DNA from: Clostridia bacterium
GTDB lineage: Bacteria; Bacillota; Clostridia; Oscillospirales; CAG-272
Length of the DNA stretch: 64,000 nt
Assembly (NCBI GenBank): GCA_017464805.1
Contig: JAFTYE010000005.1
Location: 62,001-126,000, forward strand
Direction of reading: 5' to 3'
Of the stretch, positions 1 to 64,000 are shown one piece after another. The first letter of the stretch is position 1; each line of letters starts with the position of its first letter. Below the pieces are notes generated by a model. That model was given only the letters and a program-made list of their open reading frames with translations. It was not told where the DNA came from and made no database searches. Both the position numbers and the translations under genes were made by a program.

Positions 1-1029
1 ATGATGCTCAAGCTCAAGGTCGATAAGAACGGCGAGGGCCATTGCTATACCTGCATGGGCTGCCGCTCTTTCCTGACCCCCTACGTTGACGAAAACGGTC
101 AGCCGAAGTACTACGGCCGTTTCAATCAGGGCGTCGTTACCCTGAATCTGGTAGATGTGGCACTTTCCTCGGGCGGCAATATCGAGAAGTTCTGGAAGAT
201 CTTTGACGAGCGTCTGGATCTCTGCTACCGTGCCCTGATGTGCCGTCACAATCGCCTCATGGGCACGCTCTCCGATGCCGCACCCATTCTGTGGCAGCAC
301 GGCGCGTTGGCCAGACTGCAGAAGGGAGAGACGATCGATAAGCTGCTCTTTGGCGGCTACTCGACCATCTCGCTCGGCTACGCCGGTCTTTACGAGTGCG
401 TTCGCTATATGACGGGCAAATCGCACACCGATCCCTCGGCTACTCCCTTTGCGCTGGAGGTCATGGAGTATATGAACGCCGCTTGCCGTCGCTGGAAGGC
501 ACAGGAGAACATGGATTTCAGTCTGTACGGTACGCCGCTGGAATCCACCACCTACAAGTTTGCCAAGTGCCTGCAAAAGCGCTTCGGCATCGTCGAGGGC
601 GTGACCGACAAGAACTATATCACCAACAGCTACCACATCCACGTGACCGAGGACATCAACGCCTTCGACAAGCTGGCCTTTGAGGCACAGTTCCAGGCTC
701 TGTCCCCCGGCGGCGCGATTAGCTACGTCGAGGTTCCCAATATGCAGGACAACCTACCCGCGGTCATGGAAGTGATGAAGTTCATCTACGATCACATCAT
801 GTACGCGGAGCTTAACACCAAATCCGACTACTGTCAGGAGTGCGGCTTTGACGGCGAGATTGCCATCAAGACCGACGAGGACGGCAAACTGGTTTGGGAG
901 TGCCCCGAGTGCCACAATCGTGATCAAAGTAAAATGAATGTCGCTCGCCGTACTTGCGGCTATATCGGTACTCAGTACTGGAACCAGGGCCGCACACAGG
1001 AGATCAAGGAGCGCGTACTCCACTTGTAA
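1..1029 (+). CDS. nrdD: Anaerobic (class III) ribonucleoside-triphosphate reductase, C-terminal part
   Basis: This is the C-terminal 342 residues of the oxygen-sensitive enzyme that reduces ribonucleotides to deoxyribonucleotides under anaerobiosis. The window edge cuts the 5' end, so the real start lies outside. Visible landmarks are the thiyl-radical cysteine in MGCRSFL (Cys21 of the fragment), the two CxxC pairs of the C-terminal zinc ribbon (Cys278/281 and Cys301/304) and the glycyl-radical motif RTCGYIG with Gly320 near the C-terminus. The family normally has an N-terminal ATP-cone and needs the radical-SAM activase NrdG. NrdG is not the next gene on this side; a small membrane-protein gene follows 9 bases after the stop. 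Confidence 0.97.
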   Translation: MMLKLKVDKNGEGHCYTCMGCRSFLTPYVDENGQPKYYGRFNQGVVTLNLVDVALSSGGNIEKFWKIFDERLDLCYRALMCRHNRLMGTLSDAAPILWQHGALARLQKGETIDKLLFGGYSTISLGYAGLYECVRYMTGKSHTDPSATPFALEVMEYMNAACRRWKAQENMDFSLYGTPLESTTYKFAKCLQKRFGIVEGVTDKNYITNSYHIHVTEDINAFDKLAFEAQFQALSPGGAISYVEVPNMQDNLPAVMEVMKFIYDHIMYAELNTKSDYCQECGFDGEIAIKTDEDGKLVWECPECHNRDQSKMNVARRTCGYIGTQYWNQGRTQEIKERVLHL

Positions 1030-1038
1030 GGAGAAAAC

Positions 1039-1428
1039 ATGGAAGAACAGAAACCCCGAGCGGACAGCCGTGCTCGCTTCGTTGTTGGCACCGTCGTTCA
1101 TTCTCTGGCTTTTGTTGCTTTCCTTGCCGCCATGCTTTTCGGCATCACCGCTATCTTCACCTATGCGCAGGGAAGTGTATCCGAAGAACCGTTTGAGGGC
1201 TTCGGCACCGCATTCGGTGCCGTGATCCTCTTTATCGTCTTTTTGATATCCGGGGGGATACACCAGATACTTGGCTACATCGGTATTCCGATCCTCTTTC
1301 CCTGTCGCGTAACCGAGAGCCGCGTCCGCCGTACGGCGGCGCGCGTGCTTATAATCTCGCAGGCAGTCGCGCTTGCTTTGGACTTCGTCCTTTTCGCCGC
1401 GATCCTGCTCATCTTCCGCGCATCATAA
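1039..1428 (+). CDS. Small integral membrane protein, unknown function
   Basis: The predicted product has 129 residues with about three hydrophobic segments (residues 14-40, 55-80 and 103-127) and a charged N-terminus. I recognise no family. The start is supported by AAGGAG seven to eight bases upstream, and the gene follows nrdD by only 9 bases, so the two are probably co-transcribed. A strong terminator follows. Nothing in the sequence links it mechanistically to nucleotide reduction. Confidence 0.75.
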   Translation: MEEQKPRADSRARFVVGTVVHSLAFVAFLAAMLFGITAIFTYAQGSVSEEPFEGFGTAFGAVILFIVFLISGGIHQILGYIGIPILFPCRVTESRVRRTAARVLIISQAVALALDFVLFAAILLIFRAS

Positions 1429-1429
1429 A

Positions 1430-1465
1430 CAAAACAGGCAACCCATGCGGGTTGCCTGTTTTGTT
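1430..1465. terminator. Intrinsic terminator, bidirectional
   Basis: A GC-rich stem AACAGGCAACC with its complement GGTTGCCTGTT and flanking A and T runs can end transcription both of the nrdD operon and, from the other strand, of the convergent CorC-family gene. Confidence 0.85.
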
Positions 1466-1483
1466 ATATGGAGAGAGGTGGGA

Positions 1484-2842
1484 TCAATCCTCACCATCAT
1501 CGTCCTCATTTTCATCCTCATCCTCCTCATCGGGGGCGATGACGGTGACGATGGCGGTGTCCATCTGGTGATCGACCACGTTTGTGACACGGATCTGCAG
1601 CTTGTCGGTCGTGACCTCGCAGGTCGTGCCGTCCTCGGGGATCTGACCCAGCGCAGCGAATACCAGACCGCCGAAGGTGTCGAAATCGTCATCCGACAGC
1701 TCCACGCCCAATGTCTCCTCCACCTCGCCGATGGTCGCGGTTCCGCGGATCTGCCAGGTGCCGTCCTCAAGGGCGAGGATCTGCTCGACCTTTTCCTCGG
1801 TCGCCGCCTCCTCGTCGTCTACGTTGCCGACAAGGCGCTCGACCAAGTCGTTGACCGTGACGATGCCCAGTACGCCGCCGTATTCATCCAGCACGATGGC
1901 AATGCGGTTGCGGGTTTTTTTCATGTTGCGGAACAAAAGATCCGCCTTGACTCCCTCGGGTACGAAGTAGGCAGGGCGCACCGCCTCGCGCATCACCGTT
2001 TCGCGGTCATGATTGTCCAGACGGAAATAGTCCTTGGCATTCAGCACACCCACGACGTTATCGACCGTTTCGTGACACACGGGATACATGGTATGGCGGT
2101 TTTCGTGAACCGTCTTGTCCCATTCCTCCATGTCCTCGTCCATCCACAGCATGGCCACGTCGGTGCGGTGGGTCGCAAGCTCCCCTGCCGTCAGATCGTC
2201 AAACTCAAAGATGTTCTGAATAAACTCTTTTTCCTCGTTGTCGATGGCTCCGCTCTGGTTTCCCACGTCCACCATCATCAAAATGTCCTCCTCGGAGGCC
2301 TCCTCCTCGTTGGCGTTCGGATCAATGCCGATGAGGCGCAGAATGCCGTTGGTCGAAACGGTTAGTAGCCATACGATCGGTGCAAAGAGCTTCGCAATAA
2401 AGGAAATAGGGGCGGAGAGTGCCAGCGCAACCGCCTCGGCCTTGCGTTGAGCAACGCGCTTCGGCACCAGCTCGCCGAAGATCAGCGTGATATAAGATAG
2501 GATCAGCGTGACAAGAATCAGCGCGATCGTCTCATATGTTGTCAGATAGGCAGCCGGCGCACCCAGCGAGATCGCCCATTTTGCCAGTGGCTCGGCAAAG
2601 TTCTCGGCCGCAAAGGCACTTCCGAGAAAGCCCGACAGGGTGATCGCCACCTGAATGGTGGATAGAAAGCGTGCGGGTTGCTTGGTCAGACGGGCAAGGC
2701 GCTTCGCACGCTTGTTCCCCTCGTCTGCCATTTTGTTTAATTTCGTGTCGCTGATGCCCAGCACGGCAATTTCCGCGCAGGCAAAAACGGCGTTCAGTGC
2801 AATCAGAAGCAGCTGCAAAAGCAGCATCCATAGGTAATCCAA
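1484..2842 (-). CDS. HlyC/CorC (CNNM-like) family membrane protein with CBS domains
   Basis: The 452-residue protein has an N-terminal DUF21/CNNM membrane domain (about residues 1-190, four hydrophobic segments), a pair of CBS domains (about 205-330), a CorC/HlyC C-terminal domain (about 345-430) and a very acidic tail rich in Asp and Glu. The family is linked to Mg2+ or Co2+ efflux and ion homeostasis; older names such as hemolysin C are misleading. The start chosen is a TTG preceded by GGGAGG six bases away; an ATG at codon 6 has no ribosome site. Transcription starts about 200 bases upstream from a perfect promoter, leaving a structured leader with a terminator-like hairpin, so metal- or ligand-controlled attenuation is plausible. 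Confidence 0.93.
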   Translation of the reverse strand: MDYLWMLLLQLLLIALNAVFACAEIAVLGISDTKLNKMADEGNKRAKRLARLTKQPARFLSTIQVAITLSGFLGSAFAAENFAEPLAKWAISLGAPAAYLTTYETIALILVTLILSYITLIFGELVPKRVAQRKAEAVALALSAPISFIAKLFAPIVWLLTVSTNGILRLIGIDPNANEEEASEEDILMMVDVGNQSGAIDNEEKEFIQNIFEFDDLTAGELATHRTDVAMLWMDEDMEEWDKTVHENRHTMYPVCHETVDNVVGVLNAKDYFRLDNHDRETVMREAVRPAYFVPEGVKADLLFRNMKKTRNRIAIVLDEYGGVLGIVTVNDLVERLVGNVDDEEAATEEKVEQILALEDGTWQIRGTATIGEVEETLGVELSDDDFDTFGGLVFAALGQIPEDGTTCEVTTDKLQIRVTNVVDHQMDTAIVTVIAPDEEDEDENEDDDGED

Positions 2843-3043
2843 AATAAACCTCCCAAGACGGTCGTCTTTACAATTTCAAAAGTCGTAAAAAAGCACAAAA
2901 AGACACAACCCGTCGTTCATTCACGAAAACGCAGGCTATGTCTTACAACTTTTTGAGTATATAAGGGAGGCTTTTCGCTACTTCGCGTGGTACTGTCACC
3001 TTCCATGATTTCTGCAGGCCATCTCCTTCCTTTTGACGGTATT
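2843..3043 (-). promoter_or_regulatory. Long structured 5' leader (candidate riboswitch or attenuator)
   Basis: Between the predicted start of transcription near 3043 and the TTG start of the CorC-family gene lie about 200 untranslated bases. Read on the minus strand, the 5' part (3035-2961) can fold into a domain closed by AAGGAAGG/CCUCCCUU with two small internal hairpins. The next part (2943-2902) forms a stem GACAUAGCC/GGGUUGUGUC followed by UUUUU, as in an intrinsic terminator. A further outer helix pairs 2954-2943 with 2888-2878. I compared the conserved cores I know for M-box, yybP-ykoY, NiCo, fluoride, THF, glycine, c-di-AMP and TPP classes and it fits none of them. Confidence 0.6.
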
Positions 3044-3049
3044 GCGGAC

Positions 3050-3078
3050 ATTATACCATATAATTTTCCCTTTGTCAA
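3050..3078 (-). promoter_or_regulatory. Sigma-A promoter of the CorC-family gene
   Basis: On the minus strand there is TTGACA (3078-3073), a 17-base spacer ending in TGG, and TATAAT (3055-3050). This is a perfect consensus with an extended -10 element. Confidence 0.9.
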
Positions 3079-3141
3079 GCCCCCTTCTTTGTGAAAAGAA
3101 AAGGGGGAGCGCGCCTGCGCTCCCCTTCGGGATCGGTCGGA

Positions 3142-4974
3142 TCAGCCAAGAGGCTCAAACACATCTGCCCCGTGCTTGCACAGCGGGCAGATAAAGTCGG
3201 CGGGCAGCTCCTCGCCCTCATACACGTAGCCGCAGATGGTGCATACGTAGCCCTTTTTCTTCGTATCGGCAGGACTTTCTTTGATATTTTTGTGGTAGTA
3301 GGCATAGGTGGCGGAAGGCTTTTCGGAGAGCACGCGAGCCTCGGTCACCTCGGCAATGAACAGGGTGTGTGTGCCGCAGTCCACCGCCTCCTTCACGCGA
3401 CAGCAAATGACCGTGTTCGCCGTGCCTGCGTAGTACAGAACGCCGTTCTCGGCGCGGGAAAGATCCGTACGCCCCGTGCACTTGTCGGCCTCGCGACCGC
3501 TGACAAAGCCGAAGTCGCGGATCGTGTCAAAGCTCGTTTCCTCGGTCAACACGGACAGGTTGAACACACCCGTGCGCAGGATCATGTCGTGGGTGTGGTT
3601 TTGCTTGTTTACGGAAACGTTCACGGTCTTGGGGGTATCGGTGAGCAGGGCGGCGGTGTTGATCACGCAAGCGTTGTCCTTCTCTCCCTCGCGTGCAAAT
3701 GCAAGGAACAGACCGTAGGAAATGTTGTTAAAGGCGGCGGACTCTATCTCACCACTGGTGGGAAGGGAGCAGGTCGGGCAAATGTCGGCCGCGATCGTAT
3801 CCGCCAGGGCAAAGATCTCTTGCTCCTCACCTGCCTGTAAGGCGGAACGAACGGTCACGGTGTCCGAAAGGAAGGTGATGTCACGGCATCCTTCCAGTAT
3901 CTCGCGCATGCCCTTGCCAGCCGAAGGTGCCCAGGAGCCGTTTTCGATCAGCGAAACGGTGCGGCGGGAGAGGTTGTGCGCCGCCAGATCCCGCAGCAGC
4001 TCCTCCATCGAGATGAACACGCCTGCGTTGTAGGTGGTGGAGGCAAAGACCAGATGACTGTATTGGAATGCGGCCGCCACGATCTCGGAGGCGGGGGTCA
4101 CCGACACGTCAAACACCGTCACGGGTACACCTTGCTCGGAAAGTCGGGTGGCAAGAATTTCGGCGGCTACGGCAGTGTTGCCGTACACCGATGCGTAAGC
4201 GATCATCACCCCGCGCACCTCGGGCGTATAGGTGCTCCACTTTTGATACTTTTCCACGTAGGACGCGATATCCTTGCGCCATACAAAGCCGTGGAGAGGA
4301 CAGAGCAGATCGATCGCAAGGGGTGCGGCCTTTTTTAAGAGAGCCTGCACCTGTGCGCCGTATTTGCCCACGATGTTGCAGTAGTAGCGGCGCGCCTCGT
4401 CCAGATAGTCACGCATGAAATCCACCTCATCGGCAAACAGCGCACCGTTAAGGGCCCCGAAGGTGCCGAATGCGTCCGCCGAAAAGAGGATGTGCTCGCT
4501 TTCCTCATACGCCACCATAACCTCGGGCCAGTGTACCATCGGTGCCATCACGAAGTGCAGGGTATGCTTGCCAAGCGACAGGGTGTCGCCCTCCTTCACC
4601 AGCACCACGCGGGAGCGGTCCTGCGGGCCGAAGAAACGCTCCATCATCGCAAGGATCTTCTGATTGCAGACCACCTTCGCCTCGGGATGGCGGGAAAGCA
4701 GGTCGGCCAATGTGGCCGAATGATCGGGCTCCATGTGAAGCACGACCACGTAGTCAAGCGGCTCACCGCCGAGTGTGTGCTCCACATTGGCGAAAAATAC
4801 GCTTGCCACGGCGCGGTCTACCGTATCAAACAACACATTCTTTTCGTCACGGAGTAGGTAAGAGTTGTAGGAAACACCGCGGGGAACGGAGTAGACTCCC
4901 TCAAACATGGCCAGGCGACGGTCGTTTGCACCCACCCAGGTCAGGGACTCGTTGATCTTTCTTGTGCAGTACAT
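3142..4974 (-). CDS. Flavodiiron protein with flavin-reductase and rubredoxin domains
   Basis: The 610-residue cytosolic enzyme reduces O2 to water and/or NO to N2O, protecting anaerobes. The order of domains is a metallo-beta-lactamase-like diiron domain (1-250, with the ligand motif HMEPDH at 80-85), flavodoxin (about 255-395), a flavin-reductase-like FMN domain (about 410-560) and a C-terminal rubredoxin with CTICGYVYEG and CPLCKHG cysteine pairs. Having both reductase and rubredoxin on one chain means electrons may pass from NAD(P)H to the diiron site without separate partners. The ATG at 4974 has AGGAGAG upstream; the in-frame extension before it has no ribosome site. It is transcribed divergently from the acyltransferase gene. 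Confidence 0.95.
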   Translation of the reverse strand: MYCTRKINESLTWVGANDRRLAMFEGVYSVPRGVSYNSYLLRDEKNVLFDTVDRAVASVFFANVEHTLGGEPLDYVVVLHMEPDHSATLADLLSRHPEAKVVCNQKILAMMERFFGPQDRSRVVLVKEGDTLSLGKHTLHFVMAPMVHWPEVMVAYEESEHILFSADAFGTFGALNGALFADEVDFMRDYLDEARRYYCNIVGKYGAQVQALLKKAAPLAIDLLCPLHGFVWRKDIASYVEKYQKWSTYTPEVRGVMIAYASVYGNTAVAAEILATRLSEQGVPVTVFDVSVTPASEIVAAAFQYSHLVFASTTYNAGVFISMEELLRDLAAHNLSRRTVSLIENGSWAPSAGKGMREILEGCRDITFLSDTVTVRSALQAGEEQEIFALADTIAADICPTCSLPTSGEIESAAFNNISYGLFLAFAREGEKDNACVINTAALLTDTPKTVNVSVNKQNHTHDMILRTGVFNLSVLTEETSFDTIRDFGFVSGREADKCTGRTDLSRAENGVLYYAGTANTVICCRVKEAVDCGTHTLFIAEVTEARVLSEKPSATYAYYHKNIKESPADTKKKGYVCTICGYVYEGEELPADFICPLCKHGADVFEPLG

Positions 4975-5007
4975 AGGGCTCTCCTTTTTTGGAAATTCGT
5001 TATGTAC

Positions 5008-5036
5008 AGTATAGCATTTTTTTGCGCCTTTTGCAA
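5008..5036 (-). promoter_or_regulatory. Promoter of the flavodiiron gene
   Basis: The minus strand has TTGCAA (5036-5031), 17 bases, TATACT (5013-5008), about 35 bases before the start codon. Confidence 0.75.
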
Positions 5037-5096
5037 TTATCCGAACAAAATTTTGCGAATTATGCAAAATATGAAAAAAATGTTAACGAAAATTCC

Positions 5097-5125
5097 TTGC
5101 AAGACACCCCGCCGTATGGTATAAT
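5097..5125 (+). promoter_or_regulatory. Promoter of the acyltransferase-like gene
   Basis: TTGCAA at 5097, a 17-base spacer ending in TGG, and TATAAT at 5120-5125, giving a short leader before the GGAGG site at 5147. Confidence 0.8.
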
Positions 5126-5157
5126 GGGGGCAAAGCATGAAATTTCGGAGGATTGCC

Positions 5158-6435
5158 ATGAAGATCAAGGTAAAAGAGAAGGACTACGAGGCAGTCTTGG
5201 CCATGCCGCGCAAGTCTCACAAAAAGCCCATGAAGCAAAGCATGCTTTTTCGCCTGCTCCTTCGCGTGCTTTCCGCGTTCGAGCTGCGCAAGGTTCGCTT
5301 CACCTGTAAGAAGATCGGCATGGAGCGGCTTGGTAAGCGCGAGCCCTGCCTTGTGCTGATGAACCATTCCAGTTTCATTGATTTGAAGATCGCCTCCACG
5401 CTTCTGTTTCATCGCCCCTTCAACATCGTCTGTACAAGCGACGGATTTGTCGGCAAAAATTGGCTGATGCGCCGCCTCGGCTGTATCCCGACCACCAAAT
5501 TTGTCTCGGACGTGGGACTGGTGCGCGATATGGCCTACGCCTTCAAAACGCTGAAGTCCAGCGTGCTCATGTACCCCGAGGCAAGCTACAGCTTTGACGG
5601 TACGGCCACCCCCCTGCCCGACAGCATCGGCCAGTGCTTGAAAATGTTCGGCGTACCCGTGGTGATGATCCGTACCTACGGTGCGTTCGCGCGCGACCCA
5701 CTCTATAACTGCTTGCAGCAACGCAAGGTAGATGTGTCCGCCGAGATGGAATACCTGCTCTCGCCCGAGGATATTGCCGAAAAATCCGCCGAGGAGCTGA
5801 CCGCGATCCTTGCGGCACAGTTTGACTTCGACTACTTCCGCTGGCAGAAGGAAAACAGCATCCGCATCACCGAGCCCTTCCGTGCGGACGGTCTTAATCG
5901 CGTGCTGTACAAATGCCCGCATTGTTTTGCCGAGGGAAAAACCGAGGGCAAGGGCACTCATATCACCTGCCACGCCTGCGGTAAGAGCTATGAGCTGACC
6001 GAATACGGCGAGCTTCGTGCCACGGAGGGAGAAACCGAGTTTTCCCATATTCCCGATTGGTACGCGTGGGAGCGCCGGTGCGTCCGAGAAGAACTGGAAA
6101 ACGGTACCTATCGTCTGGATGTTTCCGTGGATATTTCGGTACTAGTCGATACACAGTGTATTTATCGTGTGGGAGACGGCCGCCTCCTTCACACCGGCGA
6201 GGGCTTTCACCTCACGGGATGCGAGGGAAAATTGGATTATACCCAAAAGCCGAAAAGCTCTTACAGTCTTTACTCGGACTTCTTTTGGTATGAGATCGCG
6301 GATGTTATCTGCATCGGCAACTCCAAAATGCAGTATTATTGCTTCCCCCGCATGAAGGGCGACATCGTCGCCAAGGCGCGCCTGGCCGCCGAGGAGCTGT
6401 ATAAGCTCTCGCGCCGCGTGCCCGCTACCGTATAA
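5158..6435 (+). CDS. PlsC-like 1-acylglycerol-phosphate acyltransferase with a zinc ribbon
   Basis: The 425-residue protein carries the acyltransferase motif NHSSFID (NHxxxxD type) near residue 75 and a YPEASYSFDG segment equivalent to the FPEG block, placing it in the PlsC superfamily that transfers acyl chains to lysophospholipids or related acceptors. A CPHC...CHAC zinc-ribbon-like insert lies at about residues 255-285, followed by a beta-rich C-terminal domain of unknown role; typical PlsC proteins are only about 240 residues. GGAGG at 5147-5151 selects the ATG at 5158 rather than the in-frame ATG at 5137. The actual acceptor cannot be read from sequence. Confidence 0.82.
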   Translation: MKIKVKEKDYEAVLAMPRKSHKKPMKQSMLFRLLLRVLSAFELRKVRFTCKKIGMERLGKREPCLVLMNHSSFIDLKIASTLLFHRPFNIVCTSDGFVGKNWLMRRLGCIPTTKFVSDVGLVRDMAYAFKTLKSSVLMYPEASYSFDGTATPLPDSIGQCLKMFGVPVVMIRTYGAFARDPLYNCLQQRKVDVSAEMEYLLSPEDIAEKSAEELTAILAAQFDFDYFRWQKENSIRITEPFRADGLNRVLYKCPHCFAEGKTEGKGTHITCHACGKSYELTEYGELRATEGETEFSHIPDWYAWERRCVREELENGTYRLDVSVDISVLVDTQCIYRVGDGRLLHTGEGFHLTGCEGKLDYTQKPKSSYSLYSDFFWYEIADVICIGNSKMQYYCFPRMKGDIVAKARLAAEELYKLSRRVPATV

Positions 6436-6476
6436 ACAAGAAGCCCCCTGCTGTGCAGGGAGGCTTCTTGTTTTTA
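6436..6476. terminator. Intrinsic terminator between convergent genes
   Basis: The stem AAGAAGCCCCCTGC/GCAGGGAGGCTTCTT with a T run serves the acyltransferase gene; the A run on the other side allows use by azlD as well. Confidence 0.85.
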
Positions 6477-6794
6477 TAAGAGAGAAAGAATCCATTCACA
6501 AAGGAACACCGCCACCGAGGAACAGGCGGCCACCGTAACCAGGCTTCGGCGGAAGTAGGCCAGCACTACGGCGACGGCAAAGCCAACTGCTGCTGCAATC
6601 ACCGAACTTGCGGCGAAGAAAATGGCGGGTACCACCATCGCGGAGAGCACCGCGTAGGGAACGTAGTAGAGGAAGGACAGAACAAATCGGTTTTCGATTT
6701 TGTGTCGCACCAGCACCAGGGGGATCATGCGGATGAGGTAGGTCACTCCCGCCATCACAAGCAAATAAAGCCAGAATTCGGGTCTTACGGTCAC
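6474..6794 (-). CDS. azlD: Branched-chain amino acid transport protein AzlD
   Basis: A 106-residue protein with four hydrophobic segments, matching the small AzlD subunit that works with AzlC in exporting branched-chain amino acids. It starts with GTG at 6794 overlapping the TGA stop of azlC (GTGA), so translation is probably coupled. Family recognition rests on size, topology, the motif TYLIRMIPLVL near the N-terminus and the strict pairing with azlC. Confidence 0.9.
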   Translation of the reverse strand: MTVRPEFWLYLLVMAGVTYLIRMIPLVLVRHKIENRFVLSFLYYVPYAVLSAMVVPAIFFAASSVIAAAVGFAVAVVLAYFRRSLVTVAACSSVAVFLCEWILSLL

Positions 6795-7519
6795 GGTGCA
6801 TCACCCCCCTCCGTTTCCTCTTGCGCGGGGGGCAGCGGAGCAAGCCACGCAAAGAGAGCCGAGGCCACCACCGCGCAAATGATGATGACAAAGCCGTCGG
6901 GAACGATCTGCAAGGGTGGTAAATAGTAAAACAGACAGGAAAGCGTCACTGAGAGGGCTACGCAAAGGGCAGTTGCCTTACGCTCGCGCATCGCAGGCAC
7001 TACTACCGCGATCAGCATGCCGTAAATGGCCACACCGAGAGCAGAGATCACCGCAGGCGGCAGGATGTTGCCCGCAATGGCACCGATCAGTGTGCCCGAG
7101 GTCCAGCCGATGACGGGCGAGGTGATCAGGCCGTACATGTAAGCCGAGGTAAGGGTATGCGGCTGTGCCGTGGACACGGCAAAGATCTCATCGGTGTTGC
7201 CAAAGGCGATGAGAAAACGCTCTGCACGGGTGACGCCGCGATCCAACTTTTGGGAAAGGGATACGGACATCAAGGCGTAGCGCATATTGATGACCAGCTG
7301 GGTCAATGCCAGCTCGATCAGACTGCCGCCCGCCGCGATGATGGGAACGCCCGCCAGCTGCCCCGCCGAGGTCAGGTTGGTCAGGGAAATGAGCGTTGCC
7401 TCCGCGACTGACAGGCCGCTGCCCACCGTGAAGATGCCGAAGGAAAAGGAGACCGCCAGGTATCCTAGCATGATGGGAATGCCGTGCACAAAGCCGCGCA
7501 AAAAATCTTTTCGTTTCAT
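6791..7519 (-). CDS. azlC: Branched-chain amino acid permease AzlC
   Basis: A 242-residue AzlC-family membrane protein (IPIMLGYLAVSFSFGI near residue 15, several further helices). With AzlD it forms a likely amino-acid exporter in the cytoplasmic membrane. The start at 7519 is chosen because CGGAG lies five bases upstream and because the 20 residues before it do not resemble the family. It is the first gene of a two-gene operon read from a consensus promoter at 7618-7646. Confidence 0.92.
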   Translation of the reverse strand: MKRKDFLRGFVHGIPIMLGYLAVSFSFGIFTVGSGLSVAEATLISLTNLTSAGQLAGVPIIAAGGSLIELALTQLVINMRYALMSVSLSQKLDRGVTRAERFLIAFGNTDEIFAVSTAQPHTLTSAYMYGLITSPVIGWTSGTLIGAIAGNILPPAVISALGVAIYGMLIAVVVPAMRERKATALCVALSVTLSCLFYYLPPLQIVPDGFVIIICAVVASALFAWLAPLPPAQEETEGGDAP

Positions 7520-7582
7520 AACTGCTCCGTTTAGAATTTTGGCAACTGTTTGCCGCATCTTTTGATACGATGTCTGCAAATA

Positions 7583-7614
7583 TGCCCCCCTCTGCCATGG
7601 CAGAGGGGGCTTTT
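7583..7614. other. Perfect hairpin at the 5' end of the azlCD transcript
   Basis: A 13-base-pair stem (GCCCCCTCTGCCA with its complement) lies immediately after the predicted azlCD transcription start. Read on the plus strand it is followed by TTTTCTT and would act as a terminator; read on the minus strand there is no T run, so there it would be a 5'-terminal mRNA hairpin. Confidence 0.7.
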
Positions 7615-7617
7615 CTT

Positions 7618-7646
7618 ATTGTAGCACAAGCCCCCCGCAATGTCAA
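7618..7646 (-). promoter_or_regulatory. Promoter of azlCD
   Basis: On the minus strand TTGACA (7646-7641), 17 bases, TACAAT (7623-7618). Confidence 0.85.
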
Positions 7647-7703
7647 GAAGACATTTACCCGAATAGGATAATAAAGAATAAAACCGCAGGAAAGGAACGC
7701 GTG

Positions 7704-7955
7704 ATGAATGGTATGACACTTTCGGATATGAAGCCGGGGGAGAGGGCAACGGTCATTTCTCTTGTCGGGGAAACGGGCATGCGCCGCCGACTTCTGGACA
7801 TCGGGCTTGTGGAAAATGCAGTGGTCGAATGCGTGGGTATCTCCCCCCTCGGCGATCCGCTTGCTTTTCGTATTTTGGGGGCGGTAATCGCTATCCGACG
7901 CCGTGACGGCCGCGCCGTTACCGTGCAAAAAAAGGGGGTGGCAGCGTGGGCATGA
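7704..7955 (+). CDS. feoA: Ferrous iron transport protein A
   Basis: An 83-residue SH3-like FeoA protein (MTLSDMKPGERATV...MRRRLLDIGL...) that supports the FeoB iron transporter at the membrane. An AAAGGA ribosome site at 7691-7696 favours the ATG at 7704 over the GTG one codon earlier. The gene overlaps the start of feoB by about 10 bases. No clear promoter consensus was found in the 60 bases upstream. Confidence 0.93.
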   Translation: MNGMTLSDMKPGERATVISLVGETGMRRRLLDIGLVENAVVECVGISPLGDPLAFRILGAVIAIRRRDGRAVTVQKKGVAAWA

Positions 7956-10051
7956 CGGGAACGCCGCTCGGACGGCGCGGTACGAAGGGAAAGGCCGGTG
8001 CCCCAACAGATGAGATCACCGTCACTCTGGCGGGGAACCCAAACGTCGGCAAAAGCACGCTCTTTAACGCTTTGACGGGCCTTGATCAGCATACGGGTAA
8101 TTGGCCCGGCAAAACCGTTGCCTCGGCGGACGGTCGACTTCGCTATCGGGGGAAAACCTATCGTCTTGTGGATACCCCCGGTACCTATTCGCTTGCCGCA
8201 CGCTCCCCCGAGGAGGAGGTCACGCGCGACTTCCTTTGCTACGGGGATGCCAATGTGACGGTAGTGGTTTGCGACGCGACCTGTCTTGCGCGAAATTTAC
8301 ATCTCGTTTTGCAGATCCTTGCCTTTTCGCCGCGTGCGGTGGTCTGCATCAACCTCATGGACGAGGCGGCGCGTCGGGGCATCGCCCCCGACCTTGATGC
8401 CCTTTCGCACCGCCTCGGCGTGCCCGTGGTGGGTACGGTCGCGCGGCGTAAAAAAACGCTCGCCGCCTTGATGGAGGCGGTGGAAAAGGTGGCGGCAGGC
8501 GATGCCCCCGCACTGCCCGCGCTCCCTTATCCCGCGTGGCTCACGGCCGAGCAGGCAACCCTCGCCACGCTCCTTGCACGGGTGTTGGATTCCATCCGCG
8601 CACAGGCGTTGGTCCCCTATCTGCTTTCGGGGGATGCCCCTATGCCCCCCGCGCTTGCGGGGGATGATACCGTCTTGCGCGCTCTTGCCGAGGCAAAGGC
8701 ACGTCTGGCCGCTGCGGGGCATGACGAGGAAGACTGTCACGAGGCCATCGCCCTTGCCCTTGCAGAGAAAAGCGGGGAGCTGTATGCTGCCACTGTGACC
8801 CAGAAAAACGAAGCGCGCGCTGATCGTGACCGCCGCCTTGACCGCTTCTTCACAGGGCGGCGAACCGCCTATCCCGTGATGCTTTTGCTCCTGCTTGCCA
8901 TTCTTTTCCTGACTATCGTGGGGGCAAACTATCCCTCGGCTTGGCTGTCGGCGGGGCTTTCGCGTCTGCTTGACGGCATGGCCGCCCTCTTGATTTCCTT
9001 ACATGCGCCGCCGTGGCTGTACGGCGCGTTGATAGACGGTGTTTTCTGCGTTTTGTTCCGTGTGGTGGCGGTCATGCTGCCGCCCATGGCCATCTTCTTT
9101 CCGCTTTTCACGCTGCTTGAGGATAGCGGTTACCTGCCGCGCATCGCCTACAACCTCGACCGCCCCTTCTGCGCCTGCCGCGCCTGCGGTAAGCAGGCCC
9201 TTACCATGTGCATGGGCTTCGGATGCAACGCGGCAGGGGTGGTCGGATGCCGCATCATCGACTCGCCGCGCGAGCGGTTGCTTGCGATCCTGACCAATAG
9301 CCTTGTTCCTTGTAACGGTCGTTTCCCCGCTCTGCTTTCACTCATTGCCATGTTCTTTATCGGTGCGACGGGGGGGTTTACGGCATCCTTGCTTTCCGCT
9401 GTCATCCTTACACTTTTTCTGCTCCTTGGCATCGGTGCCACTTTTCTCGCCACCTACCTGCTCTCCCACACGCTCCTGCGCGGTGAGCCATCCTCCTTTA
9501 CCCTGGAAATGTCCCCCTACCGCCGTCCGCAGGTCGGACAGGTGCTCGTCCGTTCGCTTCTTGACCGTACGCTGTCCGTGTTGTGGCGCGCGGTGGCGGT
9601 GGCCGCCCCTGCGGGGCTTCTCATCTGGCTGCTTGCTAATCTCTCGTTCGGGGGCGCGTCGGTTCTTGCCCATTTGGCCGCCTTCCTTGATCCCCTTGGC
9701 TCGCTCCTCGGCATGGATGGGGTGATCCTGCTTGCCTTTATCCTCGGCTTGCCTGCGAATGAGATCGTTTTGCCGCTTGCCGTGATGTTGTATACCGCGG
9801 CGGGGAGCCCCGTGGAACCGGAAAGCGTGGGCGAGATGCACGCTTTGCTCGTGGCGAATGGCTGGACGGTCACGACTGCCCTTTGCACGGCTGTCTTTTT
9901 CCTCTTTCATTGGCCCTGCTCTACCACCCTCTTGTCGGTGAAGCGGGAAACGGGGAAATGGCGGTACGCCGCCGTGGCTGCTGTCCTGCCAACTCTCCTC
10001 GGCGCTCTTTTGTGTGTGCTAATCGCCGCCGCAGGCCGTCTGTTTCTATAA
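7946..10051 (+). CDS. feoB: Ferrous iron transporter B
   Basis: A 701-residue Fe(II) uptake protein. It has an N-terminal G domain with P-loop GNPNVGKS and DTPGTYSL switch motif, a helical GDI-like region, then two Gate domains with about eight membrane helices. The ACRACGKQALTMCMGFGCNA cysteine cluster typical of FeoB lies near residue 410. A GTG at 7946 is preceded by GGGGGTGG; an ATG two codons later is a possible alternative. Translation is probably coupled to feoA. A small FeoC-type gene is absent. Confidence 0.96.
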   Translation: MGMTGTPLGRRGTKGKAGAPTDEITVTLAGNPNVGKSTLFNALTGLDQHTGNWPGKTVASADGRLRYRGKTYRLVDTPGTYSLAARSPEEEVTRDFLCYGDANVTVVVCDATCLARNLHLVLQILAFSPRAVVCINLMDEAARRGIAPDLDALSHRLGVPVVGTVARRKKTLAALMEAVEKVAAGDAPALPALPYPAWLTAEQATLATLLARVLDSIRAQALVPYLLSGDAPMPPALAGDDTVLRALAEAKARLAAAGHDEEDCHEAIALALAEKSGELYAATVTQKNEARADRDRRLDRFFTGRRTAYPVMLLLLLAILFLTIVGANYPSAWLSAGLSRLLDGMAALLISLHAPPWLYGALIDGVFCVLFRVVAVMLPPMAIFFPLFTLLEDSGYLPRIAYNLDRPFCACRACGKQALTMCMGFGCNAAGVVGCRIIDSPRERLLAILTNSLVPCNGRFPALLSLIAMFFIGATGGFTASLLSAVILTLFLLLGIGATFLATYLLSHTLLRGEPSSFTLEMSPYRRPQVGQVLVRSLLDRTLSVLWRAVAVAAPAGLLIWLLANLSFGGASVLAHLAAFLDPLGSLLGMDGVILLAFILGLPANEIVLPLAVMLYTAAGSPVEPESVGEMHALLVANGWTVTTALCTAVFFLFHWPCSTTLLSVKRETGKWRYAAVAAVLPTLLGALLCVLIAAAGRLFL

Positions 10052-10078
10052 AAAAGCACCCCCACCGGGGGTGCTTTG
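10052..10078. terminator. Bidirectional terminator between feoB and the cysteine desulfurase gene
   Basis: Symmetric stem AAAGCACCCCC/GGGGGTGCTTT with flanking A and T runs. Confidence 0.85.
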
Positions 10079-10080
10079 CG

Positions 10081-11247
10081 TTATTTGATACGGACAAGCG
10101 AGGAAAGCCCCTTGGTAAGGGCGGAAAGGAACGCATCCATCTCCTCCTTCGTGTTGCGGTGGGACAGGCTCACGCGGATGACGTTGTCCGCCTCCTTTTC
10201 CGAAAGCCCGAAGGCAAGCAGAGGGGGAGCACCGTGCCGCCCGTGTGACGAGCAGGCCGAGCCGCTGGATACATAGATTCCCTCGGCAGAAAGGAAGTGC
10301 AACATCGTTTCGCTCTTGATCGACGGCATCGTCAGGCTGACAATGTGGGGCGCGCGATTTTTCGGCAGGTTGATCTTTACCTCGGCAAAGCGGGTGTCAC
10401 TTTGCAGGACCTTGATCAGGTACTCCTGACATGCGCGCATGGCTTTTGTGTGCTCTTCAAAATTTGCGCGGGCATAGTCGCAGGCCGCGCCAAAGGCGGC
10501 ACATCCCGCTACGTTTTCGGTGCCCGAGCGCAGGCCGTTTTCCTGCCCTCCGCCCAGGATTTGGGGAGTAAGCCCCTTGTTCTTGATGACCGCGGGGCTG
10601 ATCCACAAGGCGCCGCATCCCTTCGGTCCCTCGATCTTGTGCGCGCTAACCGTGATCAGGTCTGCACCGTCCCTCGGGGATACGGGAACCTTCATAAAGG
10701 CTTGCGTCGCATCGGTATGAACGATCGCATCGGGACACAGGCGGTGGGTCGCCCGTGCTATCGCGGCAATATCGTACCGTGCTCCCGTTTCGTTATTGAC
10801 CGCCATCACGGTCACAAGGACAGTGTTCTTCGTCAAGGCGGCCTCAAGCTGTGCCATGTCGATTTCGCCGCCTACCGTGTCGATTTCCACCACCTCGTAG
10901 CCCTCGCCTGCCAGCTTGGCAAGCGGCATGGTGACCGAGGCATGCTCGCCGCGTGTGGTGACGATGCGCGCGCCGCGGCGGTAACGCTCCTTGGCGTAGG
11001 CGCGTCCGAGGATGGCCAGATTGTTCGCCTCACTGCCGCTGCCCGTAAAGACCACTTGCCCATCGCGCGCGCCGAGTGCGCGCGCGATCGCCTCGCGTGC
11101 CGTATTCAGCTCGCGCGCCGCAGCGTTTCCCCAACCGTGTAGGGAGGAGGGGTTGCCCCAGCAATCCTGCGACACGGCGAGAAAGCGCGCCCGCGCTGCC
11201 TCACACAGAGGGGTGGTGGCACTGTTGTCCAGATAAATTCCGTTCAT
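10081..11247 (-). CDS. Cysteine desulfurase (NifS/IscS family)
   Basis: A 388-residue PLP enzyme that takes sulfur from cysteine for Fe-S cluster or tRNA thiolation. Seen are the N-terminal YLDNSATTP, the GSGSEANN segment, the PLP lysine in SAHKIEGPKG (about residue 203) and the active cysteine loop SSGSACSS (about residue 325). The ATG at 11247 has AAGGAA upstream. It is the last gene of a murD-lipoprotein operon, following the lipoprotein gene by 10 bases. No scaffold gene (nifU/iscU) or thiI is adjacent, so its sulfur acceptor is open. Confidence 0.94.
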   Translation of the reverse strand: MNGIYLDNSATTPLCEAARARFLAVSQDCWGNPSSLHGWGNAAARELNTAREAIARALGARDGQVVFTGSGSEANNLAILGRAYAKERYRRGARIVTTRGEHASVTMPLAKLAGEGYEVVEIDTVGGEIDMAQLEAALTKNTVLVTVMAVNNETGARYDIAAIARATHRLCPDAIVHTDATQAFMKVPVSPRDGADLITVSAHKIEGPKGCGALWISPAVIKNKGLTPQILGGGQENGLRSGTENVAGCAAFGAACDYARANFEEHTKAMRACQEYLIKVLQSDTRFAEVKINLPKNRAPHIVSLTMPSIKSETMLHFLSAEGIYVSSGSACSSHGRHGAPPLLAFGLSEKEADNVIRVSLSHRNTKEEMDAFLSALTKGLSSLVRIK

Positions 11248-11257
11248 GTCGATTTCC

Positions 11258-12313
11258 TTATCTCTCAAAAGTGAGGGCGGAAAGAATGCTCTCAAACGCG
11301 GCATAATGCGTGTCGTAATCTGCCGTCGTTGCGGTGTAGGTCAGGGTGTAGATGTTCGAGCCGCGCACAAAGAAGATCTGGCAGATGCGATATTCCACGC
11401 CGCCGTTTTTTCCCTCGTATACGTAGCGCGCGCCGCGAAGGCCTGCCACGTCCACCTCGTCCGTCGTCTCGCTGCCCGAGATCAGACGGTAATCGGCCAG
11501 CATATTCGTCCGATCACTTTCCATCGAGGCAAAGTAGTCGGCAATGCTGGACACACCCGTGGGGGGATAATTGCCCGTGACGGAAACCGAGGTCTTGTCC
11601 TGCTCGGACACATAGGCGGATACCAGCCCGTCCTGCCGCGCGGTTTTCCAGCTCACGGGAACGAAGAAGCGGTATTCGTGAATGTCGTTTCTGGAAATTT
11701 GCTTCATCCCCTCGGGCGCGCCCTCGGTGATCTCGATCGGCAGGCTCTCGGCCATGCCGCCGGACTTGAATTTGAAGTAGGAGAGAATGCCGTCCACGCT
11801 CTTTTCGTATTCGGCAAATTCCTCTGCGCTCGCGGTGTAGGTCAAGACGTACAAGCGTCCGTCCTTTTTCGCCATGCATTGCATAAAGCCGTACTCGGTC
11901 TCGCCCTCATACTTGCCGAAGAAGCGATAGCGCAGAGCCCCCAGCCCGTCCATGGTCGTCTTTTCGCCTGCTTCCTCCAACCGAAAATCGGTCAGAACAC
12001 GCTCAAAATCCGCGCGCGACTCCTCCCAGTATACAGCGGGTTCCTTTTCACTCTCAAACGAGGTCAGACTCAAGGAGACGGAGGAATACGCAGAAACCGT
12101 CACCATCGTGTTCTCACCGAACGGCTCGGCAATCCAACCCGTCGGCACGAACATGTAGTAGCTCGCTTCGCTCGAGGCGGCGTTTTGCATACCGTTCGGT
12201 ACGGATACGCCGTTCTCGTCCGCTTCGCCCGAGCAGGCGGAAAGCAAAAGAGACAGGCACAGAAGCAGGGCAAGGCAAAGTGCCGCCTCGCGCAGATTTT
12301 TGGACAGGCTCAT
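11258..12313 (-). CDS. Lipoprotein of unknown function (duplicated domain)
   Basis: The 351-residue precursor has a signal peptide with lipobox LSAC (Cys27), so it should be anchored on the outer face of the membrane. The mature part appears to contain two copies of a domain of about 150 residues: both halves share patterns of the type YYMFVPTGW/YRFFVPVSWK, then tSVSVSxY, a D(Y/F)R segment and LYVLTYTA/IYTLTYTA near the end. The pattern recalls PsbP- or DcrB-like folds, but I cannot prove the family. The ATG at 12313 has AAGGAG nearby. It lies between murD and the cysteine desulfurase gene. Confidence 0.8.
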   Translation of the reverse strand: MSLSKNLREAALCLALLLCLSLLLSACSGEADENGVSVPNGMQNAASSEASYYMFVPTGWIAEPFGENTMVTVSAYSSVSLSLTSFESEKEPAVYWEESRADFERVLTDFRLEEAGEKTTMDGLGALRYRFFGKYEGETEYGFMQCMAKKDGRLYVLTYTASAEEFAEYEKSVDGILSYFKFKSGGMAESLPIEITEGAPEGMKQISRNDIHEYRFFVPVSWKTARQDGLVSAYVSEQDKTSVSVTGNYPPTGVSSIADYFASMESDRTNMLADYRLISGSETTDEVDVAGLRGARYVYEGKNGGVEYRICQIFFVRGSNIYTLTYTATTADYDTHYAAFESILSALTFER

Positions 12314-12344
12314 GGTTGTTTCTCCTTGTTTTTTTCTATTCCTT

Positions 12345-13709
12345 CTATTCCAATACCAGACGGCGAAACGTGTCGCCGCGGTCCTCAAAATTGCGAAATT
12401 CGTCAAAGCTGGTGCAGGCAGGGGACAGCAACACCACATCCCCCTCTCGTGCCATGGCTTTTGCTGCGAGAACGGCCTCGCCCATGGTGGGAAAAGACAG
12501 ATACGGAACGTCCGCTTCACACATGGCTTGCCCGATCTCCTCTCTTGCCTCGCCGAACAGCAGCAGCACGCGCACGCGCCCGCGAACCGCACGGGCTAGG
12601 GGAGAGAAGGAAAGCCCCTTGCCCCGCCCGCCGCATAAAAGAATGGGTGAGGTGTCAAGGGCGGCAAGGGCCGCTGCCGTGCGCGTGGGGGTGGAGTCGA
12701 TGGAGCTGTCAAAATAGCGCACGCCGTCCACCGTGGCAATAAGCTGTAAGCGGTGCGAAACACCAAGGAAAGAGGCGACCGCCTCGCGGAGCAGATTTGC
12801 ATCAACATAGGGGAAAACAAGTCCCACCGCCGCCATGACGTTTTCAAGATTATGTATTCCCGGCAGGGGAATGACGTGGGCGGGAAAAAGTTCCTTTCCG
12901 TCGTAGCAAAGCATCCCGCGCTCACGCGTTACGGTGTGACACGCGCCAAAGTTCGCGACCAGCTCTCCCCGCGTGCGGCGGGATGAAAACAGGGTCAGAT
13001 TTGCACGCTCTCGCGCGACCATGGCGGTGATGTCGTTCTCGGCATTCAAGATCGCGTGGGTCGCTTCGCCCAAAATGCGCTTTTTGGCTTCGATATACTC
13101 CGCCATGCCCCGATGCCAATTCAGGTGATTTTCGGTGATATTGGTGATGACCGCCCGCGCGGGAGGCTTTGTTTGCGTCATCAGCTGAAAGCTGGACAGC
13201 TCCGCTACTGCGAGATCTCCCGACCGCAAATGCGGCAACTCGCCGATCAGAGGCGTGCCGATATTACCGCCAAGGGCGACCCGTATGTCGCGATCCCGCC
13301 GCGCATGGCGCAACAGATGCGCTGCAAGGGCCGTGGTCGTGGTTTTGCCGTCGCTTCCCGTGACGCCAAGCAGGGTGGCGGGTGAGCGCGCGCAAAACAG
13401 CTGTATCTCGTCATAAAGCACAGCACCTTTCGCGACTGCTGCCGCAAGTGGGGGCAGATCGGGACGCATGCCCGGGGAACGGAAGAGAATGTCCTCGTCT
13501 ATGTTGTCTAAATATCCCTCGCCGCAGATCAGGCGCACCCCGCGCCCGCACAGCTCCGCCACCGAGAGGGGTAGGGTATCGGGTGCGCGGCACTCGCGCA
13601 CCGAAAGGCGCGCACCACGCGCGGCAAGAAAGTCCAGCAGGGCAAGATTGGAAACGCCAAGCCCAAGTAGGCAAACGCGTTTTCCGAAAAAAGAAGTGTC
13701 ATCGGTCAC
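12345..13709 (-). CDS. murD: UDP-N-acetylmuramoyl-L-alanine:D-glutamate ligase
   Basis: A 454-residue Mur ligase that adds D-glutamate in cytoplasmic peptidoglycan precursor synthesis. It shows the N-terminal Rossmann-like domain (VCLLGLGVSN), the ATP loop GVTGSDGKTTTT near residue 115, ENHLNWH and the HNLENVMAA block. The start is a GTG preceded by GGGAG. It lies outside any dcw cluster, as first gene of an operon with a lipoprotein and a cysteine desulfurase, a neighbourhood I would not predict from function. Confidence 0.95.
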   Translation of the reverse strand: MTDDTSFFGKRVCLLGLGVSNLALLDFLAARGARLSVRECRAPDTLPLSVAELCGRGVRLICGEGYLDNIDEDILFRSPGMRPDLPPLAAAVAKGAVLYDEIQLFCARSPATLLGVTGSDGKTTTTALAAHLLRHARRDRDIRVALGGNIGTPLIGELPHLRSGDLAVAELSSFQLMTQTKPPARAVITNITENHLNWHRGMAEYIEAKKRILGEATHAILNAENDITAMVARERANLTLFSSRRTRGELVANFGACHTVTRERGMLCYDGKELFPAHVIPLPGIHNLENVMAAVGLVFPYVDANLLREAVASFLGVSHRLQLIATVDGVRYFDSSIDSTPTRTAAALAALDTSPILLCGGRGKGLSFSPLARAVRGRVRVLLLFGEAREEIGQAMCEADVPYLSFPTMGEAVLAAKAMAREGDVVLLSPACTSFDEFRNFEDRGDTFRRLVLE

Positions 13710-13738
13710 GGTATTTCTCCCAAAACCTTTACTACTCT

Positions 13739-13767
13739 ATTATATGGGAAAATTCGCCGATTTGCAA
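13739..13767 (-). promoter_or_regulatory. Promoter of murD operon
   Basis: On the minus strand TTGCAA (13767-13762), 17 bases, TATAAT (13744-13739). Confidence 0.8.
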
Positions 13768-13793
13768 CCCCCGCGAAAAAAGTTTACATAAAA

Positions 13794-13820
13794 GAGAAAA
13801 GGCGGCACCGAAGTGCCGCC
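13794..13820 (-). terminator. Terminator of rnpB
   Basis: Stem GGCGGCAC-TTCG-GTGCCGCC followed by TTTTCTC on the minus strand, directly after the RNase P RNA. Confidence 0.9.
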
Positions 13821-13821
13821 T

Positions 13822-14205
13822 GCAACCGCGCCTGTAAGCCGGGTTCTGTGAACACGCGTGCGCGTGAGCCGCAATCATCTATCTTCACTGCCGATCTCTC
13901 GACAGTTCAGGGCTCTCGCCCCTGCCACCCGAGGGAAAACGGCGGGCAGCCGCATGCCTTTCGGCATTCCCACATACGGTGTTGCTTCGGATAGGGTTTA
14001 CATTTGCCCCGCAGTTACCTGCACGGCCGGTGAGCTCTTACCTCGCCTTTCCATCCTTACCGCTTGCGCGGCGGTTTATTTCTGTTGCACTTTCCCTGGG
14101 GTCACCCCCGGCGGACGTTATCCGTTATCCTGCCCTATGAAGCCCGGACTTTCCTCACGATACGACCTTTCGGCATGATATCGCGCGATTGCGCCGCCCG
14201 GTTGC
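13822..14205 (-). ncRNA. rnpB: RNase P RNA (bacterial type)
   Basis: The catalytic RNA that matures tRNA 5' ends. The 3' part reads ACAGAACCCGGCUUACAGGC and the 5' part contains GAGGAAAGUCCGGGCU, both universal landmarks. The ends pair (GCAACCG at the 5' end with CGGUUGC at the 3' end) to give helix P1, which sets the limits at about 384 bases. It has its own promoter and terminator. The size and P-helix pattern look like the ancestral A type, but I did not fold it fully. Confidence 0.96.
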
Positions 14206-14211
14206 ACGGAT

Positions 14212-14240
14212 ATTATACATCGAAACGGGGAAAAAGTCAA
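14212..14240 (-). promoter_or_regulatory. Promoter of rnpB
   Basis: On the minus strand TTGACT (14240-14235), 17 bases, TATAAT (14217-14212). The predicted start about seven bases downstream matches the 5' end of helix P1. Confidence 0.88.
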
Positions 14241-15070
14241 TTCCCGTGTGCGAGATTATTTTTTTCACGCAGGTGCGACACGATAAACAACACAGCCGAT
14301 GCCACCACTGCGACGCAGAAGATCGGTGCGATCACTGCCCAGTTCAGCCCGTCAAGCAGGGCAAAGGTGAACTCGCCACTCTCGGGATCCTGCAGGGCGG
14401 GGAACACCGTCATAACGGCAAAGACCGCGGAAAACACCGCCAAAAGACCCCCCACAAGACGGCAAACGGTGACCGCCGTGTCCGGTCTTTCCATGCGCAC
14501 GCGCACGGGGATATCGCGGGAGAAATCCAGCACCGAGCCGAGATACATGGCCGCCGCGCACAAAATGATCGCCTCGGGGAGCATATAGGTCGCGTTGTAG
14601 CTGATGGAGTAGAGCACGGTTGTGCCCTCCGGGAGGGCAAAATCATAAGCCGCCCACAGGATCGCGCCCGAGATTACGTGGCACAGATAGCGAAGCAGGC
14701 ATACGAGGATAGAGCCGTAGAAGAGAGCCAGGCTTTGGTTCTTTTCCGCGCGGCGGAAGATGCCGCCAAGGCCGACAGCCGCGTAGGCCACGATGTAGTC
14801 CAGGACAATGATGCCCACCACCGATTGCCAGGTGGAGAAGTAGGAGAGGTTCTCAAGCCCCAGAAGCTGCTGTACCACGCCGTAGATCGTGGCGCAGGCA
14901 AGGCCCCATTTCGTGCCGTGCCGATAGGCAAAAAGAAGGATGGGCAACATGGCAGCCGGCGTGACCGAGCCGCCGTAGGGCATGTCCACCAGCTTGATCA
15001 CGGAGAGCACAGAGGCTAGTGCGATCAGGATACTGCATTCCGTAAGAATGCGGATTCGGGATTGTTTCAT
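14237..15070 (-). CDS. thiT: ECF transporter S component, thiamine (ThiT)
   Basis: The 277-residue protein matches ThiT, the membrane subunit that binds thiamine for the ECF transporter. Core features are the N-terminal helices, SVTPAAMLPILLFAYRHG and YGVVQQLLG, and the C-terminal NATYMLPEAII segment. The usual length is about 190 residues; here about 85 additional residues with two more hydrophobic segments follow. The ATG at 15070 has GAGGTGA upstream. Expression is under a TPP riboswitch in its leader, which confirms the substrate. The energising ECF subunits are not in this window. Confidence 0.93.
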   Translation of the reverse strand: MKQSRIRILTECSILIALASVLSVIKLVDMPYGGSVTPAAMLPILLFAYRHGTKWGLACATIYGVVQQLLGLENLSYFSTWQSVVGIIVLDYIVAYAAVGLGGIFRRAEKNQSLALFYGSILVCLLRYLCHVISGAILWAAYDFALPEGTTVLYSISYNATYMLPEAIILCAAAMYLGSVLDFSRDIPVRVRMERPDTAVTVCRLVGGLLAVFSAVFAVMTVFPALQDPESGEFTFALLDGLNWAVIAPIFCVAVVASAVLFIVSHLREKNNLAHGN

Positions 15071-15084
15071 AAAAGTCACCTCAC

Positions 15085-15119
15085 AAAAAATTGCCACACG
15101 AACGAAATCCGTGTGGCAA
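15085..15119 (-). terminator. Attenuator terminator of thiT leader
   Basis: The stem TTGCCACACG/CGTGTGGCAA followed by TTTTTTG lies between the TPP aptamer and the thiT ribosome site. It is the expected expression platform for thiamine-dependent premature termination. Confidence 0.88.
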
Positions 15120-15142
15120 ATCTATCCCGCAGCGCGCTTGCG

Positions 15143-15226
15143 GCAAGTTCTTCCTACGACGGTATTATCCGTATCAGGTTAAAGGGTTTGGGAGATCTCC
15201 CATCTCAGCATGAAGCACCCCTGACT
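15143..15226 (-). promoter_or_regulatory. TPP riboswitch (THI element)
   Basis: The minus-strand RNA contains the signature blocks GGGGUGC, CUGAGA and ACCUGAUACGGAUAAU followed by CGUAGGAA, which define the thiamine pyrophosphate aptamer. It sits directly before a terminator hairpin and the thiT gene, so TPP binding should switch thiT off. Confidence 0.96.
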
Positions 15227-15254
15227 CGATTATTCAGTTCTGTGGCTTGTCCTC

Positions 15255-15283
15255 ATTGTAGCACGCCTTCCTTTTTTTGTCAA
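15255..15283 (-). promoter_or_regulatory. Promoter of thiT leader
   Basis: On the minus strand TTGACA (15283-15278), 17 bases, TACAAT (15260-15255), placing transcription start just upstream of the TPP aptamer. Confidence 0.85.
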
Positions 15284-15365
15284 GAGGGGGATGGAAAATT
15301 TCTTTCGCCTCTTTTATTTCCCCCGCGAATGTGATACAATAGAACCTGAAAAAAGGAGATGCACC

Positions 15366-16010
15366 ATGTACCAAACTGCTATATTCGACCTCGACGGCAC
15401 CCTGCTCAACACGCTTGACGACCTCGCGGACGCCGTCAACTACGCACTCAAAAAATTCGGCTATCCCGCCCGCACGGTGGCCGAGGTGCGCCGCTTCGTC
15501 GGCAACGGCATTGCCAACCTCATGAGCCGATCTCTGCCGAACGGGGAAAAGACCCCCGATTTTGACGAGGTGCTTTCCAATTTCCGTGCCTTCTACGAGC
15601 AAAACAGCCAAAACAAGACCGCCCCCTATGAGGGCATATTGCCCCTGCTTGCGCGCCTTCGAGAGCGTGGCGTGCGCGTGGCGGTCGTGTCCAATAAATT
15701 CGATGCCGCCGTGGCGGCACTTTCCCGCCGCTATTTCGGTGACCTTGTGGAAATTGCTGTCGGTGAATCCCCCGACCGTGCCAAAAAGCCCGCGCCCGAC
15801 GGCATTTTCTATGCCCTCGATCGTCTCGGCATGCCGCGCGAGGGCGCGGTCTATATCGGGGATTCCGAGGTGGATGTGATCACCGCGCAGAACGCGGGCA
15901 TCCCCTGCATCTCGGTGCTGTGGGGCTTCCGCGACCGAAAGGAGATCGAAGCGGCCGGTGGCAATCTGTATGCGACCGCCATTTCGGAGCTGGAATATCT
16001 TCTGACTTGA
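15366..16010 (+). CDS. HAD-superfamily phosphatase, phosphoglycolate phosphatase-like
   Basis: A 214-residue HAD hydrolase with motif I DLDGTLLNT, motif II serine in VVSNK, the lysine KKPAPD and motif IV GDSEVD, and an alpha-helical cap (about residues 18-85). It resembles Gph/PpaX enzymes that remove phosphate from phosphoglycolate or pyrophosphate, but substrate cannot be fixed. The ATG at 15366 has AAAGGAG upstream; a TACAAT lies at 15335 without a good -35. Confidence 0.88.
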   Translation: MYQTAIFDLDGTLLNTLDDLADAVNYALKKFGYPARTVAEVRRFVGNGIANLMSRSLPNGEKTPDFDEVLSNFRAFYEQNSQNKTAPYEGILPLLARLRERGVRVAVVSNKFDAAVAALSRRYFGDLVEIAVGESPDRAKKPAPDGIFYALDRLGMPREGAVYIGDSEVDVITAQNAGIPCISVLWGFRDRKEIEAAGGNLYATAISELEYLLT

Positions 16011-16028
16011 AAAAAATGGGAAATACGG

Positions 16029-16056
16029 TTGTATTTTGTTGATTTTGTGGTATAAT
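16029..16056 (+). promoter_or_regulatory. Promoter of typA
   Basis: TTGTAT at 16029, 16-base spacer ending TGG, TATAAT at 16051-16056 (extended -10). Confidence 0.75.
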
Positions 16057-16092
16057 ATATAAGTTAAAACATCCAAAAAAGAGGAAACACCC

Positions 16093-17919
16093 GTGAAGAG
16101 AGAAGATCTGCGTAATATTGCCATCATCGCCCACGTTGACCACGGTAAGACTACCCTTGTCGACGGCATGCTCAAGCAGGGCGGTGCCTACCATGAAAAT
16201 CAAGAGACCGCCGACCGCGTTATGGACTCGGGCGCCCTGGAACGCGAGCGCGGCATCACCATTCTTGCCAAAAATACCGCCATCGAATACAATGGTGTCA
16301 AGATCAACGTTATCGACACCCCCGGCCACGCCGACTTCAGCGGCGAGGTCGAGCGTATCCTCAAAATGGTCAACGGCGTTATCCTGCTGGTCGACGCGGC
16401 AGAGGGTCCCATGCCCCAGACCCGCTTCGTTCTCCAGCGTGCCATGGAAATGGGGCATCGCATCATTGTGGTGGTGAACAAGATTGACCGTCCCGATGCC
16501 CGCATCGAGGAGGTGGAGGAGGAGGTTCTGGAGCTGCTGATGGATCTGGATGCCACCGACGAGCAGCTGGATTCCCCCATGCTCTTCTGCTGCGGCCGTG
16601 CCGGCACGGCATCCCTTTCTCCCTACGAGCAGGGAAGTGACCTGCGCCCCCTGCTGGACACCATTCTTGAATACATCCCCGCACCCGAGGGAGCGGCTGA
16701 GGAGCCGCTTCAGCTGCTCGTTTCCTCCATTGACTACAACGATTATGTCGGCCGTATCGGCATCGGACGCGTGGAACGCGGTTCGATCCGCCAGAATCAG
16801 GACGTCATGGTCGCCAACTACCACGCGGATGGCACCCCCAAGCGCACTCGCATCGTCTCCCTTTTCCAGTTTGAGGGACTCGGTAGACGACAGGTGGAGA
16901 GTGCCACCGTGGGCGATATCGTCTGCTTCTCGGGTGCGACCGACATCACCATCGGCGACACCCTGACCGCCGTGGATTGCGTGGAGCCGTTGCCTTTTGT
17001 CAAGGTGTCCGAGCCGACCATGGAAATGACTTTCTCGGTCAACGACAGCCCCTTTGCAGGGAAGGAAGGCAAGTTCGTCACCACCCGTCAGATCCGCGAG
17101 CGCCTGTATAAGGAAACCTTGAAGGACGTGTCCCTGCGTGTGTCGGACGGCGACACCGCTGATTGCTTCCGCGTGGCGGGTCGCGGCGAGATGCACATCT
17201 CCATCCTCATTGAAAACATGCGCCGCGAGGGCTACGAGCTCTGTTGCTCGATGCCGCGTGTGCTGTTCAAGGAAATCGACGGCAAGCTGCACGAGCCGAT
17301 GGAGCGCGTGTCCATCGACGTGCCCGACGAGGCAGTGGGTGCTGTGGTGCAGAAGCTGGGCGCGCGTAAGGGCGAGCTGCTCGAAATGGGCAAGGTCGGC
17401 TCGCGCACCAAGATCGAGTACGTTATCCCCACCCGTTGCCTGTTCGGCTACCGCAGCGAATTTATGACCGATACCAAGGGCGAGGGCGTCATGAACACGC
17501 TCTTTGACGGCTATCAGCCCTTCAAGGGTGAGGTCGTGACCCGTTACACCGGCTCACTCATCGCCTCCGAGGCGGGCGAGGCTACCTCTTACGGCCTGTT
17601 CAACGCGCAGGATCGCGGCAATATGTTTATCGGCGTTCAGACCCCCGTGTACGAGGGCATGATCGTGGGTGAATGCCCTAAGCAGGAGGACATCTCGGTT
17701 AACGTTTGCAAGAAAAAGCACCTAACCGCCATCCGTTCCAAGGGTGCGGATGAGGCTCTGATCCTCACGCCCCCCATCATCTTCTCGCTGGAGGAGGCCA
17801 TCGACTATATCGCAGAGGACGAGCTGATCGAGGTCACCCCGAAATCCATTCGCCTGCGGAAAAAGATCCTGGACACCGCAACCCGACTCAAAGCACAGGC
17901 CGCGGCACGCCGCGCCTGA
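16093..17919 (+). CDS. typA: Ribosome-associated GTPase TypA/BipA
   Basis: A 608-residue translational GTPase of EF-G type that binds the 70S ribosome and helps large-subunit assembly and stress growth. G motifs are AHVDHGKTT (residues 13-21), DTPGHADF and NKIDRPDA; beta-barrel and EF-G-like domains follow, with the BipA-specific C-terminal domain at the end. The start is a GTG preceded by GAGGAAA. Length is as usual for the family. Confidence 0.97.
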   Translation: MKREDLRNIAIIAHVDHGKTTLVDGMLKQGGAYHENQETADRVMDSGALERERGITILAKNTAIEYNGVKINVIDTPGHADFSGEVERILKMVNGVILLVDAAEGPMPQTRFVLQRAMEMGHRIIVVVNKIDRPDARIEEVEEEVLELLMDLDATDEQLDSPMLFCCGRAGTASLSPYEQGSDLRPLLDTILEYIPAPEGAAEEPLQLLVSSIDYNDYVGRIGIGRVERGSIRQNQDVMVANYHADGTPKRTRIVSLFQFEGLGRRQVESATVGDIVCFSGATDITIGDTLTAVDCVEPLPFVKVSEPTMEMTFSVNDSPFAGKEGKFVTTRQIRERLYKETLKDVSLRVSDGDTADCFRVAGRGEMHISILIENMRREGYELCCSMPRVLFKEIDGKLHEPMERVSIDVPDEAVGAVVQKLGARKGELLEMGKVGSRTKIEYVIPTRCLFGYRSEFMTDTKGEGVMNTLFDGYQPFKGEVVTRYTGSLIASEAGEATSYGLFNAQDRGNMFIGVQTPVYEGMIVGECPKQEDISVNVCKKKHLTAIRSKGADEALILTPPIIFSLEEAIDYIAEDELIEVTPKSIRLRKKILDTATRLKAQAAARRA

Positions 17920-17968
17920 TCCCGCGCGAATTTATTATTAAGACGATTAAGACGAAAGGAAGCCCCCT

Positions 17969-19243
17969 ATGAAGATCAAGGAAAGACTGATCACCGTCTC
18001 GGATATCGTCACGGTGCTTCGCCGCTATTTCCTGCTCATCATTGCCTGTGCGTTGCTCTTTGGCGCGGCAGGCTACCTCTACGCCGTGAAAACGGCCACC
18101 GTCACCTATACGGCCACCTCGGGCGTGTATGTGCAGACGGCTGACGTGGATATGGAGGTTGGCCCTACCGCCAACCAGATCTCGCTCGGTCGCGCGCTCG
18201 CACTCAGCTGCAAGGATGCCATCAAAAACGAAGCGGTTTATCAGAACGTCAAGGCGTATTTTGCTGAGCAGCGAAAGGACGATCCCGCATGGGAGGATCT
18301 TTCCTCCGTTTCGAACAGTACCCTTCGCGATATGGTTGCGTGTACCGTGGCCAGTAACTCGCAATATGTAGACATCACCGTTACCGCCTCCACTGCTTCC
18401 ATGGCCGTTCACGTGGCCAATGCCGTGGCAGGGGTGCTGGAGGTTTCGGTCATTGACGTGATCGGTAACTGCCGCATCGAGCCGACCGCCGTCGCGCGCA
18501 CCGCGATCGCCAACGTTACCTCGGAATTCTCGCCAACCTCTCTGTCCGTTACGGCCGCCGTCGTGGGTGCGTTCCTCACATTCTGCGTGCTGTTCGCCTT
18601 CTACTTCTTCGATCCGCATGTGCGGGTGACGGATATGACTACTTGCTACGAGGGGGTTGCGCTTCTTGGCCATCTGTACACCTCGCGCCGGAAAAATGCC
18701 GATGATGCGATTTCCACCCTGCGTGCCAACCTGCTTTCCCGTATTGCGGGAAAGGACTCCTCAGTCCTGCTTCTCTCGGGTGTCAGCCGTAAGACCTCCT
18801 GTCGTATGCTTCCGCTGGCACTTGCCACCTCCTTTGCGGATACCGGCAGACGCGTTCTGCTCATCAACGGTATGAGCGACGACGAGGGGGCTTCCCTCGG
18901 CCTTGCCGATGCCGTGGCAGGTAAGCGGGAGGCCATTCGTTCTGCGACCAAGAATCTCGACTGCCTGCCATTCGGCATCCTCGAATGCGCGAATGCCGAC
19001 TTGCTCGGCAGTCGCGAATTTGCCGCTTTTTTGGATGCCATGCGCGCAGAGTACGACGTGATTCTGCTTTGTACCGCCCCTGTGTGTGAGGCGGCAGAGG
19101 CCGCCACCGCCGCACCCCATGCAGACGGTGTCCTGCTTGCCACCACGCCCGCGAGGGATAAGCGCGCCGCGCTCAACACGGCCCTCTCGTCCCTTGATGC
19201 TGTGGATGCCGCCCTGCTCGGTACCGTTGCTTCGGGCATATAA
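17969..19243 (+). CDS. Wzz-type chain-length-determinant protein fused to a decayed tyrosine-kinase-like domain
   Basis: The 424-residue protein begins with a polysaccharide co-polymerase (Wzz/CpsC-like) part: a membrane helix at about 20-40, an extracytoplasmic region and a second helix at about 194-213. The cytoplasmic part (about 225-424) aligns in outline with bacterial tyrosine kinases/ParA-like ATPases, but the P-loop reads SGVSRKTS (270-277) without its glycines, the Walker A' aspartate is replaced (VLLING), and the Walker B aspartate is lost (YDVILLC). There is no tyrosine cluster at the end. It is probably a catalytically dead regulator. Ribosome site is AAAGGA. No polysaccharide genes are next to it. 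Confidence 0.8.
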   Translation: MKIKERLITVSDIVTVLRRYFLLIIACALLFGAAGYLYAVKTATVTYTATSGVYVQTADVDMEVGPTANQISLGRALALSCKDAIKNEAVYQNVKAYFAEQRKDDPAWEDLSSVSNSTLRDMVACTVASNSQYVDITVTASTASMAVHVANAVAGVLEVSVIDVIGNCRIEPTAVARTAIANVTSEFSPTSLSVTAAVVGAFLTFCVLFAFYFFDPHVRVTDMTTCYEGVALLGHLYTSRRKNADDAISTLRANLLSRIAGKDSSVLLLSGVSRKTSCRMLPLALATSFADTGRRVLLINGMSDDEGASLGLADAVAGKREAIRSATKNLDCLPFGILECANADLLGSREFAAFLDAMRAEYDVILLCTAPVCEAAEAATAAPHADGVLLATTPARDKRAALNTALSSLDAVDAALLGTVASGI

Positions 19244-19248
19244 TACAA

Positions 19249-19278
19249 AGCAAGCCGCGCACGCGGCTTGCTTTTTTG
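19249..19278 (+). terminator. Intrinsic terminator
   Basis: Stem AAGCAAGCCGCG/CGCGGCTTGCTT followed by TTTTT after the Wzz-like gene. Confidence 0.85.
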
Positions 19279-19302
19279 TACAGCCTGTATATCGTTATTT
19301 TC

Positions 19303-19331
19303 TTGACAATTCTTGACATTCGTGGTATACT
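19303..19331 (+). promoter_or_regulatory. Promoter of the Na/Pi symporter gene
   Basis: TTGACA at 19303, 17 bases ending TGG, TATACT at 19326-19331. A second TTGACA overlaps the spacer. The leader of about 90 bases to the ATG contains a short stem ATGCC/GGCAT but no known regulatory motif. Confidence 0.8.
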
Positions 19332-19427
19332 GTGATTAGATGCCGAATTGTGGGGCATGCGTAGCCATGGGGGTTGCGCGTGGGACCCTGCACGGTGAAG
19401 TTGTGAAAAGAAAGGAAACAAAAAACT

Positions 19428-21191
19428 ATGGACTTATTTGATGTACTCGCACTGATCGGAGGCCTCGCTCTCTTCCTGTTCGGAATGAACTTGATGGGAC
19501 AGGCACTCGAACGCCGCGCAGGGGGCAAGCTCGAATCCCTGCTCAGCAAGCTTACCACGGGTAAGATTGCAGGCCTGCTCACGGGTCTTGGCGTGACCGC
19601 CGTGATCCAGTCCTCCTCTGCCACCACGGTTATGGTGGTCGGCTTCGTAAACTCGGGACTGATGTCCCTTCGTCAGGCGATCAATGTGATCATGGGTGCC
19701 AACATCGGTACCACCGTTACCGCTTGGATCCTCAGCCTTGGCGGCATCAGCGGTGACAACCTGTTTCTGAAGCTGCTCAAGCCCACCTCCTTTACCCCCG
19801 TTCTTGCGCTCATTGGTATCGTTTTCTATATGTTCTGCAAAAGCAACAAAAAGAAGGACACGGGTGTGATCCTTCTCGGCTTCGCGACGCTCATGTTCGG
19901 CATGGACGCGATGTCCGATGCCGTTTCGGGGCTGGCGGAGGTCCCCGCCTTTGCGGAGCTGTTCATCAAGTTCCAGAATCCCATCCTCGGCGTGCTGGCA
20001 GGCGCGATCCTAACCGCCATCATCCAGTCCAGCTCTGCCTCCGTTGGTATTTTGCAGGCACTTGCCCAGGCCACCGGCCGTGTGTCCTTCGGTGCCGCCG
20101 TGCCGATCATCATGGGTCAGAACATCGGTACCTGTATCACCGCCATTCTTTCCTCCGTCGGCACCACGAAAAACGCCAAGCGTGCCGCCTTCGTTCACCT
20201 CTCCTTCAACGTGATCGGCACGGTCATCTGGTTGACGGTGTTCTCGGTCGCCAAGCTTCTGTGGGCACCCCTTGCCGCCTGGCTGGACGGTACGATGATC
20301 ACCTCGGCAGGCATTGCGACCGCACATTCGGTTTTCAATCTGCTTTGTACGCTTCTGCTTCTTCCTCTGTCGGGCTTGCTTGAAAGGCTGGCCTGTCGTC
20401 TCGTTCCGGATGCCAAGACTCCCGAGGAGGTCGTGGAGCTGGACGAGCGTCTGCTCGCCACCCCTGCAGTGGCCCTGGAGCGTTGCCACGTTGTAGCCGG
20501 CGAGATGGCCACCTGCGCTGTTGCCTCGCTTCGTGACGGTATTCGCTCCCTCACCGATCTGACCCCCGAGCTGGCCGAAAGCATCCGGGCCGCCGAGGAC
20601 AAGACCGACCATTACGAGGACATCATCGGCACTTATCTCGTGAAGTTAAGTACGCACCAGATCAGCGACCGTGACAGTGCGGAGGCTACCAAGCTTCTGA
20701 AGATCATCGGTGACTTCGAGCGCATCTCCGACCACGCTGTCAACCTGCTCGAATCGGCCGAGGAGCTACGGGATAAGGGCCTGTCTCTCACCCCCGCCGC
20801 CTCGGAGGAGATCCACGTGCTGTGTAATGCTGTGGACGAGATCGTCGTGCTGGCCGGCCGTTCCTTCGTGGACAACGACCTGAATGCTGCCCGCGATGTC
20901 GAGCCCCTGGAACAGGTCATTGACCGCATGAAGGAGGAGCTTCGTACCCGTCACATCCGCCGTCTGCAGCAGGGCGGTTGCAGCATCGAGGCAGGCTTTG
21001 TTTGGTCGGATCTCTTGACCAACCTGGAGCGCACCTCCGACCACTGCTCAAATGTGGCAGGCTGTGTCATTGACGCTTCGGAGTATAACATGAACATCCA
21101 CCAGTCGCTTCGCGTGGCGAAGTCCGATAGCCCCTATTTCAAAGAAAAGTATACCGCGTACGCGGATAAGTATCTACTCCCCAATTTCTGA
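19428..21191 (+). CDS. Na+/phosphate symporter with PhoU-like tail (NptA/YjbB type)
   Basis: A 587-residue membrane protein with two inverted-repeat Na/Pi cotransporter domains, each with the signature QSSSA (near residues 63 and 202), followed by a cytoplasmic helical PhoU-like domain (about 340-570). It should couple phosphate movement to sodium; bacterial members can work in export. The ATG has AAAGGAAA upstream. It is a single-gene unit between a consensus promoter and a terminator. Confidence 0.93.
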   Translation: MDLFDVLALIGGLALFLFGMNLMGQALERRAGGKLESLLSKLTTGKIAGLLTGLGVTAVIQSSSATTVMVVGFVNSGLMSLRQAINVIMGANIGTTVTAWILSLGGISGDNLFLKLLKPTSFTPVLALIGIVFYMFCKSNKKKDTGVILLGFATLMFGMDAMSDAVSGLAEVPAFAELFIKFQNPILGVLAGAILTAIIQSSSASVGILQALAQATGRVSFGAAVPIIMGQNIGTCITAILSSVGTTKNAKRAAFVHLSFNVIGTVIWLTVFSVAKLLWAPLAAWLDGTMITSAGIATAHSVFNLLCTLLLLPLSGLLERLACRLVPDAKTPEEVVELDERLLATPAVALERCHVVAGEMATCAVASLRDGIRSLTDLTPELAESIRAAEDKTDHYEDIIGTYLVKLSTHQISDRDSAEATKLLKIIGDFERISDHAVNLLESAEELRDKGLSLTPAASEEIHVLCNAVDEIVVLAGRSFVDNDLNAARDVEPLEQVIDRMKEELRTRHIRRLQQGGCSIEAGFVWSDLLTNLERTSDHCSNVAGCVIDASEYNMNIHQSLRVAKSDSPYFKEKYTAYADKYLLPNF

Positions 21192-21193
21192 TA

Positions 21194-21231
21194 AAGAGGC
21201 CCGTTGCCGATGGCAACGGGCCTCTTTTTTA
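21194..21231. terminator. Terminator shared by convergent genes
   Basis: Stem AGAGGCCCGTTGCC/GGCAACGGGCCTCT followed by TTTTTT after the symporter gene; it abuts the stop codon of the minus-strand LRR gene. Confidence 0.85.
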
Positions 21232-22416
21232 TTTCGTCAGGTCACCGTCCGTGCAATGGACGGTATAATTGCCTGTTCTGTTATGCCAGTCGGAGCATTT
21301 GTCAATGCTGTTCCATGCAGCCTTTGAGCCGCCGAAATAAATGTCGGTCAGGGCGGCACAGTCAGCGAAGGCGCGCCAACCGAAATCGGTGATGTCGCCC
21401 CCCATGGTAACGCTCGTCATGGAAGAGCAGTTGTAGAAGGCGTCTTCCTCAATATAGGTTACGCCGGCGGGGATCACGATGCTCCCAAGCGAGATGCAGC
21501 CCGAGAAGGCGTACCGTTCCAGCGTGACCAGCGACTCACCCAGGGTCACGGTCGCAAGGGAAGGGCACTTGTAGAAGGCGTATTCCACGATCTCCGTTAC
21601 CTGCGGCAGGGAGATGGCAGAAAGGTTGGGGCAGTCGTTGAAGGCACTCTTGTCCACCACGGTCACGCCCTCACAGCCCTCCACCGTTACGATGCCCGCC
21701 TCACAAAAGGCCATCTTTCCGATCGTCTTCACGCTATCCGGAATGCTGACGGTGGTCAGCGAGGTACATCCGTAAAAGGCCTTTTCTCCGATCTCGGTCA
21801 CGCCGTCGGGGATCTCAATGTGGCCGGAAAGAGCCGTGCAGGAGTAAAACATGCCAATGGAGATCGCGGTCAGCGAATCGGGCAGGGAGATCTCTTCCAA
21901 CGCGGTGCAGGAGGCGAAGGCGTCGGGGCCGATCGTGGTTATCGCATCGGGTAGGTTGATGGATTTGAGTGTCGAGCAACTGACAAATGCCGCTTGACCG
22001 ATCGAGGTCACGGTATCCGGGATCACGATGCTTTCAAGATGATATTGGCTTGCAAAGGCCCAGGTGGCGATGCTTGTGACCGTCAGCCCGTCTACCTTGG
22101 AAGGGATTACGACGCTGGTTACGGTTTTCGGCATGTTCACGCTGTTTCGGATCATGCAGGTGCCGTCGCCGTTATCGCCAATGGCAATGCCATATTCATT
22201 CATCAGCTGCTCACTCGTCATGCCGCCGAGGCTTGGTGCGCCGCCGGGTGTTTCGTCACCGCCCGGCGTTTCGTCGCCGCCTGGCGTTTCGTCGCCACCG
22301 GGCGTCTCGCCTCCGGGAGGAGTCACGGGATCGTTTGTTGGCTCGTCACAGCCAACGAAAAGGGAAAGGATCAGAAGGATTGCCAAGAGGGCAGATACAA
22401 TGCGAACGGTTTTCAT
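21229..22416 (-). CDS. BspA-type leucine-rich-repeat lipoprotein
   Basis: The 395-residue precursor has a signal sequence with lipobox (VGC, Cys23), a flexible linker built from PGGDET repeats (about residues 35-55), and then about ten LRR_5 repeats of roughly 23 residues with patterns such as IGxxAFxxCxxLxxIxLPDSVTxI. Such proteins are displayed on the outer membrane face and often bind host or matrix proteins. It starts 1 base after the stop of the PAP2 gene and has AAGGAG upstream, so it is the last gene of the long minus-strand operon. Its ligand is unknown. Confidence 0.9.
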   Translation of the reverse strand: MKTVRIVSALLAILLILSLFVGCDEPTNDPVTPPGGETPGGDETPGGDETPGGDETPGGAPSLGGMTSEQLMNEYGIAIGDNGDGTCMIRNSVNMPKTVTSVVIPSKVDGLTVTSIATWAFASQYHLESIVIPDTVTSIGQAAFVSCSTLKSINLPDAITTIGPDAFASCTALEEISLPDSLTAISIGMFYSCTALSGHIEIPDGVTEIGEKAFYGCTSLTTVSIPDSVKTIGKMAFCEAGIVTVEGCEGVTVVDKSAFNDCPNLSAISLPQVTEIVEYAFYKCPSLATVTLGESLVTLERYAFSGCISLGSIVIPAGVTYIEEDAFYNCSSMTSVTMGGDITDFGWRAFADCAALTDIYFGGSKAAWNSIDKCSDWHNRTGNYTVHCTDGDLTK

Positions 22417-22417
22417 G

Positions 22418-23362
22418 TTATACGGTCTCCTTTTCTTCTTTTTTCCCAAGCTTTGATAGATACGGGAACACAAGCGGCCATATACCCCCCGCAAACAGCA
22501 CAAGCAGGAAGTAGCGCACGCTTCTCTCGATATCCGCACCGAGCAGGGCGGTCAGCGGGGCTTTTGCAAAGGTCTTGATGGCGAATACGATCGCCGCACC
22601 GATCACCAGCTTCACTGTCTGTCCGAGGACGGTCGCACGCGTATCAAAGTGTAGGTAACGCGCGTCCAGCAAATAGACCACACAAAGGCCGAGCAACGTG
22701 CCGAACAGGGTGTAGGCGTTCTTTTTACCAGAGGCCATATTGTGTGTATCCATGCCTTTGGGGAAGGGAAATAGCTCAACGTACAGCAGAAACGCAAGGG
22801 ACAGCAGGGTGCAAGTGCCAAGCAGGATCGCCATGTGCTTCGGCTTCTCCCACGCCCGCATCACCAAGGGGTGCAGGGCAAACACCAAAATCAGGGCGAT
22901 CAGAATCGACACGCCCACGTCCATGGGGGTATGTACGCCGAGGTACATCCGCGAGAAGGGAACGAGGATGCAGGGAGCGAGACAGGCGTAGCGCACCCAC
23001 TTTTTTTCGTTTGTGCGTGCGATGCCGCCGAAGAGCCCCACCGAGGACTGGGTATGCCCGCTCGGAAAGGAAAATCCGCCCGCATCCGCCTTGGCGGATT
23101 CCACCGCCTCAAAGCTTGGGTCGTATACCCACGGGCGGTCAACGCGGAAGGAGAGCTTCAAAAACTGGTTAAGGATCGTGCCGACAAAGCCGACCGTGAA
23201 TAAGTAGTAGCCCTGCCGCTTGTCGATGCACCAGAAAAAGATCAGAGCCACCACGATCAGCCCTATCTCGCTGCCGAGATAGGTGATCGCGCCGAAAAAG
23301 ACGTCAAGCACGGGGTTACGAATTTCGGCGATTGCGCGCAGTACGTTCATTTGCCATTCCAT
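22418..23362 (-). CDS. PAP2-family membrane phosphatase
   Basis: A 314-residue membrane protein with the three phosphatase motifs K(x6)RP (KLSFRVDRP), PSGH (near residue 100) and SR(x5)H(x3)D (SRMYLGVHTPMD). It resembles undecaprenyl-pyrophosphate or phosphatidate phosphatases; the C-terminal half adds about five helices of unclear role. The ATG at 23362 has AAGGAGG upstream and overlaps the end of rnmV by 16 bases. Confidence 0.9.
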   Translation of the reverse strand: MEWQMNVLRAIAEIRNPVLDVFFGAITYLGSEIGLIVVALIFFWCIDKRQGYYLFTVGFVGTILNQFLKLSFRVDRPWVYDPSFEAVESAKADAGGFSFPSGHTQSSVGLFGGIARTNEKKWVRYACLAPCILVPFSRMYLGVHTPMDVGVSILIALILVFALHPLVMRAWEKPKHMAILLGTCTLLSLAFLLYVELFPFPKGMDTHNMASGKKNAYTLFGTLLGLCVVYLLDARYLHFDTRATVLGQTVKLVIGAAIVFAIKTFAKAPLTALLGADIERSVRYFLLVLFAGGIWPLVFPYLSKLGKKEEKETV

Positions 23363-23958
23363 CGTGGATCCTCCTTACATACGGATAGGATTTCTTGGTA
23401 TTCGTCGTAGGTGTACAAAAGATTGAGCGCGCCGAGAAGCGCGGGGGCGGTCATGCCGCGCGGAAGCTTCATTCTCTCGCATAAAATTTCCCGTCGCGCG
23501 GCGGAATTTTCTCTGCCGGAGAGTCCATCGGCATACAGGTCGCGCTTTTCGATCGCGCGCTCCCGCTTTTTCGGCTCGCCGCCGTCTGCAAAGGGGAGAA
23601 ACAGGGCGTGCAGCCGCTCGGCATCCATGCCCTCAACCCCGAGAAGACCCTCTTTGGACGGGGCGGCCTTGCGCCGCTCCTTGCCCTCGATGGCAGGGGT
23701 GTAGAGGTGAATGACCCGATCCTTTGGCAAAGCCGAGGAGATATGTGCGCGGATCAGCTGCCCCGCGCCGTCCGCATCGGTGAGCACGATCACGCCGCGC
23801 TCACTCGCCAGACGGCGGATGAGCACCAGTTTTTCCTTGTGGTTAAAGATCGAAAAGCCGTCGGTCGGAATAATGTGCGCGTCCAGCACTGCAGAAAGGG
23901 CGATCTTGTCATACCGCCCCTCGACGATAATGGGACGGTCAATTTTTAGTTTTTCCAT
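23347..23958 (-). CDS. rnmV: Ribonuclease M5
   Basis: A 203-residue TOPRIM nuclease that matures 5S rRNA in Bacillota. The TOPRIM landmarks are IIVEGRYD (residues 10-17) and VLTDADGAG. The ATG at 23958 has CAAGGAG upstream and lies inside the end of nth (20-base overlap). A methyltransferase KsgA gene, its frequent partner, is not adjacent. The order nth-rnmV-PAP2 suggests a housekeeping operon driven from upstream of rsmG. Confidence 0.9.
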   Translation of the reverse strand: MEKLKIDRPIIVEGRYDKIALSAVLDAHIIPTDGFSIFNHKEKLVLIRRLASERGVIVLTDADGAGQLIRAHISSALPKDRVIHLYTPAIEGKERRKAAPSKEGLLGVEGMDAERLHALFLPFADGGEPKKRERAIEKRDLYADGLSGRENSAARREILCERMKLPRGMTAPALLGALNLLYTYDEYQEILSVCKEDPRWNGK

Positions 23959-24616
23959 CGACAGACTCCTTGTGGCGGCAAAGATCGCCGAGGGGACAGG
24001 TATCACAAGCAGGCGCACGCGCGGAGCAGACCTCACGACCAAACCACACGATACGGTGGCAGAAGTCGGTCTGCTTGTCCGGTTCGATCAGCTCGGCAAG
24101 AATTTTTTCAATTTTCGGCGGCGATTTCTCGGCTTCGGGATACATCCCGAGCCGTCCGCAGATGCGGATGCAGTGGGTGTCGGTCACCACACCGGGGATG
24201 CGGTACACGTCGCCCAGCACCAGATTGGCCACCTTGCGTCCCACTCCCGGGAAACGGAGCATCTCTTCCATTGTGCGCGGCAAAACGCCGCCGAACTCCT
24301 CGACCAGCATGCGCGAGGCGTCGATGATGTTCTGCGCTTTCACATGATACAGACCGCACTGGCGTACGTCGCCCTCCACTGCTTCGAGTGGCGCGTAGGC
24401 AAGTGCCTCTGCCGTTGGGAAGTGGGTAAACAGGTCACGGCAGGCAATATTTACACGCGCGTCGGTGCATTGGGCGGAAAGCCGCCCCATCACCAGCAGC
24501 TTCCACGGGTCGCCTTCGTATTCGAGAGCGCAGATCACCTCGGGATATCGTTCCTCTAAACGAGAAACGATCCTCGCCATGCGCTCGCGTTTTTCTTTCT
24601 TTGTCAATCTTTTCAT
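23939..24616 (-). CDS. nth: Endonuclease III
   Basis: A 225-residue DNA glycosylase/AP lyase that repairs oxidised pyrimidines. Seen are the helix-hairpin-helix LRFPGVGRKVANLVLG with catalytic lysine, the catalytic aspartate in VVTDTH, and the [4Fe-4S] pattern C-x6-C-x2-C-x5-C near the C-terminus. The ATG at 24616 overlaps the stop of maf (ATGA) and has GAGGAGGGGG upstream. Confidence 0.95.
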   Translation of the reverse strand: MKRLTKKEKRERMARIVSRLEERYPEVICALEYEGDPWKLLVMGRLSAQCTDARVNIACRDLFTHFPTAEALAYAPLEAVEGDVRQCGLYHVKAQNIIDASRMLVEEFGGVLPRTMEEMLRFPGVGRKVANLVLGDVYRIPGVVTDTHCIRICGRLGMYPEAEKSPPKIEKILAELIEPDKQTDFCHRIVWFGREVCSARAPACDTCPLGDLCRHKESVDGKTKN

Positions 24617-25236
24617 AGGGCATCCCCCTCCTCGGGGTGAAGGAGCGCGCGACAAAGCAGCTCGTCCACCAGCTTCGTGGGCAGCCCCACTACGGTGTCA
24701 AACTCGCCGCCGATGCCCTCTACCAGCCGTCCGCCAAGCCCCTGGATGCCGTAGGCACCTGCCTTGTCCATCGGCTCGCCCGTGGCAATATAGTCCTCGG
24801 CTTCTACGGCATTAAAGGCGCGCATGTGTACGGCTGTGGTGTCACGTGCGGCATGCACGCGCCCACGATAGATCACCGCCACGCCCGTATGTACGTGATG
24901 CGTCTTCCCCGACAGGGAAAGGAGCATCTCTTTGGCGTGAGCCTCGTTTTTGGGCTTGCCAAGCGGTACACCGTCAAGCTCCACCAGCGTGTCGGAGGCC
25001 AGGATGATAGTATCCTCGTGTGTGTGCAGGGCGTGCGCCGCCCGTGCCTTGCGCTCGGACAGCAAAACCACCGCATCCGCAGGATGCACGGCGGGGTCGG
25101 TATGCTCGTCCACCTCGCAGGGGGAGAGGGTAAAGGCAATGCCCATGTCGCCAAGTAGCTCACGGCGACGAGGAGAGGCAGAGGCAAGATACAGGGTCAG
25201 CCCGTTTTGCAGGGCAGGGAATCGGTAATCGGCCAT
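24613..25236 (-). CDS. maf: Maf-family nucleoside triphosphate pyrophosphatase
   Basis: A 207-residue house-cleaning pyrophosphatase acting on non-canonical or excess dTTP/UTP. The family motifs LASASPRRRELL near residue 17, the Glu in CEVDEH, the catalytic ASDTLVELDG and GKPKNEAHAKEML are present, and the C-terminal block GLGGRLVEGIGGEFDTVVGLP is typical. AGGAG precedes the ATG. Confidence 0.95.
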   Translation of the reverse strand: MADYRFPALQNGLTLYLASASPRRRELLGDMGIAFTLSPCEVDEHTDPAVHPADAVVLLSERKARAAHALHTHEDTIILASDTLVELDGVPLGKPKNEAHAKEMLLSLSGKTHHVHTGVAVIYRGRVHAARDTTAVHMRAFNAVEAEDYIATGEPMDKAGAYGIQGLGGRLVEGIGGEFDTVVGLPTKLVDELLCRALLHPEEGDAL

Positions 25237-25248
25237 CGGGGTACTCCT

Positions 25249-27261
25249 TTATTTGGCAATTCGGCGGCAGGGAACGGATAAAGGCTTGCCCACGCGGTAG
25301 GCGCGGATCACGGCCTCGGCTTCTCTCTCCGCTTCGGTGGTGAAGAGAAAATGCTCGCCGCATACGCGGTAGGCGGACAGTGCATCCTGTCTGTCCCCCA
25401 TATAGGTGGGCAGACTGTTTAAGATTAGGTTGCGGTGTCCGTATTCCCGCAAAAGCGGAAAACGCGCACCGCGGCGGTCTGAGAGGGTGGCTTTGCCACA
25501 CTCTTTGCAACCGAAATTCTCCTTGATAAAGCACCGCTCGGTCAGCATCAGAGGGATGCGGCCATACACGATCGCGCTGCCTTCGCCCATGTCGCGCAGC
25601 TGCGGTAGGGTCAGCTCGGGGGACAGGATGAGGGCGGACACCCCCGCTGCGCGGTAAGCGCGTGCGCTTTCACGGTTGGTGACGTTGAGGCGGAAATCTC
25701 CCACGACCGCAAAGCCCATCTTGGATAGCGGTGCGATCATGCCCACGTTTCCGCAAAGCGCGTAGCGCACGCCTGCTTCCTTGGCACGGGCGAGCAGGGA
25801 GAAGATCTCGTCCCGCTCGCGGTCAAAGACCACGGGGGGCAGATAAACACCGTCAGGCGTGAAGCCCGCCGCCTCCCATTTGTCAAGCGGCAAGAAGATC
25901 ACGTCAAAGAAGGAACGCTCCTTCCCGAGTGCCTTTGCAACACACGGGTCAAGGAATAAGGCACTTTTTCGGAGCGTTAAACCGTCTCCGCGGGGCGGCT
26001 TATAGGCGGGCAGGTCTGTTGCAACAGTCTGCGGTGCGGTCAACGCGGCAAGAGCCTCGCGGCGCAGAGCATTGATCGCGCCGGGGGAAAGGTTCAGCCC
26101 CACGTCAAGCGACACACGAATATCCGAAGCGGACAGCTCGATCGCCGTGCCGCCCGTGCGGGAAAGGCGGTCTGCCACCGCGGCGGCGGTCAGCGGCGCG
26201 CTTCGCGCCACCTCGGGGATCGCCCCCTTGACGGTGGTGCTTCTGCCGTCAGGTAGAGTCAGGGTAAAGCGCGACGGCTCGTCAGCCACAATGGCGGCCT
26301 CAGCCGTGGCGCGGATCTTTTTTGGCTCGAAGGTTCGGTTGTCAAGGGCACGAGAGGCTTCCTTGTCCCCCTCGGAGCGGATGCCCGTCATGTTTCCCTC
26401 GGTGCGACCGCAAAAATACCCGTCGGTAAAGCCGCCGCGCGAGAACAGCTCGCGCAGACGACGGTTTTCCTCGGCACCGGCCGCACGTCTCTCGTCAAGC
26501 AGACGGCGGTAGATCGTGGTCACGCCGTACACGTAGGCGGCACTCTTCATGCGCCCCTCGATTTTGAGAGAGGACACGCCGCTCTCGATCAGCGCGGGAA
26601 TGTGGTCGGCAAGCGAGAGATCGCGCAAGGAAAGCGGATACCCTCCGTTGTACGGCAGGCGGCAGGGCTGGGCGCATTCGCCGCGATTGCCGCTGCGTCC
26701 CCCGACCAGCGAGGAGAACAAGCATTGTCCCGAGTGTGACACGCAGAGCGCGCCGTGCAAGAATATTTCGGTTTCTACCCCTGCGTTCTTCACCACCGAG
26801 GTGATGTCCGAGAGCGGCAGCTCGCGCGCCAGCACCACGCGCGCAGCTCCCGCCGCCGCAAGTGCCCGCGCACCGTCCGTCGAATGGACAGACGCCTGTG
26901 TACTGGCATGGATTTCGAGGCTTGGTAGATGCTGGTGGAGCAGGTCGATCGCACCCCGATCGGCCACGATCACCGCGTCCGCCCCCATACGGTGAAGTGA
27001 GGCGGCGTAGTCGAGAAATCCCTCGATCTCGCGGTCATAAAGTAGGGTGTTAAGGGTCACGTAGGAACGCACGCCGTGCAAATGGCAATAGGCGATGGCC
27101 TCGGCCATCGCCTCCGCATCAAAATTCACCGCGTTTATTCGCGCGTTAAAGGCAACGCCGCCAAGATAAACGGCATCCGCCCCTGCTTCCACGGCGGCGT
27201 AGAGTGCCTCGCGGGACCCGGCAGGGGCAAGAAGCTCGGGCAAAATGCGTGTTCCTTGCAT
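25249..27261 (-). CDS. Peptidase U32 family protein, RlhA-like long form
   Basis: The 670-residue protein has an N-terminal U32 TIM-barrel (LLAPAGSREALYAAVEAGADAVYLGG) and the U32 cysteine cluster (GQCLFSS...GNRGECAQPCR), followed by a middle DUF3656-like domain and a C-terminal region with CGKCECGK-like cysteines. Despite the name, characterised relatives such as RlhA and TrhP carry out hydroxylation of rRNA or tRNA in a prephenate-dependent way. Which substrate this one uses cannot be read. It lies between rsmG and maf in one operon; AGGAAA precedes the ATG. Confidence 0.87.
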   Translation of the reverse strand: MQGTRILPELLAPAGSREALYAAVEAGADAVYLGGVAFNARINAVNFDAEAMAEAIAYCHLHGVRSYVTLNTLLYDREIEGFLDYAASLHRMGADAVIVADRGAIDLLHQHLPSLEIHASTQASVHSTDGARALAAAGAARVVLARELPLSDITSVVKNAGVETEIFLHGALCVSHSGQCLFSSLVGGRSGNRGECAQPCRLPYNGGYPLSLRDLSLADHIPALIESGVSSLKIEGRMKSAAYVYGVTTIYRRLLDERRAAGAEENRRLRELFSRGGFTDGYFCGRTEGNMTGIRSEGDKEASRALDNRTFEPKKIRATAEAAIVADEPSRFTLTLPDGRSTTVKGAIPEVARSAPLTAAAVADRLSRTGGTAIELSASDIRVSLDVGLNLSPGAINALRREALAALTAPQTVATDLPAYKPPRGDGLTLRKSALFLDPCVAKALGKERSFFDVIFLPLDKWEAAGFTPDGVYLPPVVFDRERDEIFSLLARAKEAGVRYALCGNVGMIAPLSKMGFAVVGDFRLNVTNRESARAYRAAGVSALILSPELTLPQLRDMGEGSAIVYGRIPLMLTERCFIKENFGCKECGKATLSDRRGARFPLLREYGHRNLILNSLPTYMGDRQDALSAYRVCGEHFLFTTEAEREAEAVIRAYRVGKPLSVPCRRIAK

Positions 27262-27309
27262 GGCATTTCCTTTCTCGGCGCATAAAGGGCGCGCCGAAAA
27301 CTCATGATA

Positions 27310-28056
27310 TTATAAAGGCTTTTTTAGGATCCGCGCATAGGAACGCGGAAAGCTGTCGGGGGTGCTTTTCCCCTTTTTGAACAAAAGCGCGGTGCGCGAA
27401 AGCTCCTCTGTGCCGTCGGTGAGGGAAAAATCCTCTCGCCCTGTCAGGCGCGCGCCCAGCGTGCCGATGCCCGCCTGTGCCGCGGCAAGCTCCTCGCTCG
27501 CGTTTTTCGCCTTCATGGAAAGGAAGAGTCCCCCCACTCGCAGAAACGGAATGCAAAGCTCGGAAAGCACCCGCAACTCCGCCACCGCCCGCGCTGTCAC
27601 ACAGTCAAAATGCTCGCGCAGGTCGGTCTTGGCCAGATCCTCTGCGCGGCCGCAGACCGCTGTTACGTTCGTAAGGCCCAAAAGCTCTGCTGCCCCTGAA
27701 ACAAAATCCACGCGCTTTTTGGTCGCGTCCATGGCGGTGATTTTGATATCGGGACGCATGATGGTAAGCGGCAGGGTGGGAAAGCCCGCGCCGCATCCCA
27801 CGTCAAGCAGCGTTGCCCCGTTGGGGATAAAGCGACAGAGGCACGCGCTGTCTGCAAAGTGCCGCAGGATCACGGCGCGCGGCTCGGTGATCGCGGTCAG
27901 ATTATAGCGTTCGTTTTCGGCTGTCAGATGCTCGGCAAAGCGGTAAAAGAGTGCCGCCTGCTCCTCACTCGGGCGGGGGATATCGCACAGGGCGAAAACG
28001 CGACAAAGCTCGCGTGTAAATTCGGTTTTTTCCATGGCAAACATGGTGTAGCCCAC
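27310..28056 (-). CDS. rsmG: 16S rRNA (guanine-N7) methyltransferase RsmG (GidB)
   Basis: A 248-residue SAM methyltransferase for G527 of 16S rRNA. Landmarks: NLTAITEPRAVILRHFADS, the SAM loop LLDVGCGAGFPTLPL, and VTARAVAELRVL. AAGGGGG lies 9 bases before a GTG at 28056; ATGs at 28044 and 28035 are alternatives, the last fitting the family start best. It heads the seven-gene minus-strand operon; a TATAAT lies at 28094-28089 without a good -35. Confidence 0.92.
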   Translation of the reverse strand: MGYTMFAMEKTEFTRELCRVFALCDIPRPSEEQAALFYRFAEHLTAENERYNLTAITEPRAVILRHFADSACLCRFIPNGATLLDVGCGAGFPTLPLTIMRPDIKITAMDATKKRVDFVSGAAELLGLTNVTAVCGRAEDLAKTDLREHFDCVTARAVAELRVLSELCIPFLRVGGLFLSMKAKNASEELAAAQAGIGTLGARLTGREDFSLTDGTEELSRTALLFKKGKSTPDSFPRSYARILKKPL

Positions 28057-28194
28057 TTGAGCAAGCCCCCTTTTTTCTTTCTCTTTTCATTATAGCAAAA
28101 GCGCAAAGTGCAAATGTGAACAAACTGTTAAAAGGTCGTGCGTGGTAAACCTGTTAAAAAATTGTATTTTTGTCAGAAATTTAACACGGAAATC

Positions 28195-28223
28195 TTGACG
28201 AGCGGCGCGTTTTGTGGTATCAT
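28195..28223 (+). promoter_or_regulatory. Promoter of pgk-tpiA
   Basis: TTGACG at 28195, 17 bases ending TGG, TATCAT at 28218-28223. Confidence 0.8.
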
Positions 28224-28258
28224 AACAGATGATGAAAAAATAAGAGAGGTAAACACTT

Positions 28259-29575
28259 ATGTCTATGTACGATAAGAAGACCATCGAAGACATTGCCGAG
28301 CTTTCCGGCAAGCGCGTTCTTGTCCGTTGCGATTTCAATGTACCGATCAAGGACGGTGTCATCACCAGCGAAAAGAGAATCGTGGAGGCGCTGCCTACCG
28401 TCAAGTATCTGCTTGGTAAGGGCGCGCGCGTCATTCTGTGCTCCCACATGGGTAAGCCCCATAACATCCTGACCGAGGGCTTCGGTTTGACCAAAAAGGA
28501 AAAGAAGACCATTGAGGCACTTCCCGCCGAGGAGCAGGCAGAGGCAAAGGCAGCTGCCCTGAAAAAGGCACTGGGTGACGAGAAGAAGTTCTCCCTCGCA
28601 CCCGTAGCAGACAAGCTGAACGAGCTGCTTGGTGCGGGTACGGTTGTATTTGCTACCGACATCACGGGTGCTGACGCGAAGGCAAAGATTGCCGCCATGA
28701 AGGACGGTACTGCGGTTCTGCTCCAGAACGTTCGCTTTGACGCACGCGAGGAGAAGAACGACCCCTCCTTTGCCAGGGAGCTTGCCGATCTTGCTGAGGT
28801 CTATGTCAACGACGCATTCGGTACTGCTCACCGCGCACACGCTACCACCGCAGGTGTGGCCGACTACCTTCCCGCTTACTGCGGCTACCTGATCAGGAAG
28901 GAGATCTCCGTGATGGGCAAGGCTCTTGAAAATCCCGCCCGTCCCTTCGTTGCCATCCTCGGCGGTGCCAAGGTTTCCGATAAGCTGAATGTTATCAACA
29001 ACCTGCTGACCAAGGTCGATACCCTGATCATCGGCGGCGGTATGGCTTATACCTTCCTCGCCGCAAAGGGCTACGGCATCGGTACCTCGCTCTTCGATTC
29101 CGAGAAGCTGGACTACTGCCGTGACATGATGAAGAAGGCAGATGAGAAGGGTGTGAAGCTGCTCCTCCCCGTTGACACGGTCGTGGCCGACGCCTTCCCG
29201 AACCCCATCGACGCCGAGATCGCCGTGGAAAGCGTTGCCGCTGACGCCATGCCCGAGGGTAAGATGGGTCTGGATATCGGTGAAAAGACTAAGGCTCTCT
29301 TTGCGGATGCTGTCAAGAACGCCAAGACTGTTGTATGGAACGGTCCGATGGGCGTGTTTGAGAACCCCACCCTCGCACAGGGTACCATCGCCGTTGCCCG
29401 TGCACTCGCCGAGTCGGATGCTACCACCATCGTCGGTGGCGGTGACTCTGCCGCAGCCTGCGAGCAGCTCGGCTTTGCCGATCGTATCACCCACATCTCC
29501 ACCGGCGGCGGTGCATCGCTCGAATTCCTCGAGGGCCTGGTTCTGCCCGGCATTGCCTGCTTGCAGGATAAGTAA
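28259..29575 (+). CDS. pgk: Phosphoglycerate kinase with an insertion
   Basis: A 438-residue glycolytic kinase forming ATP from 1,3-bisphosphoglycerate. Seen are [29 protein letters not shown] and the C-terminal GGGDSAAA. It is about 40 residues longer than usual because of a charged, alanine/lysine-rich insertion at about residues 69-110, between SHMGKP and [14 protein letters not shown] precedes the ATG. It is followed by tpiA after 9 bases in the same transcript. Confidence 0.97.
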
Positions 29576-29584
29576 GAGGTGTCT

Positions 29585-30340
29585 ATGAGAAGATACGTCA
29601 TCGCAGGTAACTGGAAAATGAACAAGACCCCTGCCGCTACCCGCGCCTTCATCGGCGAACTTGCCCCCATGGTAGCAGGCAAGGACGGATGTGATATCGT
29701 TCTTTGCGTTCCGTTCGTGGACATTGCCGTGGCCGCCGAGGCGGCCAAGGGCACGAATATCAAGATCGGCGCACAGAACGTGCACTTCAAGGAAAGCGGC
29801 GCGTACACCGGTGAGGTTGCCGCCGACATGCTGCTGGAAGCAGGCGCGGAATACGTCATTGTCGGCCACAGCGAACGCCGCCAGTATTTCGGCGAGACCG
29901 ATGAAACGGTCAACCTCCGTACCAAGGCGGCCCTTGCCGCCGGGCTGAAGATCATTCTTTGTCTCGGTGAGCTGCTGGAGGCCCGTCAGGCAGGCATCAC
30001 CGAGGAGATCGTTTCCATGCAGACCAAGCTTGACCTCGCGGGCATTCCCGAAGAGGATCTTCAAAACATCATCATCGCCTACGAGCCTGTCTGGGCGATC
30101 GGCACGGGTCTGACCGCTACTCCCGAGCAGGCGGATGAGGCGTGCGGTATCATCCGCTCCGTGGTGGCAGGTCTGTACAGTCAGGCAGCAGCCGATGCCA
30201 TCACGATCCAGTATGGCGGCTCCATGAACGAAAAGAACGCCGCAGAGCTCCTTGCCAAGGAGAACGTGGACGGCGGTCTGATCGGCGGCGCATCCCTTGT
30301 CGCCGAGAAGTTCACTGCGATCGCTCTCGCGGCAAACTGA
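29585..30340 (+). CDS. tpiA: Triosephosphate isomerase
   Basis: A 251-residue TIM-barrel enzyme. Motifs: NWKMN (substrate lysine), HSERR (catalytic histidine), AYEPVWAIGTG (catalytic glutamate) and YGGS phosphate loop. GAGGTG places the start at ATG 29585 rather than at the GTG two codons before it. It forms a glycolytic pair with pgk. Confidence 0.97.
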   Translation: MRRYVIAGNWKMNKTPAATRAFIGELAPMVAGKDGCDIVLCVPFVDIAVAAEAAKGTNIKIGAQNVHFKESGAYTGEVAADMLLEAGAEYVIVGHSERRQYFGETDETVNLRTKAALAAGLKIILCLGELLEARQAGITEEIVSMQTKLDLAGIPEEDLQNIIIAYEPVWAIGTGLTATPEQADEACGIIRSVVAGLYSQAAADAITIQYGGSMNEKNAAELLAKENVDGGLIGGASLVAEKFTAIALAAN

Positions 30341-30349
30341 TCCTTAACC

Positions 30350-30382
30350 AAAAAGCGCGACCGATTTCGGCCGCGCTTTTTT
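30350..30382 (+). terminator. Terminator after tpiA
   Basis: Stem AAAGCGCGACCG/CGGCCGCGCTTT followed by TTTTT. Confidence 0.85.
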
Positions 30383-30392
30383 ACACTTTCTA

Positions 30393-30421
30393 TTGACAAA
30401 GACAGGGGAATGTGATAGGAT
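30393..30421 (+). promoter_or_regulatory. Promoter of the GH28 gene
   Basis: TTGACA at 30393, 17 bases, TAGGAT at 30416-30421. The leader contains a small hairpin ACTTTC/GAAAGT at about 30442-30474, just before the ribosome site. Confidence 0.7.
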
Positions 30422-30488
30422 GAAGTCAAACACACAAAAGAGAACTTTCGTATTATTATGCCGATTGTGAAAGTGAGGAAATATAAGG

Positions 30489-31841
30489 ATGTTTAACGTA
30501 AAGGATTACGGCGCGAAGGGCGATGGCATGTCACTCGATTCTCACGCTATTCAAAAGGCGATTGATGCCGCGGCAAAGGTTGGCGGCGGAACGGTCTATA
30601 TTCCCGAGGGAACGTATCTCTCGGGCACGATACACTTCAAGTCTAATATCCATGTATGGCTCGACAAGGGAGCCACAATCCTCGGAAGCAAGAACCGTCT
30701 TGATTTCGATGAATACGAAACGGATCCCGCCAATACCGAATTCCAGGACAGAAGCCACAGCTATTTCCACCACAGCCTCTTTCACGCCGACAATGCCAAT
30801 GATATCGCCCTGACGGGCTATGGCAAGATTGATATGCAGTCTGCATGGGAAGACTTGAATTTTGCGGATATTGACGGCGGCGGTCCTTGGTGTCGCGGGT
30901 GTAAGGCCGTTGCCTTTAAGGAGTGCACCAACGTGGTCATCCGCGATCTCGTCATCCGCCGTGTCACCGACCTTGCTGTATACGTGGCAGGGTGCGAGAA
31001 CGTGATGATCTCCGGCCTGAATATCTGCTCTCACGTGGACGGCATCAGCCCCGATTCCTGCAAAAACGTTACCATCTCCGACTGCATCGTGGATACGGGC
31101 GACGATGCCATCGTGCCGAAGTGCTCCTACACGCTCGGCCGCTTTAAGAGCATGGAAAATCTCACCATCGCCAACTGCGTGGTGCGTTCCTCGGCATCTG
31201 CCATCAAATTCGGCACGGAATCCAATTCTGCCTTCATCAATACCACCGTCACGGGCTGCACGGTCTACGACACCGTCAGGGAGGGTGTTTTCCTGATGAC
31301 CGTTGATGGCGCACGGGTGGAGGGCTTTTCGATCTCCAACATCACCATGCGGAACGTGGCCTGCCCCATCGCCCTAATGGTAGGTGATCGCGCGCGCGGC
31401 CCCGTGGGCACCAAGATCGGAGAGATGAAAAACATCTCCATTTCCAACGTGATCGTGACCGGTCCCTATACCGAATCTATACGTATTACTATGGCGCAGA
31501 ATTCTGCCGAGTACTATGCGAACAACCTGATAAGAAAGCCCGATTCCATGCCCATCATCATCGGCGGTCAGGAGGACAGCCCGATCAAAAATGTCAGCCT
31601 TTCCAACATCCAATACGTTGCCCCCGGCGGCGGAACGGAAGAGGACAGACAGATTTGCATGAAGGAGTACAGAAAGCAGTACCCCATGGTCGAGGCTTAC
31701 GGAAAGAAAGCACCCGTGTACGGTATATTTGCTCGTCACGTGGATAACCTTAAGCTTTATAACGTGGATTTTCTGACCGAGAAAGAGGACGCGCGCGACG
31801 CCGTGCTTCTCGAAAATGTCACGCACTTCAGACAGGTGTAA
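30489..31841 (+). CDS. Glycoside hydrolase family 28 protein (polygalacturonase-like), cytoplasmic
   Basis: A 450-residue right-handed beta-helix protein with the start NVKDYGAKGDG typical of GH28/pectate-lyase-3 proteins and the catalytic region SPDSCKNV...DTGDDAIVPK carrying the aspartate pair. There is no signal peptide, so it should act on imported oligogalacturonides or related oligomers rather than on polymer. It is next to KDG kinase and KDPG aldolase on the opposite strand, consistent with galacturonate catabolism. Ribosome site AGGAAA...AAGG. Confidence 0.9.
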   Translation: MFNVKDYGAKGDGMSLDSHAIQKAIDAAAKVGGGTVYIPEGTYLSGTIHFKSNIHVWLDKGATILGSKNRLDFDEYETDPANTEFQDRSHSYFHHSLFHADNANDIALTGYGKIDMQSAWEDLNFADIDGGGPWCRGCKAVAFKECTNVVIRDLVIRRVTDLAVYVAGCENVMISGLNICSHVDGISPDSCKNVTISDCIVDTGDDAIVPKCSYTLGRFKSMENLTIANCVVRSSASAIKFGTESNSAFINTTVTGCTVYDTVREGVFLMTVDGARVEGFSISNITMRNVACPIALMVGDRARGPVGTKIGEMKNISISNVIVTGPYTESIRITMAQNSAEYYANNLIRKPDSMPIIIGGQEDSPIKNVSLSNIQYVAPGGGTEEDRQICMKEYRKQYPMVEAYGKKAPVYGIFARHVDNLKLYNVDFLTEKEDARDAVLLENVTHFRQV

Positions 31842-31845
31842 ACAC

Positions 31846-31877
31846 AAAAAAGGACGAGGAATTTCCTCGTCCTTTTG
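31846..31877. terminator. Bidirectional terminator between GH28 and KDG kinase genes
   Basis: Stem AAAAGGACGAGGAA/TTCCTCGTCCTTTT with flanking A and T runs. Confidence 0.85.
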
Positions 31878-31895
31878 CTTTTTCTTGATTTCGGT

Positions 31896-32918
31896 TTAGC
31901 GCTGAACGCGACCGGAGGCGTCGCCGCCTGCCAGCTTTTCCACCTCGGCAACCGACATGCGGTTGTAGTCACCCTCGACCGAGTGCTTGAGGGCGGAAGC
32001 CGCCACGGCAAACTCAATGGCACTCTGGGTGTCCTTGCCCGAAAGCAGAGCGTAGATCAGACCGCCGCCGAAGGAGTCGCCGCCGCCAACGCGGTCAACG
32101 ATGCGCAGGTGGTAGGTCTTGGAGAAGCAGTAGTTCTCACCGTCGTACAGCATGCCCGCCCAGTCGTTGTCGCTGGCAGAGATAGAGGTACGCAGGGTGA
32201 TGGCAACCTTCTCAAATCCGAACTTGTCAGCCAACTGTTTCGCAACCGACTTGTAGCCCTCGTGATTGAGCTTGCCGCCGTAGATATCGGTGTCCTCGGC
32301 CTCGATGCCGAACACGTCCTTGGCATCCTCCTCGTTGGAGATGCACACGTCTACGTACTGACACAGATCGGTCATAGCCGCACGGGCTTCCTCACGGGTC
32401 CACAGCTTGCCGCGGTAGTTGAGGTCGCAGGAGATCTTCACGCCTCTTGCCTTGGCAGCCTTGCAGGCTTGACGGCAGATCTCAACCAGATCACCGCCGA
32501 TAGCAGGGGTGATACCGGTGAAGTGGAACCAATCGGCCCCCTCGAAGATGGTATCCCAGTCAAAGTCCTCGGGCTTTGCCTCCTGGATAGCGGAGTGTGC
32601 ACGGTCGTATATGCAGACCGAACCACGCTGGGAAGCACCCTTTTCCAGGTAGTAGATACCAACGCGGTCGCCGCCACGGACGATCTTCGAGGTGTCGACG
32701 CCGAAGGTGCGCAGGGAGTTCACGGCCGCCTGGCCGATGGCATGCTTCGGAAGCTTGGTGACGTATACGCTATCCATGCCGTAGTTGGCGAGCGAAACGG
32801 CAACGTTGGCTTCGCCACCGCCAAAGGTAGCCTGCATCTGATCATTCTGGAAGAAACGGTAGTAGCCGTTCGGGGCAAGACGGAGCATCAGCTCACCAAA
32901 GGTAACGATTTTAGCCAT
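31896..32918 (-). CDS. kdgK: 2-keto-3-deoxygluconate kinase (PfkB family)
   Basis: A 340-residue sugar kinase with N-terminal GGGEANVAVSLANYG and the C-terminal catalytic loop GGGDSFGGG (the family GAGDSF loop with the base Asp). Together with the adjacent aldolase it should convert 2-keto-3-deoxygluconate to pyruvate and glyceraldehyde-3-phosphate. AAAGGAGG precedes the ATG, which lies 8 bases inside the end of the aldolase gene. Confidence 0.9.
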   Translation of the reverse strand: MAKIVTFGELMLRLAPNGYYRFFQNDQMQATFGGGEANVAVSLANYGMDSVYVTKLPKHAIGQAAVNSLRTFGVDTSKIVRGGDRVGIYYLEKGASQRGSVCIYDRAHSAIQEAKPEDFDWDTIFEGADWFHFTGITPAIGGDLVEICRQACKAAKARGVKISCDLNYRGKLWTREEARAAMTDLCQYVDVCISNEEDAKDVFGIEAEDTDIYGGKLNHEGYKSVAKQLADKFGFEKVAITLRTSISASDNDWAGMLYDGENYCFSKTYHLRIVDRVGGGDSFGGGLIYALLSGKDTQSAIEFAVAASALKHSVEGDYNRMSVAEVEKLAGGDASGRVQR

Positions 32919-33552
32919 TGCGGGCCTCCTTTACGATCTCAACGGATTTTTTGCACAGGTCGGTGATCTCATCCCATTTGCCGTTCTCAATCAGGTCAGC
33001 GGTTACCATATAGGAGCCGCCGCACGCACAGATCACGGGAGCGGAGATGTACTCTTTCAGGTTTTTCAGGGAAATGCCGCCGGTGGGCATCACCTTGAAC
33101 ATCGGGAAGGGTGCGCTCATGGCCTTGATTTTGGATAGCCCCCCGGACTGTTCGGCAGGGAAGAATTTCAGTACCTTCAAGCCGAATTTCAGTGCGGCGT
33201 GGTAGTCGGTCGGGGTGGTGCAGCCGGGATAGATGGCAATGCCTTTTTCTTGGCAGTAGGCAACCAGCTCGGGATCAAAGCCGGGGGTCACGATAAAGGT
33301 TGCGCCTGCGGCAAGAGCCTTGTCCACATGCTCACGCGTTAGAACGGTGCCCGCACCCACCAGCATGTCGGGGCAGGTCTCCTTCATCAAACGGATGGCG
33401 GTGTCCGCGCCTGCGGCACGGAAGGTTACCTCCGCAACCGGTACGCCGCCCGCACAAAGTGCCTTGGCGAGGGGTGCGGCATCACGCTCGGGATTGCTGA
33501 GCTTGATGACCGGCACAACGCCGATCTCGGAGATCTTTTGATTGATATCCAT
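32911..33552 (-). CDS. kdgA: KDPG/KHG aldolase
   Basis: A 213-residue class I aldolase that splits 2-keto-3-deoxy-6-phosphogluconate. Landmarks are EVTFRA (catalytic Glu), LVGAGTVL, the Schiff-base lysine in LKFFPAE and MPTGGIS for phosphate. GGAG nine bases upstream points to the ATG at 33552; the earlier in-frame ATGs have no suitable site. First gene of a two-gene operon with kdgK. Confidence 0.94.
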   Translation of the reverse strand: MDINQKISEIGVVPVIKLSNPERDAAPLAKALCAGGVPVAEVTFRAAGADTAIRLMKETCPDMLVGAGTVLTREHVDKALAAGATFIVTPGFDPELVAYCQEKGIAIYPGCTTPTDYHAALKFGLKVLKFFPAEQSGGLSKIKAMSAPFPMFKVMPTGGISLKNLKEYISAPVICACGGSYMVTADLIENGKWDEITDLCKKSVEIVKEARNG

Positions 33553-33589
33553 TTTTGTATTCTCCATTTCCAAATATTTTGACAAGTCC

Positions 33590-33618
33590 ATTATAGTACA
33601 TCGCAGGGAATTTTTCAA
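33590..33618 (-). promoter_or_regulatory. Promoter of kdgA-kdgK
   Basis: On the minus strand TTGAAA (33618-33613), 17 bases, TATAAT (33595-33590). Confidence 0.75.
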
Positions 33619-33661
33619 TAGGTTGGCAGAAAATTCCACAACAAAACGTAAAGAAATCTTT

Positions 33662-34612
33662 TCACGCAATTTCGATCATGCCGTTTTCCTCCTTGAGGGG
33701 GAAAAGCATAAGGTGCTCGAAATTTGACTCGCTCGCTGCGTTCGGGCTGTGCAGACTGATCATGGTCTGTCCTTCGTGGGTGCGGAAGATCATCGCGTGT
33801 CCGCCGTCGGTCGTGAAATCGGGGCGAAGCTCCTTTTGATAAAGCAGTCGGTCGGCGTGCGTCCACGGGCCGAGCAGGGAGCCGCTTTCGCTCCTTGCCA
33901 GTGCCACCACGTAGCCCTTTTTGCTGAAGTTCGACCACAGCATCAGAAGGGGACCGCCCTTGGTCCTGTACAGGAAGGGGCCGTCGGTGACGCCCATCGT
34001 CGCCCACGAAACGTCGCGGGCAAGGAACAGCTGTGTGATCTCCCCTTCAAAGTGGGTGAGGTCGCGCGAAAGCCGCACCGCGCACATCCCGCCGTTTCCC
34101 TCGGGCATCGAGACCCATTCGTGCACGAACACCATCCACGGCTGTCCCTCGTCATCGACGTACAGGGTGCCGTCAATGGCATCCCATTCCGGCGGTGTGA
34201 TACAGCCGCCCGCAATATCCTCAAAGGGGCCCAGCGGATTATCCGCCCGATAGACCGAGATCACGCGGCGACCGTAGATCGAGGAGAACACCGACGTGAA
34301 GATGTAAAAGCAACCCTCAAAGTAGTGACATTCGGGTGCCCAGAAGCAATCCTTCACCCCGTGGAAGCCCTCGGGCGGCGCAAAGACCGTGATCGGCCTT
34401 GACCAATGCTCCAGATCCGCGCTCACCGAGCAAAGGATTCCGTGCCGTCCGTCGTCCGCCGAGCGGTGGTACAGGTAATACTTGCCGTCATACGGCAAAA
34501 TAAAGGGGTCGCGGCAGTATAGCCGTTCGGAGGTGCGCCCTCCGCCCGACTCGGGTAGGATGCGCGGCTTGTTTTCTTCCCTGACAGGAACGTAAAAATT
34601 GGCAAATTTCAT
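33662..34612 (-). CDS. Glycoside hydrolase family 43 protein
   Basis: A 316-residue five-bladed beta-propeller hydrolase acting on arabinose-, xylose- or galactose-containing chains. The N-terminal RDPFI holds the likely catalytic base Asp, AIDGTLYVDD the second Asp, and VTDGPFLY the position of the general acid; the Asp in TDGPF rather than Glu is noteworthy. No signal peptide, so cytoplasmic. AAAGGG precedes the ATG, which follows the stop of the DUF6320-like gene by 2 bases, so it is the last gene of that operon. Confidence 0.87.
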   Translation of the reverse strand: MKFANFYVPVREENKPRILPESGGGRTSERLYCRDPFILPYDGKYYLYHRSADDGRHGILCSVSADLEHWSRPITVFAPPEGFHGVKDCFWAPECHYFEGCFYIFTSVFSSIYGRRVISVYRADNPLGPFEDIAGGCITPPEWDAIDGTLYVDDEGQPWMVFVHEWVSMPEGNGGMCAVRLSRDLTHFEGEITQLFLARDVSWATMGVTDGPFLYRTKGGPLLMLWSNFSKKGYVVALARSESGSLLGPWTHADRLLYQKELRPDFTTDGGHAMIFRTHEGQTMISLHSPNAASESNFEHLMLFPLKEENGMIEIA

Positions 34613-34614
34613 AA

Positions 34615-35316
34615 TCAGCCCTTTCCGATAAAGAAGATCTTGTAAAGTGATTCACGGAACGGACGCACGATGGCAACCACGATCAGCAGCATTCCCAGAA
34701 TGAACAGGGGAATGAGTGAGAAGAGCGACCAGCGCACCACCGATACCACGTCAAAGGCTACGCCGATCATCATCTCGATCAGTACCGTCCACGCACCAAG
34801 GGCGATCAGTCCGCCGCCCCACACGTACAGGTACCCGTGCCGCAGATGGAAAAGCAGGGTGGCAAGTGCCGTCACGATCAGCCCCAGCACGCCCGCCACA
34901 GGGAGGGCAAAAGGCAGAAACCACCCGCCGTCTGTTTGCAGATCCACGTAAAGCAGAAAAAGCAGAATGGCCGCAAAATCACAGGGTACAAACACCGTCG
35001 GCAAGGGATGCTTGAACCAGGACGGCAGAATAAAGAACAGATAAAACAGAACCACACCCCCCGCTACGTAGCCCGACCAGCTGACCTCACTGTGATAGGA
35101 AAGCTCAAACACCAGCGGCAGTACGAGAGGGATCAGGAAAAGGATGGTAAGCACGAACAGAATGCTCTTGCGGTTCACCTGCTCGGACACGAATTCCTTT
35201 TTTGGATAGGTGGGGATCTTTTCGTTTGGAATGTCGGGATGATAGACCCGTGTGTTGCAAAGGGGGCAAAGCGTCTGCCCCGCGGAAAGCTCCGCACCGC
35301 ATCGGATACAGTACAT
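34615..35316 (-). CDS. Zinc-ribbon membrane protein (DUF6320-like)
   Basis: A 233-residue protein with an N-terminal zinc ribbon (CIRCGAEL...CPLCNTRV, residues 3-20) and about six membrane helices. I recognise the layout as DUF6320-like, a family found beside acyltransferase genes; its function is unknown. The ATG directly follows the TAA of the upstream fusion gene with no gap, and GGAG lies within that gene's end, so the two are translationally coupled. Confidence 0.75.
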   Translation of the reverse strand: MYCIRCGAELSAGQTLCPLCNTRVYHPDIPNEKIPTYPKKEFVSEQVNRKSILFVLTILFLIPLVLPLVFELSYHSEVSWSGYVAGGVVLFYLFFILPSWFKHPLPTVFVPCDFAAILLFLLYVDLQTDGGWFLPFALPVAGVLGLIVTALATLLFHLRHGYLYVWGGGLIALGAWTVLIEMMIGVAFDVVSVVRWSLFSLIPLFILGMLLIVVAIVRPFRESLYKIFFIGKG

Positions 35317-37554
35317 TTAGTTCTCCTTTTCTCTTGCGTTGCTCTCGATCACGGCGCGAATGCCCAGCTCACGGAGAACGTCGTACAGGACGCGCTCGAA
35401 TACTGGCTCGGCCATGTTGCGGATGATGTTCAGATACATTTTACCGCCGTAGGTGATGAGAGAGGTGTTGTAGGGGGCACTTGCCTGAGCACCCAAGACG
35501 AAATCCAGCCGCTCCACATGTCGGCAGAATTCGGGCGGCATGTTCACCGCTCCGAGATTGGAGAAGCTGAAGCAGGACTTTCGCTCCCCGACGGCATTAA
35601 AGATGGATTTCATGATGATATTTTTAAGAAACAGCGGTACCACCCGCACGGCAAGCATTCGCTCGCTTCCCACGTTCGTGGCGATCATCGCGGCCATGTT
35701 CTTTTCGGTAATCTGCAGCTTCATCTGATGCTGTACGATGTGGCATACCTCGGAAAATTCGTACTCGCCGAGGCGCGGGTCAATGCCGGGCACGGCGTAT
35801 AGAATGAAGTTCCGCAGGGTCCTTGACGGAAAGATCTTACGCAAATTCACGGGTACGTGTACCTTTACGTGCTTCCGCTGCCTCGGGTTTTTCACACGCT
35901 CTCTTTGCAGACGGTCGGCCGCCAGCAAAAGAGCAGAGGCAAGGTAGGCCGTGACGGTCACGCCCTCTGTCTTCGCGCGGGCAAGAATGTCCTCTGCGTC
36001 CAGAATAAAGGTGGTGTTGGTCTTAAAGCCGTCCGGCTCGCGCGGTCCCGTGATGCGGAAGGAATCGGTGTCGGCACGCGAGGCCTGATGTGGGCCCGCA
36101 TAGCGAAGGAAGCTGTCCTCCATCTCCGCCTCGCTCGGCTCCTCCAGACGGTCAAGTACGCCGTTTCCGAGCGGCACCTTCTCGCCGTATTTTTGATAAA
36201 TATATTCCGCGACCAGGGTTTTGAGGAACACAAGCCCCCCGTTGCCGTCGGTCAACGCATGGAAAAACTCTACCGCCACGCGTCGCTCGTAGGCCACCAC
36301 GCGGAAGGCACAGCGACGAATGTCGTCAAAGGGCATGCGTGCCAGCGGAAAGGGCTGTTCCTGTGCGATGACGGGAGCCTTCGGGATCTGCTCGAGATAA
36401 TACCAGAACAGGCCTCGCCGCACCCGTACCGCGATAGAGGGAAAGCGTCGTACCGTTACGTCCAAGGCACTTTGCAAAACCGAAAGATCCACTTCCTCGT
36501 TCAGCGTGGCAGACAGGCGGAACACGTTGCTCCAATGTCGTGTGCGCGCTGCGGGGAAGATCTTGGCGGCGTTATCCAGCGTCATCCAGCGCAGCTTTCG
36601 CTGATGCGGTACGTGCGCGCGCACAAAGCGACGGATGAGGTCGAAATCCTTTTCGTTTTCCGCCAAATTGTAGAGCAGGTAGCCGTGCCACATGCCCTCG
36701 CGTATGCTCAATTGGCTCTCGCATCCCGCTGCAAGCAAACGCTCGTGCATGGCGCGCGCATCGTCCAGCATGATCTCGTCGCCCCCCACAAAGGTAAGAG
36801 AGGGCGGCATACGGGACAGATCGCCAAAGAGAGGGGAAATGCCCGCCTCGCTTTTTCGGCGGCGATCCTCCTCCTCATTCTCGTTGCGGTTCGGGTAGAT
36901 GCTCCTTCCCTCCGTGCGACCGCCGTACACGTAACAGTCCGCAAAGTAGCGCAAACGTTCCCGCGTCATAGAGGGATCGACCTTTTTGTTGTTTTCGTAA
37001 GACACGCCGCTCCCCGTCAGATCGGTCCAAGGGGACACCGTGATCATGCCCGCAGGCAGAGCCCAGCCCTTTTCCTTGATCCGCAGGCACAGGGAATACA
37101 CAAGCCCGCCGCCCGCACTCTCGCCACAAAGCAGGATCTGCGAGGGGTCGTAGCCGTTTGCCAGCAAGTAGCCGTAGGCATCCAACGCATCGTTCTGCGC
37201 GGCGGGAAAGGGATGCTCGGGCGCGAGGCGGTAGGCCACACATAACACGCGCATGCCGCACTCGGCCGCCATCACGGTGCCAAAGCCCTTGGCGTAGGCA
37301 AGGCCGCCGCATGTGTAGCCACCGCCGTGCAGGTACAGGATTACCCCCGCGTTCAGCTCGTCGCTTGGCAGGATCATGGAGGCGGGAAGCGAGCCGATGC
37401 GGAAGTCCCGATACACCACATCCCCCTTATGTGTGCCGGCCATTAGCTCGCCGATCTTGTCCTGGCCGCGGCGCGCGGTGGAAAGTGAGCAGCTTGACAG
37501 AAAAGGCTTCCATAAAGCCAACTGGGAACGGATAAAATGCGCTTTCTGCTTCAC
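35317..37554 (-). CDS. Fusion: alpha/beta-hydrolase (HSL-type) + condensation/alcohol-acetyltransferase-like domain
   Basis: The 745-residue protein joins two enzymes. Residues 1-320 form an alpha/beta hydrolase of the hormone-sensitive-lipase type with oxyanion motif HGGGY (76-80), nucleophile elbow GESAGGG (Ser146), Asp259 and His290. Residues 330-745 resemble the condensation/wax-ester-synthase/alcohol-acetyltransferase fold with the active motif HALTDG (His432, Asp436) and the SFSNLG segment. Hydrolase and acyl transfer on one chain suggests making or remodelling an ester. GTG at 37554 has GGGAGAGG upstream. It is the first gene of an operon with a DUF6320-like protein and a GH43. Confidence 0.85.
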   Translation of the reverse strand: MKQKAHFIRSQLALWKPFLSSCSLSTARRGQDKIGELMAGTHKGDVVYRDFRIGSLPASMILPSDELNAGVILYLHGGGYTCGGLAYAKGFGTVMAAECGMRVLCVAYRLAPEHPFPAAQNDALDAYGYLLANGYDPSQILLCGESAGGGLVYSLCLRIKEKGWALPAGMITVSPWTDLTGSGVSYENNKKVDPSMTRERLRYFADCYVYGGRTEGRSIYPNRNENEEEDRRRKSEAGISPLFGDLSRMPPSLTFVGGDEIMLDDARAMHERLLAAGCESQLSIREGMWHGYLLYNLAENEKDFDLIRRFVRAHVPHQRKLRWMTLDNAAKIFPAARTRHWSNVFRLSATLNEEVDLSVLQSALDVTVRRFPSIAVRVRRGLFWYYLEQIPKAPVIAQEQPFPLARMPFDDIRRCAFRVVAYERRVAVEFFHALTDGNGGLVFLKTLVAEYIYQKYGEKVPLGNGVLDRLEEPSEAEMEDSFLRYAGPHQASRADTDSFRITGPREPDGFKTNTTFILDAEDILARAKTEGVTVTAYLASALLLAADRLQRERVKNPRQRKHVKVHVPVNLRKIFPSRTLRNFILYAVPGIDPRLGEYEFSEVCHIVQHQMKLQITEKNMAAMIATNVGSERMLAVRVVPLFLKNIIMKSIFNAVGERKSCFSFSNLGAVNMPPEFCRHVERLDFVLGAQASAPYNTSLITYGGKMYLNIIRNMAEPVFERVLYDVLRELGIRAVIESNAREKEN

Positions 37555-37585
37555 GATTGCCTCTCCCTTTGTTTTTTCTTCGCTT

Positions 37586-37614
37586 ATTATACCACAAAAA
37601 AGGCCGAGGGGCAA
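37586..37614 (-). promoter_or_regulatory. Promoter of the hydrolase-acyltransferase operon
   Basis: On the minus strand TTGCCC (37614-37609), 17 bases ending TGG, TATAAT (37591-37586). The -35 lies inside the terminator stem of the upstream GH2 gene. Confidence 0.65.
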
Positions 37615-37631
37615 GCCCCTCGGCCTTTTTT
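37596..37631. terminator. Terminator after the GH2 gene
   Basis: Perfect stem AAAAGGCCGAGGGG/CCCCTCGGCCTTTT with loop CAAG and T run on both strands. Confidence 0.88.
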
Positions 37632-37639
37632 GTCATGGA

Positions 37640-39904
37640 TTATCGGAGATTCTTGGGCTTCTTGATGCGGTTGAGCTTCTTGTTCAGTGCAAGCAGCTCC
37701 TCCTTGGTGAAGGACACATTCATCATACCCATCATCGAGGAAAGACGAAGCACGGTAAAACCGCCCATCATCTGCATCAGACCGCCATCGGCCTTCAGAT
37801 CGACGTCAAAGCCGCCGGACTTCTTCTCGCCGCCCTTCTTGCTCTCGTTCATCTTCTTCTTGATCTTCATGCCCATGCCGGCAAACCACAGCTTGCCGCG
37901 GAAGGACTGCATGATGTCGGAGATCTTGTCGTTGAGCGAGTAGCGGCCGGGAATCTCTACCACGTCGAACCAGTTCAGCACCGCACCGACCTCGCGCAGG
38001 ACATAGTCCATGTTGCGCTCGGCTACCTTGCGGATTTTGCCTTCGTCGGTCAGCTCACCCGCGCGGGCCACGATCACGCTCTCACCCACGTTCGGCACGT
38101 CAAAGTAGAAGAAGTGATCGTCGGCCTGCTTCACGCCAAGGCTCTTGCCGTTCACAAGCAGCTCGACCTCGGGTTGATTGGAGTACACGGTCACCTTCGT
38201 TACGTCCTCCACTCGGTCAATATAACGCTTGCCGCACAGATGCACGAAGGGCTCATCGGACAGCCATGCCTTGTAAGCGTAGAAGGCGTCCTTCTTGTAC
38301 TTTCTGTCCATGGTGACCAGACCCTTGTGGTTCTGGCCGTTCTCGCCGCCCTCAGCTCGTGCATCGGCACCGAAGTCGAACATGTTCCATACGTGGGTCG
38401 CCCACATATACTCGCGGGAGAATAGCTGACGGATCAGCTCCTCATGGTAAACGGCCTGATATTCCTCGGTATAGTCGCCCTGCTTCGGGTCGTTTGTATG
38501 CCAGTTGAGTGCCTCACAGCCGTACTCGGAGCAGCCGATCGGAATGGTCGGGTGGGTTTCGTGGAACTTGTCGAACCATGGGCCGTTCATCGAGGTATCG
38601 CCGCCGTACCAGCCGAAGTAGTGGTTGTAGGAAACAACGTCGGGAATCTGCAGATAAGGATCGTCCATCTTACACATGGAAACCGCCGCAATGGTGGTCT
38701 TGCGGGTCTTATCCATCTCGTGTGCCAGATCGTTGAGGATACGGTGGTTTTCAAGCAGATCCTCATCCGAGCCCGCGATGGAGATCTCGTTCGACAGACC
38801 CCAAACCACGATGCACGGATGGTTGTAGTTCTGGGTGATCAGCTCCTTCATCTGGGAGATCGTATTCTCGCGGCCGCCCGGCATGTGCTTGGAGATGTAA
38901 GGGATCTCCGCCCAGATGACCAGACCCTTCTCGTCACACAGATCATAGAAATACTGATCGTGCTGGTAGTGCGCCAGACGAATGGTGGTCGCACCGACCT
39001 CCATGATCAGCTCGATGTCCTCCTCGTGATGCTCGGGAAGCAGCGCGTTGCCGATGCCGAGGCGGTCCTGGTGACGGGAAACGCCGCGCAGGGGATATTC
39101 CTCACCATTGAGGATAAAGCCGCGGTCGGGATCGATTGCAAAGGAGCGGCAGCCGAAGCGGTTGCATATGTTGTCGATCACGGCGTCGCCCTCGCACAGC
39201 TCTACCTCGCAGCAGTACAGGTAGGGGTCGCGGCGGCCATGCCACAGATGCACGTCGGGAAGCTCGAAGGTCACCTTCTTTTCGGCACTCTCGATTTTGG
39301 CGATCTCCTTTTCGTCCTTATCGTACAGGGTGTAGACCAGCTTTTGGTCTTCCTTCATATTCGTAACGAATACCTCGACCTCGATCGTCGCGTCCTTCCC
39401 GTTCACGGCAGGGGTGATCTTCAGGCCGGGGCCGCCGTAGTAGTCCAGATCAAAGTGGGACTCTGCCACCGCGATCAGGCTCACGTTACGGTACAGACCG
39501 CCGTAGAAGGTAAAGTCGGCCATCTGGGGGTATACGGTCTCATTCGGGGAGTTATCCACGGCAATGGCAATCTCGTTCTCCTCGGAAAGGGCATCGGTCA
39601 GATTCACGCGCCAGGTGGAGTAGCCGCCGTCGTGGTGCGCCAGCTGCTTTCCGTTCACGTACACGTCGGCCGAGGAGTTGGCACCGCAGATCTCCAAATA
39701 ATACTGATCTGCTGCAGGCAAATCGGACTTTTTCAGTGCCTTCTTGTACAGACAGGTGCCGCGGAAATAGTCGTTTCCGCCATCCTGGCCGTCGGTTGCG
39801 TTCCAGGAATGGGGCAGATTGACCGCCTCGCCGCCCTGTGCGCCGATGTCGGTTGTGTCCTTGAAAAAGGACCAATTTTCGTTCCACAAAAGCTTTTCTC
39901 TCAT
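37640..39904 (-). CDS. Glycoside hydrolase family 2 beta-galactosidase-like enzyme
   Basis: A 754-residue GH2 enzyme with an N-terminal jelly-roll sugar-binding domain, an immunoglobulin-like domain and a TIM barrel. RLAHYQHD and WGLSNEIS mark the acid/base Glu, and GCSEYGCE the nucleophile Glu. After the barrel a Big-type domain is followed by an unusual tail (about residues 650-754) rich in Met, Gly and Lys. No signal peptide, so it cleaves imported galactosides or glucuronides in the cytoplasm. GGAGG selects the ATG at 39904. It is divergent from a GPH symporter gene that probably supplies its substrate. Confidence 0.92.
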   Translation of the reverse strand: MREKLLWNENWSFFKDTTDIGAQGGEAVNLPHSWNATDGQDGGNDYFRGTCLYKKALKKSDLPAADQYYLEICGANSSADVYVNGKQLAHHDGGYSTWRVNLTDALSEENEIAIAVDNSPNETVYPQMADFTFYGGLYRNVSLIAVAESHFDLDYYGGPGLKITPAVNGKDATIEVEVFVTNMKEDQKLVYTLYDKDEKEIAKIESAEKKVTFELPDVHLWHGRRDPYLYCCEVELCEGDAVIDNICNRFGCRSFAIDPDRGFILNGEEYPLRGVSRHQDRLGIGNALLPEHHEEDIELIMEVGATTIRLAHYQHDQYFYDLCDEKGLVIWAEIPYISKHMPGGRENTISQMKELITQNYNHPCIVVWGLSNEISIAGSDEDLLENHRILNDLAHEMDKTRKTTIAAVSMCKMDDPYLQIPDVVSYNHYFGWYGGDTSMNGPWFDKFHETHPTIPIGCSEYGCEALNWHTNDPKQGDYTEEYQAVYHEELIRQLFSREYMWATHVWNMFDFGADARAEGGENGQNHKGLVTMDRKYKKDAFYAYKAWLSDEPFVHLCGKRYIDRVEDVTKVTVYSNQPEVELLVNGKSLGVKQADDHFFYFDVPNVGESVIVARAGELTDEGKIRKVAERNMDYVLREVGAVLNWFDVVEIPGRYSLNDKISDIMQSFRGKLWFAGMGMKIKKKMNESKKGGEKKSGGFDVDLKADGGLMQMMGGFTVLRLSSMMGMMNVSFTKEELLALNKKLNRIKKPKNLR

Positions 39905-39945
39905 CGTTTCCTCCAAAAATGTTTTAGGGAATTCCATACACTATT

Positions 39946-39974
39946 ATTATAAGGGATAAGACGGCCTGTGTCAA
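39946..39974 (-). promoter_or_regulatory. Promoter of the GH2 gene
   Basis: On the minus strand TTGACA (39974-39969), 17 bases, TATAAT (39951-39946). Confidence 0.88.
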
Positions 39975-40097
39975 GGACGAGTTGGCAATTTGACGAGAAA
40001 AATGCCGGAAAAAATGCTTTTTAATCTTCAAATTCAAGCAATCTGTCCAAAAAAAGAGAAAAAATTAACAAATTTTTATCAAAATATCTAAAAAGGA

Positions 40098-40126
40098 TTG
40101 ACAGAAAAGAATGCATGTTGTATAAT
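40098..40126 (+). promoter_or_regulatory. Promoter of the sugar symporter gene
   Basis: TTGACA at 40098, 17 bases, TATAAT at 40121-40126. Confidence 0.9.
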
Positions 40127-40196
40127 ATAGGTACAAATACCGTACGACAGAGGCATTCATTCGGATATGCCCCTTTTGTATGTTTAGGAGGAAAAT

Positions 40197-41630
40197 ATGG
40201 ACAAACCGACAACCGCGAAGCGTCCCTTTGGAATCCGTGACAGCGTTGCCTACGCCGCCGGTGACCTGGGATGCAACATGAGCTTTGCGCTCAAGGGCTA
40301 CATGATGGCGTTCTGGACGCAGGTCATGGGCATGGGTGCCTGGTACTCCCTGTTGCTCGTGATCGTGCAGATCTGGGATGCGATCAACGACCCGCTGATC
40401 GGCTCCATGATCGACGCCGACCACCGCAAGTACAAGAGAAATAAGTTCCTTACCTACATCTGGATCGGCTCGATCGGTCTGATCGTGGGTGGTGCCTGCT
40501 GCTTTATTCCCGTGGCCGGCTTCCCGCCGCTTGCCAAGGCGATCATCTTCGTGGCCGGCTACGTGATCTGGGATGCCTTCTACACGATCGCCAACGTGCC
40601 TTACGGCTCGCTGCTTTCCCTGGTCTCCAACGATCCCGCTGACCGCGCCTCTCTGTCCGCTTGGCGCTCCATCGGCTCCATGGTCGGTAATATGCTGCCC
40701 ATGGTCATTCTGCCGATGATCATCTACGATGCAAACGAGAACCTTGTTGGCTGGCGTGTCTTCCTTGCCGCCTTCATCATGGGTATTCTGGGCTTCATCT
40801 GCTTCCAGTTCATGATCCGCAACACCGAGGTTCGCGTGGATGAGGATATCAAGGTCAACGAGGATCAGCCCAAATTTAACGTCTTCAAGGCCATGAAGAA
40901 CTTTGTAAAGAACCGTCCCGCCGTCGGTGCTACCGTTGCCGCCATGGGTATGTTCGTGGGTATGCAGGGTGCTACTGCTGCCGTGCAGGTCGTGTTCCAG
41001 GTATACTTTGGCAACACCGATATCATGGGTATCGTGCAGCTGTTTGCCATGATTCCGATCGTCGTCTTCACCCCTCTCGCCCGTAAGATGGTCGTGAAGT
41101 ACGGTAAGAAGGAGCTTGCCATCGTCGGCTCCATCGCCTCGATCATCGGCGCACTCGGCCTTTTTATCGTGACCCCGAACAACACGGGTCTGGACCTTGT
41201 CATTTACATTCTTTGCCAGCTCGTTTATAGCCTCGGCCTCGGTATCTACTCCACCGTTTCCTGGGCTATGATGGGCGACGCCATCGACTACAACGAGTGG
41301 AAGACCGGCACCCGCGAGGAAGGTACCGTGTACTCCCTGCACTCCTTCTTCCGTAAGCTCGCACAGGGCCTTGGCCCAGCCGCAGCTCTTTTGATCATGC
41401 AGCCTCTTGGCTACGTCAACAACGCCATCAACGATATGGGTGAGGCGTACATCGACGTGGACCTGCTCTCCTTCGAGGTTGGCTACAAGCTGCGTGTGCT
41501 GGTTGCCGCACTGTTCCTGGTTGCTGCGCTTATGCAGTTCGTGGGCCTTGCCCTCATCTACAACCTTGACAAGAAGAAGCTTGCCACCATGCAGGCCGAG
41601 CTTGCCGAGCGTCACGCCGCTGAAGAATAA
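40197..41630 (+). CDS. GPH-family glycoside/pentoside/hexuronide:cation symporter
   Basis: A 477-residue MelB-type secondary transporter with twelve predicted helices. The cation-site motif DAINDPLIG is near residue 62, and YAAGDLGCNM lies at the N-terminus, as in the GPH family. The product imports a sugar with Na+ or H+, probably a galactoside or uronide given the adjacent GH2 gene. A strong AGGAGG precedes the ATG. The gene is followed by its own terminator. Confidence 0.93.
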   Translation: MDKPTTAKRPFGIRDSVAYAAGDLGCNMSFALKGYMMAFWTQVMGMGAWYSLLLVIVQIWDAINDPLIGSMIDADHRKYKRNKFLTYIWIGSIGLIVGGACCFIPVAGFPPLAKAIIFVAGYVIWDAFYTIANVPYGSLLSLVSNDPADRASLSAWRSIGSMVGNMLPMVILPMIIYDANENLVGWRVFLAAFIMGILGFICFQFMIRNTEVRVDEDIKVNEDQPKFNVFKAMKNFVKNRPAVGATVAAMGMFVGMQGATAAVQVVFQVYFGNTDIMGIVQLFAMIPIVVFTPLARKMVVKYGKKELAIVGSIASIIGALGLFIVTPNNTGLDLVIYILCQLVYSLGLGIYSTVSWAMMGDAIDYNEWKTGTREEGTVYSLHSFFRKLAQGLGPAAALLIMQPLGYVNNAINDMGEAYIDVDLLSFEVGYKLRVLVAALFLVAALMQFVGLALIYNLDKKKLATMQAELAERHAAEE

Positions 41631-41640
41631 GACTTCGGCA

Positions 41641-41670
41641 GAAAAACACCGCCTACGGGCGGTGTTTTTC
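41641..41670 (+). terminator. Terminator after the symporter gene
   Basis: Stem AAAAACACCGCC/GGCGGTGTTTTT with loop TACG. Confidence 0.85.
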
Positions 41671-41679
41671 ACTTTTCCC

Positions 41680-41708
41680 TTGACAAATTCTTCCCGATAT
41701 GGTAAAAT
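41680..41708 (+). promoter_or_regulatory. Promoter of the P-type ATPase leader
   Basis: TTGACA at 41680, 17 bases ending TGG, TAAAAT at 41703-41708. Confidence 0.85.
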
Positions 41709-41720
41709 GACGTATACGCC

Positions 41721-41806
41721 CATGAGGGAGTAGCAAGCGCACCGCGTGCGGAGTAAGGTCAACATCATGGCTTATGCCTGTCTTACTTGAAATTGCAAGA
41801 CTCATG
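41721..41806 (+). promoter_or_regulatory. Manganese (yybP-ykoY) riboswitch
   Basis: The RNA begins CAUGAGGGAGUAGC and contains GGUCAACAUCAUGGC followed by GCCUGUCUUAC, the paired loops that define the yybP-ykoY family; the ends (CAUGAG/CUCAUG) close helix P1. It lies between a promoter and a terminator hairpin ahead of a P-type ATPase gene, matching the known Mn2+-induced switch for Mn/Ca exporters. Confidence 0.93.
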
Positions 41807-41830
41807 TATAGGAAGCTATACATGTAAGAG

Positions 41831-41869
41831 CGCCAAGTATAGCATCCCTGTTATACTTGGCGTTTTTTT
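41831..41869 (+). terminator. Riboswitch-controlled terminator
   Basis: Stem CGCCAAGTATA/TATACTTGGCG followed by TTTTTTT, 25 bases after the aptamer. The segment TATAGGAAGCTATA between them may take part in the alternative structure. Confidence 0.9.
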
Positions 41870-41895
41870 GCGGAATATATCATAGGAGGTATATG

Positions 41896-44535
41896 ATGAA
41901 ATATTACAGCGAAACCACAGAAGAAGTCCTTTCCTCACTTGACTCTTCGGGGAAGGGTCTTGCGTCGGAGGAGGCCTCGCGGCGTTTGGAGCAGCACGGC
42001 AAGAACCGTCTGGCAGACGCGAAGGGCAAATCCATCATCCGTCGGTTCTTTGAGCAGCTCGCCGATCCCATGATCATCATCCTGCTCGTGGCGGCGGCCG
42101 TCAGCGGCGTGCTGGCCGTGCTTGAGAATGAGGGCTTTACCGACGTCATCATCATCCTTGCCGTCGTGCTGGTCAACGCCATCCTCGGTGTGTACCAGGA
42201 GAGCAAGGCAGAAAAAGCCATCGAGGCGTTACAGGAAATGTCCGCCGCGACCTCAAAGGTCTTCCGTGACGGTCACGTGCAGATCATCCACAGTGAGGAT
42301 CTGACCGTTGGTGACGTGATCCTGCTGGAAGCCGGCGACGCCGTTCCTGCCGATGCCCGCATTCTGGAAAGTGCCAGCCTGCAGGTGGAGGAGGCTGCCC
42401 TGACGGGTGAATCCGTTCCCGTTACCAAGCATGCCGATGCCATCACCACCGAGGACGGAAAAGAGGTTCCCCTCGGCGACCGCAAGAACATGGTGTATAT
42501 GGGCAGTACCGTCGTGTACGGCCGCGGCCTGGCTGTGATCGTTGCTGTCGGTATGGAAACCGAGATGGGTAAGATCGCCGATGCCCTTGCCCAGGCAGAG
42601 GAGGGGAAGACCCCCCTGCAAAAGAAACTCGGTCAGCTCTCCAAGACCCTGACCTGGCTCGTGCTTGGTATCTGCGTCGTTGTGTTCGGTGTCCAACTGC
42701 TCCGCGCAGGCGGTAACTTCCACTTTGATTTCGTGCTCGATTCCTTCATGGTCGCGGTGTCGCTGGCCGTTGCCGCCATTCCTGAGGGTCTTGCCGCAGT
42801 CGTGACTGTCGTGCTTTCCATCGGCGTGACCAACATGTCCAAGCGTAACGCCATCATCCGTAAGCTCACCGCCGTCGAAACGCTCGGCTGTGCACAGATT
42901 ATCTGCTCGGATAAGACGGGTACGCTGACCCAGAACAAGATGACTGTCGTGGACTACTTCGGCAGCGACGAAAGCCACCTTGCCGCCGCCATGGCACTCT
43001 GCACCGATGCGGAGCTTGGCGAGGACGGCACCGTAACGGGTGAGGCGACCGAATCCGCACTTGTTGCCTACGCCAATAAGCTGGGTCTTCCCAAGCCCGA
43101 GCTGGAAGCCAAATTCCCCCGCACGGGCGAAGCACCCTTCGATTCGAGCCGTAAAATGATGTCCACCGTCCATGCAAACGGCGAGGGCTTCATTCAATAT
43201 ACCAAGGGCGCACCCGATGTGGTCATCGGTCGTTGCACCCACTATCTCGCAGACGGCAAGCCCGTTTCCATGACCGAGGAATACCGTGAAAAGATCCTTG
43301 CCGCCAACAAGGCTATGGCAGACCGCGCCCTGCGCGTGCTCGCGTGTGCGGAGCGCGTATGGACCGAGGCTCCCGCAAACGATGCCGCAGTCCTCGAACA
43401 GGAGCTCTGCTTTACGGGTCTGTGCGGCATGATCGACCCTGTCCGTCCCGAGGTTAAGGACGCCATCGTCAAGTGCGGCGAGGCAGGCGTTCGCCCCATC
43501 ATGATAACGGGTGACCACGTGGATACCGCCGTTGCTATTGCCAAGGAGCTCGGCATCCTCTCAGACGCCTCCGCCGCCATGACCGGCGCACAGCTCAACG
43601 AAATGAGCGACGAGGAGTTTGAGGCCGTATTCCAGAACATTAGCGTGTACGCACGCGTACAGCCCGAGCATAAGACCCGCATCGTCAACGCATGGCGTAA
43701 GGCGGGCTATGTCACCGCCATGACGGGTGACGGCGTCAACGATGCACCGTCCATCAAGAGTGCCGATATCGGCATCGGCATGGGCATCACGGGTACGGAC
43801 GTGACCAAGAACGTTGCAGACATGGTACTGGCAGACGATAACTTTGCCACCATCGTCGGTGCTGTCGAGGAAGGCCGCCGTATCTACGACAATATCCGTA
43901 AGGCGATCCAGTTCCTGCTCGGCTCGAACATGAGCGAGGTGCTCTCCATCTTCGGTGCCACCATGCTCGGCTTCTCGATCTTGCAGCCTGTGCACCTCTT
44001 GTGGATCAACCTCGTGACCGACTGCTTCCCGGCACTGGCCCTCGGTATGGAAAAGGCAGAGCCGGACATCATGCGCCGCAAGCCCCGCGATTCGAAGGCG
44101 GGCATCTTTGCAGGCGGCATGGGCGTGGACGTGGTATATCAGGGCGTGATCGTGACCCTTCTGGTCATGGCATCCTTCTTTATCGGTCACTTCCTTGAAT
44201 CGGGTAACATCTCGCTCACCGATAGTTCGCACGGTACCACCATGGCGTTCCTTACCATGTCCATGGCAGAGATCTTCCACAGCTTCAATATGCGTTCCCA
44301 GCGCAAGAGCATCTTCTCACTCGGCTCGCAGAACAAGGCCCTGCTGCTCGCAGGCCTCGGCTCTCTGCTCGCCACCACGCTGGTTTGCGAGATTCCGTTC
44401 CTTGCAAACGCCTTCGGCTTCACCTCGGTGGAATGGCACGAATACCTTATCGCCATCGCCCTCGGTGCCTGCATGATCCCGATTGTCGAGATCGTCAAGG
44501 CTATCCAGCGCGCCATTGCCAAAAGAAAAGCATAA
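41896..44535 (+). CDS. P-type cation ATPase (Ca2+/Mn2+ type)
   Basis: An 879-residue P2A-type pump. It shows the cytoplasmic TGES loop, membrane helix 4 with AAIPEGL, phosphorylation site SDKTGT, MITGDH, hinge TGDGVNDAP and helix 6 NLVTDCFPALALG, consistent with a single Ca2+/Mn2+ site as in PMR1/SPCA pumps. AGGAGG at 41884 suits the second ATG (41896). Upstream lies a manganese riboswitch, which makes Mn2+ efflux the likely main role. Confidence 0.95.
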   Translation: MKYYSETTEEVLSSLDSSGKGLASEEASRRLEQHGKNRLADAKGKSIIRRFFEQLADPMIIILLVAAAVSGVLAVLENEGFTDVIIILAVVLVNAILGVYQESKAEKAIEALQEMSAATSKVFRDGHVQIIHSEDLTVGDVILLEAGDAVPADARILESASLQVEEAALTGESVPVTKHADAITTEDGKEVPLGDRKNMVYMGSTVVYGRGLAVIVAVGMETEMGKIADALAQAEEGKTPLQKKLGQLSKTLTWLVLGICVVVFGVQLLRAGGNFHFDFVLDSFMVAVSLAVAAIPEGLAAVVTVVLSIGVTNMSKRNAIIRKLTAVETLGCAQIICSDKTGTLTQNKMTVVDYFGSDESHLAAAMALCTDAELGEDGTVTGEATESALVAYANKLGLPKPELEAKFPRTGEAPFDSSRKMMSTVHANGEGFIQYTKGAPDVVIGRCTHYLADGKPVSMTEEYREKILAANKAMADRALRVLACAERVWTEAPANDAAVLEQELCFTGLCGMIDPVRPEVKDAIVKCGEAGVRPIMITGDHVDTAVAIAKELGILSDASAAMTGAQLNEMSDEEFEAVFQNISVYARVQPEHKTRIVNAWRKAGYVTAMTGDGVNDAPSIKSADIGIGMGITGTDVTKNVADMVLADDNFATIVGAVEEGRRIYDNIRKAIQFLLGSNMSEVLSIFGATMLGFSILQPVHLLWINLVTDCFPALALGMEKAEPDIMRRKPRDSKAGIFAGGMGVDVVYQGVIVTLLVMASFFIGHFLESGNISLTDSSHGTTMAFLTMSMAEIFHSFNMRSQRKSIFSLGSQNKALLLAGLGSLLATTLVCEIPFLANAFGFTSVEWHEYLIAIALGACMIPIVEIVKAIQRAIAKRKA

Positions 44536-44538
44536 AAC

Positions 44539-44575
44539 CAAAACCGACCGCAGCTTTGCTGCGGTCGGTTTTTCG
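44539..44575. terminator. Terminator after the P-type ATPase gene
   Basis: Stem AAACCGACCGCAGC/GCTGCGGTCGGTTT followed by TTTTC; the A run on the other side could serve the convergent gene. Confidence 0.85.
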
Positions 44576-44577
44576 TG

Positions 44578-44988
44578 TTAAAGATAAATTGTTTTTATTC
44601 CTTTTTGCTTGCATTTTTCTGCTAAGCGATAGGAGTTTGAAATCTTATATCTTGCATACACAATAGCATGAGTGGCATGACGGATCAACCATTCATTTCT
44701 TTTGGATATGGCAAAGCGGGGGAGAGCATTCTCTTGTCCAAACGGAAGGAGAGTAGCATTTTGATCACCGTTCAGGGCTTGCTCGCCTAAAAATGAGAGA
44801 ACAATGGTGTATTGAATGTCCTCTGTTTTGGATAATTCGCGTAAGATGTGTTGAGCATAAGAATCAAATCTTCCGTTATTCCCTACATAAAAGTGACGGA
44901 TGCCTTCCGAGTAGATGATGTGCAGAATTTGTTTTTCGAGCAAGGGCAAAATCATTTCGGATGTATCCTTATGACCAAAAATATACAT
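44578..44988 (-). CDS. Small SLOG-like (DUF1273-type) nucleotide-binding protein
   Basis: A 136-residue cytosolic protein that starts MYIFGHKDTSE and contains FYVGNNGRFDSYAQHILREL, YTIVLSFLG, RNEWLIRHATHAIVYARY and a final KGIKTIYL. This pattern matches a widespread Bacillota family related to YpsA/SLOG Rossmann proteins, thought to bind nucleotide-like signals; the family is uncharacterised. GAGGCG precedes the ATG. It is transcribed away from an Xre-type regulator across a set of repeated palindromes, and its base composition is clearly AT-richer than its neighbours, which suggests transfer. Confidence 0.75.
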   Translation of the reverse strand: MYIFGHKDTSEMILPLLEKQILHIIYSEGIRHFYVGNNGRFDSYAQHILRELSKTEDIQYTIVLSFLGEQALNGDQNATLLPFGQENALPRFAISKRNEWLIRHATHAIVYARYKISNSYRLAEKCKQKGIKTIYL

Positions 44989-45004
44989 GACATAGCGCCT
45001 CTCT

Positions 45005-45092
45005 TTTTTGGGATATATCGTAATTATACCACAAAATTTTAATCTTTGGGATATATCCCACACGATATATCCCAAAATCGGGTATGATAAAC
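45005..45092. promoter_or_regulatory. Operator array between the SLOG-like and regulator genes
   Basis: The same 13-base TTTGGGATATATC occurs at 45007-45019 and 45045-45057 and, inverted, at 45064-45076; the last two form an inverted repeat with 6 bases between arms, and the middle copy continues into the perfect palindrome GGGATATATCCC (45048-45059). A TATAAT (minus strand, 45029-45024, preceded by TGG) reads toward the SLOG-like gene, with one copy at its start point; TATGAT at 45083-45088 reads toward the regulator. The layout fits autoregulated divergent repression. Confidence 0.8.
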
Positions 45093-45118
45093 ATATATCC
45101 GAAGAGGGGAGGGGCGAT

Positions 45119-45361
45119 ATGAAGACAAAGCAAGCCATAGAAACGCGCATTTTACAGTTTTGTCAGGAAAGAAGCACCTCTGTCAATGCAATTGCTAATG
45201 AATCGGGCATACCACCCTCTACGCTGTATAGCATTTTGAATGAAAAAAGTCAAAATCCGGGAATTGTGTCGCTTAAAATGTTATGTGATGGATTTGGCAT
45301 TACGTTGCGTCAGTTTTTTGATGATCCCATTTTTGATGATTTAGGGCAGGAGATTCAATAA
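45119..45361 (+). CDS. Xre/Cro-type helix-turn-helix regulator
   Basis: An 80-residue DNA-binding protein. The HTH is at about residues 20-45 (VNAIANESGIPPSTLYSILN), followed by the typical LKMLCDGFGITLRQFF of the HTH_3/HTH_26 type. GGAGGGG precedes the ATG. The divergent intergenic operators make it the likely local repressor of itself and the SLOG-like gene. Confidence 0.88.
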   Translation: MKTKQAIETRILQFCQERSTSVNAIANESGIPPSTLYSILNEKSQNPGIVSLKMLCDGFGITLRQFFDDPIFDDLGQEIQ

Positions 45362-45392
45362 AAAAAGAGGAGCAAGGCTCCTCTTTTTTTAT
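45361..45392. terminator. Bidirectional terminator between regulator and MarR genes
   Basis: Stem AAAAGAGGAGC/GCTCCTCTTTT with loop AAG and T runs on both strands. Confidence 0.85.
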
Positions 45393-45859
45393 TCCGTCGC
45401 CACCTTTGGCTCGGCGGTGATCTTGTGCAGATTGGCGCACAGTGCTTCAAAAACGCGGTAGAATACGGCAAGCTCTTCTTCGGAGATGCCCGTGTCCACG
45501 CGTTCTTGCAGGGCGATCGCACCCTCGCGGATGCGGGATGCGAGTGCCTTGCCCTTATCGGTCAGGCGAATGCGCGCGTTGTAGTTTTTGCGTTTTCCGC
45601 CACTCCCCTCGCCTACGGTGATGTAGCCACCGCGGCAAAGCTCGTTGATCTCGCGGGAAACGAGCGATCGGTCGATCATGCTTTCGGCGGCAAGCTCGGT
45701 TGCCGTCAACCCCTCGGGGTGAACCAGCAGCTTATAAAGCCAGAAAACGTGAACTCCCTTGACCTCGGGGGCGGACGCGATGGTACCCTTGATCTTGTTG
45801 ATACATTTTTGAGCACCGTCAACCAAGAGGATAAATCGGTCAAAGCGTTCAGGCCTCAT
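45389..45859 (-). CDS. MarR-family transcriptional regulator
   Basis: A 156-residue winged-helix regulator; the HTH and wing lie at about residues 48-100 (LTATELAAESMIDRSLVSREINEL, then RLTDKG). It is encoded 20 bases downstream of an acyl-CoA ligase gene in the same operon, whose promoter carries a perfect 18-base palindrome, so it probably represses the operon and responds to a fatty acid or acyl-CoA. AAGGAGG precedes the ATG. Confidence 0.9.
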   Translation of the reverse strand: MRPERFDRFILLVDGAQKCINKIKGTIASAPEVKGVHVFWLYKLLVHPEGLTATELAAESMIDRSLVSREINELCRGGYITVGEGSGGKRKNYNARIRLTDKGKALASRIREGAIALQERVDTGISEEELAVFYRVFEALCANLHKITAEPKVATE

Positions 45860-45879
45860 GGGTGCCTCCTTGACGGGAG

Positions 45880-47577
45880 TCAGTCGATGCTGCGATCCAG
45901 ACGGAAACGCTGGATCTTACGCAGGGTGTTCTTCGGGAATTCGGTATCGCGGACACGCAGGATGGAGATCTTCTTGTAAGGGGTGCAGGTACGGTTGTAC
46001 TGATCCACAAAGCCCTGGAAGTAAGCCTTCACGTCCTCGTTGGCGTTCTTTTCAAAGTATTCCTTATCGGGGAAGATCTCGGCCACGATCGCGTTGTACT
46101 CGGGACCGCGGCGGCTCTCGCCCTCGTATACGATGATATCCAGTACACCGGGAACACCGCTTAACTCGGCCTCGATCTCCTCGGGGTAAACGTTCTTGCC
46201 GTTAGACAGGATGATAAGGTTCTTTTTGCGGCCCGTGATGTACAAAAGGCCATCCTTATCCAGCTTGCCGTAGTCGCCCGTGCAGAAGTAGCCCTTATCG
46301 TCAAATACCTCTGCCGTTGCTTCGGGATCCTTGTAGTAGCCCTGCATGACGTTTTCGCCCTTCACGCGGATCTCACCCTCGCCGTCCTCGTTCGGCTCGG
46401 CGATGTAGACCTCGTTGCAGGGTACGGGGAAGCCGACGCTGCCCTGTACACGGATCTTGTTGCGGTTGGCCGCCACAAGGGGAGCGCATTCGGTGATGCC
46501 GTAGCCGTTGATGATCTTCACGCCCCAGGTCTCGTAGGCGTTGGCGATCTCGCTGTTGATCGGTGCGCCGCCCGTGACCACGAAGTCAATACGGCCGCCG
46601 AAGGCCGCGAGAATGGAAGAGAACATCTTGCGGCGGATCGGGGTGGGCAGATGCAGGACGTTACACAGCTTCATCATGTTCTTGACCAGCTTTTCCTTGC
46701 CCTGCTCGCGGATGTTGGCCCAGATCTTGCGGTAGAAGGTCTCCAGGTACAGCGGTACCATGACCATGTGACCGGGACGCTCGGTCTTCAGCTCGTTCTG
46801 AATATAGCGCAGGCCGCGGGAAAGATACAGCTCACTGCCACCGCCGAGGTGACCCAACAGATTGATGGTGGAGCCGAAGGTGTGGTGCGGGGGAAGCACG
46901 GCCATCGAGCGCATGCTCATCGTAAAGAAGGAGAGTGCCGAATGCACATTGGAAAGAATGTTGCGAGAGGAGAGCATAACGCCCTTGCCCTTGCCGGTGG
47001 TGCCGGACGTGAAGACGATGGAAGCAGTCGCGTCGGGATCAATCTTGGATTCTTCCCAAGCGCGGTCACCCGCCTCGCGGCGCGCCTTGCCCGCCTCAAC
47101 GAGCGAGAATACCGTGTTCTCGGCATCCGTAGCGGTAGAAAGGAGGTAACTTGTCTCCACGCTGCCAACGGCAAGAACAGCCTCGGCGCGCTCTTCACCA
47201 AGGTCGGCATCATAGAAGACAACAGCGGTGTCCGCGCGCTCTACGGTCGAGGCAAGGTCAGCGGCCGTCCAGTCACGGTCCAGCGGAATGAATACCGCAC
47301 CGGCGGCGATGGTTGCCATATAGGTTACGATCCAGGGATAAGACAGACGGCCGACGCAAACGCAATGCTTGCCCGCATAGCCGCGTGCGCGCATCTCGGT
47401 CGCGAGTGCGCGAACATCTTCGTGCAGCTTGGCATAGGTAACGGTCACCATGGGCGGGTTGCCCGCGCCCTCGCGGTAGGAATAGGCGTTGCGTTCGGCA
47501 TATTGGGTGCAAACGCCATCCACCATGTCCCGCATGTTTTCATACTTGGGAATTTCGATCAAAGCATAATTCTTCAT
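45880..47577 (-). CDS. AMP-forming acyl-CoA synthetase/acyl-acid ligase
   Basis: A 565-residue ANL-superfamily enzyme that activates a carboxylic acid with ATP, probably a long-chain fatty acid. Motifs are the P-loop TSGTTGKGKG (near residue 195), YGITECAPL, TGDYGKLDKDG and the hinge GRKKNLII followed by GKNVYPEEIE. It ends with the catalytic lysine region (KNTLRKIQR). GAGG lies before the ATG. It shares an operon with a MarR regulator and has no signal peptide. Confidence 0.92.
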   Translation of the reverse strand: MKNYALIEIPKYENMRDMVDGVCTQYAERNAYSYREGAGNPPMVTVTYAKLHEDVRALATEMRARGYAGKHCVCVGRLSYPWIVTYMATIAAGAVFIPLDRDWTAADLASTVERADTAVVFYDADLGEERAEAVLAVGSVETSYLLSTATDAENTVFSLVEAGKARREAGDRAWEESKIDPDATASIVFTSGTTGKGKGVMLSSRNILSNVHSALSFFTMSMRSMAVLPPHHTFGSTINLLGHLGGGSELYLSRGLRYIQNELKTERPGHMVMVPLYLETFYRKIWANIREQGKEKLVKNMMKLCNVLHLPTPIRRKMFSSILAAFGGRIDFVVTGGAPINSEIANAYETWGVKIINGYGITECAPLVAANRNKIRVQGSVGFPVPCNEVYIAEPNEDGEGEIRVKGENVMQGYYKDPEATAEVFDDKGYFCTGDYGKLDKDGLLYITGRKKNLIILSNGKNVYPEEIEAELSGVPGVLDIIVYEGESRRGPEYNAIVAEIFPDKEYFEKNANEDVKAYFQGFVDQYNRTCTPYKKISILRVRDTEFPKNTLRKIQRFRLDRSID

Positions 47578-47638
47578 AAAAACCTCGTTTTTGATTTTTT
47601 ACAAGGGAAAAACGGTGATCGCTGTGCGACCGTCCTCT

Positions 47639-47670
47639 ATTATAACACACAAATGTTGACTTGTCAACAT
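47639..47670 (-). promoter_or_regulatory. Promoter and likely MarR operator of the acyl-CoA ligase operon
   Basis: On the minus strand TTGACA (47667-47662), 17 bases, TATAAT (47644-47639). The -35 is inside a perfect 18-base palindrome ATGTTGAC-TT-GTCAACAT (47653-47670), the expected size for a MarR dimer site. Confidence 0.82.
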
Positions 47671-47683
47671 CTTTTTCATTTTA

Positions 47684-47712
47684 TTGACAGATGGCTCATA
47701 ATATGGTATAAT
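47684..47712 (+). promoter_or_regulatory. Promoter of gpsA
   Basis: TTGACA at 47684, 17 bases ending TGG, TATAAT at 47707-47712. Confidence 0.88.
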
Positions 47713-47757
47713 AGTGTATTATAGCAACAAAACGCAAAAAGGAAATTTTACGTAAAA

Positions 47758-48723
47758 ATGAAAGCAACCGTACTCGGATGTGGGCGTTGGGGCTCCTTTA
47801 TAACATGGTATTTGGCGGGGCAAAATATTCCCGTCACCGAATGGGGCCGGGAGGGCAGTGCCGCCCTTGCCGCCTTGCAGTCCAAAAGACAAAATGAATA
47901 CGTCACTCTGTCCGACGCTGTAAGCCTGACAAGCGACCTCGGTGAAGCGATCGCGGCGGCGGATACCATCTTCATTTCTATCTCCTCGCAGGGATTGCGG
48001 GAGCTTGCTACCGCCGCATGTGCGCTCGGCGCGGCCGATTGCACCGTGGTGCTTTGCATGAAGGGACTGGAGGCGGAAAGCGGCAAGCGTTTGACCGAAA
48101 TCATGCAGGAATGCGGCTACGACCCCGCGCGCCTTGCTGTGTGGGTTGGTCCCGGACATATCCAGGAGTTCACCGCAGGCCACCCAAACTGCATGGTCAT
48201 TGACGGCTACGATCCCGCCCTCGTTCACTCGCTTGTGGATACGCTCAAAAGCAACCTCATTCGCTTCTACTACGGTGAGGATATCGTGGGCAGTGAGGTG
48301 GGCGCGGCGGCCAAGAACGTCATGGGCATCGCCGCGGGGATTCTGGACGGCGGCGGCTATTCCTCGCTCAAAGGCCCCTTGATGGCACGCGGCGCACGTG
48401 AGGTCGCGCGGCTGATCGTCGCTATGGGCGGCAAAGAGCTTTCTGCCTATGGGCTTTGCCACCTCGGAGATTACGAAACCACTCTGTTTTCTCCGTATTC
48501 TCATAATCGTAAGTTTGGAGAAATGCTGTTTCACGGTGGAAGCTTTGATAAGCTGGCGGAGGGCGTGTATACTGTGCGTGCCATGTGCACTCTCGGTGAG
48601 CGGTACGGCGTGGATCTGCCGATTTGCCGCGCCGTCCATGCCATCATCTACGAGGGGGCAGAGCCACTTTCTGAACTACTTACTCTTTTTTCCCGCAAGA
48701 CCGTCACCGAATTCCAAAAATAA
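47758..48723 (+). CDS. gpsA: NAD(P)-dependent glycerol-3-phosphate dehydrogenase
   Basis: A 321-residue dehydrogenase making sn-glycerol-3-phosphate for phospholipids. The Rossmann motif GCGRWGS (7-13), GPGHIQEF and the catalytic lysine segment GAAAKNVMGIAAG near residue 180 fit GpsA. A weak AAAGGAAA lies 13 or so bases before the ATG. Its divergent position to the acyl-CoA ligase keeps two lipid genes together. Confidence 0.9.
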   Translation: MKATVLGCGRWGSFITWYLAGQNIPVTEWGREGSAALAALQSKRQNEYVTLSDAVSLTSDLGEAIAAADTIFISISSQGLRELATAACALGAADCTVVLCMKGLEAESGKRLTEIMQECGYDPARLAVWVGPGHIQEFTAGHPNCMVIDGYDPALVHSLVDTLKSNLIRFYYGEDIVGSEVGAAAKNVMGIAAGILDGGGYSSLKGPLMARGAREVARLIVAMGGKELSAYGLCHLGDYETTLFSPYSHNRKFGEMLFHGGSFDKLAEGVYTVRAMCTLGERYGVDLPICRAVHAIIYEGAEPLSELLTLFSRKTVTEFQK

Positions 48724-48757
48724 AGAGGCAGACCGCTTATGCGGTCTGCCTCTTTTA
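48723..48757. terminator. Bidirectional terminator after gpsA
   Basis: Stem AAAGAGGCAGACCGC/GCGGTCTGCCTCTTT with loop TTAT and T run. Confidence 0.87.
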
Positions 48758-48761
48758 TTTT

Positions 48762-49352
48762 TTATGCCAGTCGGTTGCGCCGAAGCGACAAAAGCCGCAG
48801 AAGCGCAGGGGACAGGAGTAGATTGGAGAGTAACTCGAATATGAAGTTCAGTCCCACGAAGAAGATGATCAGATACGCGAACAGACCCATTCCCTCGCCG
48901 GCGGCCATGGTCGTAACGGCATCCATGAAGAATACAAGACAACCGAGCAGGAAAATGCCCGTGTTTACCACAGGGCAAACGATCGCGGCAAGCAGGACGG
49001 CGAGATAACGGTTGATTTTCTCGGCTGCGCGGTAAACCAGTCCCGCGCAAAGGCCCGAAAGAACGCCTTTCACCATGACCGTGATGATCGTGCCGGGGAT
49101 ACTCAACCCCAGCCAGAAGGCCGCGTCCGCCGTCAGAAAGAAGACCGCACCGGCCACACCGCCAAGCCACGCGCCCGCACCGGGACCGAGCAGGGCAGAG
49201 CCAAGCACGACGGGGATCAGCGTCAGAGAAATGGAGGCAAGGCCGCCAATCTTGATAAAGCCACCAAGGTACGCCAGCACTGCAACAAGGGCAGTCAGTA
49301 CCGCCGTCAGCACCAGCTTTTCGGTTTTTTGTCTGGATTCAAGGTTTGTCAT
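48762..49352 (-). CDS. ECF transporter S component, substrate unknown
   Basis: A 196-residue six-helix membrane protein of the ECF S-component type (ISLTLIPVVLGSALLGPGAGAWLGG, then PGTIITVMVKG). It should capture a vitamin or cofactor precursor for an ECF energising module encoded elsewhere. No riboswitch is seen in its short leader, so the substrate cannot be inferred. GGAGAAGG precedes the ATG. Confidence 0.85.
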   Translation of the reverse strand: MTNLESRQKTEKLVLTAVLTALVAVLAYLGGFIKIGGLASISLTLIPVVLGSALLGPGAGAWLGGVAGAVFFLTADAAFWLGLSIPGTIITVMVKGVLSGLCAGLVYRAAEKINRYLAVLLAAIVCPVVNTGIFLLGCLVFFMDAVTTMAAGEGMGLFAYLIIFFVGLNFIFELLSNLLLSPALLRLLSLRRNRLA

Positions 49353-49384
49353 AGTCCTTCTCCCTGTTATTTTTAGGATAATTT

Positions 49385-49413
49385 ATTATATACCGCGTGC
49401 GTCGGTTTGTCAA
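49385..49413 (-). promoter_or_regulatory. Promoter of the ECF S-component gene
   Basis: On the minus strand TTGACA (49413-49408), 17 bases, TATAAT (49390-49385). Confidence 0.88.
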
Positions 49414-49438
49414 GAGAGATCGTGGCATTTTTACGGAA

Positions 49439-49786
49439 TCACAGTGCTCGGCTGATGAATGCTGAGGACGCAAGAATAGCCATATATAATATGAGCATAT
49501 ACGGATGCCTACCAAGCTTGGATATGCGCTCCAAATCGTTTCTATTGAAAAGGATGTCCGTAAAACAAAGAACAGCGTATACGGCTATACCGACAAATAG
49601 AGGAATTGATAGGACGTGATGATGCAGTGCCCCTTTGAAATCAAGTCGAGGAATCGCTATAAAGCCCCGTGTCAAGCCGCATCCAAAGCAGGAAAATCCG
49701 AAAAGATTCTTGATCGGGCACAGGGTCGTTTGGAAAACGGTTGTCACAAAGTAAAGCAGAAAGAAAAAGGCAAGCCCTGCAAGCAA
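49439..49786 (-). CDS. DUF2752 membrane protein, 5' end uncertain
   Basis: The 115-residue frame carries the DUF2752 hallmark CPI-x7-C-F-GCGLTRG followed by a small helix block, and three or so hydrophobic segments. The only usable start is a TTG at 49786 with no ribosome site, and it lies inside a strong hairpin (49771-49801) that has T runs on both strands. The frame stays open upstream to about 49840. Either the gene is truncated at its 5' end or it starts at a non-standard codon. Function of the family is unknown. Confidence 0.6.
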   Translation of the reverse strand: MLAGLAFFFLLYFVTTVFQTTLCPIKNLFGFSCFGCGLTRGFIAIPRLDFKGALHHHVLSIPLFVGIAVYAVLCFTDILFNRNDLERISKLGRHPYMLILYMAILASSAFISRAL

Positions 49787-49801
49787 AGAATGCAGGGCTT
49801 G
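49771..49801. terminator. Bidirectional hairpin/terminator at the start of the DUF2752 frame
   Basis: Stem CAAGCCCTGCA/TGCAGGGCTTG with T run on the plus strand (GTTTTTG) and on the minus strand (CCTTTTTC). Confidence 0.75.
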
Positions 49802-49896
49802 TTTTTGTCTTTTCGGAGCTGTAACAAATCCCCCCGAGGCAACGGCTCAACCTCGCTCATTTGTGCTGCAAGCGGCAATGATGTTGCGAGTGCCAC

Positions 49897-49943
49897 GCAA
49901 ACGAATGAAAAAACCGACCCTGCCGGGTCGGTTCGTTTGTTGC
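49897..49943. repeat. Extended palindrome around a terminator (copy C)
   Basis: The terminator core ACCGACCC-TGCC-GGGTCGGT is flanked by mirrored GCAAACGAA and TTCGTTTGTTGC. The same left half (AATGAAAAAACCGACCCTG) recurs at copy A near 50664-50681. It lies directly after the end of the frameshifted membrane-protein gene on the minus strand and would end its transcript. Confidence 0.7.
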
Positions 49944-50455
49944 TTATTTCCAATGTCCAAGCTCTTCTCTTTTTTCCTGTTCTTGCTTTTTCTTTTCCAA
50001 AAGCTCCTCTTTGATTTTTCTTTCCTTCTTCTCGATCTTCATTTTTTGCATATCGATGCCTACCATAAAAGCTGGGGGGCCATCAACAGCAAAACGCACC
50101 ACAAGGTGTGTACATTTTTCGAAGAAAACACAGAGAGCGGCAGATAAAAAGGAATGACCGCAAAATATACGGTGGCATTGAGATAAAAATCATATAACGC
50201 CTTAAAGGTAGGTTTGTTATATCGCCAATAGTGTTTGGTGCCGTAGGATCGGAACACGAACAGAAGATCCTCATCCTTTGCCACGCACGCCAAAATGCCG
50301 CGGATAAGCGTAAGTGCAAAAAACGAGGCAGCAACTAAGGTGTTCGTGGATATTCTGACGTTGCTTCGGAATATAACGACACCGACGATGTTAAATAGGA
50401 AAAGAAACGCCGTTGAACTCCAAAAAACAATCTTCATTTTCAGAGCTTTTTCCAT
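49944..50455 (-). pseudogene. Membrane protein gene with a frameshift in a C6 tract
   Basis: The intact first part (50455-50060, 131 residues) has about four hydrophobic segments and a good ribosome site (AAAGGCGGTGA). At 50074-50079 a run of six C (mRNA strand) is followed by an early stop. One additional C would join this to a second frame that reads on for about 40 residues to a TAA at 49944, ending in a charged helix (MKIEKKERKIKEELLEKKKQ). The restored product would have 170 residues. Reason may be phase variation, decay or sequencing error. No family recognised. Confidence 0.65.
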
Positions 50456-50520
50456 TCCGTCACCGCCTTTCTGGGATTAGTATGGCATAAAAAATTCGGA
50501 AAGTAAAGAAAATTTGTGTA

Positions 50521-50660
50521 CGGCGTAGGATGCGCGCCTGCGGCGCGTCACCCTCGCCCTGCGTCTCGGGAGCAAGCTCCCCGACCTTCGGGCGGGGTGA
50601 TCGAACCTAACTCCACTTCGCTTCGCTCGCGGAGCGAGGTTCGAAGCGAGTGCCGCAGCC
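50521..50660. other. GC-rich hairpin-rich stretch without a gene
   Basis: This part of the gene-poor interval 50456-50926 holds several short inverted repeats (CGCGCC/GGCGCG, GGGAGC/GCTCCC, GCTCGC/GCGGAGC) and ends with an inverted copy of the tRNA-Gln 3' end. I see no supported coding frame. Confidence 0.5.
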
Positions 50661-50724
50661 AAGAATGAAAAAACCGACCCTGTTGGGTCGGTTCGTTCTT
50701 GGCTGCGGCACTAGGATTCGAACC
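50638..50724. repeat. Extended palindrome mirroring the tRNA-Gln 3' end (copy A)
   Basis: The plus strand reads GGTTCGAA...GTGCCGCAGCCAAGAA, then the terminator core ACCGACCC-TGTT-GGGTCGGT (50673-50692), then TTCTTGGCTGCGGCAC...TTCGAACC. The right arm is the 3' end of the tRNA-Gln gene; the left arm is an inverted imperfect copy of it. The centre followed by T's on the minus strand is the tRNA's terminator. Confidence 0.8.
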
Positions 50725-50775
50725 TAGGTAATGACGGAGTCAGAGTCCGTTGCCTTACCGCTTGGCGATGCCGCA
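50700..50775 (-). tRNA. tRNA-Gln (anticodon CUG)
   Basis: The 76-base minus-strand sequence folds into a tRNA: acceptor TGCGGCA/TGCCGCA, D-arm GCCAAGCGGTAAGGC, anticodon stem ACGGA/TCCGT with loop CTCTGAC (anticodon CTG), T-arm with GGTTCGAATCC, discriminator G and an encoded CCA end. Confidence 0.96.
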
Positions 50776-50867
50776 ATATTCGAACATCATGTATTATAGC
50801 AAAGGAAGATGGCTTTTGTCAAGCCCTTTTTGAAATTTTCTTTTGAGAGATTATTTTTTGGTCCATC

Positions 50868-50896
50868 TTGACGAAAATACGGCAACGTGTTACAAT
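50868..50896 (+). promoter_or_regulatory. Promoter of the glycerate kinase gene
   Basis: TTGACG at 50868, 17 bases, TACAAT at 50891-50896. Confidence 0.82.
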
Positions 50897-50926
50897 AAAA
50901 AAGAACAAAAATAAAGGAGCATGTCT

Positions 50927-52063
50927 ATGAATGCGGTGATCGCCATAGATTCTTTCAAAGGCAGCCTTACCAGCTTGCAGGCAGGAGAGGCCGCGGCGCG
51001 CGGCATCCGCCGCGCCTGCCCCGATGCACATATCCGCGTTTTCCCCCTTGCCGACGGCGGAGAGGGAACGGCCGAGGCTATCGTTTTCGGTGCAGGCGGA
51101 CAAATGCGAAGGGTGCGCGTATCCGACCCCCTCGGCCGACCGATTCAAGCTTTCTACGGTGTCATTCATGGTGAGAAGACCGCCGTGATCGAGATGGCAT
51201 GCGCGGCAGGCCTGCCCCTGCTTTCCCAGAGCGAGCGCAATCCCCTACGTACCACCACCTACGGCGTGGGTGAGCTGATTCGCCATGCGGTGGAGCATGG
51301 TTGCCGCGACTTTATCGTCGGCATCGGCGGCAGTGCCACCAATGACGGTGGCGTCGGCATGCTCTCGGCACTCGGCGTGCGTTTTCTTGACCGAAACGGC
51401 AACCCCGTTGCACAGGGCGCACAGGGGCTTTTCGATCTTGCCAAAATCGACGTATCGGACATGCTGCCCGCGCTCCGCGACTGTCGCTTCTCGGTCGCCT
51501 GCGATGTCAAAAATCCTCTTTGCGGTGAAAGCGGATGCAGTGCTGTTTACGGCCCGCAAAAGGGGGCTACCCCCGACATGGTCGCGGATATGGATACCGC
51601 CCTTGCGCGCTATGCCGCACTTACCCGTGAGATATTCCCCGAGGCTGACGACACGCGCAAGGGATGTGGTGCGGCAGGAGGCATGGGCTTTGCGTTCCTT
51701 TCCTACCTGAACGCCGAGCTTCGCTCGGGAATTGCGATCGTGATGGAAGCCATCGGCCCGGAGGAGCACGTGAAGGATGCCGATATCGTCATCACGGGAG
51801 AGGGAAGAATGGACGGTCAGTCGTCAATGGGCAAGGCACCCGTCGGCGTGGCAGGCCTTGCGAAAAAATACGGCAAGCCTGTTGTAGCCCTTGCGGGCGG
51901 TGTGACGGCCGATGCCGTACGGTGCCACGACTACGGCATCGATGCAGTTTTCTCCATTCTCCGCGCCCCCTGTACTCTTGCCGAAGCGATGGACACCGCT
52001 CGCGCCGAGGAAAACCTCGCCGCCACCGCGGAGCAGGTCATTCGTCTGTTTTCGGCGAGATGA
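50927..52063 (+). CDS. Glycerate kinase (type I, GarK/GlxK family)
   Basis: A 378-residue enzyme that phosphorylates glycerate, linking hexarate, glyoxylate or serine breakdown to glycolysis. Family features are the N-terminal VIAIDSFKGSLTS, PLADGGEGT, GIGGSATNDGG, DVKNPLCG and GEGRMDGQSSMGKAP. AAGGAG lies seven bases before the ATG at 50927; the ATG at 50921 is too close. A single-gene unit with consensus promoter; no clear terminator follows. Confidence 0.94.
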   Translation: MNAVIAIDSFKGSLTSLQAGEAAARGIRRACPDAHIRVFPLADGGEGTAEAIVFGAGGQMRRVRVSDPLGRPIQAFYGVIHGEKTAVIEMACAAGLPLLSQSERNPLRTTTYGVGELIRHAVEHGCRDFIVGIGGSATNDGGVGMLSALGVRFLDRNGNPVAQGAQGLFDLAKIDVSDMLPALRDCRFSVACDVKNPLCGESGCSAVYGPQKGATPDMVADMDTALARYAALTREIFPEADDTRKGCGAAGGMGFAFLSYLNAELRSGIAIVMEAIGPEEHVKDADIVITGEGRMDGQSSMGKAPVGVAGLAKKYGKPVVALAGGVTADAVRCHDYGIDAVFSILRAPCTLAEAMDTARAEENLAATAEQVIRLFSAR

Positions 52064-52146
52064 TCAACTCGAGATCCCTTGAAAAAATACAATTTTACCG
52101 TTATTTTCAACAAAAGTTAATTTTTGCTCCAAAATGCCGAAAAAGA

Positions 52147-52175
52147 TTGACAAGTTCGAGGTAGGATGCTAAAAT
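52147..52175 (+). promoter_or_regulatory. Promoter of the esterase-like gene
   Basis: TTGACA at 52147, 17 bases, TAAAAT at 52170-52175. Confidence 0.82.
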
Positions 52176-52204
52176 TCTCATCAAAACAACTTTCGGAGGT
52201 CGTT

Positions 52205-53218
52205 ATGAATAAACAAGTTATGCCCTGGAAATACAACCTGAGCATTATCGAGAATATCAAGCCAGCGCTTCGCTATGACGGTAGCGAAGGCTTTGCGACC
52301 TGGCAGAGTCGCGCACGTGCCAAGCTTGCCGAGCTGCTCGGCATGGATAAGCTGAAAAAGCCAGAAGTCCCTGCCTTCGAGATCGAATACGAAAAGGAAC
52401 AGGAAGGCTTTACGGAATACCGCATCCGCGTGGAGAGTGAGGTCGGTTATTCCTTTCCCTGTGTGATGCTGGTGCCGCGTAACCGCGCGCCCAAAATGCC
52501 CATGGTCTTCTGCCTGCAGGGACATTCTACGGGTATGCACGTTTCCCTCGGCCGTGCAAGACATTCCGAGGACGCGATGGACATCGAGGGCGACCGCGAT
52601 TTTGCCATCCGCGCTCTGCGCGAGGGTTGTGTTGCCGTTGCGATCGAGCAGAGAAACTTCGGTGAATGCGGTGCAAAGGAAAACGGCGCTCCCGATTGCC
52701 ACGTTTCTTCGATGAGCGCCATTTTGTGCGGGCGCACCACCATCGGCGAGCGCGTATGCGACGTGTCCGCCGCGATCGATGTGGTTACCTCGCACTTTGA
52801 CTTTGTCGATGAGGAGCGTATCATTCTGTTGGGCAATTCGGGTGGCGGTACGGCGACCTTCTATGCCGCCGCGATGGATGAGCGCATCTCGGTTGCCGTT
52901 CCGTCCTGCGCCGTTTGCACCTACAAGCATTCGATTGCCGCGATGGAGCATTGCGTGTGTAATTTCGTGCCGCATATCGCGGAATACTTCGATATGGGCG
53001 ACATCGGTGGCCTGATCGCGCCCCGTGCCTTGGTCGTGGTCAACGGACGCCTTGACCCCATTTTCCCCGACGCGGGCGTGCGCGAGACCTACGCCGTCAT
53101 CGAGGAGCTTTACCGCGCCGCAGATGCGCCGGACCGTTGCCGCCTCGTGACAGGTGAGGGCGATCATCGCTTCTATGCCGACCCTGTTTGGCCGCAGGTG
53201 CACGATCTGCTTGGATAA
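52205..53218 (+). CDS. Alpha/beta-hydrolase of the acetyl-xylan-esterase/dienelactone-hydrolase type
   Basis: A 337-residue cytoplasmic hydrolase. The nucleophile elbow is GNSGGG (about residue 218), the acid lies in NGRLDPIFPDAG and the His in GEGDHRFYADPVWP; QGHSTGMHVS is the oxyanion region. This arrangement matches carbohydrate esterase family 7-like and related DUF proteins that deacetylate xylo-oligosaccharides or similar. GGAGG precedes the ATG at 52205. The opposite-strand neighbour encodes a probable sugar-polymer-binding fold, which fits a carbohydrate role. Confidence 0.78.
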   Translation: MNKQVMPWKYNLSIIENIKPALRYDGSEGFATWQSRARAKLAELLGMDKLKKPEVPAFEIEYEKEQEGFTEYRIRVESEVGYSFPCVMLVPRNRAPKMPMVFCLQGHSTGMHVSLGRARHSEDAMDIEGDRDFAIRALREGCVAVAIEQRNFGECGAKENGAPDCHVSSMSAILCGRTTIGERVCDVSAAIDVVTSHFDFVDEERIILLGNSGGGTATFYAAAMDERISVAVPSCAVCTYKHSIAAMEHCVCNFVPHIAEYFDMGDIGGLIAPRALVVVNGRLDPIFPDAGVRETYAVIEELYRAADAPDRCRLVTGEGDHRFYADPVWPQVHDLLG

Positions 53219-53219
53219 A

Positions 53220-53255
53220 AAAGAACCGCGAAGGGAACACCTTCGCGGTTTTTTC
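53220..53255. terminator. Terminator between convergent genes
   Basis: Stem AACCGCGAAGG/CCTTCGCGGTT with loop GAACA and T run. Confidence 0.86.
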
Positions 53256-53879
53256 TTATTCAAATTCAGGCTTGTAGCTCTGCTCAAACGGCTCGTATAC
53301 CGCGCGACGCACCTCAATGTCCTTAATGGCCAGCATCGTGGAGTAGGGAGAAAAGCCCACGTGACCGCCACTGATGAAGTGCGGGTCGATCAGCTCGGAC
53401 ACCAGCTCACCGTCCACGTACAAAAAGGAGTGACCCTCGATGATACCCGTGGTGATGTGGACCTCTTTGCCGGGGGTGTAGTGGTAGGCACCCGTCAGAG
53501 AACGAAGACCCGTTTCGGGACTGCGCTCAATGCCGCTTTTGCCCTCATACCAGCCGTTCAGACCAAACACGTATGCGTTGCCAAGGTAGTCGATCTCCTC
53601 ATCCCAGTGCGCGCAAAAAACGCCGTTGACGTCACGCGTTGCGGGGAGCACCGTTTTGGCGGTAAAGGAGAAGATGATATCGTGGTCAAAGCTCTTCTTG
53701 CTGAACAGAATGCCGCCGAAATTGCCCGGCTCGCGTCCGATCAGGTAACCGTTTTCCTCGTACCACGTTCCCAGCTTGACGTCAAAATGATCTTTCCAAT
53801 TTGCGTCGGGCTGATAGGAGAATACGACGGGGCAGTTGTCAAGTTTTACGAGTTTTCCGAGCAGATGAAGCTCTTTCAT
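53256..53879 (-). CDS. Concanavalin-fold-like protein of unknown function
   Basis: A 207-residue cytoplasmic protein rich in beta-strand signals and aromatic residues (NAYVFGLNGWYEGKSGIERSP, HTTGIIEGHSFLYVDGELVSEL, GHVGFSPYSTM). The last two blocks resemble the ligand-face and convex strands of LamG/DUF1961-type lectin-like domains found in polysaccharide-processing proteins. I see no catalytic pair I can name. AGAGGAACGG supports the ATG at 53879; the 44-residue extension upstream covers the promoter. Confidence 0.65.
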   Translation of the reverse strand: MKELHLLGKLVKLDNCPVVFSYQPDANWKDHFDVKLGTWYEENGYLIGREPGNFGGILFSKKSFDHDIIFSFTAKTVLPATRDVNGVFCAHWDEEIDYLGNAYVFGLNGWYEGKSGIERSPETGLRSLTGAYHYTPGKEVHITTGIIEGHSFLYVDGELVSELIDPHFISGGHVGFSPYSTMLAIKDIEVRRAVYEPFEQSYKPEFE

Positions 53880-53918
53880 GTCCGTTCCTCTTTTCGTTTT
53901 GATGGTTTTGATGGGGAA

Positions 53919-53947
53919 ATTATAGCATAAAAGGAAACGAGTGTCAA
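53919..53947 (-). promoter_or_regulatory. Promoter of the lectin-fold-like gene
   Basis: On the minus strand TTGACA (53947-53942), 17 bases, TATAAT (53924-53919). Confidence 0.88.
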
Positions 53948-53978
53948 GGGAAAGTGTTTTATGGGATAGAAGATTTTT

Positions 53979-54132
53979 GGCAGAAGGACTTGTCGCAGGG
54001 CGGCCACGCAAAGCCGCCGTTCCATGCGCCTTTGCTCCGCCCTTTGGTTCCTCCTAAAGAGGACTTTCTCGCGTTGCTCGGGCGCGGCGCGGCTCTGACA
54101 CCACACCGTGGTGTCATTCACTTCCGCGCCTA
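53979..54132. other. Gene-free stretch downstream of tRNA-Trp with short repeats
   Basis: Part of the interval 53880-54354. It begins with GGCAGAAGGACTTG, a 14-base exact direct repeat of the 3' part of the tRNA-Trp gene (54203-54216), and contains the inverted repeat TGACACCAC/GTGGTGTCA near 54098-54118. No supported coding frame. Confidence 0.55.
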
Positions 54133-54218
54133 TTCAAGTCCTTGTCAAAAGCCCCACCAAAACAGAAAGGCCGCCGAATGGCGACCTTTCTGTTTTGGCA
54201 GGGGCAGAAGGACTTGAA
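54133..54218. repeat. Extended palindrome mirroring the tRNA-Trp 3' end (copy B)
   Basis: The plus strand reads TTCAAGTCCTTGTC...GCCCCACCAAAACAGAAAGG, then the loop, then the tRNA side, whose complement is TTCAAGTCCTTCTGCCCC. The centre (54160-54196) is the tRNA's intrinsic terminator. The left arm is an inverted imperfect copy of the tRNA-Trp 3' end. Confidence 0.78.
54160..54196 (-). terminator. Terminator of tRNA-Trp
   Basis: Stem AAAACAGAAAGGTCGCC/GGCGGCCTTTCTGTTTT immediately after the CCA end, with TTTT on the minus strand. Confidence 0.85.
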
Positions 54219-54271
54219 CCCACGACACTCAGTTTTGGAGACTGATGTTCTACCGACTGAACTATACCCCT
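54196..54271 (-). tRNA. tRNA-Trp (anticodon CCA)
   Basis: The 76-base minus-strand gene has acceptor AGGGGTA/TGCCCCT, D-arm AGTTCAGTCGGTAGAAC, anticodon stem TCAGT/ACTGA with loop CTCCAAA (anticodon CCA), T-arm GTGGGTTCAAGTCCTTC, discriminator G and encoded CCA. Confidence 0.96.
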
Positions 54272-54354
54272 GTACAACGCAGATAGTATAGCACATCTGC
54301 GTGACAAATGCAAGGGTTTTTTGAAAAAAAACGGTGTTTTTGCGGTTTTTCCTC

Positions 54355-54855
54355 TTACTCCTTGATTTTTGGCTCGGTTTGTTCCAAGATCAGAGGGATC
54401 ATCTCGGCTGGCGTGACCTCAAACACCAAGGAAAATTCCTGATGCAGCATCGTCGCCGCGCGCAGGCAGGAGGTTTCCTCCGCCGCCGTGGGGGTGTGTC
54501 CGCCGACGCGCACCGTTTTGATCAGTGAGATCAGGCAGGTGCGATCTCCCGAGGCAAGCAGCTCCTTACAACGCTTGTTGCGCGCGCGGCCGTCCTGCGG
54601 CCACTCCTCGCTCGGGATGGCGGGGGTTTCGCGGATCGCCGCCAAAAGCTCCTCGGCAGAGAGCAGACGTTGCATGCTACCAACCAGTGTTTCATTATCC
54701 GCGGGGACAAAGATTTTGGAGTTGCCCGTGTCCGCGGTAGGACGCAAAATATAATACGGACGCGCCTCGCCCGTAAAGCTCTCTTCCTTGATGTCCTCGA
54801 TGCGGCAGACGCCGCTTGTGCCGTATATGACCAGCTCACCCTTGGTCAGTTGCAT
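54355..54855 (-). CDS. CarD-family transcriptional regulator
   Basis: A 166-residue regulator with an N-terminal RNA-polymerase-interaction domain (QLTKGELVIYGTSGVCRIEDI) and a C-terminal helical DNA-binding domain. CarD/CdnL proteins bind the beta subunit and stabilise open complexes at promoters; the Bacillota members are less studied. GGGAGGGG precedes the ATG. A possible TATACT at 54895-54890 has no good -35. Confidence 0.9.
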   Translation of the reverse strand: MQLTKGELVIYGTSGVCRIEDIKEESFTGEARPYYILRPTADTGNSKIFVPADNETLVGSMQRLLSAEELLAAIRETPAIPSEEWPQDGRARNKRCKELLASGDRTCLISLIKTVRVGGHTPTAAEETSCLRAATMLHQEFSLVFEVTPAEMIPLILEQTEPKIKE

Positions 54856-55004
54856 AGCTACCCCTCCCTTTTACAGGATCTTTATATATAGTATACCACA
54901 TTTTTCCGAAAAAAGCCCATGGGCAGATTAGACAAAAAGACGAATTTTTTTCTGCGCGAAATGTCCAAAAAGTAAAAAAAACCGAAAACATCCCCGAAAG
55001 CGGC

Positions 55005-55033
55005 TTGACTTGTCGGTTTTGGCATAGTATAAT
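55005..55033 (+). promoter_or_regulatory. Promoter of nadE
   Basis: TTGACT at 55005, 17 bases, TATAAT at 55028-55033. Confidence 0.86.
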
Positions 55034-55060
55034 AAACACACAAAAGGATGGAGGAAGATG

Positions 55061-55792
55061 ATGTTTGACGCTTATAAGATGAAAGAAGAATGCGTTGCGT
55101 GGATACGCGACTTTTTTGAAAAGAACGGTAAGAACTGCAATGCCGTGCTGGGCATTTCGGGCGGTAAGGACAGCTCGGTCGTGGCGGCCTTATGCGTGGA
55201 AGCACTCGGACGCGACCGTGTGATTGGCGTGCTGATGCCGAATGGCGAGCAGGGGGACATCGACTGCGCCTACGCGCTGGTGAATCACCTCGGCATCCGC
55301 TACTACGTTGTCAATATCCGGGACGCGGTCGAGGGCCTGTGCGGTGCGATGCCCGCCGACCTGCCGCTTTCCACCCAAACGAGAAATAACCTGCCGCCCC
55401 GCATCCGTATGGCGACGGTCTACGCCATCTCGCAGAGCTGTAACGGCCGCGTGGCCAATACCTGCAACCTCTCTGAAGACTGGGTTGGGTATTCCACCCG
55501 CTACGGCGATGCTGCGGGCGATTTCAGCCCCCTGTCCCGATTGACGGTTGCCGAGGTAAAGGCGATCGGCCACGTCCTCGGTCTGCCGGTCGATCTGGTG
55601 GAAAAGGTACCGATCGACGGCCTGTGCGGCAAAACCGACGAGGACAATCTCGGCTTTACCTACACGGAGCTTGACCGCTACATCCGCACGGGCGAGATCG
55701 AGGACGAGGCAAAGAAAGCGCGCATTGACATGCTACACGAGCGCAACCTCTTCAAGTTGGAGCTGATGCCCTGCTTTGAGCCGAATATATGA
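55061..55792 (+). CDS. nadE: NAD+ synthetase, ammonia-dependent
   Basis: A 243-residue N-type ATP pyrophosphatase that amidates nicotinic acid adenine dinucleotide. P-loop-like SGGKDSS is at about residue 34; NTCNLSEDWVGYSTRYGDAAGDF and the C-terminal KTDEDNLGFTY are typical of NadE. There is no glutaminase domain, so free ammonia must be the nitrogen donor. GGAGG lies six bases before the ATG at 55061. Confidence 0.95.
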   Translation: MFDAYKMKEECVAWIRDFFEKNGKNCNAVLGISGGKDSSVVAALCVEALGRDRVIGVLMPNGEQGDIDCAYALVNHLGIRYYVVNIRDAVEGLCGAMPADLPLSTQTRNNLPPRIRMATVYAISQSCNGRVANTCNLSEDWVGYSTRYGDAAGDFSPLSRLTVAEVKAIGHVLGLPVDLVEKVPIDGLCGKTDEDNLGFTYTELDRYIRTGEIEDEAKKARIDMLHERNLFKLELMPCFEPNI

Positions 55793-55823
55793 AAAAAAGC
55801 CCACGAGCTTGCTCGTGGGCTTT
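55793..55823. terminator. Terminator between nadE and potD
   Basis: Stem AAAAGCCCACGAGC/GCTCGTGGGCTTTT serving both convergent transcripts. Confidence 0.85.
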
Positions 55824-55828
55824 TCGCT

Positions 55829-57241
55829 TTAATAGAATTTCTGCCGATAACGGCGAACAAGGATATACGCGACAAGGATCAACAGAAGTACACCTACGAT
55901 CACACCCGTCAGCGCGTAAATGCCGCCGGCGGGGGCACTGGAAAGTTTCAGTGCTTCCCATCTGCCGTTGGCATATTCCAGCGTTTCGTTGTCGAGATTC
56001 TGGTAAATGTAGGTCGTGAAGTCGTCTGCATCTGCTGTAAACAGGTCGATGGTCGGTATCTCGCCCTCGTAGTCCGAGATGTCGTAGTCCTCGTCCTGCT
56101 CCGCGCGCCAATCGGCGTAGGCATTGACCATGGGAAGCAGGGTGTCGATATCCCCCTCTGGGTAGAGGATAGAAAGAGCCTCCTCGCCATAGCCCTCCTC
56201 GTCGTCCGTCATGTCCGCTAGGTAGTCGAGGTTGGTCGTGACCTTGACGTTGGGGGAGGAGTAGCCGATCCACTCGGCGTTGCCGATGGCAATGTCCAGG
56301 CTCTCGCCCTCTGTGCCGCCCAGAAGGAAGTTAATATACCGTTGTGCCTCAATCTGGTTTTTCGAGGTTTTCGGCACGCACATGGCATCGTAGAAGAAGT
56401 TGGTGCCTTCCTTCGGATAGGCAAAGCGCAGGTTCTCGTTGACGCTCACCATCGTGAAGTAGTCGCCTGCGTAGTAGGGCGCGACCAGAGCTGCACCGCC
56501 CTCCATTTTGTTATAGATCTCATCCATGACGTAGGCTTGCAGGCAATCCTTTTGCTGTCCGAGCAGCTCGTATGCCTCGTCCCAGCGGGCATGGTCGGTC
56601 GAATTGACGTACAGGTCTTCCTTGGCCCCCGACTCGTGGTTGAGGATAAACTGCGCGATGCCGAACGCATCGCGGCTGTTGTTGAAGGTCAAAATCTGAC
56701 CAGAAAGATCGGTTCCGTCGGGAATTTCGTTCCAAAGCACCCGCCAACTGGCTTCGCTGTTTTCGTCAAACAGGGAATTGTCCAGGGACGCATCATAGAT
56801 CAGGCCGAGATAACCGTAGGTGTAGGGAACGCAGTAGGGCGCGGTCGCCATCTCTTGAAAGCGTTCCTCGATCGTGTTCTCGTAGGCTGCGATGATGTCA
56901 AAGTCCAGCTTGATGAGCATGTCCTCCTTGATCAGGCGCTCCACCATGTACTCGGACGGTACGATCACGTCGATCTTGCTCGAGCCGTTTTGCATTTTCG
57001 CGTACATTTCCTCGTTGGAGGAAAAGACCGAATACACGACCTCGATGCGCTCGCCGTAGGTTTCCTCGTACCACGCCTCAAATTCGTGGTTGACGTGCAG
57101 ATCGTCCCCGCCCTCCAACGACATATATTCGCCCCAGTTGTACACGTACAGCTTTTTCACGGGAGAAAAATCGGCGCAGGAGCAAAGCAGGGGAAGAAGT
57201 AAAAAGCAAAGCAGGAGAAGAGAAAAAACACGCTTTTTCAT
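55829..57241 (-). CDS. potD: Spermidine/putrescine ABC transporter substrate-binding lipoprotein with C-terminal membrane helix
   Basis: The 470-residue precursor has a signal sequence with lipobox LCSC (Cys22), then a PotD-type binding domain (LYVYNWGEYM, VIVPSEYMVERL, GYLGLIYD, APYYAGDY). After about 60 acidic residues there is a membrane helix (about 440-462) and a basic tail RRYRQKFY. PotD proteins normally end without a membrane segment. It is last of potABCD, and its ATG overlaps the potC stop by one base (TGATG). Confidence 0.9.
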   Translation of the reverse strand: MKKRVFSLLLLCFLLLPLLCSCADFSPVKKLYVYNWGEYMSLEGGDDLHVNHEFEAWYEETYGERIEVVYSVFSSNEEMYAKMQNGSSKIDVIVPSEYMVERLIKEDMLIKLDFDIIAAYENTIEERFQEMATAPYCVPYTYGYLGLIYDASLDNSLFDENSEASWRVLWNEIPDGTDLSGQILTFNNSRDAFGIAQFILNHESGAKEDLYVNSTDHARWDEAYELLGQQKDCLQAYVMDEIYNKMEGGAALVAPYYAGDYFTMVSVNENLRFAYPKEGTNFFYDAMCVPKTSKNQIEAQRYINFLLGGTEGESLDIAIGNAEWIGYSSPNVKVTTNLDYLADMTDDEEGYGEEALSILYPEGDIDTLLPMVNAYADWRAEQDEDYDISDYEGEIPTIDLFTADADDFTTYIYQNLDNETLEYANGRWEALKLSSAPAGGIYALTGVIVGVLLLILVAYILVRRYRQKFY

Positions 57242-58089
57242 CACCGCACCCCCTTCTTTTTGCGGCGCGCACCCGCCTGTGCGGCGATCTTACGCTGCTC
57301 CTTACGCTCGGCGTGGCCCTGCATGACATTGGAAAGGATCAGAAGCAGAAGCACCGCAACGAACAGCAGGGTAGAAAGCGAATAGATGTCGGGGGTGACC
57401 GTTCGCTTGGTCATGCCGAAGATGTAGATCGGCAGGGTCTGGAAGTCGCCCTCGGTGGTGAAATAGCTGATGACGAAGTCGTCAAGCGACAATGTAAACG
57501 CCATGAGCAGGCCGCTGAGCACACCCGGCATGATCGCGGGCAGCTCCACCTTGAAAAAAGATTGGAGCGGTGTGCAGCCCAGATCCAGCGCGGCCTCGGG
57601 CAGATAACGGTCCATCTGACGGATCTTCGGGGTCACCGACAGGATCACGTAGGGCAGGTTGAAGGTCACGTGCGCGATCAGCACCGTCGGGAAGCCGAAA
57701 ATGCTATCCATGCCGAACAGCTTCATGGCAAAGACGAAAAGCAAAGCCATCGAAATGCCCGTCACGATGTCGGGGTTCATCATCGGCATATTGGAGATCG
57801 TGGTCACCGCACTTTTGAGCCAGCGGGAGCGCATCTTTTCAATGCCGACAGCCGCCGCCGTGCCGATCACGGTCGCGATCACCGAGGAAAGGGCGGCAAG
57901 GATCAGGGTGTTGGAGAGAACTTCCAGCACCTCCTCGTTCTGAAACAGGTCGCGGTACCATTGCAGGGAAAAGCCCGTGAACACCGACAGACTGTTTGCC
58001 TCGTTGAAGGAGAACAGTACCATGGTTAAGAGGGGCGCATACAGGAAAATGAAGATCAGCACCATATAGATGCGGGAAACAGCCTTCAT
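57241..58089 (-). CDS. potC: Spermidine/putrescine ABC transporter permease
   Basis: A 282-residue six-helix permease with the cytoplasmic EAA loop (EAALDLGCTPLQSFFKVELP near residue 180) that docks on the PotA ATPase. The ATG at 58089 has GGAGGTG upstream and overlaps the potB stop (ATGA). C-terminus is very basic. Confidence 0.93.
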   Translation of the reverse strand: MKAVSRIYMVLIFIFLYAPLLTMVLFSFNEANSLSVFTGFSLQWYRDLFQNEEVLEVLSNTLILAALSSVIATVIGTAAAVGIEKMRSRWLKSAVTTISNMPMMNPDIVTGISMALLFVFAMKLFGMDSIFGFPTVLIAHVTFNLPYVILSVTPKIRQMDRYLPEAALDLGCTPLQSFFKVELPAIMPGVLSGLLMAFTLSLDDFVISYFTTEGDFQTLPIYIFGMTKRTVTPDIYSLSTLLFVAVLLLLILSNVMQGHAERKEQRKIAAQAGARRKKKGVR

Positions 58090-58928
58090 ACGAGCACACC
58101 TCCGTCCTCCTCGCCAAAGCGGTTCATGACCGCGAGGCAAATGATGATCAGAACCATCAGAACGAGCGACAGGGTCGCGCCCATGTGGTAGTCGTAGTTG
58201 GACATGAACTGCCGCTCGATCGTGTCACCGATCATCTCAAAGCGGCCGTTGCCCATCTTCTGGGAAATGTAGAAGGTACTGACCGACGGCACAAAGACCA
58301 TCGTGATGCCCGAGATCACGCCCGAGGCGGACAGGGGCAGAATAACGCGCAGCATGGTCTGCCAGCCGTTGCAGCCAAGGTCGGCGGCCGCCTCGATGTA
58401 GCGGCGGTCGATCTTGCTCATGACCGTGTAGATCGGCAGCACCATATAGGGCAGAAAGTTGTACACCATGCCAAGGATCACCGCCGCCGCATTGCCAAGC
58501 AGCTGCACGCGGGGGAGACCGATCGAGGCAAGGAAGTTGTTGATCACACCGTTGGTTTCCAGAATGTTCATCCAGGAATAGGTGCGGATAAGCAGGTTCA
58601 TCCACATCGGCAACATGACCAGCATGATCAGCATACGCTGGGAAGAAACCTTGCACTGGGTCAGGGCGTAGGCCAAGGGGTAGGCAAGGAGCAGGCAGAT
58701 CACCGTCGCCACCACCGCAAAGCAGATGGAACGGATAAAGACGGGGAAATAGCTCTCGCTCCCGAGGGCCGTGATGTTGGCGAAGGAGAAGGAAAAGCTT
58801 CCGTCCGGGTTCTCCACTGTCAAGGCATAGTATAAAACAAACAGCAAGGGTACCACGATAAACAGCACACTCCACACCATGTGGGGATAAGCCGCCGCGG
58901 TACGCAGAAACGAGCGTTTTTTATTCAT
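58086..58928 (-). CDS. potB: Spermidine/putrescine ABC transporter permease
   Basis: A 280-residue six-helix permease with the EAA loop EAAADLGCNGWQTMLRVILP. The ATG at 58928 follows the potA stop by 8 bases; GAGGAG lies within the end of potA. The in-frame extension upstream is potA sequence in another frame and is not used. Confidence 0.93.
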   Translation of the reverse strand: MNKKRSFLRTAAAYPHMVWSVLFIVVPLLFVLYYALTVENPDGSFSFSFANITALGSESYFPVFIRSICFAVVATVICLLLAYPLAYALTQCKVSSQRMLIMLVMLPMWMNLLIRTYSWMNILETNGVINNFLASIGLPRVQLLGNAAAVILGMVYNFLPYMVLPIYTVMSKIDRRYIEAAADLGCNGWQTMLRVILPLSASGVISGITMVFVPSVSTFYISQKMGNGRFEMIGDTIERQFMSNYDYHMGATLSLVLMVLIIICLAVMNRFGEEDGGVLV

Positions 58929-58936
58929 CTTCGCGC

Positions 58937-60055
58937 TCACTCCTCTTCGGTCGCGTCGGGATTGGAGATCTCGTCCATTTCGTCGCTGAACGAGCTGTAA
59001 TCGCCGAACTGACCAGAAAATTCGGATTTGTGCATGATGTGGATCGCATCCGGCTCCAGATAGATGCCGATCTCGGCATTCTCCGCAACGTAATCGGTGG
59101 TCTGGATCATCCATTTGAAGCCGTCGATGTCTACAATGATCTCATAATGCACGCCCTTGAAGGTAACCGAGGTCACGGTGCCGCGTAGCATGCCCTTCTC
59201 GGGTGCCACGACGTCTACGTCCTCTGGGCGCACGACTACGTCCACAGGCTGATTCTTCGCAAAGCCTGTGTCCAGACACTCAAAGGTATGACCCGAGAAG
59301 GATACGCGATAGTCCGAGTGCATCACGCCGTCTACGATGTTACTTTCCCCAATAAAGTCGGCCACGAAGGCGTTGGACGGCTCGTTGTAAATGTCGGTCG
59401 GAGAGCCAATTTGCTGGATCACACCGTTCTGCATAACCACCACGGTGTCCGACATCGAAAGAGCCTCCTCCTGGTCGTGGGTGACGTAGATAAAGGTGAT
59501 GCCTGTCTGGGTTTGTATTTTTTTCAGTTCATTCTGCATGTCCTTGCGGAGCTTGAGGTCAAGCGCACCGAGTGGCTCGTCGAGCAGGAGCACGCGCGGC
59601 TTGTTGATCAAGGCGCGCGCAATGGCCACGCGCTGCTGCTGACCGCCGGAAAGCAGATTGACGTTTTTACGTTCAAAGCCCGACAGAGCCACCAGCTCCA
59701 ACATTTCCTTTACGCGGCGGGAGATCTCCGCCTCGGGGAGCTTGGCAAGTCGCAGGGCAAAAGCGATATTTTCATATACGTTAAGATGGGGAAAAAGCGC
59801 ATATTTTTGGAATACGGTGTTGACCGGCCTCTTGTAGGGGGGCAGATCGTTGATCTTGACACCATCAAAAATAACCTCCCCGTCGTCCGGCGTTACAAAG
59901 CCGCCGATGATACGCAGGGTGGTGGTTTTTCCGCAGCCGGAAGGTCCGAGAAGTGTCACAAATTCATGATCGTGAATATCGAGATGAATGTGGTCCAGGA
60001 CAGTTTCTCCGTCATAGGATTTCGTGATACCTTTCAGTTCGATCAGCTTGTTCAT
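58937..60055 (-). CDS. potA: Spermidine/putrescine ABC transporter ATP-binding protein
   Basis: A 372-residue ATPase with Walker [10 protein letters not shown] (residues 39-47), Q-loop, signature LSGGQQQR, Walker [13 protein letters not shown] and switch histidine, followed by a C-terminal TOBE_2 domain (residues 270-345). It energises polyamine import through PotBC. First gene of potABCD. The ribosome site before the ATG is weak (AGAAGAA). Confidence 0.95.
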
Positions 60056-60118
60056 TTCTTCTGTGCTATCGTGCTCCTTTCTTTTGCCGAAAAGCGTCGC
60101 ATTCGGTCAATTGAGTGC

Positions 60119-60147
60119 ATTATAGCAAATAACGAAGAAAAATGCAA
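60119..60147 (-). promoter_or_regulatory. Promoter of potABCD
   Basis: On the minus strand TTGCAT (60147-60142), 17 bases, TATAAT (60124-60119). Confidence 0.8.
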
Positions 60148-60189
60148 TATTTTTTGCAATATTTTTGAATATTTCTTCAAAAAACTAAG

Positions 60190-60882
60190 TTAGGTGCGAT
60201 GAGGCAGGGGATTTTTGCGTTTTTTTGCAAAAATCTCCCGTTTTCTCGCAAATCCGCCAAAATCCTCGAAAAGGAACGGCCGCCGGCGCACCTCGCCGAG
60301 CAGAAGAAATACCGATAGCAAAAGTGCCAAGATATTCCCCCCTGCTACTCCGAATAAAAACAGAGAAAAAAAGTAAAACAGAACGGCAAAAATGGCAGAC
60401 ACCGCATCCGCCGTCCCTTCCGCTATGTGTTGTGGCAGGAAGAGCAAAAGGGCGCATCGCAACACACGCCACCCGTCAAATCCGTATATCGGCAAAAAAT
60501 TCAGGGTGGCGGTGAGTAGATTTAGGGCAAAAAAGCAGAAGTTTGCCTCGCTTGCGTTCCCTGCACGCAGGGCAGGAATCAGCGAAAGTGCGGCGAACAG
60601 GTTAAAAAGCGGCCCCGCCGCCGCCACAACCAGCTCCCGCCCGTAGGAAAGTGATGTGCCGCGCGGTGTCAGCAGAAAGCCGAACGCGCGAAAGGAAAAG
60701 CGCGGCACGCGCTCACCGCACACAAGGAAGGCGCACAGATGCCCCGCCTCGTGTAACGCCGCCGAGGCCAAAAGAAACAAAAGGTAGCCCCGTGGTTCCC
60801 GAAGAAGGATCGGCATGGCCAGGCAAAGTACCCACAGTCCCGCCGCCGTTGAGGCATAGCGGGGCAGGCCGCGTTTCGTCAT
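60190..60882 (-). CDS. Site-2-protease-like M50 membrane metalloprotease
   Basis: A 230-residue protein with five or so helices, the zinc motif HEAGH (residues 44-48) and the later aspartate motif NFLPIYGFDGWRV in place of the usual NPxDG. It belongs to the site-2 protease superfamily and resembles SpoIVFB, which in spore formers cleaves pro-sigma K, but a sporulation role is not shown here. Its ATG overlaps the stop of the small membrane-protein gene (ATGA), so the two may act together. Confidence 0.85.
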   Translation of the reverse strand: MTKRGLPRYASTAAGLWVLCLAMPILLREPRGYLLFLLASAALHEAGHLCAFLVCGERVPRFSFRAFGFLLTPRGTSLSYGRELVVAAAGPLFNLFAALSLIPALRAGNASEANFCFFALNLLTATLNFLPIYGFDGWRVLRCALLLFLPQHIAEGTADAVSAIFAVLFYFFSLFLFGVAGGNILALLLSVFLLLGEVRRRPFLFEDFGGFARKREIFAKKRKNPLPHRT

Positions 60883-61199
60883 TCCTGTCGCTCCTTGATG
60901 TACGCTTCGGCCGCTGCCAGGATGCGTGCCTCGCGCTCGGCTGCTTCGGCATCCGCCTCCCCTTGGGAAAGCCCCAGAAAGACGGCCACAGAGTCGTTTT
61001 CCTCTACCAGATTGCGAAGGGCCAGCACCGCCCCGGGTAGCTCACCGTCCGTAAAGCCCCCCTCCTCGGCAAAGGCACCGTATGCCCCGAGGGAAAGGAA
61101 AAACACCCCGCAAAGCAGTAGGGCAAGGAGCACGACCCCGACCAATCCGCCGTCGTTTCGTTTCGCTTCTTCACCAAAGCCCGAAAATTCCATATCCAT
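60879..61199 (-). CDS. Small single-helix membrane protein co-translated with the M50 protease
   Basis: A 106-residue protein with one membrane helix (about residues 20-42), an acidic outer segment and a basic/acidic C-terminal helix (AEREARILAAAEAYIKERQE). No family recognised. Overlap with the next gene suggests it is a partner, possibly a protease inhibitor or adaptor as SpoIVFA is for SpoIVFB, but there is no sequence likeness to SpoIVFA. AAGGAG precedes the ATG. Confidence 0.65.
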   Translation of the reverse strand: MDMEFSGFGEEAKRNDGGLVGVVLLALLLCGVFFLSLGAYGAFAEEGGFTDGELPGAVLALRNLVEENDSVAVFLGLSQGEADAEAAEREARILAAAEAYIKERQE

Positions 61200-61271
61200 C
61201 GTAAAGACTCCTTTCCCCCTATTGTATGCGCCGCTTGCCCCTCCTTATGAGAGGGCAAGGAAAGAAAAGAA

Positions 61272-61298
61272 AAAGCACCCACACAATGCGTGGGTGCT
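61272..61298 (-). terminator. Terminator after the BirA-like gene
   Basis: Stem GCACCCACGCA/TGTGTGGGTGC on the minus strand followed by TTTTTC. Confidence 0.8.
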
Positions 61299-61299
61299 G

Positions 61300-62055
61300 T
61301 CAAAATACGATCTCGGAGCGCGAGGCCACCGCCAGCTCGTTGCCGTTTTTCAGGCGCACGTGCAGGGAAGCGTCCTCTCCGATGCCCGACACACGCGCGG
61401 GCACATAGGTGTCCCCCAAGAGGACCTTGACGCGCTTGCCCATCAGCGTGGAACGTGAGCGGTATTCGGCAAGGAAACTGCGGTCGCCTCCCATCTTATC
61501 GTAGATGGAGAAAAATTCGTAAACAATCGCCTCGGTCAGGCGGGTAGACAGGGGGCGAAGCTCCCCGTTAAAGACGCGACGCACCACGTCTCCCAGTCGC
61601 GGCCCGAAATGCATGGGCGAGAGGCTGACGGTGATGCCGATGACTGCATAGTCGAAATAACCGTTCGGTCTCACGCGCGCGCTGGTCATCATAGCAGCCA
61701 GCTTGTCACCCCCGCAGAACAGGTCGTTGACCCAGCGGATACTCACTCGGAGGTCGGCGACCCTTTCCATGGCGCGCGCCACAGCCACTGCGGTCGCGGC
61801 GGAGAGCAGACCTGCACGCTCTGCATGGAAAACGGGACGAACGAGAATGGAAAGGAACAGCCCGGGCGCGTTCGGCTCCAGAACCCCGTTCTCGGATGTC
61901 TCGGAATACAGGACGTAGCCCTCCTCCTTGCCCGCCTGTGCCAGCTCCAGCACACGGGCATTATCCGCGCGCTCGCGCTCGGTCTGTTCGATGATGACCA
62001 TGCGCCCGCTTTCACAGGATAAAATGGTCTTTTCGGAAGAGATCTCTGCTCCCAT
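61300..62055 (-). CDS. BirA-like protein lacking the biotin loop
   Basis: A 251-residue protein with the biotin/lipoate ligase fold in outline: the pattern GLFLSILVRP, ATAVAVARAME and RWVNDLFCGGDKLAAMM aligns with BirA's glyLSlllrP, sla-aglAva and kWPNDl-gkKlaGil, and a C-terminal SH3-like domain is present. However, the GRGRxGR loop that holds biotinyl-AMP is missing (YVLYSETSENGVLEPNAPG in its place), WPND is WVND and the KlaG(I)L-E segment reads KLAAMMTSA. No N-terminal HTH. Probably inactive as a classical ligase. Ribosome site AAAGG near ATG 62055. Confidence 0.7.
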   Translation of the reverse strand: MGAEISSEKTILSCESGRMVIIEQTERERADNARVLELAQAGKEEGYVLYSETSENGVLEPNAPGLFLSILVRPVFHAERAGLLSAATAVAVARAMERVADLRVSIRWVNDLFCGGDKLAAMMTSARVRPNGYFDYAVIGITVSLSPMHFGPRLGDVVRRVFNGELRPLSTRLTEAIVYEFFSIYDKMGGDRSFLAEYRSRSTLMGKRVKVLLGDTYVPARVSGIGEDASLHVRLKNGNELAVASRSEIVF

Positions 62056-62098
62056 GGGCCTTTCCTTTCGTGAAATTTGTAAAATGGAGGTAAGATAC

Positions 62099-62131
62099 CA
62101 TTCGGGAAACGGCCGCAGCCGTTTCCCGAAT
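62099..62131. other. Perfect hairpin between proS and the BirA-like gene
   Basis: A 13-base-pair stem (TTCGGGAAACGGC with its complement) with a four-base loop, without a T run on the minus strand. It may be a processing or stability element rather than a terminator. Confidence 0.65.
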
Positions 62132-62141
62132 TGAAATGTCT

Positions 62142-63581
62142 TTAATATGCCTTGCCCCAGACAACAAGCTGATGGGCGGGCTTGCCGCAACAAACGCACA
62201 CGCCCTCATGTTTCTTTTCGTTTAGGGGAATGCAACGGCTGCCAACGCCGGTCTTAGCCTTGACCTCGTCCTCGCAGGCTTCCTCGCCGCACCACAGGGC
62301 GCGTACAAAGCCGTCGCCGTTTTCGGCAAGAGCCGCATTGATCTGGTCAATTGTTTCGCAGTCGTAGGTGTGCTTTTCGCGGTTGGCAAGAGCCTTGTTA
62401 TACATCGCCACGCGAACCTCTTCCAGCTTGGCGATTACGGTTTCGCCGATGCCATCCAGCGAGTGAAAGGACTTTTCACGGCCGGTACGGGTGACCAACA
62501 CACACTGGTTACCCTCGATGTCGCGCGGGCCGAGCTCCAGGCGCAACGGAACGCCTTTCATCTCGTACTCGGCAAACTTCCATCCGGGGGAGTTATCGCT
62601 GTCATCCAGCTTCACGCGCACGCCTGCCGCACGCAGGGTAGCGGCAACCTCGGCGGCCTTTTCGAGCACGCCCTCCTTGTGCTGCTGCACGGGAACGATC
62701 ACCACTTGAATGGGAGCGACCGCAGGCGGCAGGACCAGACCGTTGTCATCGCCGTGCGTCATGATGATGCCGCCAATCATGCGGGTGGTAACGCCCCAGG
62801 ACGTCTGGTGCGGATACTGACGCTTGTTTTCCTTGTCGGTGTAGGTGATGTCGAACGCGCGGGCAAAGCCGTCACCGAAATAGTGCGAGGTGCCTGCCTG
62901 TAGGGCCTTGCCGTCGTGCATCAGTGCCTCGATGGCGTAGGTGTCCTCCGCCCCCGCGAATTTGTCACTCGGGGTCTTGACACCGCGGATGACGGGAATG
63001 GCCAGATCGTTTTCATGGAAATCCGCATAGACGTTGAGCATCTGCACGGTCTCGGCACGCGCCTCCTCGGCGGTGGCGTGCATGGTGTGACCCTCCTGCC
63101 ACAAAAACTCACGGGTACGCAGGAAGGGGCGGGTCGTCTTTTCCCAGCGAACCACGCTACACCACTGGTTATACAGCTTCGGCAGGTCGCGCCAGGAGCT
63201 GATGATGTTCGCATAATGCTCGCAGAACAGTGTCTCGGACGTCGGGCGCACGCACAGACGTTCGGTCAGCTTTTCGCTGCCGCCGTGGGTGACCCAGGCT
63301 ACCTCGGGCGCAAATCCCGCCACGTGGTCCTTTTCCTTCTGCAAAAGCGACTCGGAAATGAACATGGGCATATAGACATTCTCATGCCCCAGCTCCTTGA
63401 AACGGGTGTCAAGGATTTTTTGAATATTCTCCCAGATCGCATAGGCGTAGGGGCGGATGATCATGCAGCCCTTTACGCTGGAATAATCGGCAAGGTCAGC
63501 CTTTTTTACGATGTCGGTGTACCACTGTGCAAAATCCTCGTCCATGGACGTGATTTGCTTCACCATTTTGTTGTCAGCCAT
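62142..63581 (-). CDS. proS: Prolyl-tRNA synthetase (short, archaeal/eukaryotic-type)
   Basis: A 479-residue class II synthetase without the insertion editing domain of the usual bacterial form. Class II motifs are recognisable (motif 2 region [17 protein letters not shown]; motif 3 at [10 protein letters not shown]), followed by an anticodon-binding domain and a C-terminal zinc domain (WCGEEACED, then CVCCGK). GGAG precedes the ATG. No T-box leader is seen. Confidence 0.95.
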
Positions 63582-63623
63582 AATATTCTCCTGTCCTGCG
63601 TCAAAAAATCAGTTCAATACCAT

Positions 63624-63652
63624 ATTATAACTTGGATTTTACGGATTGTCAA
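63624..63652 (-). promoter_or_regulatory. Promoter of proS
   Basis: On the minus strand TTGACA (63652-63647), 17 bases, TATAAT (63629-63624). The leader is only about 35 bases, too short for a T-box. Confidence 0.88.
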
Positions 63653-63743
63653 GCGGATTGACGCTTTTTGGAGCGCAAATTGCATGCAAAAAAAGTCACA
63701 GAATGCGAAAAAAAGAAATTTTTGAAGAATTTTGTCAAACATA

Positions 63744-63772
63744 TTGCAAAAATGCGCCCTATATGCTATACT
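63744..63772 (+). promoter_or_regulatory. Promoter of the aminotransferase gene
   Basis: TTGCAA at 63744, 17 bases, TATACT at 63767-63772. Confidence 0.75.
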
Positions 63773-63842
63773 AAGCGTATGCGATATGAATTTTTTGAAT
63801 GAACGAGCTTCAAAAAATGCAAAAACAACTTGGAGGAGCTTC

Positions 63843-64000
63843 ATGCAGTACCCTAAAATGACACAGGCCGCTCTGGCGGCCGAAAAGGATAAATGCGAGG
63901 CGGCGTACCGCGCCCTCGCGGGAAAGGGCCTTTCCCTGGATCTGTCGCGCGGCAAGCCCGCCGCTGACCAGCTGGATTTATCCATGGCGATGCTGTCCGA
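63843..64000 (+). CDS. Aspartate-aminotransferase-like PLP enzyme, N-terminal part
   Basis: Only the first 52 residues lie in the window. They end in LSLDLSRGKPAADQLDLSM, which matches the conserved N-terminal block (DMSRGKPsxEQLDLS) of the Asp_aminotransf group of fold-type I aminotransferases. GGAGG lies seven bases before the ATG. The active-site lysine is beyond the window edge. Confidence 0.8.
   Translation, partial: MQYPKMTQAALAAEKDKCEAAYRALAGKGLSLDLSRGKPAADQLDLSMAMLS

What the first reader, a model, noticed from the sequence alone, without database searches (positions are those of the whole stretch)
2843..3078. Unclassified structured leader RNA upstream of a CorC/CNNM-type gene
A perfect extended-minus-10 promoter starts a 200-base leader. 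Its 5' domain folds on itself, and its 3' domain forms a terminator-like hairpin with a U run plus an overlapping outer helix. That is the architecture of a riboswitch with an expression platform, ahead of an ion-homeostasis gene. The cores of the classes I know do not fit. A metal- or ion-sensing element is the natural hypothesis.
Basis: partly seen in the sequence, partly recalled or inferred. Interest (0 to 1): 0.75.

Follow-up and report, generated by a model that had tools for sequence, protein, structure and literature searches.

The report
Acidic leader peptide before magnesium exporter
The stretch before this ion-exporter gene is probably not a riboswitch but a tiny gene for an acidic peptide that overlaps a transcription stop signal, a layout seen before the same kind of exporter in many gut bacteria and likely a way for ribosomes to sense plentiful magnesium.

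Summary
The promoter, ~200-nt leader, terminator and outer helix are real, on the minus strand before a CNNM/CorC gene. No Rfam family fits. The 5' domain is not a conserved aptamer: it encodes MEGDSTTRSSEKPPLYTQKVVRHSLRFRE (3006-2917), whose last codons form the terminator's 5' arm. Orthologues keep both ends and the frame; 14 of 80 named ones share, by eye, the longer motif MDDGDS..PPLY..HSLxLRE. Of 245 CorC loci, 101 have an upstream ORF that can be picked by ribosome-binding site and terminator position alone. These carry a mean of 3.34 Asp/Glu in residues 2-10, against 0.24-0.25 in the other frames; 88 of 101 meet an acidic/proline rule. Of 30 window genes only CorC has such an ORF. Acidic N-termini destabilise ribosomes in enterobacterial MgtL and MgtQ. 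Most likely: when Mg2+ (or total cation) is high, ribosomes finish the leader, block the terminator and the exporter is made; when low, they drop off and transcription stops. That is MgtL's mirror image. Shown by comparison: peptide and architecture. Inferred: translation, Mg2+ response, sign. New variant of a known kind.

The parts
3050..3078 (-). promoter, TTGACA-17-TATAAT with extended -10
   Evidence: transcription start not mapped
3104..3125 (-). terminator-like site of the preceding gene (ODP/flavin reductase/rubredoxin-type protein, 3142-4974)
3023..3028 (-). Shine-Dalgarno AAGGAG of the leader ORF; 16 nt before its ATG, a long spacing also seen in G028, G043, G135 and L131
2917..3006 (-). 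leader ORF MEGDSTTRSSEKPPLYTQKVVRHSLRFRE, stop included
   Evidence: conserved in G028, G043, G135 and named orthologues
2995..3003 (-). codons Glu2-Gly3-Asp4: proposed ribosome-destabilising part
   Evidence: by position and analogy with MgtL (E2, D4) and MgtQ (D2, E5)
2965..2970 (-). CCUCCC in the Pro-Pro codons; can pair with the CorC Shine-Dalgarno
2887..2944 (-). intrinsic terminator: hairpin (core arms 2942-2934 and 2910-2902) and U tract 2901-2887; the leader ORF ends inside it
2849..2854 (-). Shine-Dalgarno GGGAGG of CorC
1484..2842 (-). CNNM/CorC-type gene (TTG start), 452 aa

Best explanation
A leader-peptide attenuator for a CNNM/CorC exporter. The promoter makes an mRNA that first offers a short ORF with acidic (in relatives also Pro-containing) codons right after the start. 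Ribosomes with enough Mg2+ (or total cation, polyamines included) pass these codons, reach the 3' half of the ORF and sit on the 5' arm of the intrinsic terminator, so RNA polymerase reads on and the exporter is made. When Mg2+ is low the young nascent chain destabilises the ribosome (intrinsic ribosome destabilisation, IRD), it drops off at about codons 2-8, the terminator forms and the exporter is not made. In the window and some relatives a CCUCC in the Pro-Pro codons can also hide the exporter's ribosome-binding site. Shown by comparison: the ORF, its acidic N-terminus, its overlap with the terminator, its link to CorC. Inferred: that it is translated, that low Mg2+ aborts it, and the ON-at-high-Mg2+ sign.
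For: ORF ends, frame and motif kept in G028, G043 and G135 although lengths differ (29-31 codons). Same long motif by eye in 14 of 80 named orthologues. Composition-blind choice: 101 ORFs, mean 3.34 D/E in residues 2-10 against 0.24 and 0.25 in the other two frames; 88 of 101 meet the rule. Rule met in 53 of 80 named, 41 of 62 genus and 26 of 108 order loci, against shuffle means 1.8, 1.6 and 2.2 with maximum 5. Specific: 24 of 28 hits of an acidic-start pattern in 69 genus genomes are short ORFs just before CorC, the other 4 begin or lie in longer ORFs of 88-505 aa; the reversed-pattern control gave 2 hits. In the window 1 of 30 genes tested (this one) has such an ORF; in the named loci 1 of 44 other genes. 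Terminators: 94 of 119 loci with the ORF, 33 of 129 without (Fisher 1e-17, loci not independent); the stop lies -15 to +45 nt of the hairpin base in 74 of 93, beyond the hairpin in 18, at -16 in 1. A mask for a ribosome with P site at codon 20 or 24 abolishes the window's terminator, at codons 4, 7 and 14 it does not. In L270 and L300 the motif is fused to CorC's own N-terminus. Papers (passages): MgtL EPDP (PMC11282234), MgtQ D2/E5 (PMC8092293), Salmonella corC higher in 10 mM Mg2+ and E. coli CorC N-terminus reported to contain IRD (PMC12421838).
Against: No expression, ribosome or Mg2+ data. The window peptide has only two acidic residues in positions 2-10 (Glu2, Asp4) and no MgtL-like alternating prolines. 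Codon counts do not show purifying selection: synonymous/nonsynonymous codon changes are 5/7 (window-G028), 3/3 (G028-G043), 3/12 (window-G135). 27 of 80 named and 82 of 108 order loci miss the rule. G008, G005 and G057 orthologues (L035-L037) have Pro-type leaders with no terminator found. In the masked folds a ribosome at codons 20-29 frees the terminator arm but leaves the CorC ribosome-binding site paired, and at codon 29 the terminator returns to 0.50, so the two layers do not open together for one ribosome. Loose transcription-translation coupling, recalled from B. subtilis work, would weaken any such attenuator. The exporter may move polyamines: best NCBIfam match is PaeA, 241.5 bits, under its cut-off of 500.
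Confidence: 0.68

Rival explanations
1. Same acidic leader peptide and IRD, but opposite sign: early drop-off or stalling at low Mg2+ allows an alternative fold that prevents termination, so CorC is made when Mg2+ is low, as for mgtA and mgtB.
For: The sign of the known cases, MgtL and MgtQ.
Against: No antiterminator fold was seen in the consensus of four orthologues; the terminator forms whenever no ribosome is near it, and also with a ribosome at codons 4-14. The stop codon sits in or after the hairpin's 5' arm in 92 of 93 loci with both parts, 1 being at -16. CorC-type proteins are linked to Mg2+ export and high Mg2+ (PMC12421838, PMC6711546 passages).
Confidence: 0.12
2. A true riboswitch or metal-binding RNA aptamer of a new class in the 5' domain.
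For: Stable fold (z -3.66); near-invariant stretch around AAGGAGATGG...GGTGACAGTA in three close relatives; strong codon preference at Asp-Ser (AGT in 51 of 71 against 0.11 background), which a peptide alone does not explain.
Against: No Rfam hit at gathering score; at E up to 10 only KCNQ1OT1_1 at 13.6 bits against a cut-off of 70. No covariation in the 5' domain. The conserved feature is acidic residues in one frame, spelled with differing codons and lengths.
Confidence: 0.08
3. Amino-acid type attenuator: runs of Asp (or Pro, Cys, Asn) codons sense a charged tRNA.
For: Asp is 30% of residues 2-12 in the 120 selected leaders, Glu 4%.
Against: Some CorC leaders swap Asp runs for Asp-Pro motifs such as MDDSPYPERC or MDPLPRS. 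The downstream gene is a CNNM transporter, not Asp metabolism. Known attenuators let a stall favour an antiterminator; none was seen.
Confidence: 0.04
4. The Asp-rich nascent chain binds Mg2+ or another cation directly (DxDxD-like loops) and so stalls or releases the ribosome.
For: Spacings such as MDDDADADTC and MDGDTDGDTC; Asp strongly preferred over Glu.
Against: Window and Pro-type leaders lack such loops; no precedent seen in the papers searched.
Confidence: 0.05

Closest known systems
MgtL leader peptide of mgtA (E. coli, Salmonella)
   Same: Short acidic ORF before an Mg2+ transport gene; E2 and D4, as in the window's MEGD; ribosome drop-off at low Mg2+ is the sensor (PMC11282234 passages).
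   Different: MgtL controls an importer through a Rho site and turns it on at low Mg2+; here an exporter-type gene, an intrinsic terminator overlapping the ORF, and by inference on at high Mg2+. No sequence homology claimed.
MgtQ ORF between mgtC and mgtB (Salmonella)
   Same: Very short ORF needing acidic residues (D2, E5); hides or frees the downstream ribosome-binding site (PMC8092293 passages).
   Different: Importer, translational control only, aborted translation raises expression.
YoaL leader of mgpA/yoaE and the IRD N-terminus of E. coli CorC
   Same: A leader peptide proposed, untested, to raise a CorC-domain protein at high Mg2+; IRD in CorC's own N-terminus (PMC12421838 passage, citing work I could not open).
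   Different: Enterobacteria; MgpA is a TerC-CorC protein; no intrinsic terminator described in the passage.
M-box (ykoK) Mg2+ riboswitch, RF00380
   Same: RNA-based Mg2+ control before a transporter in Firmicutes.
   Different: No hit in the window at gathering score and 0 of 69 genus genomes; binds Mg2+ as RNA.
pyrBI/ampC-type attenuators (recalled)
   Same: Leader ORF runs into the terminator; the ribosome itself blocks it.
   Different: They sense nucleotide or growth state, not the stability of the ribosome on an acidic chain.

Membership tests
Any Rfam 15 RNA family | score at or above gathering cut-off | tested here: not met
   for the window, for ten related loci (2 tRNAs only)
M-box riboswitch RF00380 | covariance model match in this genus | tested here: not met
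   0 of 69 genomes; positive in 2 of 14 controls (stricter filters used)
IRD leader peptides (MgtL, MgtQ kind) | short ORF with ribosome-binding site before an Mg2+ transport gene | tested here: met
   by sequence only
IRD leader peptides (MgtL, MgtQ kind) | acidic residues, with or without Pro, in the first codons | tested here: met
   window Glu2, Asp4; relatives
IRD leader peptides (MgtL, MgtQ kind) | ribosome drop-off that depends on Mg2+ | not testable with these tools
   needs translation assays
IRD leader peptides (MgtL, MgtQ kind) | controls an importer and turns it on at low Mg2+ | tested here: inconclusive
   gene is CNNM/CorC, exporter-type by family; sign inferred only
MgtL as a homologous family | common descent with enterobacterial mgtL | not tested
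   no alignment made; similarity is in composition and position
Ribosome-dependent attenuator with intrinsic terminator | leader ORF ends in or past the terminator 5' arm | tested here: met
   window: stop 28 nt inside the hairpin; 92 of 93 relatives from -15 nt onward, 1 at -16
Amino-acid (his/trp type) attenuator | alternative antiterminator fold | tested here: inconclusive
   none in the consensus of four
CNNM/CorC exporter family | CNNM, CBS and CorC_HlyC domains | tested here: met
   PDB relatives CorB/CorC; no NCBIfam model above its cut-off

The most novel reading that the evidence does not exclude
A previously undescribed, clostridia-wide class of regulatory leader peptides in which the ribosome is the sensor of high Mg2+ or total cation: it turns CNNM/CorC exporters ON by finishing an acidic leader that overlaps an intrinsic terminator, the mirror image of MgtL. 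The acidic motif can sit in the leader or be fused to the exporter's own N-terminus, and may stand in for the M-box, of which no copy was found in this genus.
Probability: 0.5. Interest if true: 0.85.

Novelty: new variant of a known kind. Interest (0 to 1): 0.7.

Why it matters
How bacteria sense too much Mg2+ and switch on export is open; the 2025 Salmonella paper calls the regulation of its two CorC-domain genes unclear (PMC12421838 passage). Here is a compact, testable element found before such genes in many uncultured and some cultured clostridia. If right, the physics that turns importers on at low Mg2+ in enterobacteria also turns exporters on at high Mg2+ in clostridia, with the ribosome as gauge. 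It also warns that stable, unclassified 'riboswitch-like' leaders can be leader peptides.

Tried and rejected
Riboswitch: Rfam at gathering and at E 10, ten relatives, consensus fold; rejected as the main reading. Alternative frames of the leader: MACRNHGR (ATG too close to the Shine-Dalgarno) and an open CTG frame were seen in the sequence; only the MEGD frame keeps its ends in G135. DNA search of 197 relatives with the leader: two strong hits, G043 and G028, and G135 at 1e-6; 146 of 197 genomes 'match' at E up to 1, nearly all of it short U-tract or chance pieces. Strict acidic pattern: 0 of 391 class genomes, 1 of 156 family genomes, of which 4 were of the genus; these patterns follow one sub-type only. 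Phylum-wide CNNM loci: 116 of 249 genomes had a match; I read by eye the upstreams of the 29 of 30 fetched loci that the script could frame (L111 failed) and saw no such leader. Phylum-wide absence is therefore only a sample. My first tandem-gene filter missed some tandem genes and mislabelled others, so I rest. Counts include a few likely spurious ORFs (for example L066, L239, L338) and miss real leaders with weak ribosome-binding sites (for example L283, L329). The sets overlap: L125 and L274 are the same locus (identical peptide, contig length 32,023). The order set is 109 of the places listed; the list was cut by the tool, three partial places (G195, G997, G998) and the tail were not taken.

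Full report
WHAT IS THERE. The finding lies on the minus strand. A perfect TTGACA-17-TATAAT promoter (3078-3050) follows the terminator-like site of the preceding gene (3125-3104). About 200 nt later begins a CNNM + CBS + CorC_HlyC protein (2842-1484), related to CorB/CorC structures. The leader folds more stably than 200 of 200 shuffles. Rfam gives nothing at gathering score and only a KCNQ1OT1_1 match of 13.6 bits against a cut-off of 70 at E up to 10.

THE LEADER IS CODING. From 3006 to 2917 runs an ORF with a Shine-Dalgarno 16 nt upstream: MEGDSTTRSSEKPPLYTQKVVRHSLRFRE. G028, G043 (CorC 71% identical) and G135 (62%) have ORFs of 30, 31 and 30 codons with the same start, the same end and MxxGDS...KPP...(R/G)H(S/G)L..RE. 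Synonymous changes do not outnumber nonsynonymous ones (5/7, 3/3, 3/12), so the case rests on frame, ends and composition. In 80 named orthologues (the best 80 of 563) I count by eye 14 with the long motif, for example MDDGDSNPENPPLYQKSVFAKRRLHLRM (L322) and MDDGDSTGGETPPLSYIQSFIGRSLCLRE (L291, within a longer listed ORF). In the window's genus the more distant CorC copies carry MDDADADTC-type leaders.

NOT CHANCE, AND IN ONE FRAME. With a rule set beforehand for that call (Shine-Dalgarno of 4 or more, 10-60 codons, at least 3 D/E in residues 2-10, or at least 2 D/E and 2 Pro in 2-14) 53 of 80 named, 41 of 62 genus and 26 of 108 order loci pass; 100 dinucleotide shuffles give means of 1.8, 1.6 and 2.2 and a maximum of 5 each. 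To avoid picking acidic ORFs for being acidic, I chose ORFs by ribosome-binding site and position against the terminator only: of 245 loci, 124 have a terminator within 200 nt, 101 a qualifying ORF, and 88 of these pass the acidic rule. Mean D/E in residues 2-10 is 3.34, against 0.24 and 0.25 in the other frames; 4 of 101 have fewer than 2. Loci are related, MAG-heavy and include one duplicate (L125/L274).

SPECIFIC TO CORC. An acidic-start pattern in 69 genus genomes hit 28 times: 24 are short ORFs just before CorC (23 by coordinates, G059 by reading), 4 begin or lie in longer ORFs of 88-505 aa; the reversed pattern hit 2 times. Of 30 window genes with at least 100 nt of upstream space, only this CorC has a rule-meeting ORF; in the named loci 1 of 44 non-CorC genes does.

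TIED TO A TERMINATOR. 94 of 119 loci with the ORF have a terminator within 200 nt, 33 of 129 without (Fisher 1e-17, not independent). In 93 loci with both, the stop lies from -15 to +45 nt of the hairpin base in 74, beyond the hairpin in 18 and at -16 in 1. In the window the stop is 28 nt inside the hairpin. In the consensus fold, pairs kept through changes on both sides are found in the terminator (2), the outer helix (1) and a small hairpin before the CorC ribosome-binding site (3), none in the 5' domain.

HOW IT COULD WORK. With ribosome-sized masks, a P site at codons 4, 7 or 14 leaves the terminator at probability 1.00, at codons 20 and 24 it is 0.00, at codon 29 0.50. So a ribosome that gets past the first half of the ORF prevents termination, one that drops off early does not. 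Acidic N-termini are known to make ribosomes drop off at low Mg2+: MgtL EPDP (PMC11282234, passages) and MgtQ with D2 and E5 (PMC8092293, passages); the window has E2 and D4. Salmonella corC rises in 10 mM Mg2+, and E. coli CorC's N-terminus is reported to hold such a sequence (PMC12421838, passages). S. aureus MpfA, a CNNM relative, is linked to export (PMC6711546, passages). The simplest reading is ON at high Mg2+, OFF at low. Polyamines may count too: PaeA is the best, sub-threshold, NCBIfam match.

A SECOND LAYER. The Pro-Pro codons of the window read CCUCCC and pair with the exporter's GGGAGG in the predicted fold. In 19 rows with Pro-Pro at residues 9-20, I set aside L246 and L153 as chance; of the other 17, 16 read CCTCC (15 of 16 without the duplicate), while CCT is 0.19 of Pro codons in the CorC genes. 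13 of those 16 have GGAGG before CorC. This looks like hiding of the ribosome-binding site, but the masks show a ribosome at codons 20-29 does not open it, so how the layers combine is unsolved.

MOTIF ON THE EXPORTER ITSELF. In L270 and L300 the acidic motif runs directly into CorC (MDDGDSNTGDEPP..., MDSDSSVPDPS...), and 12 of 109 order loci have CorC N-termini that meet the rule, such as MDPDPGP and MPDDPS (2 of 80 named, 0 of 63 genus). This favours a peptide-level role.

LIMITS. Nothing shows translation or Mg2+ response. 27 of 80 and 82 of 108 loci miss the rule. Nearest paralogous leaders in G008, G005 and G057 are Pro-type (MDTIPRS, MDPLPRS, MDTLPR) without a found terminator. A sample of 29 phylum-wide upstreams read by eye showed none. 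Six literature searches listed no paper on a leader peptide before CNNM/CorC in Firmicutes; a 2010 attenuator survey does not mention CorC or hemolysin in its main text (PMC2965389, term search).

Noticed in passing
window 2995-2992 and 71 leaders in related loci: At the Asp-Ser of these leaders Ser is spelled AGT in 51 of 71 cases, against 0.11 of Ser codons in the CorC genes. A peptide-only role does not explain this.
   Followed up: partly
genus of the window, 69 genomes: No M-box Mg2+ riboswitch in any of 69 genomes, with 2 of 14 control genomes positive.
   Followed up: partly
L207, L213-L215, L145-L147 and others: CorC proteins whose own N-terminus is MDPDP- or MPDDPS-like, reminiscent of MgtL's EPDP.
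   Followed up: partly
L036, L195, L203, L205: A second leader type, MDPLPRS, before CorC homologues; a terminator overlaps it only in L203.
   Followed up: no
window 15133-15232 (-): TPP riboswitch (68.2 bits).
   Followed up: no
window 13819-14204 (-): Bacterial RNase P RNA, class A.
   Followed up: no
window 3142-4974 (-): Fusion of ODP-type metallo-beta-lactamase, flavodoxin, flavin reductase and rubredoxin-like domains just upstream.
   Followed up: no
window 7701-10051 (+): Two ORFs that read like FeoA and FeoB iron uptake proteins (by eye, no profile search).
   Followed up: no
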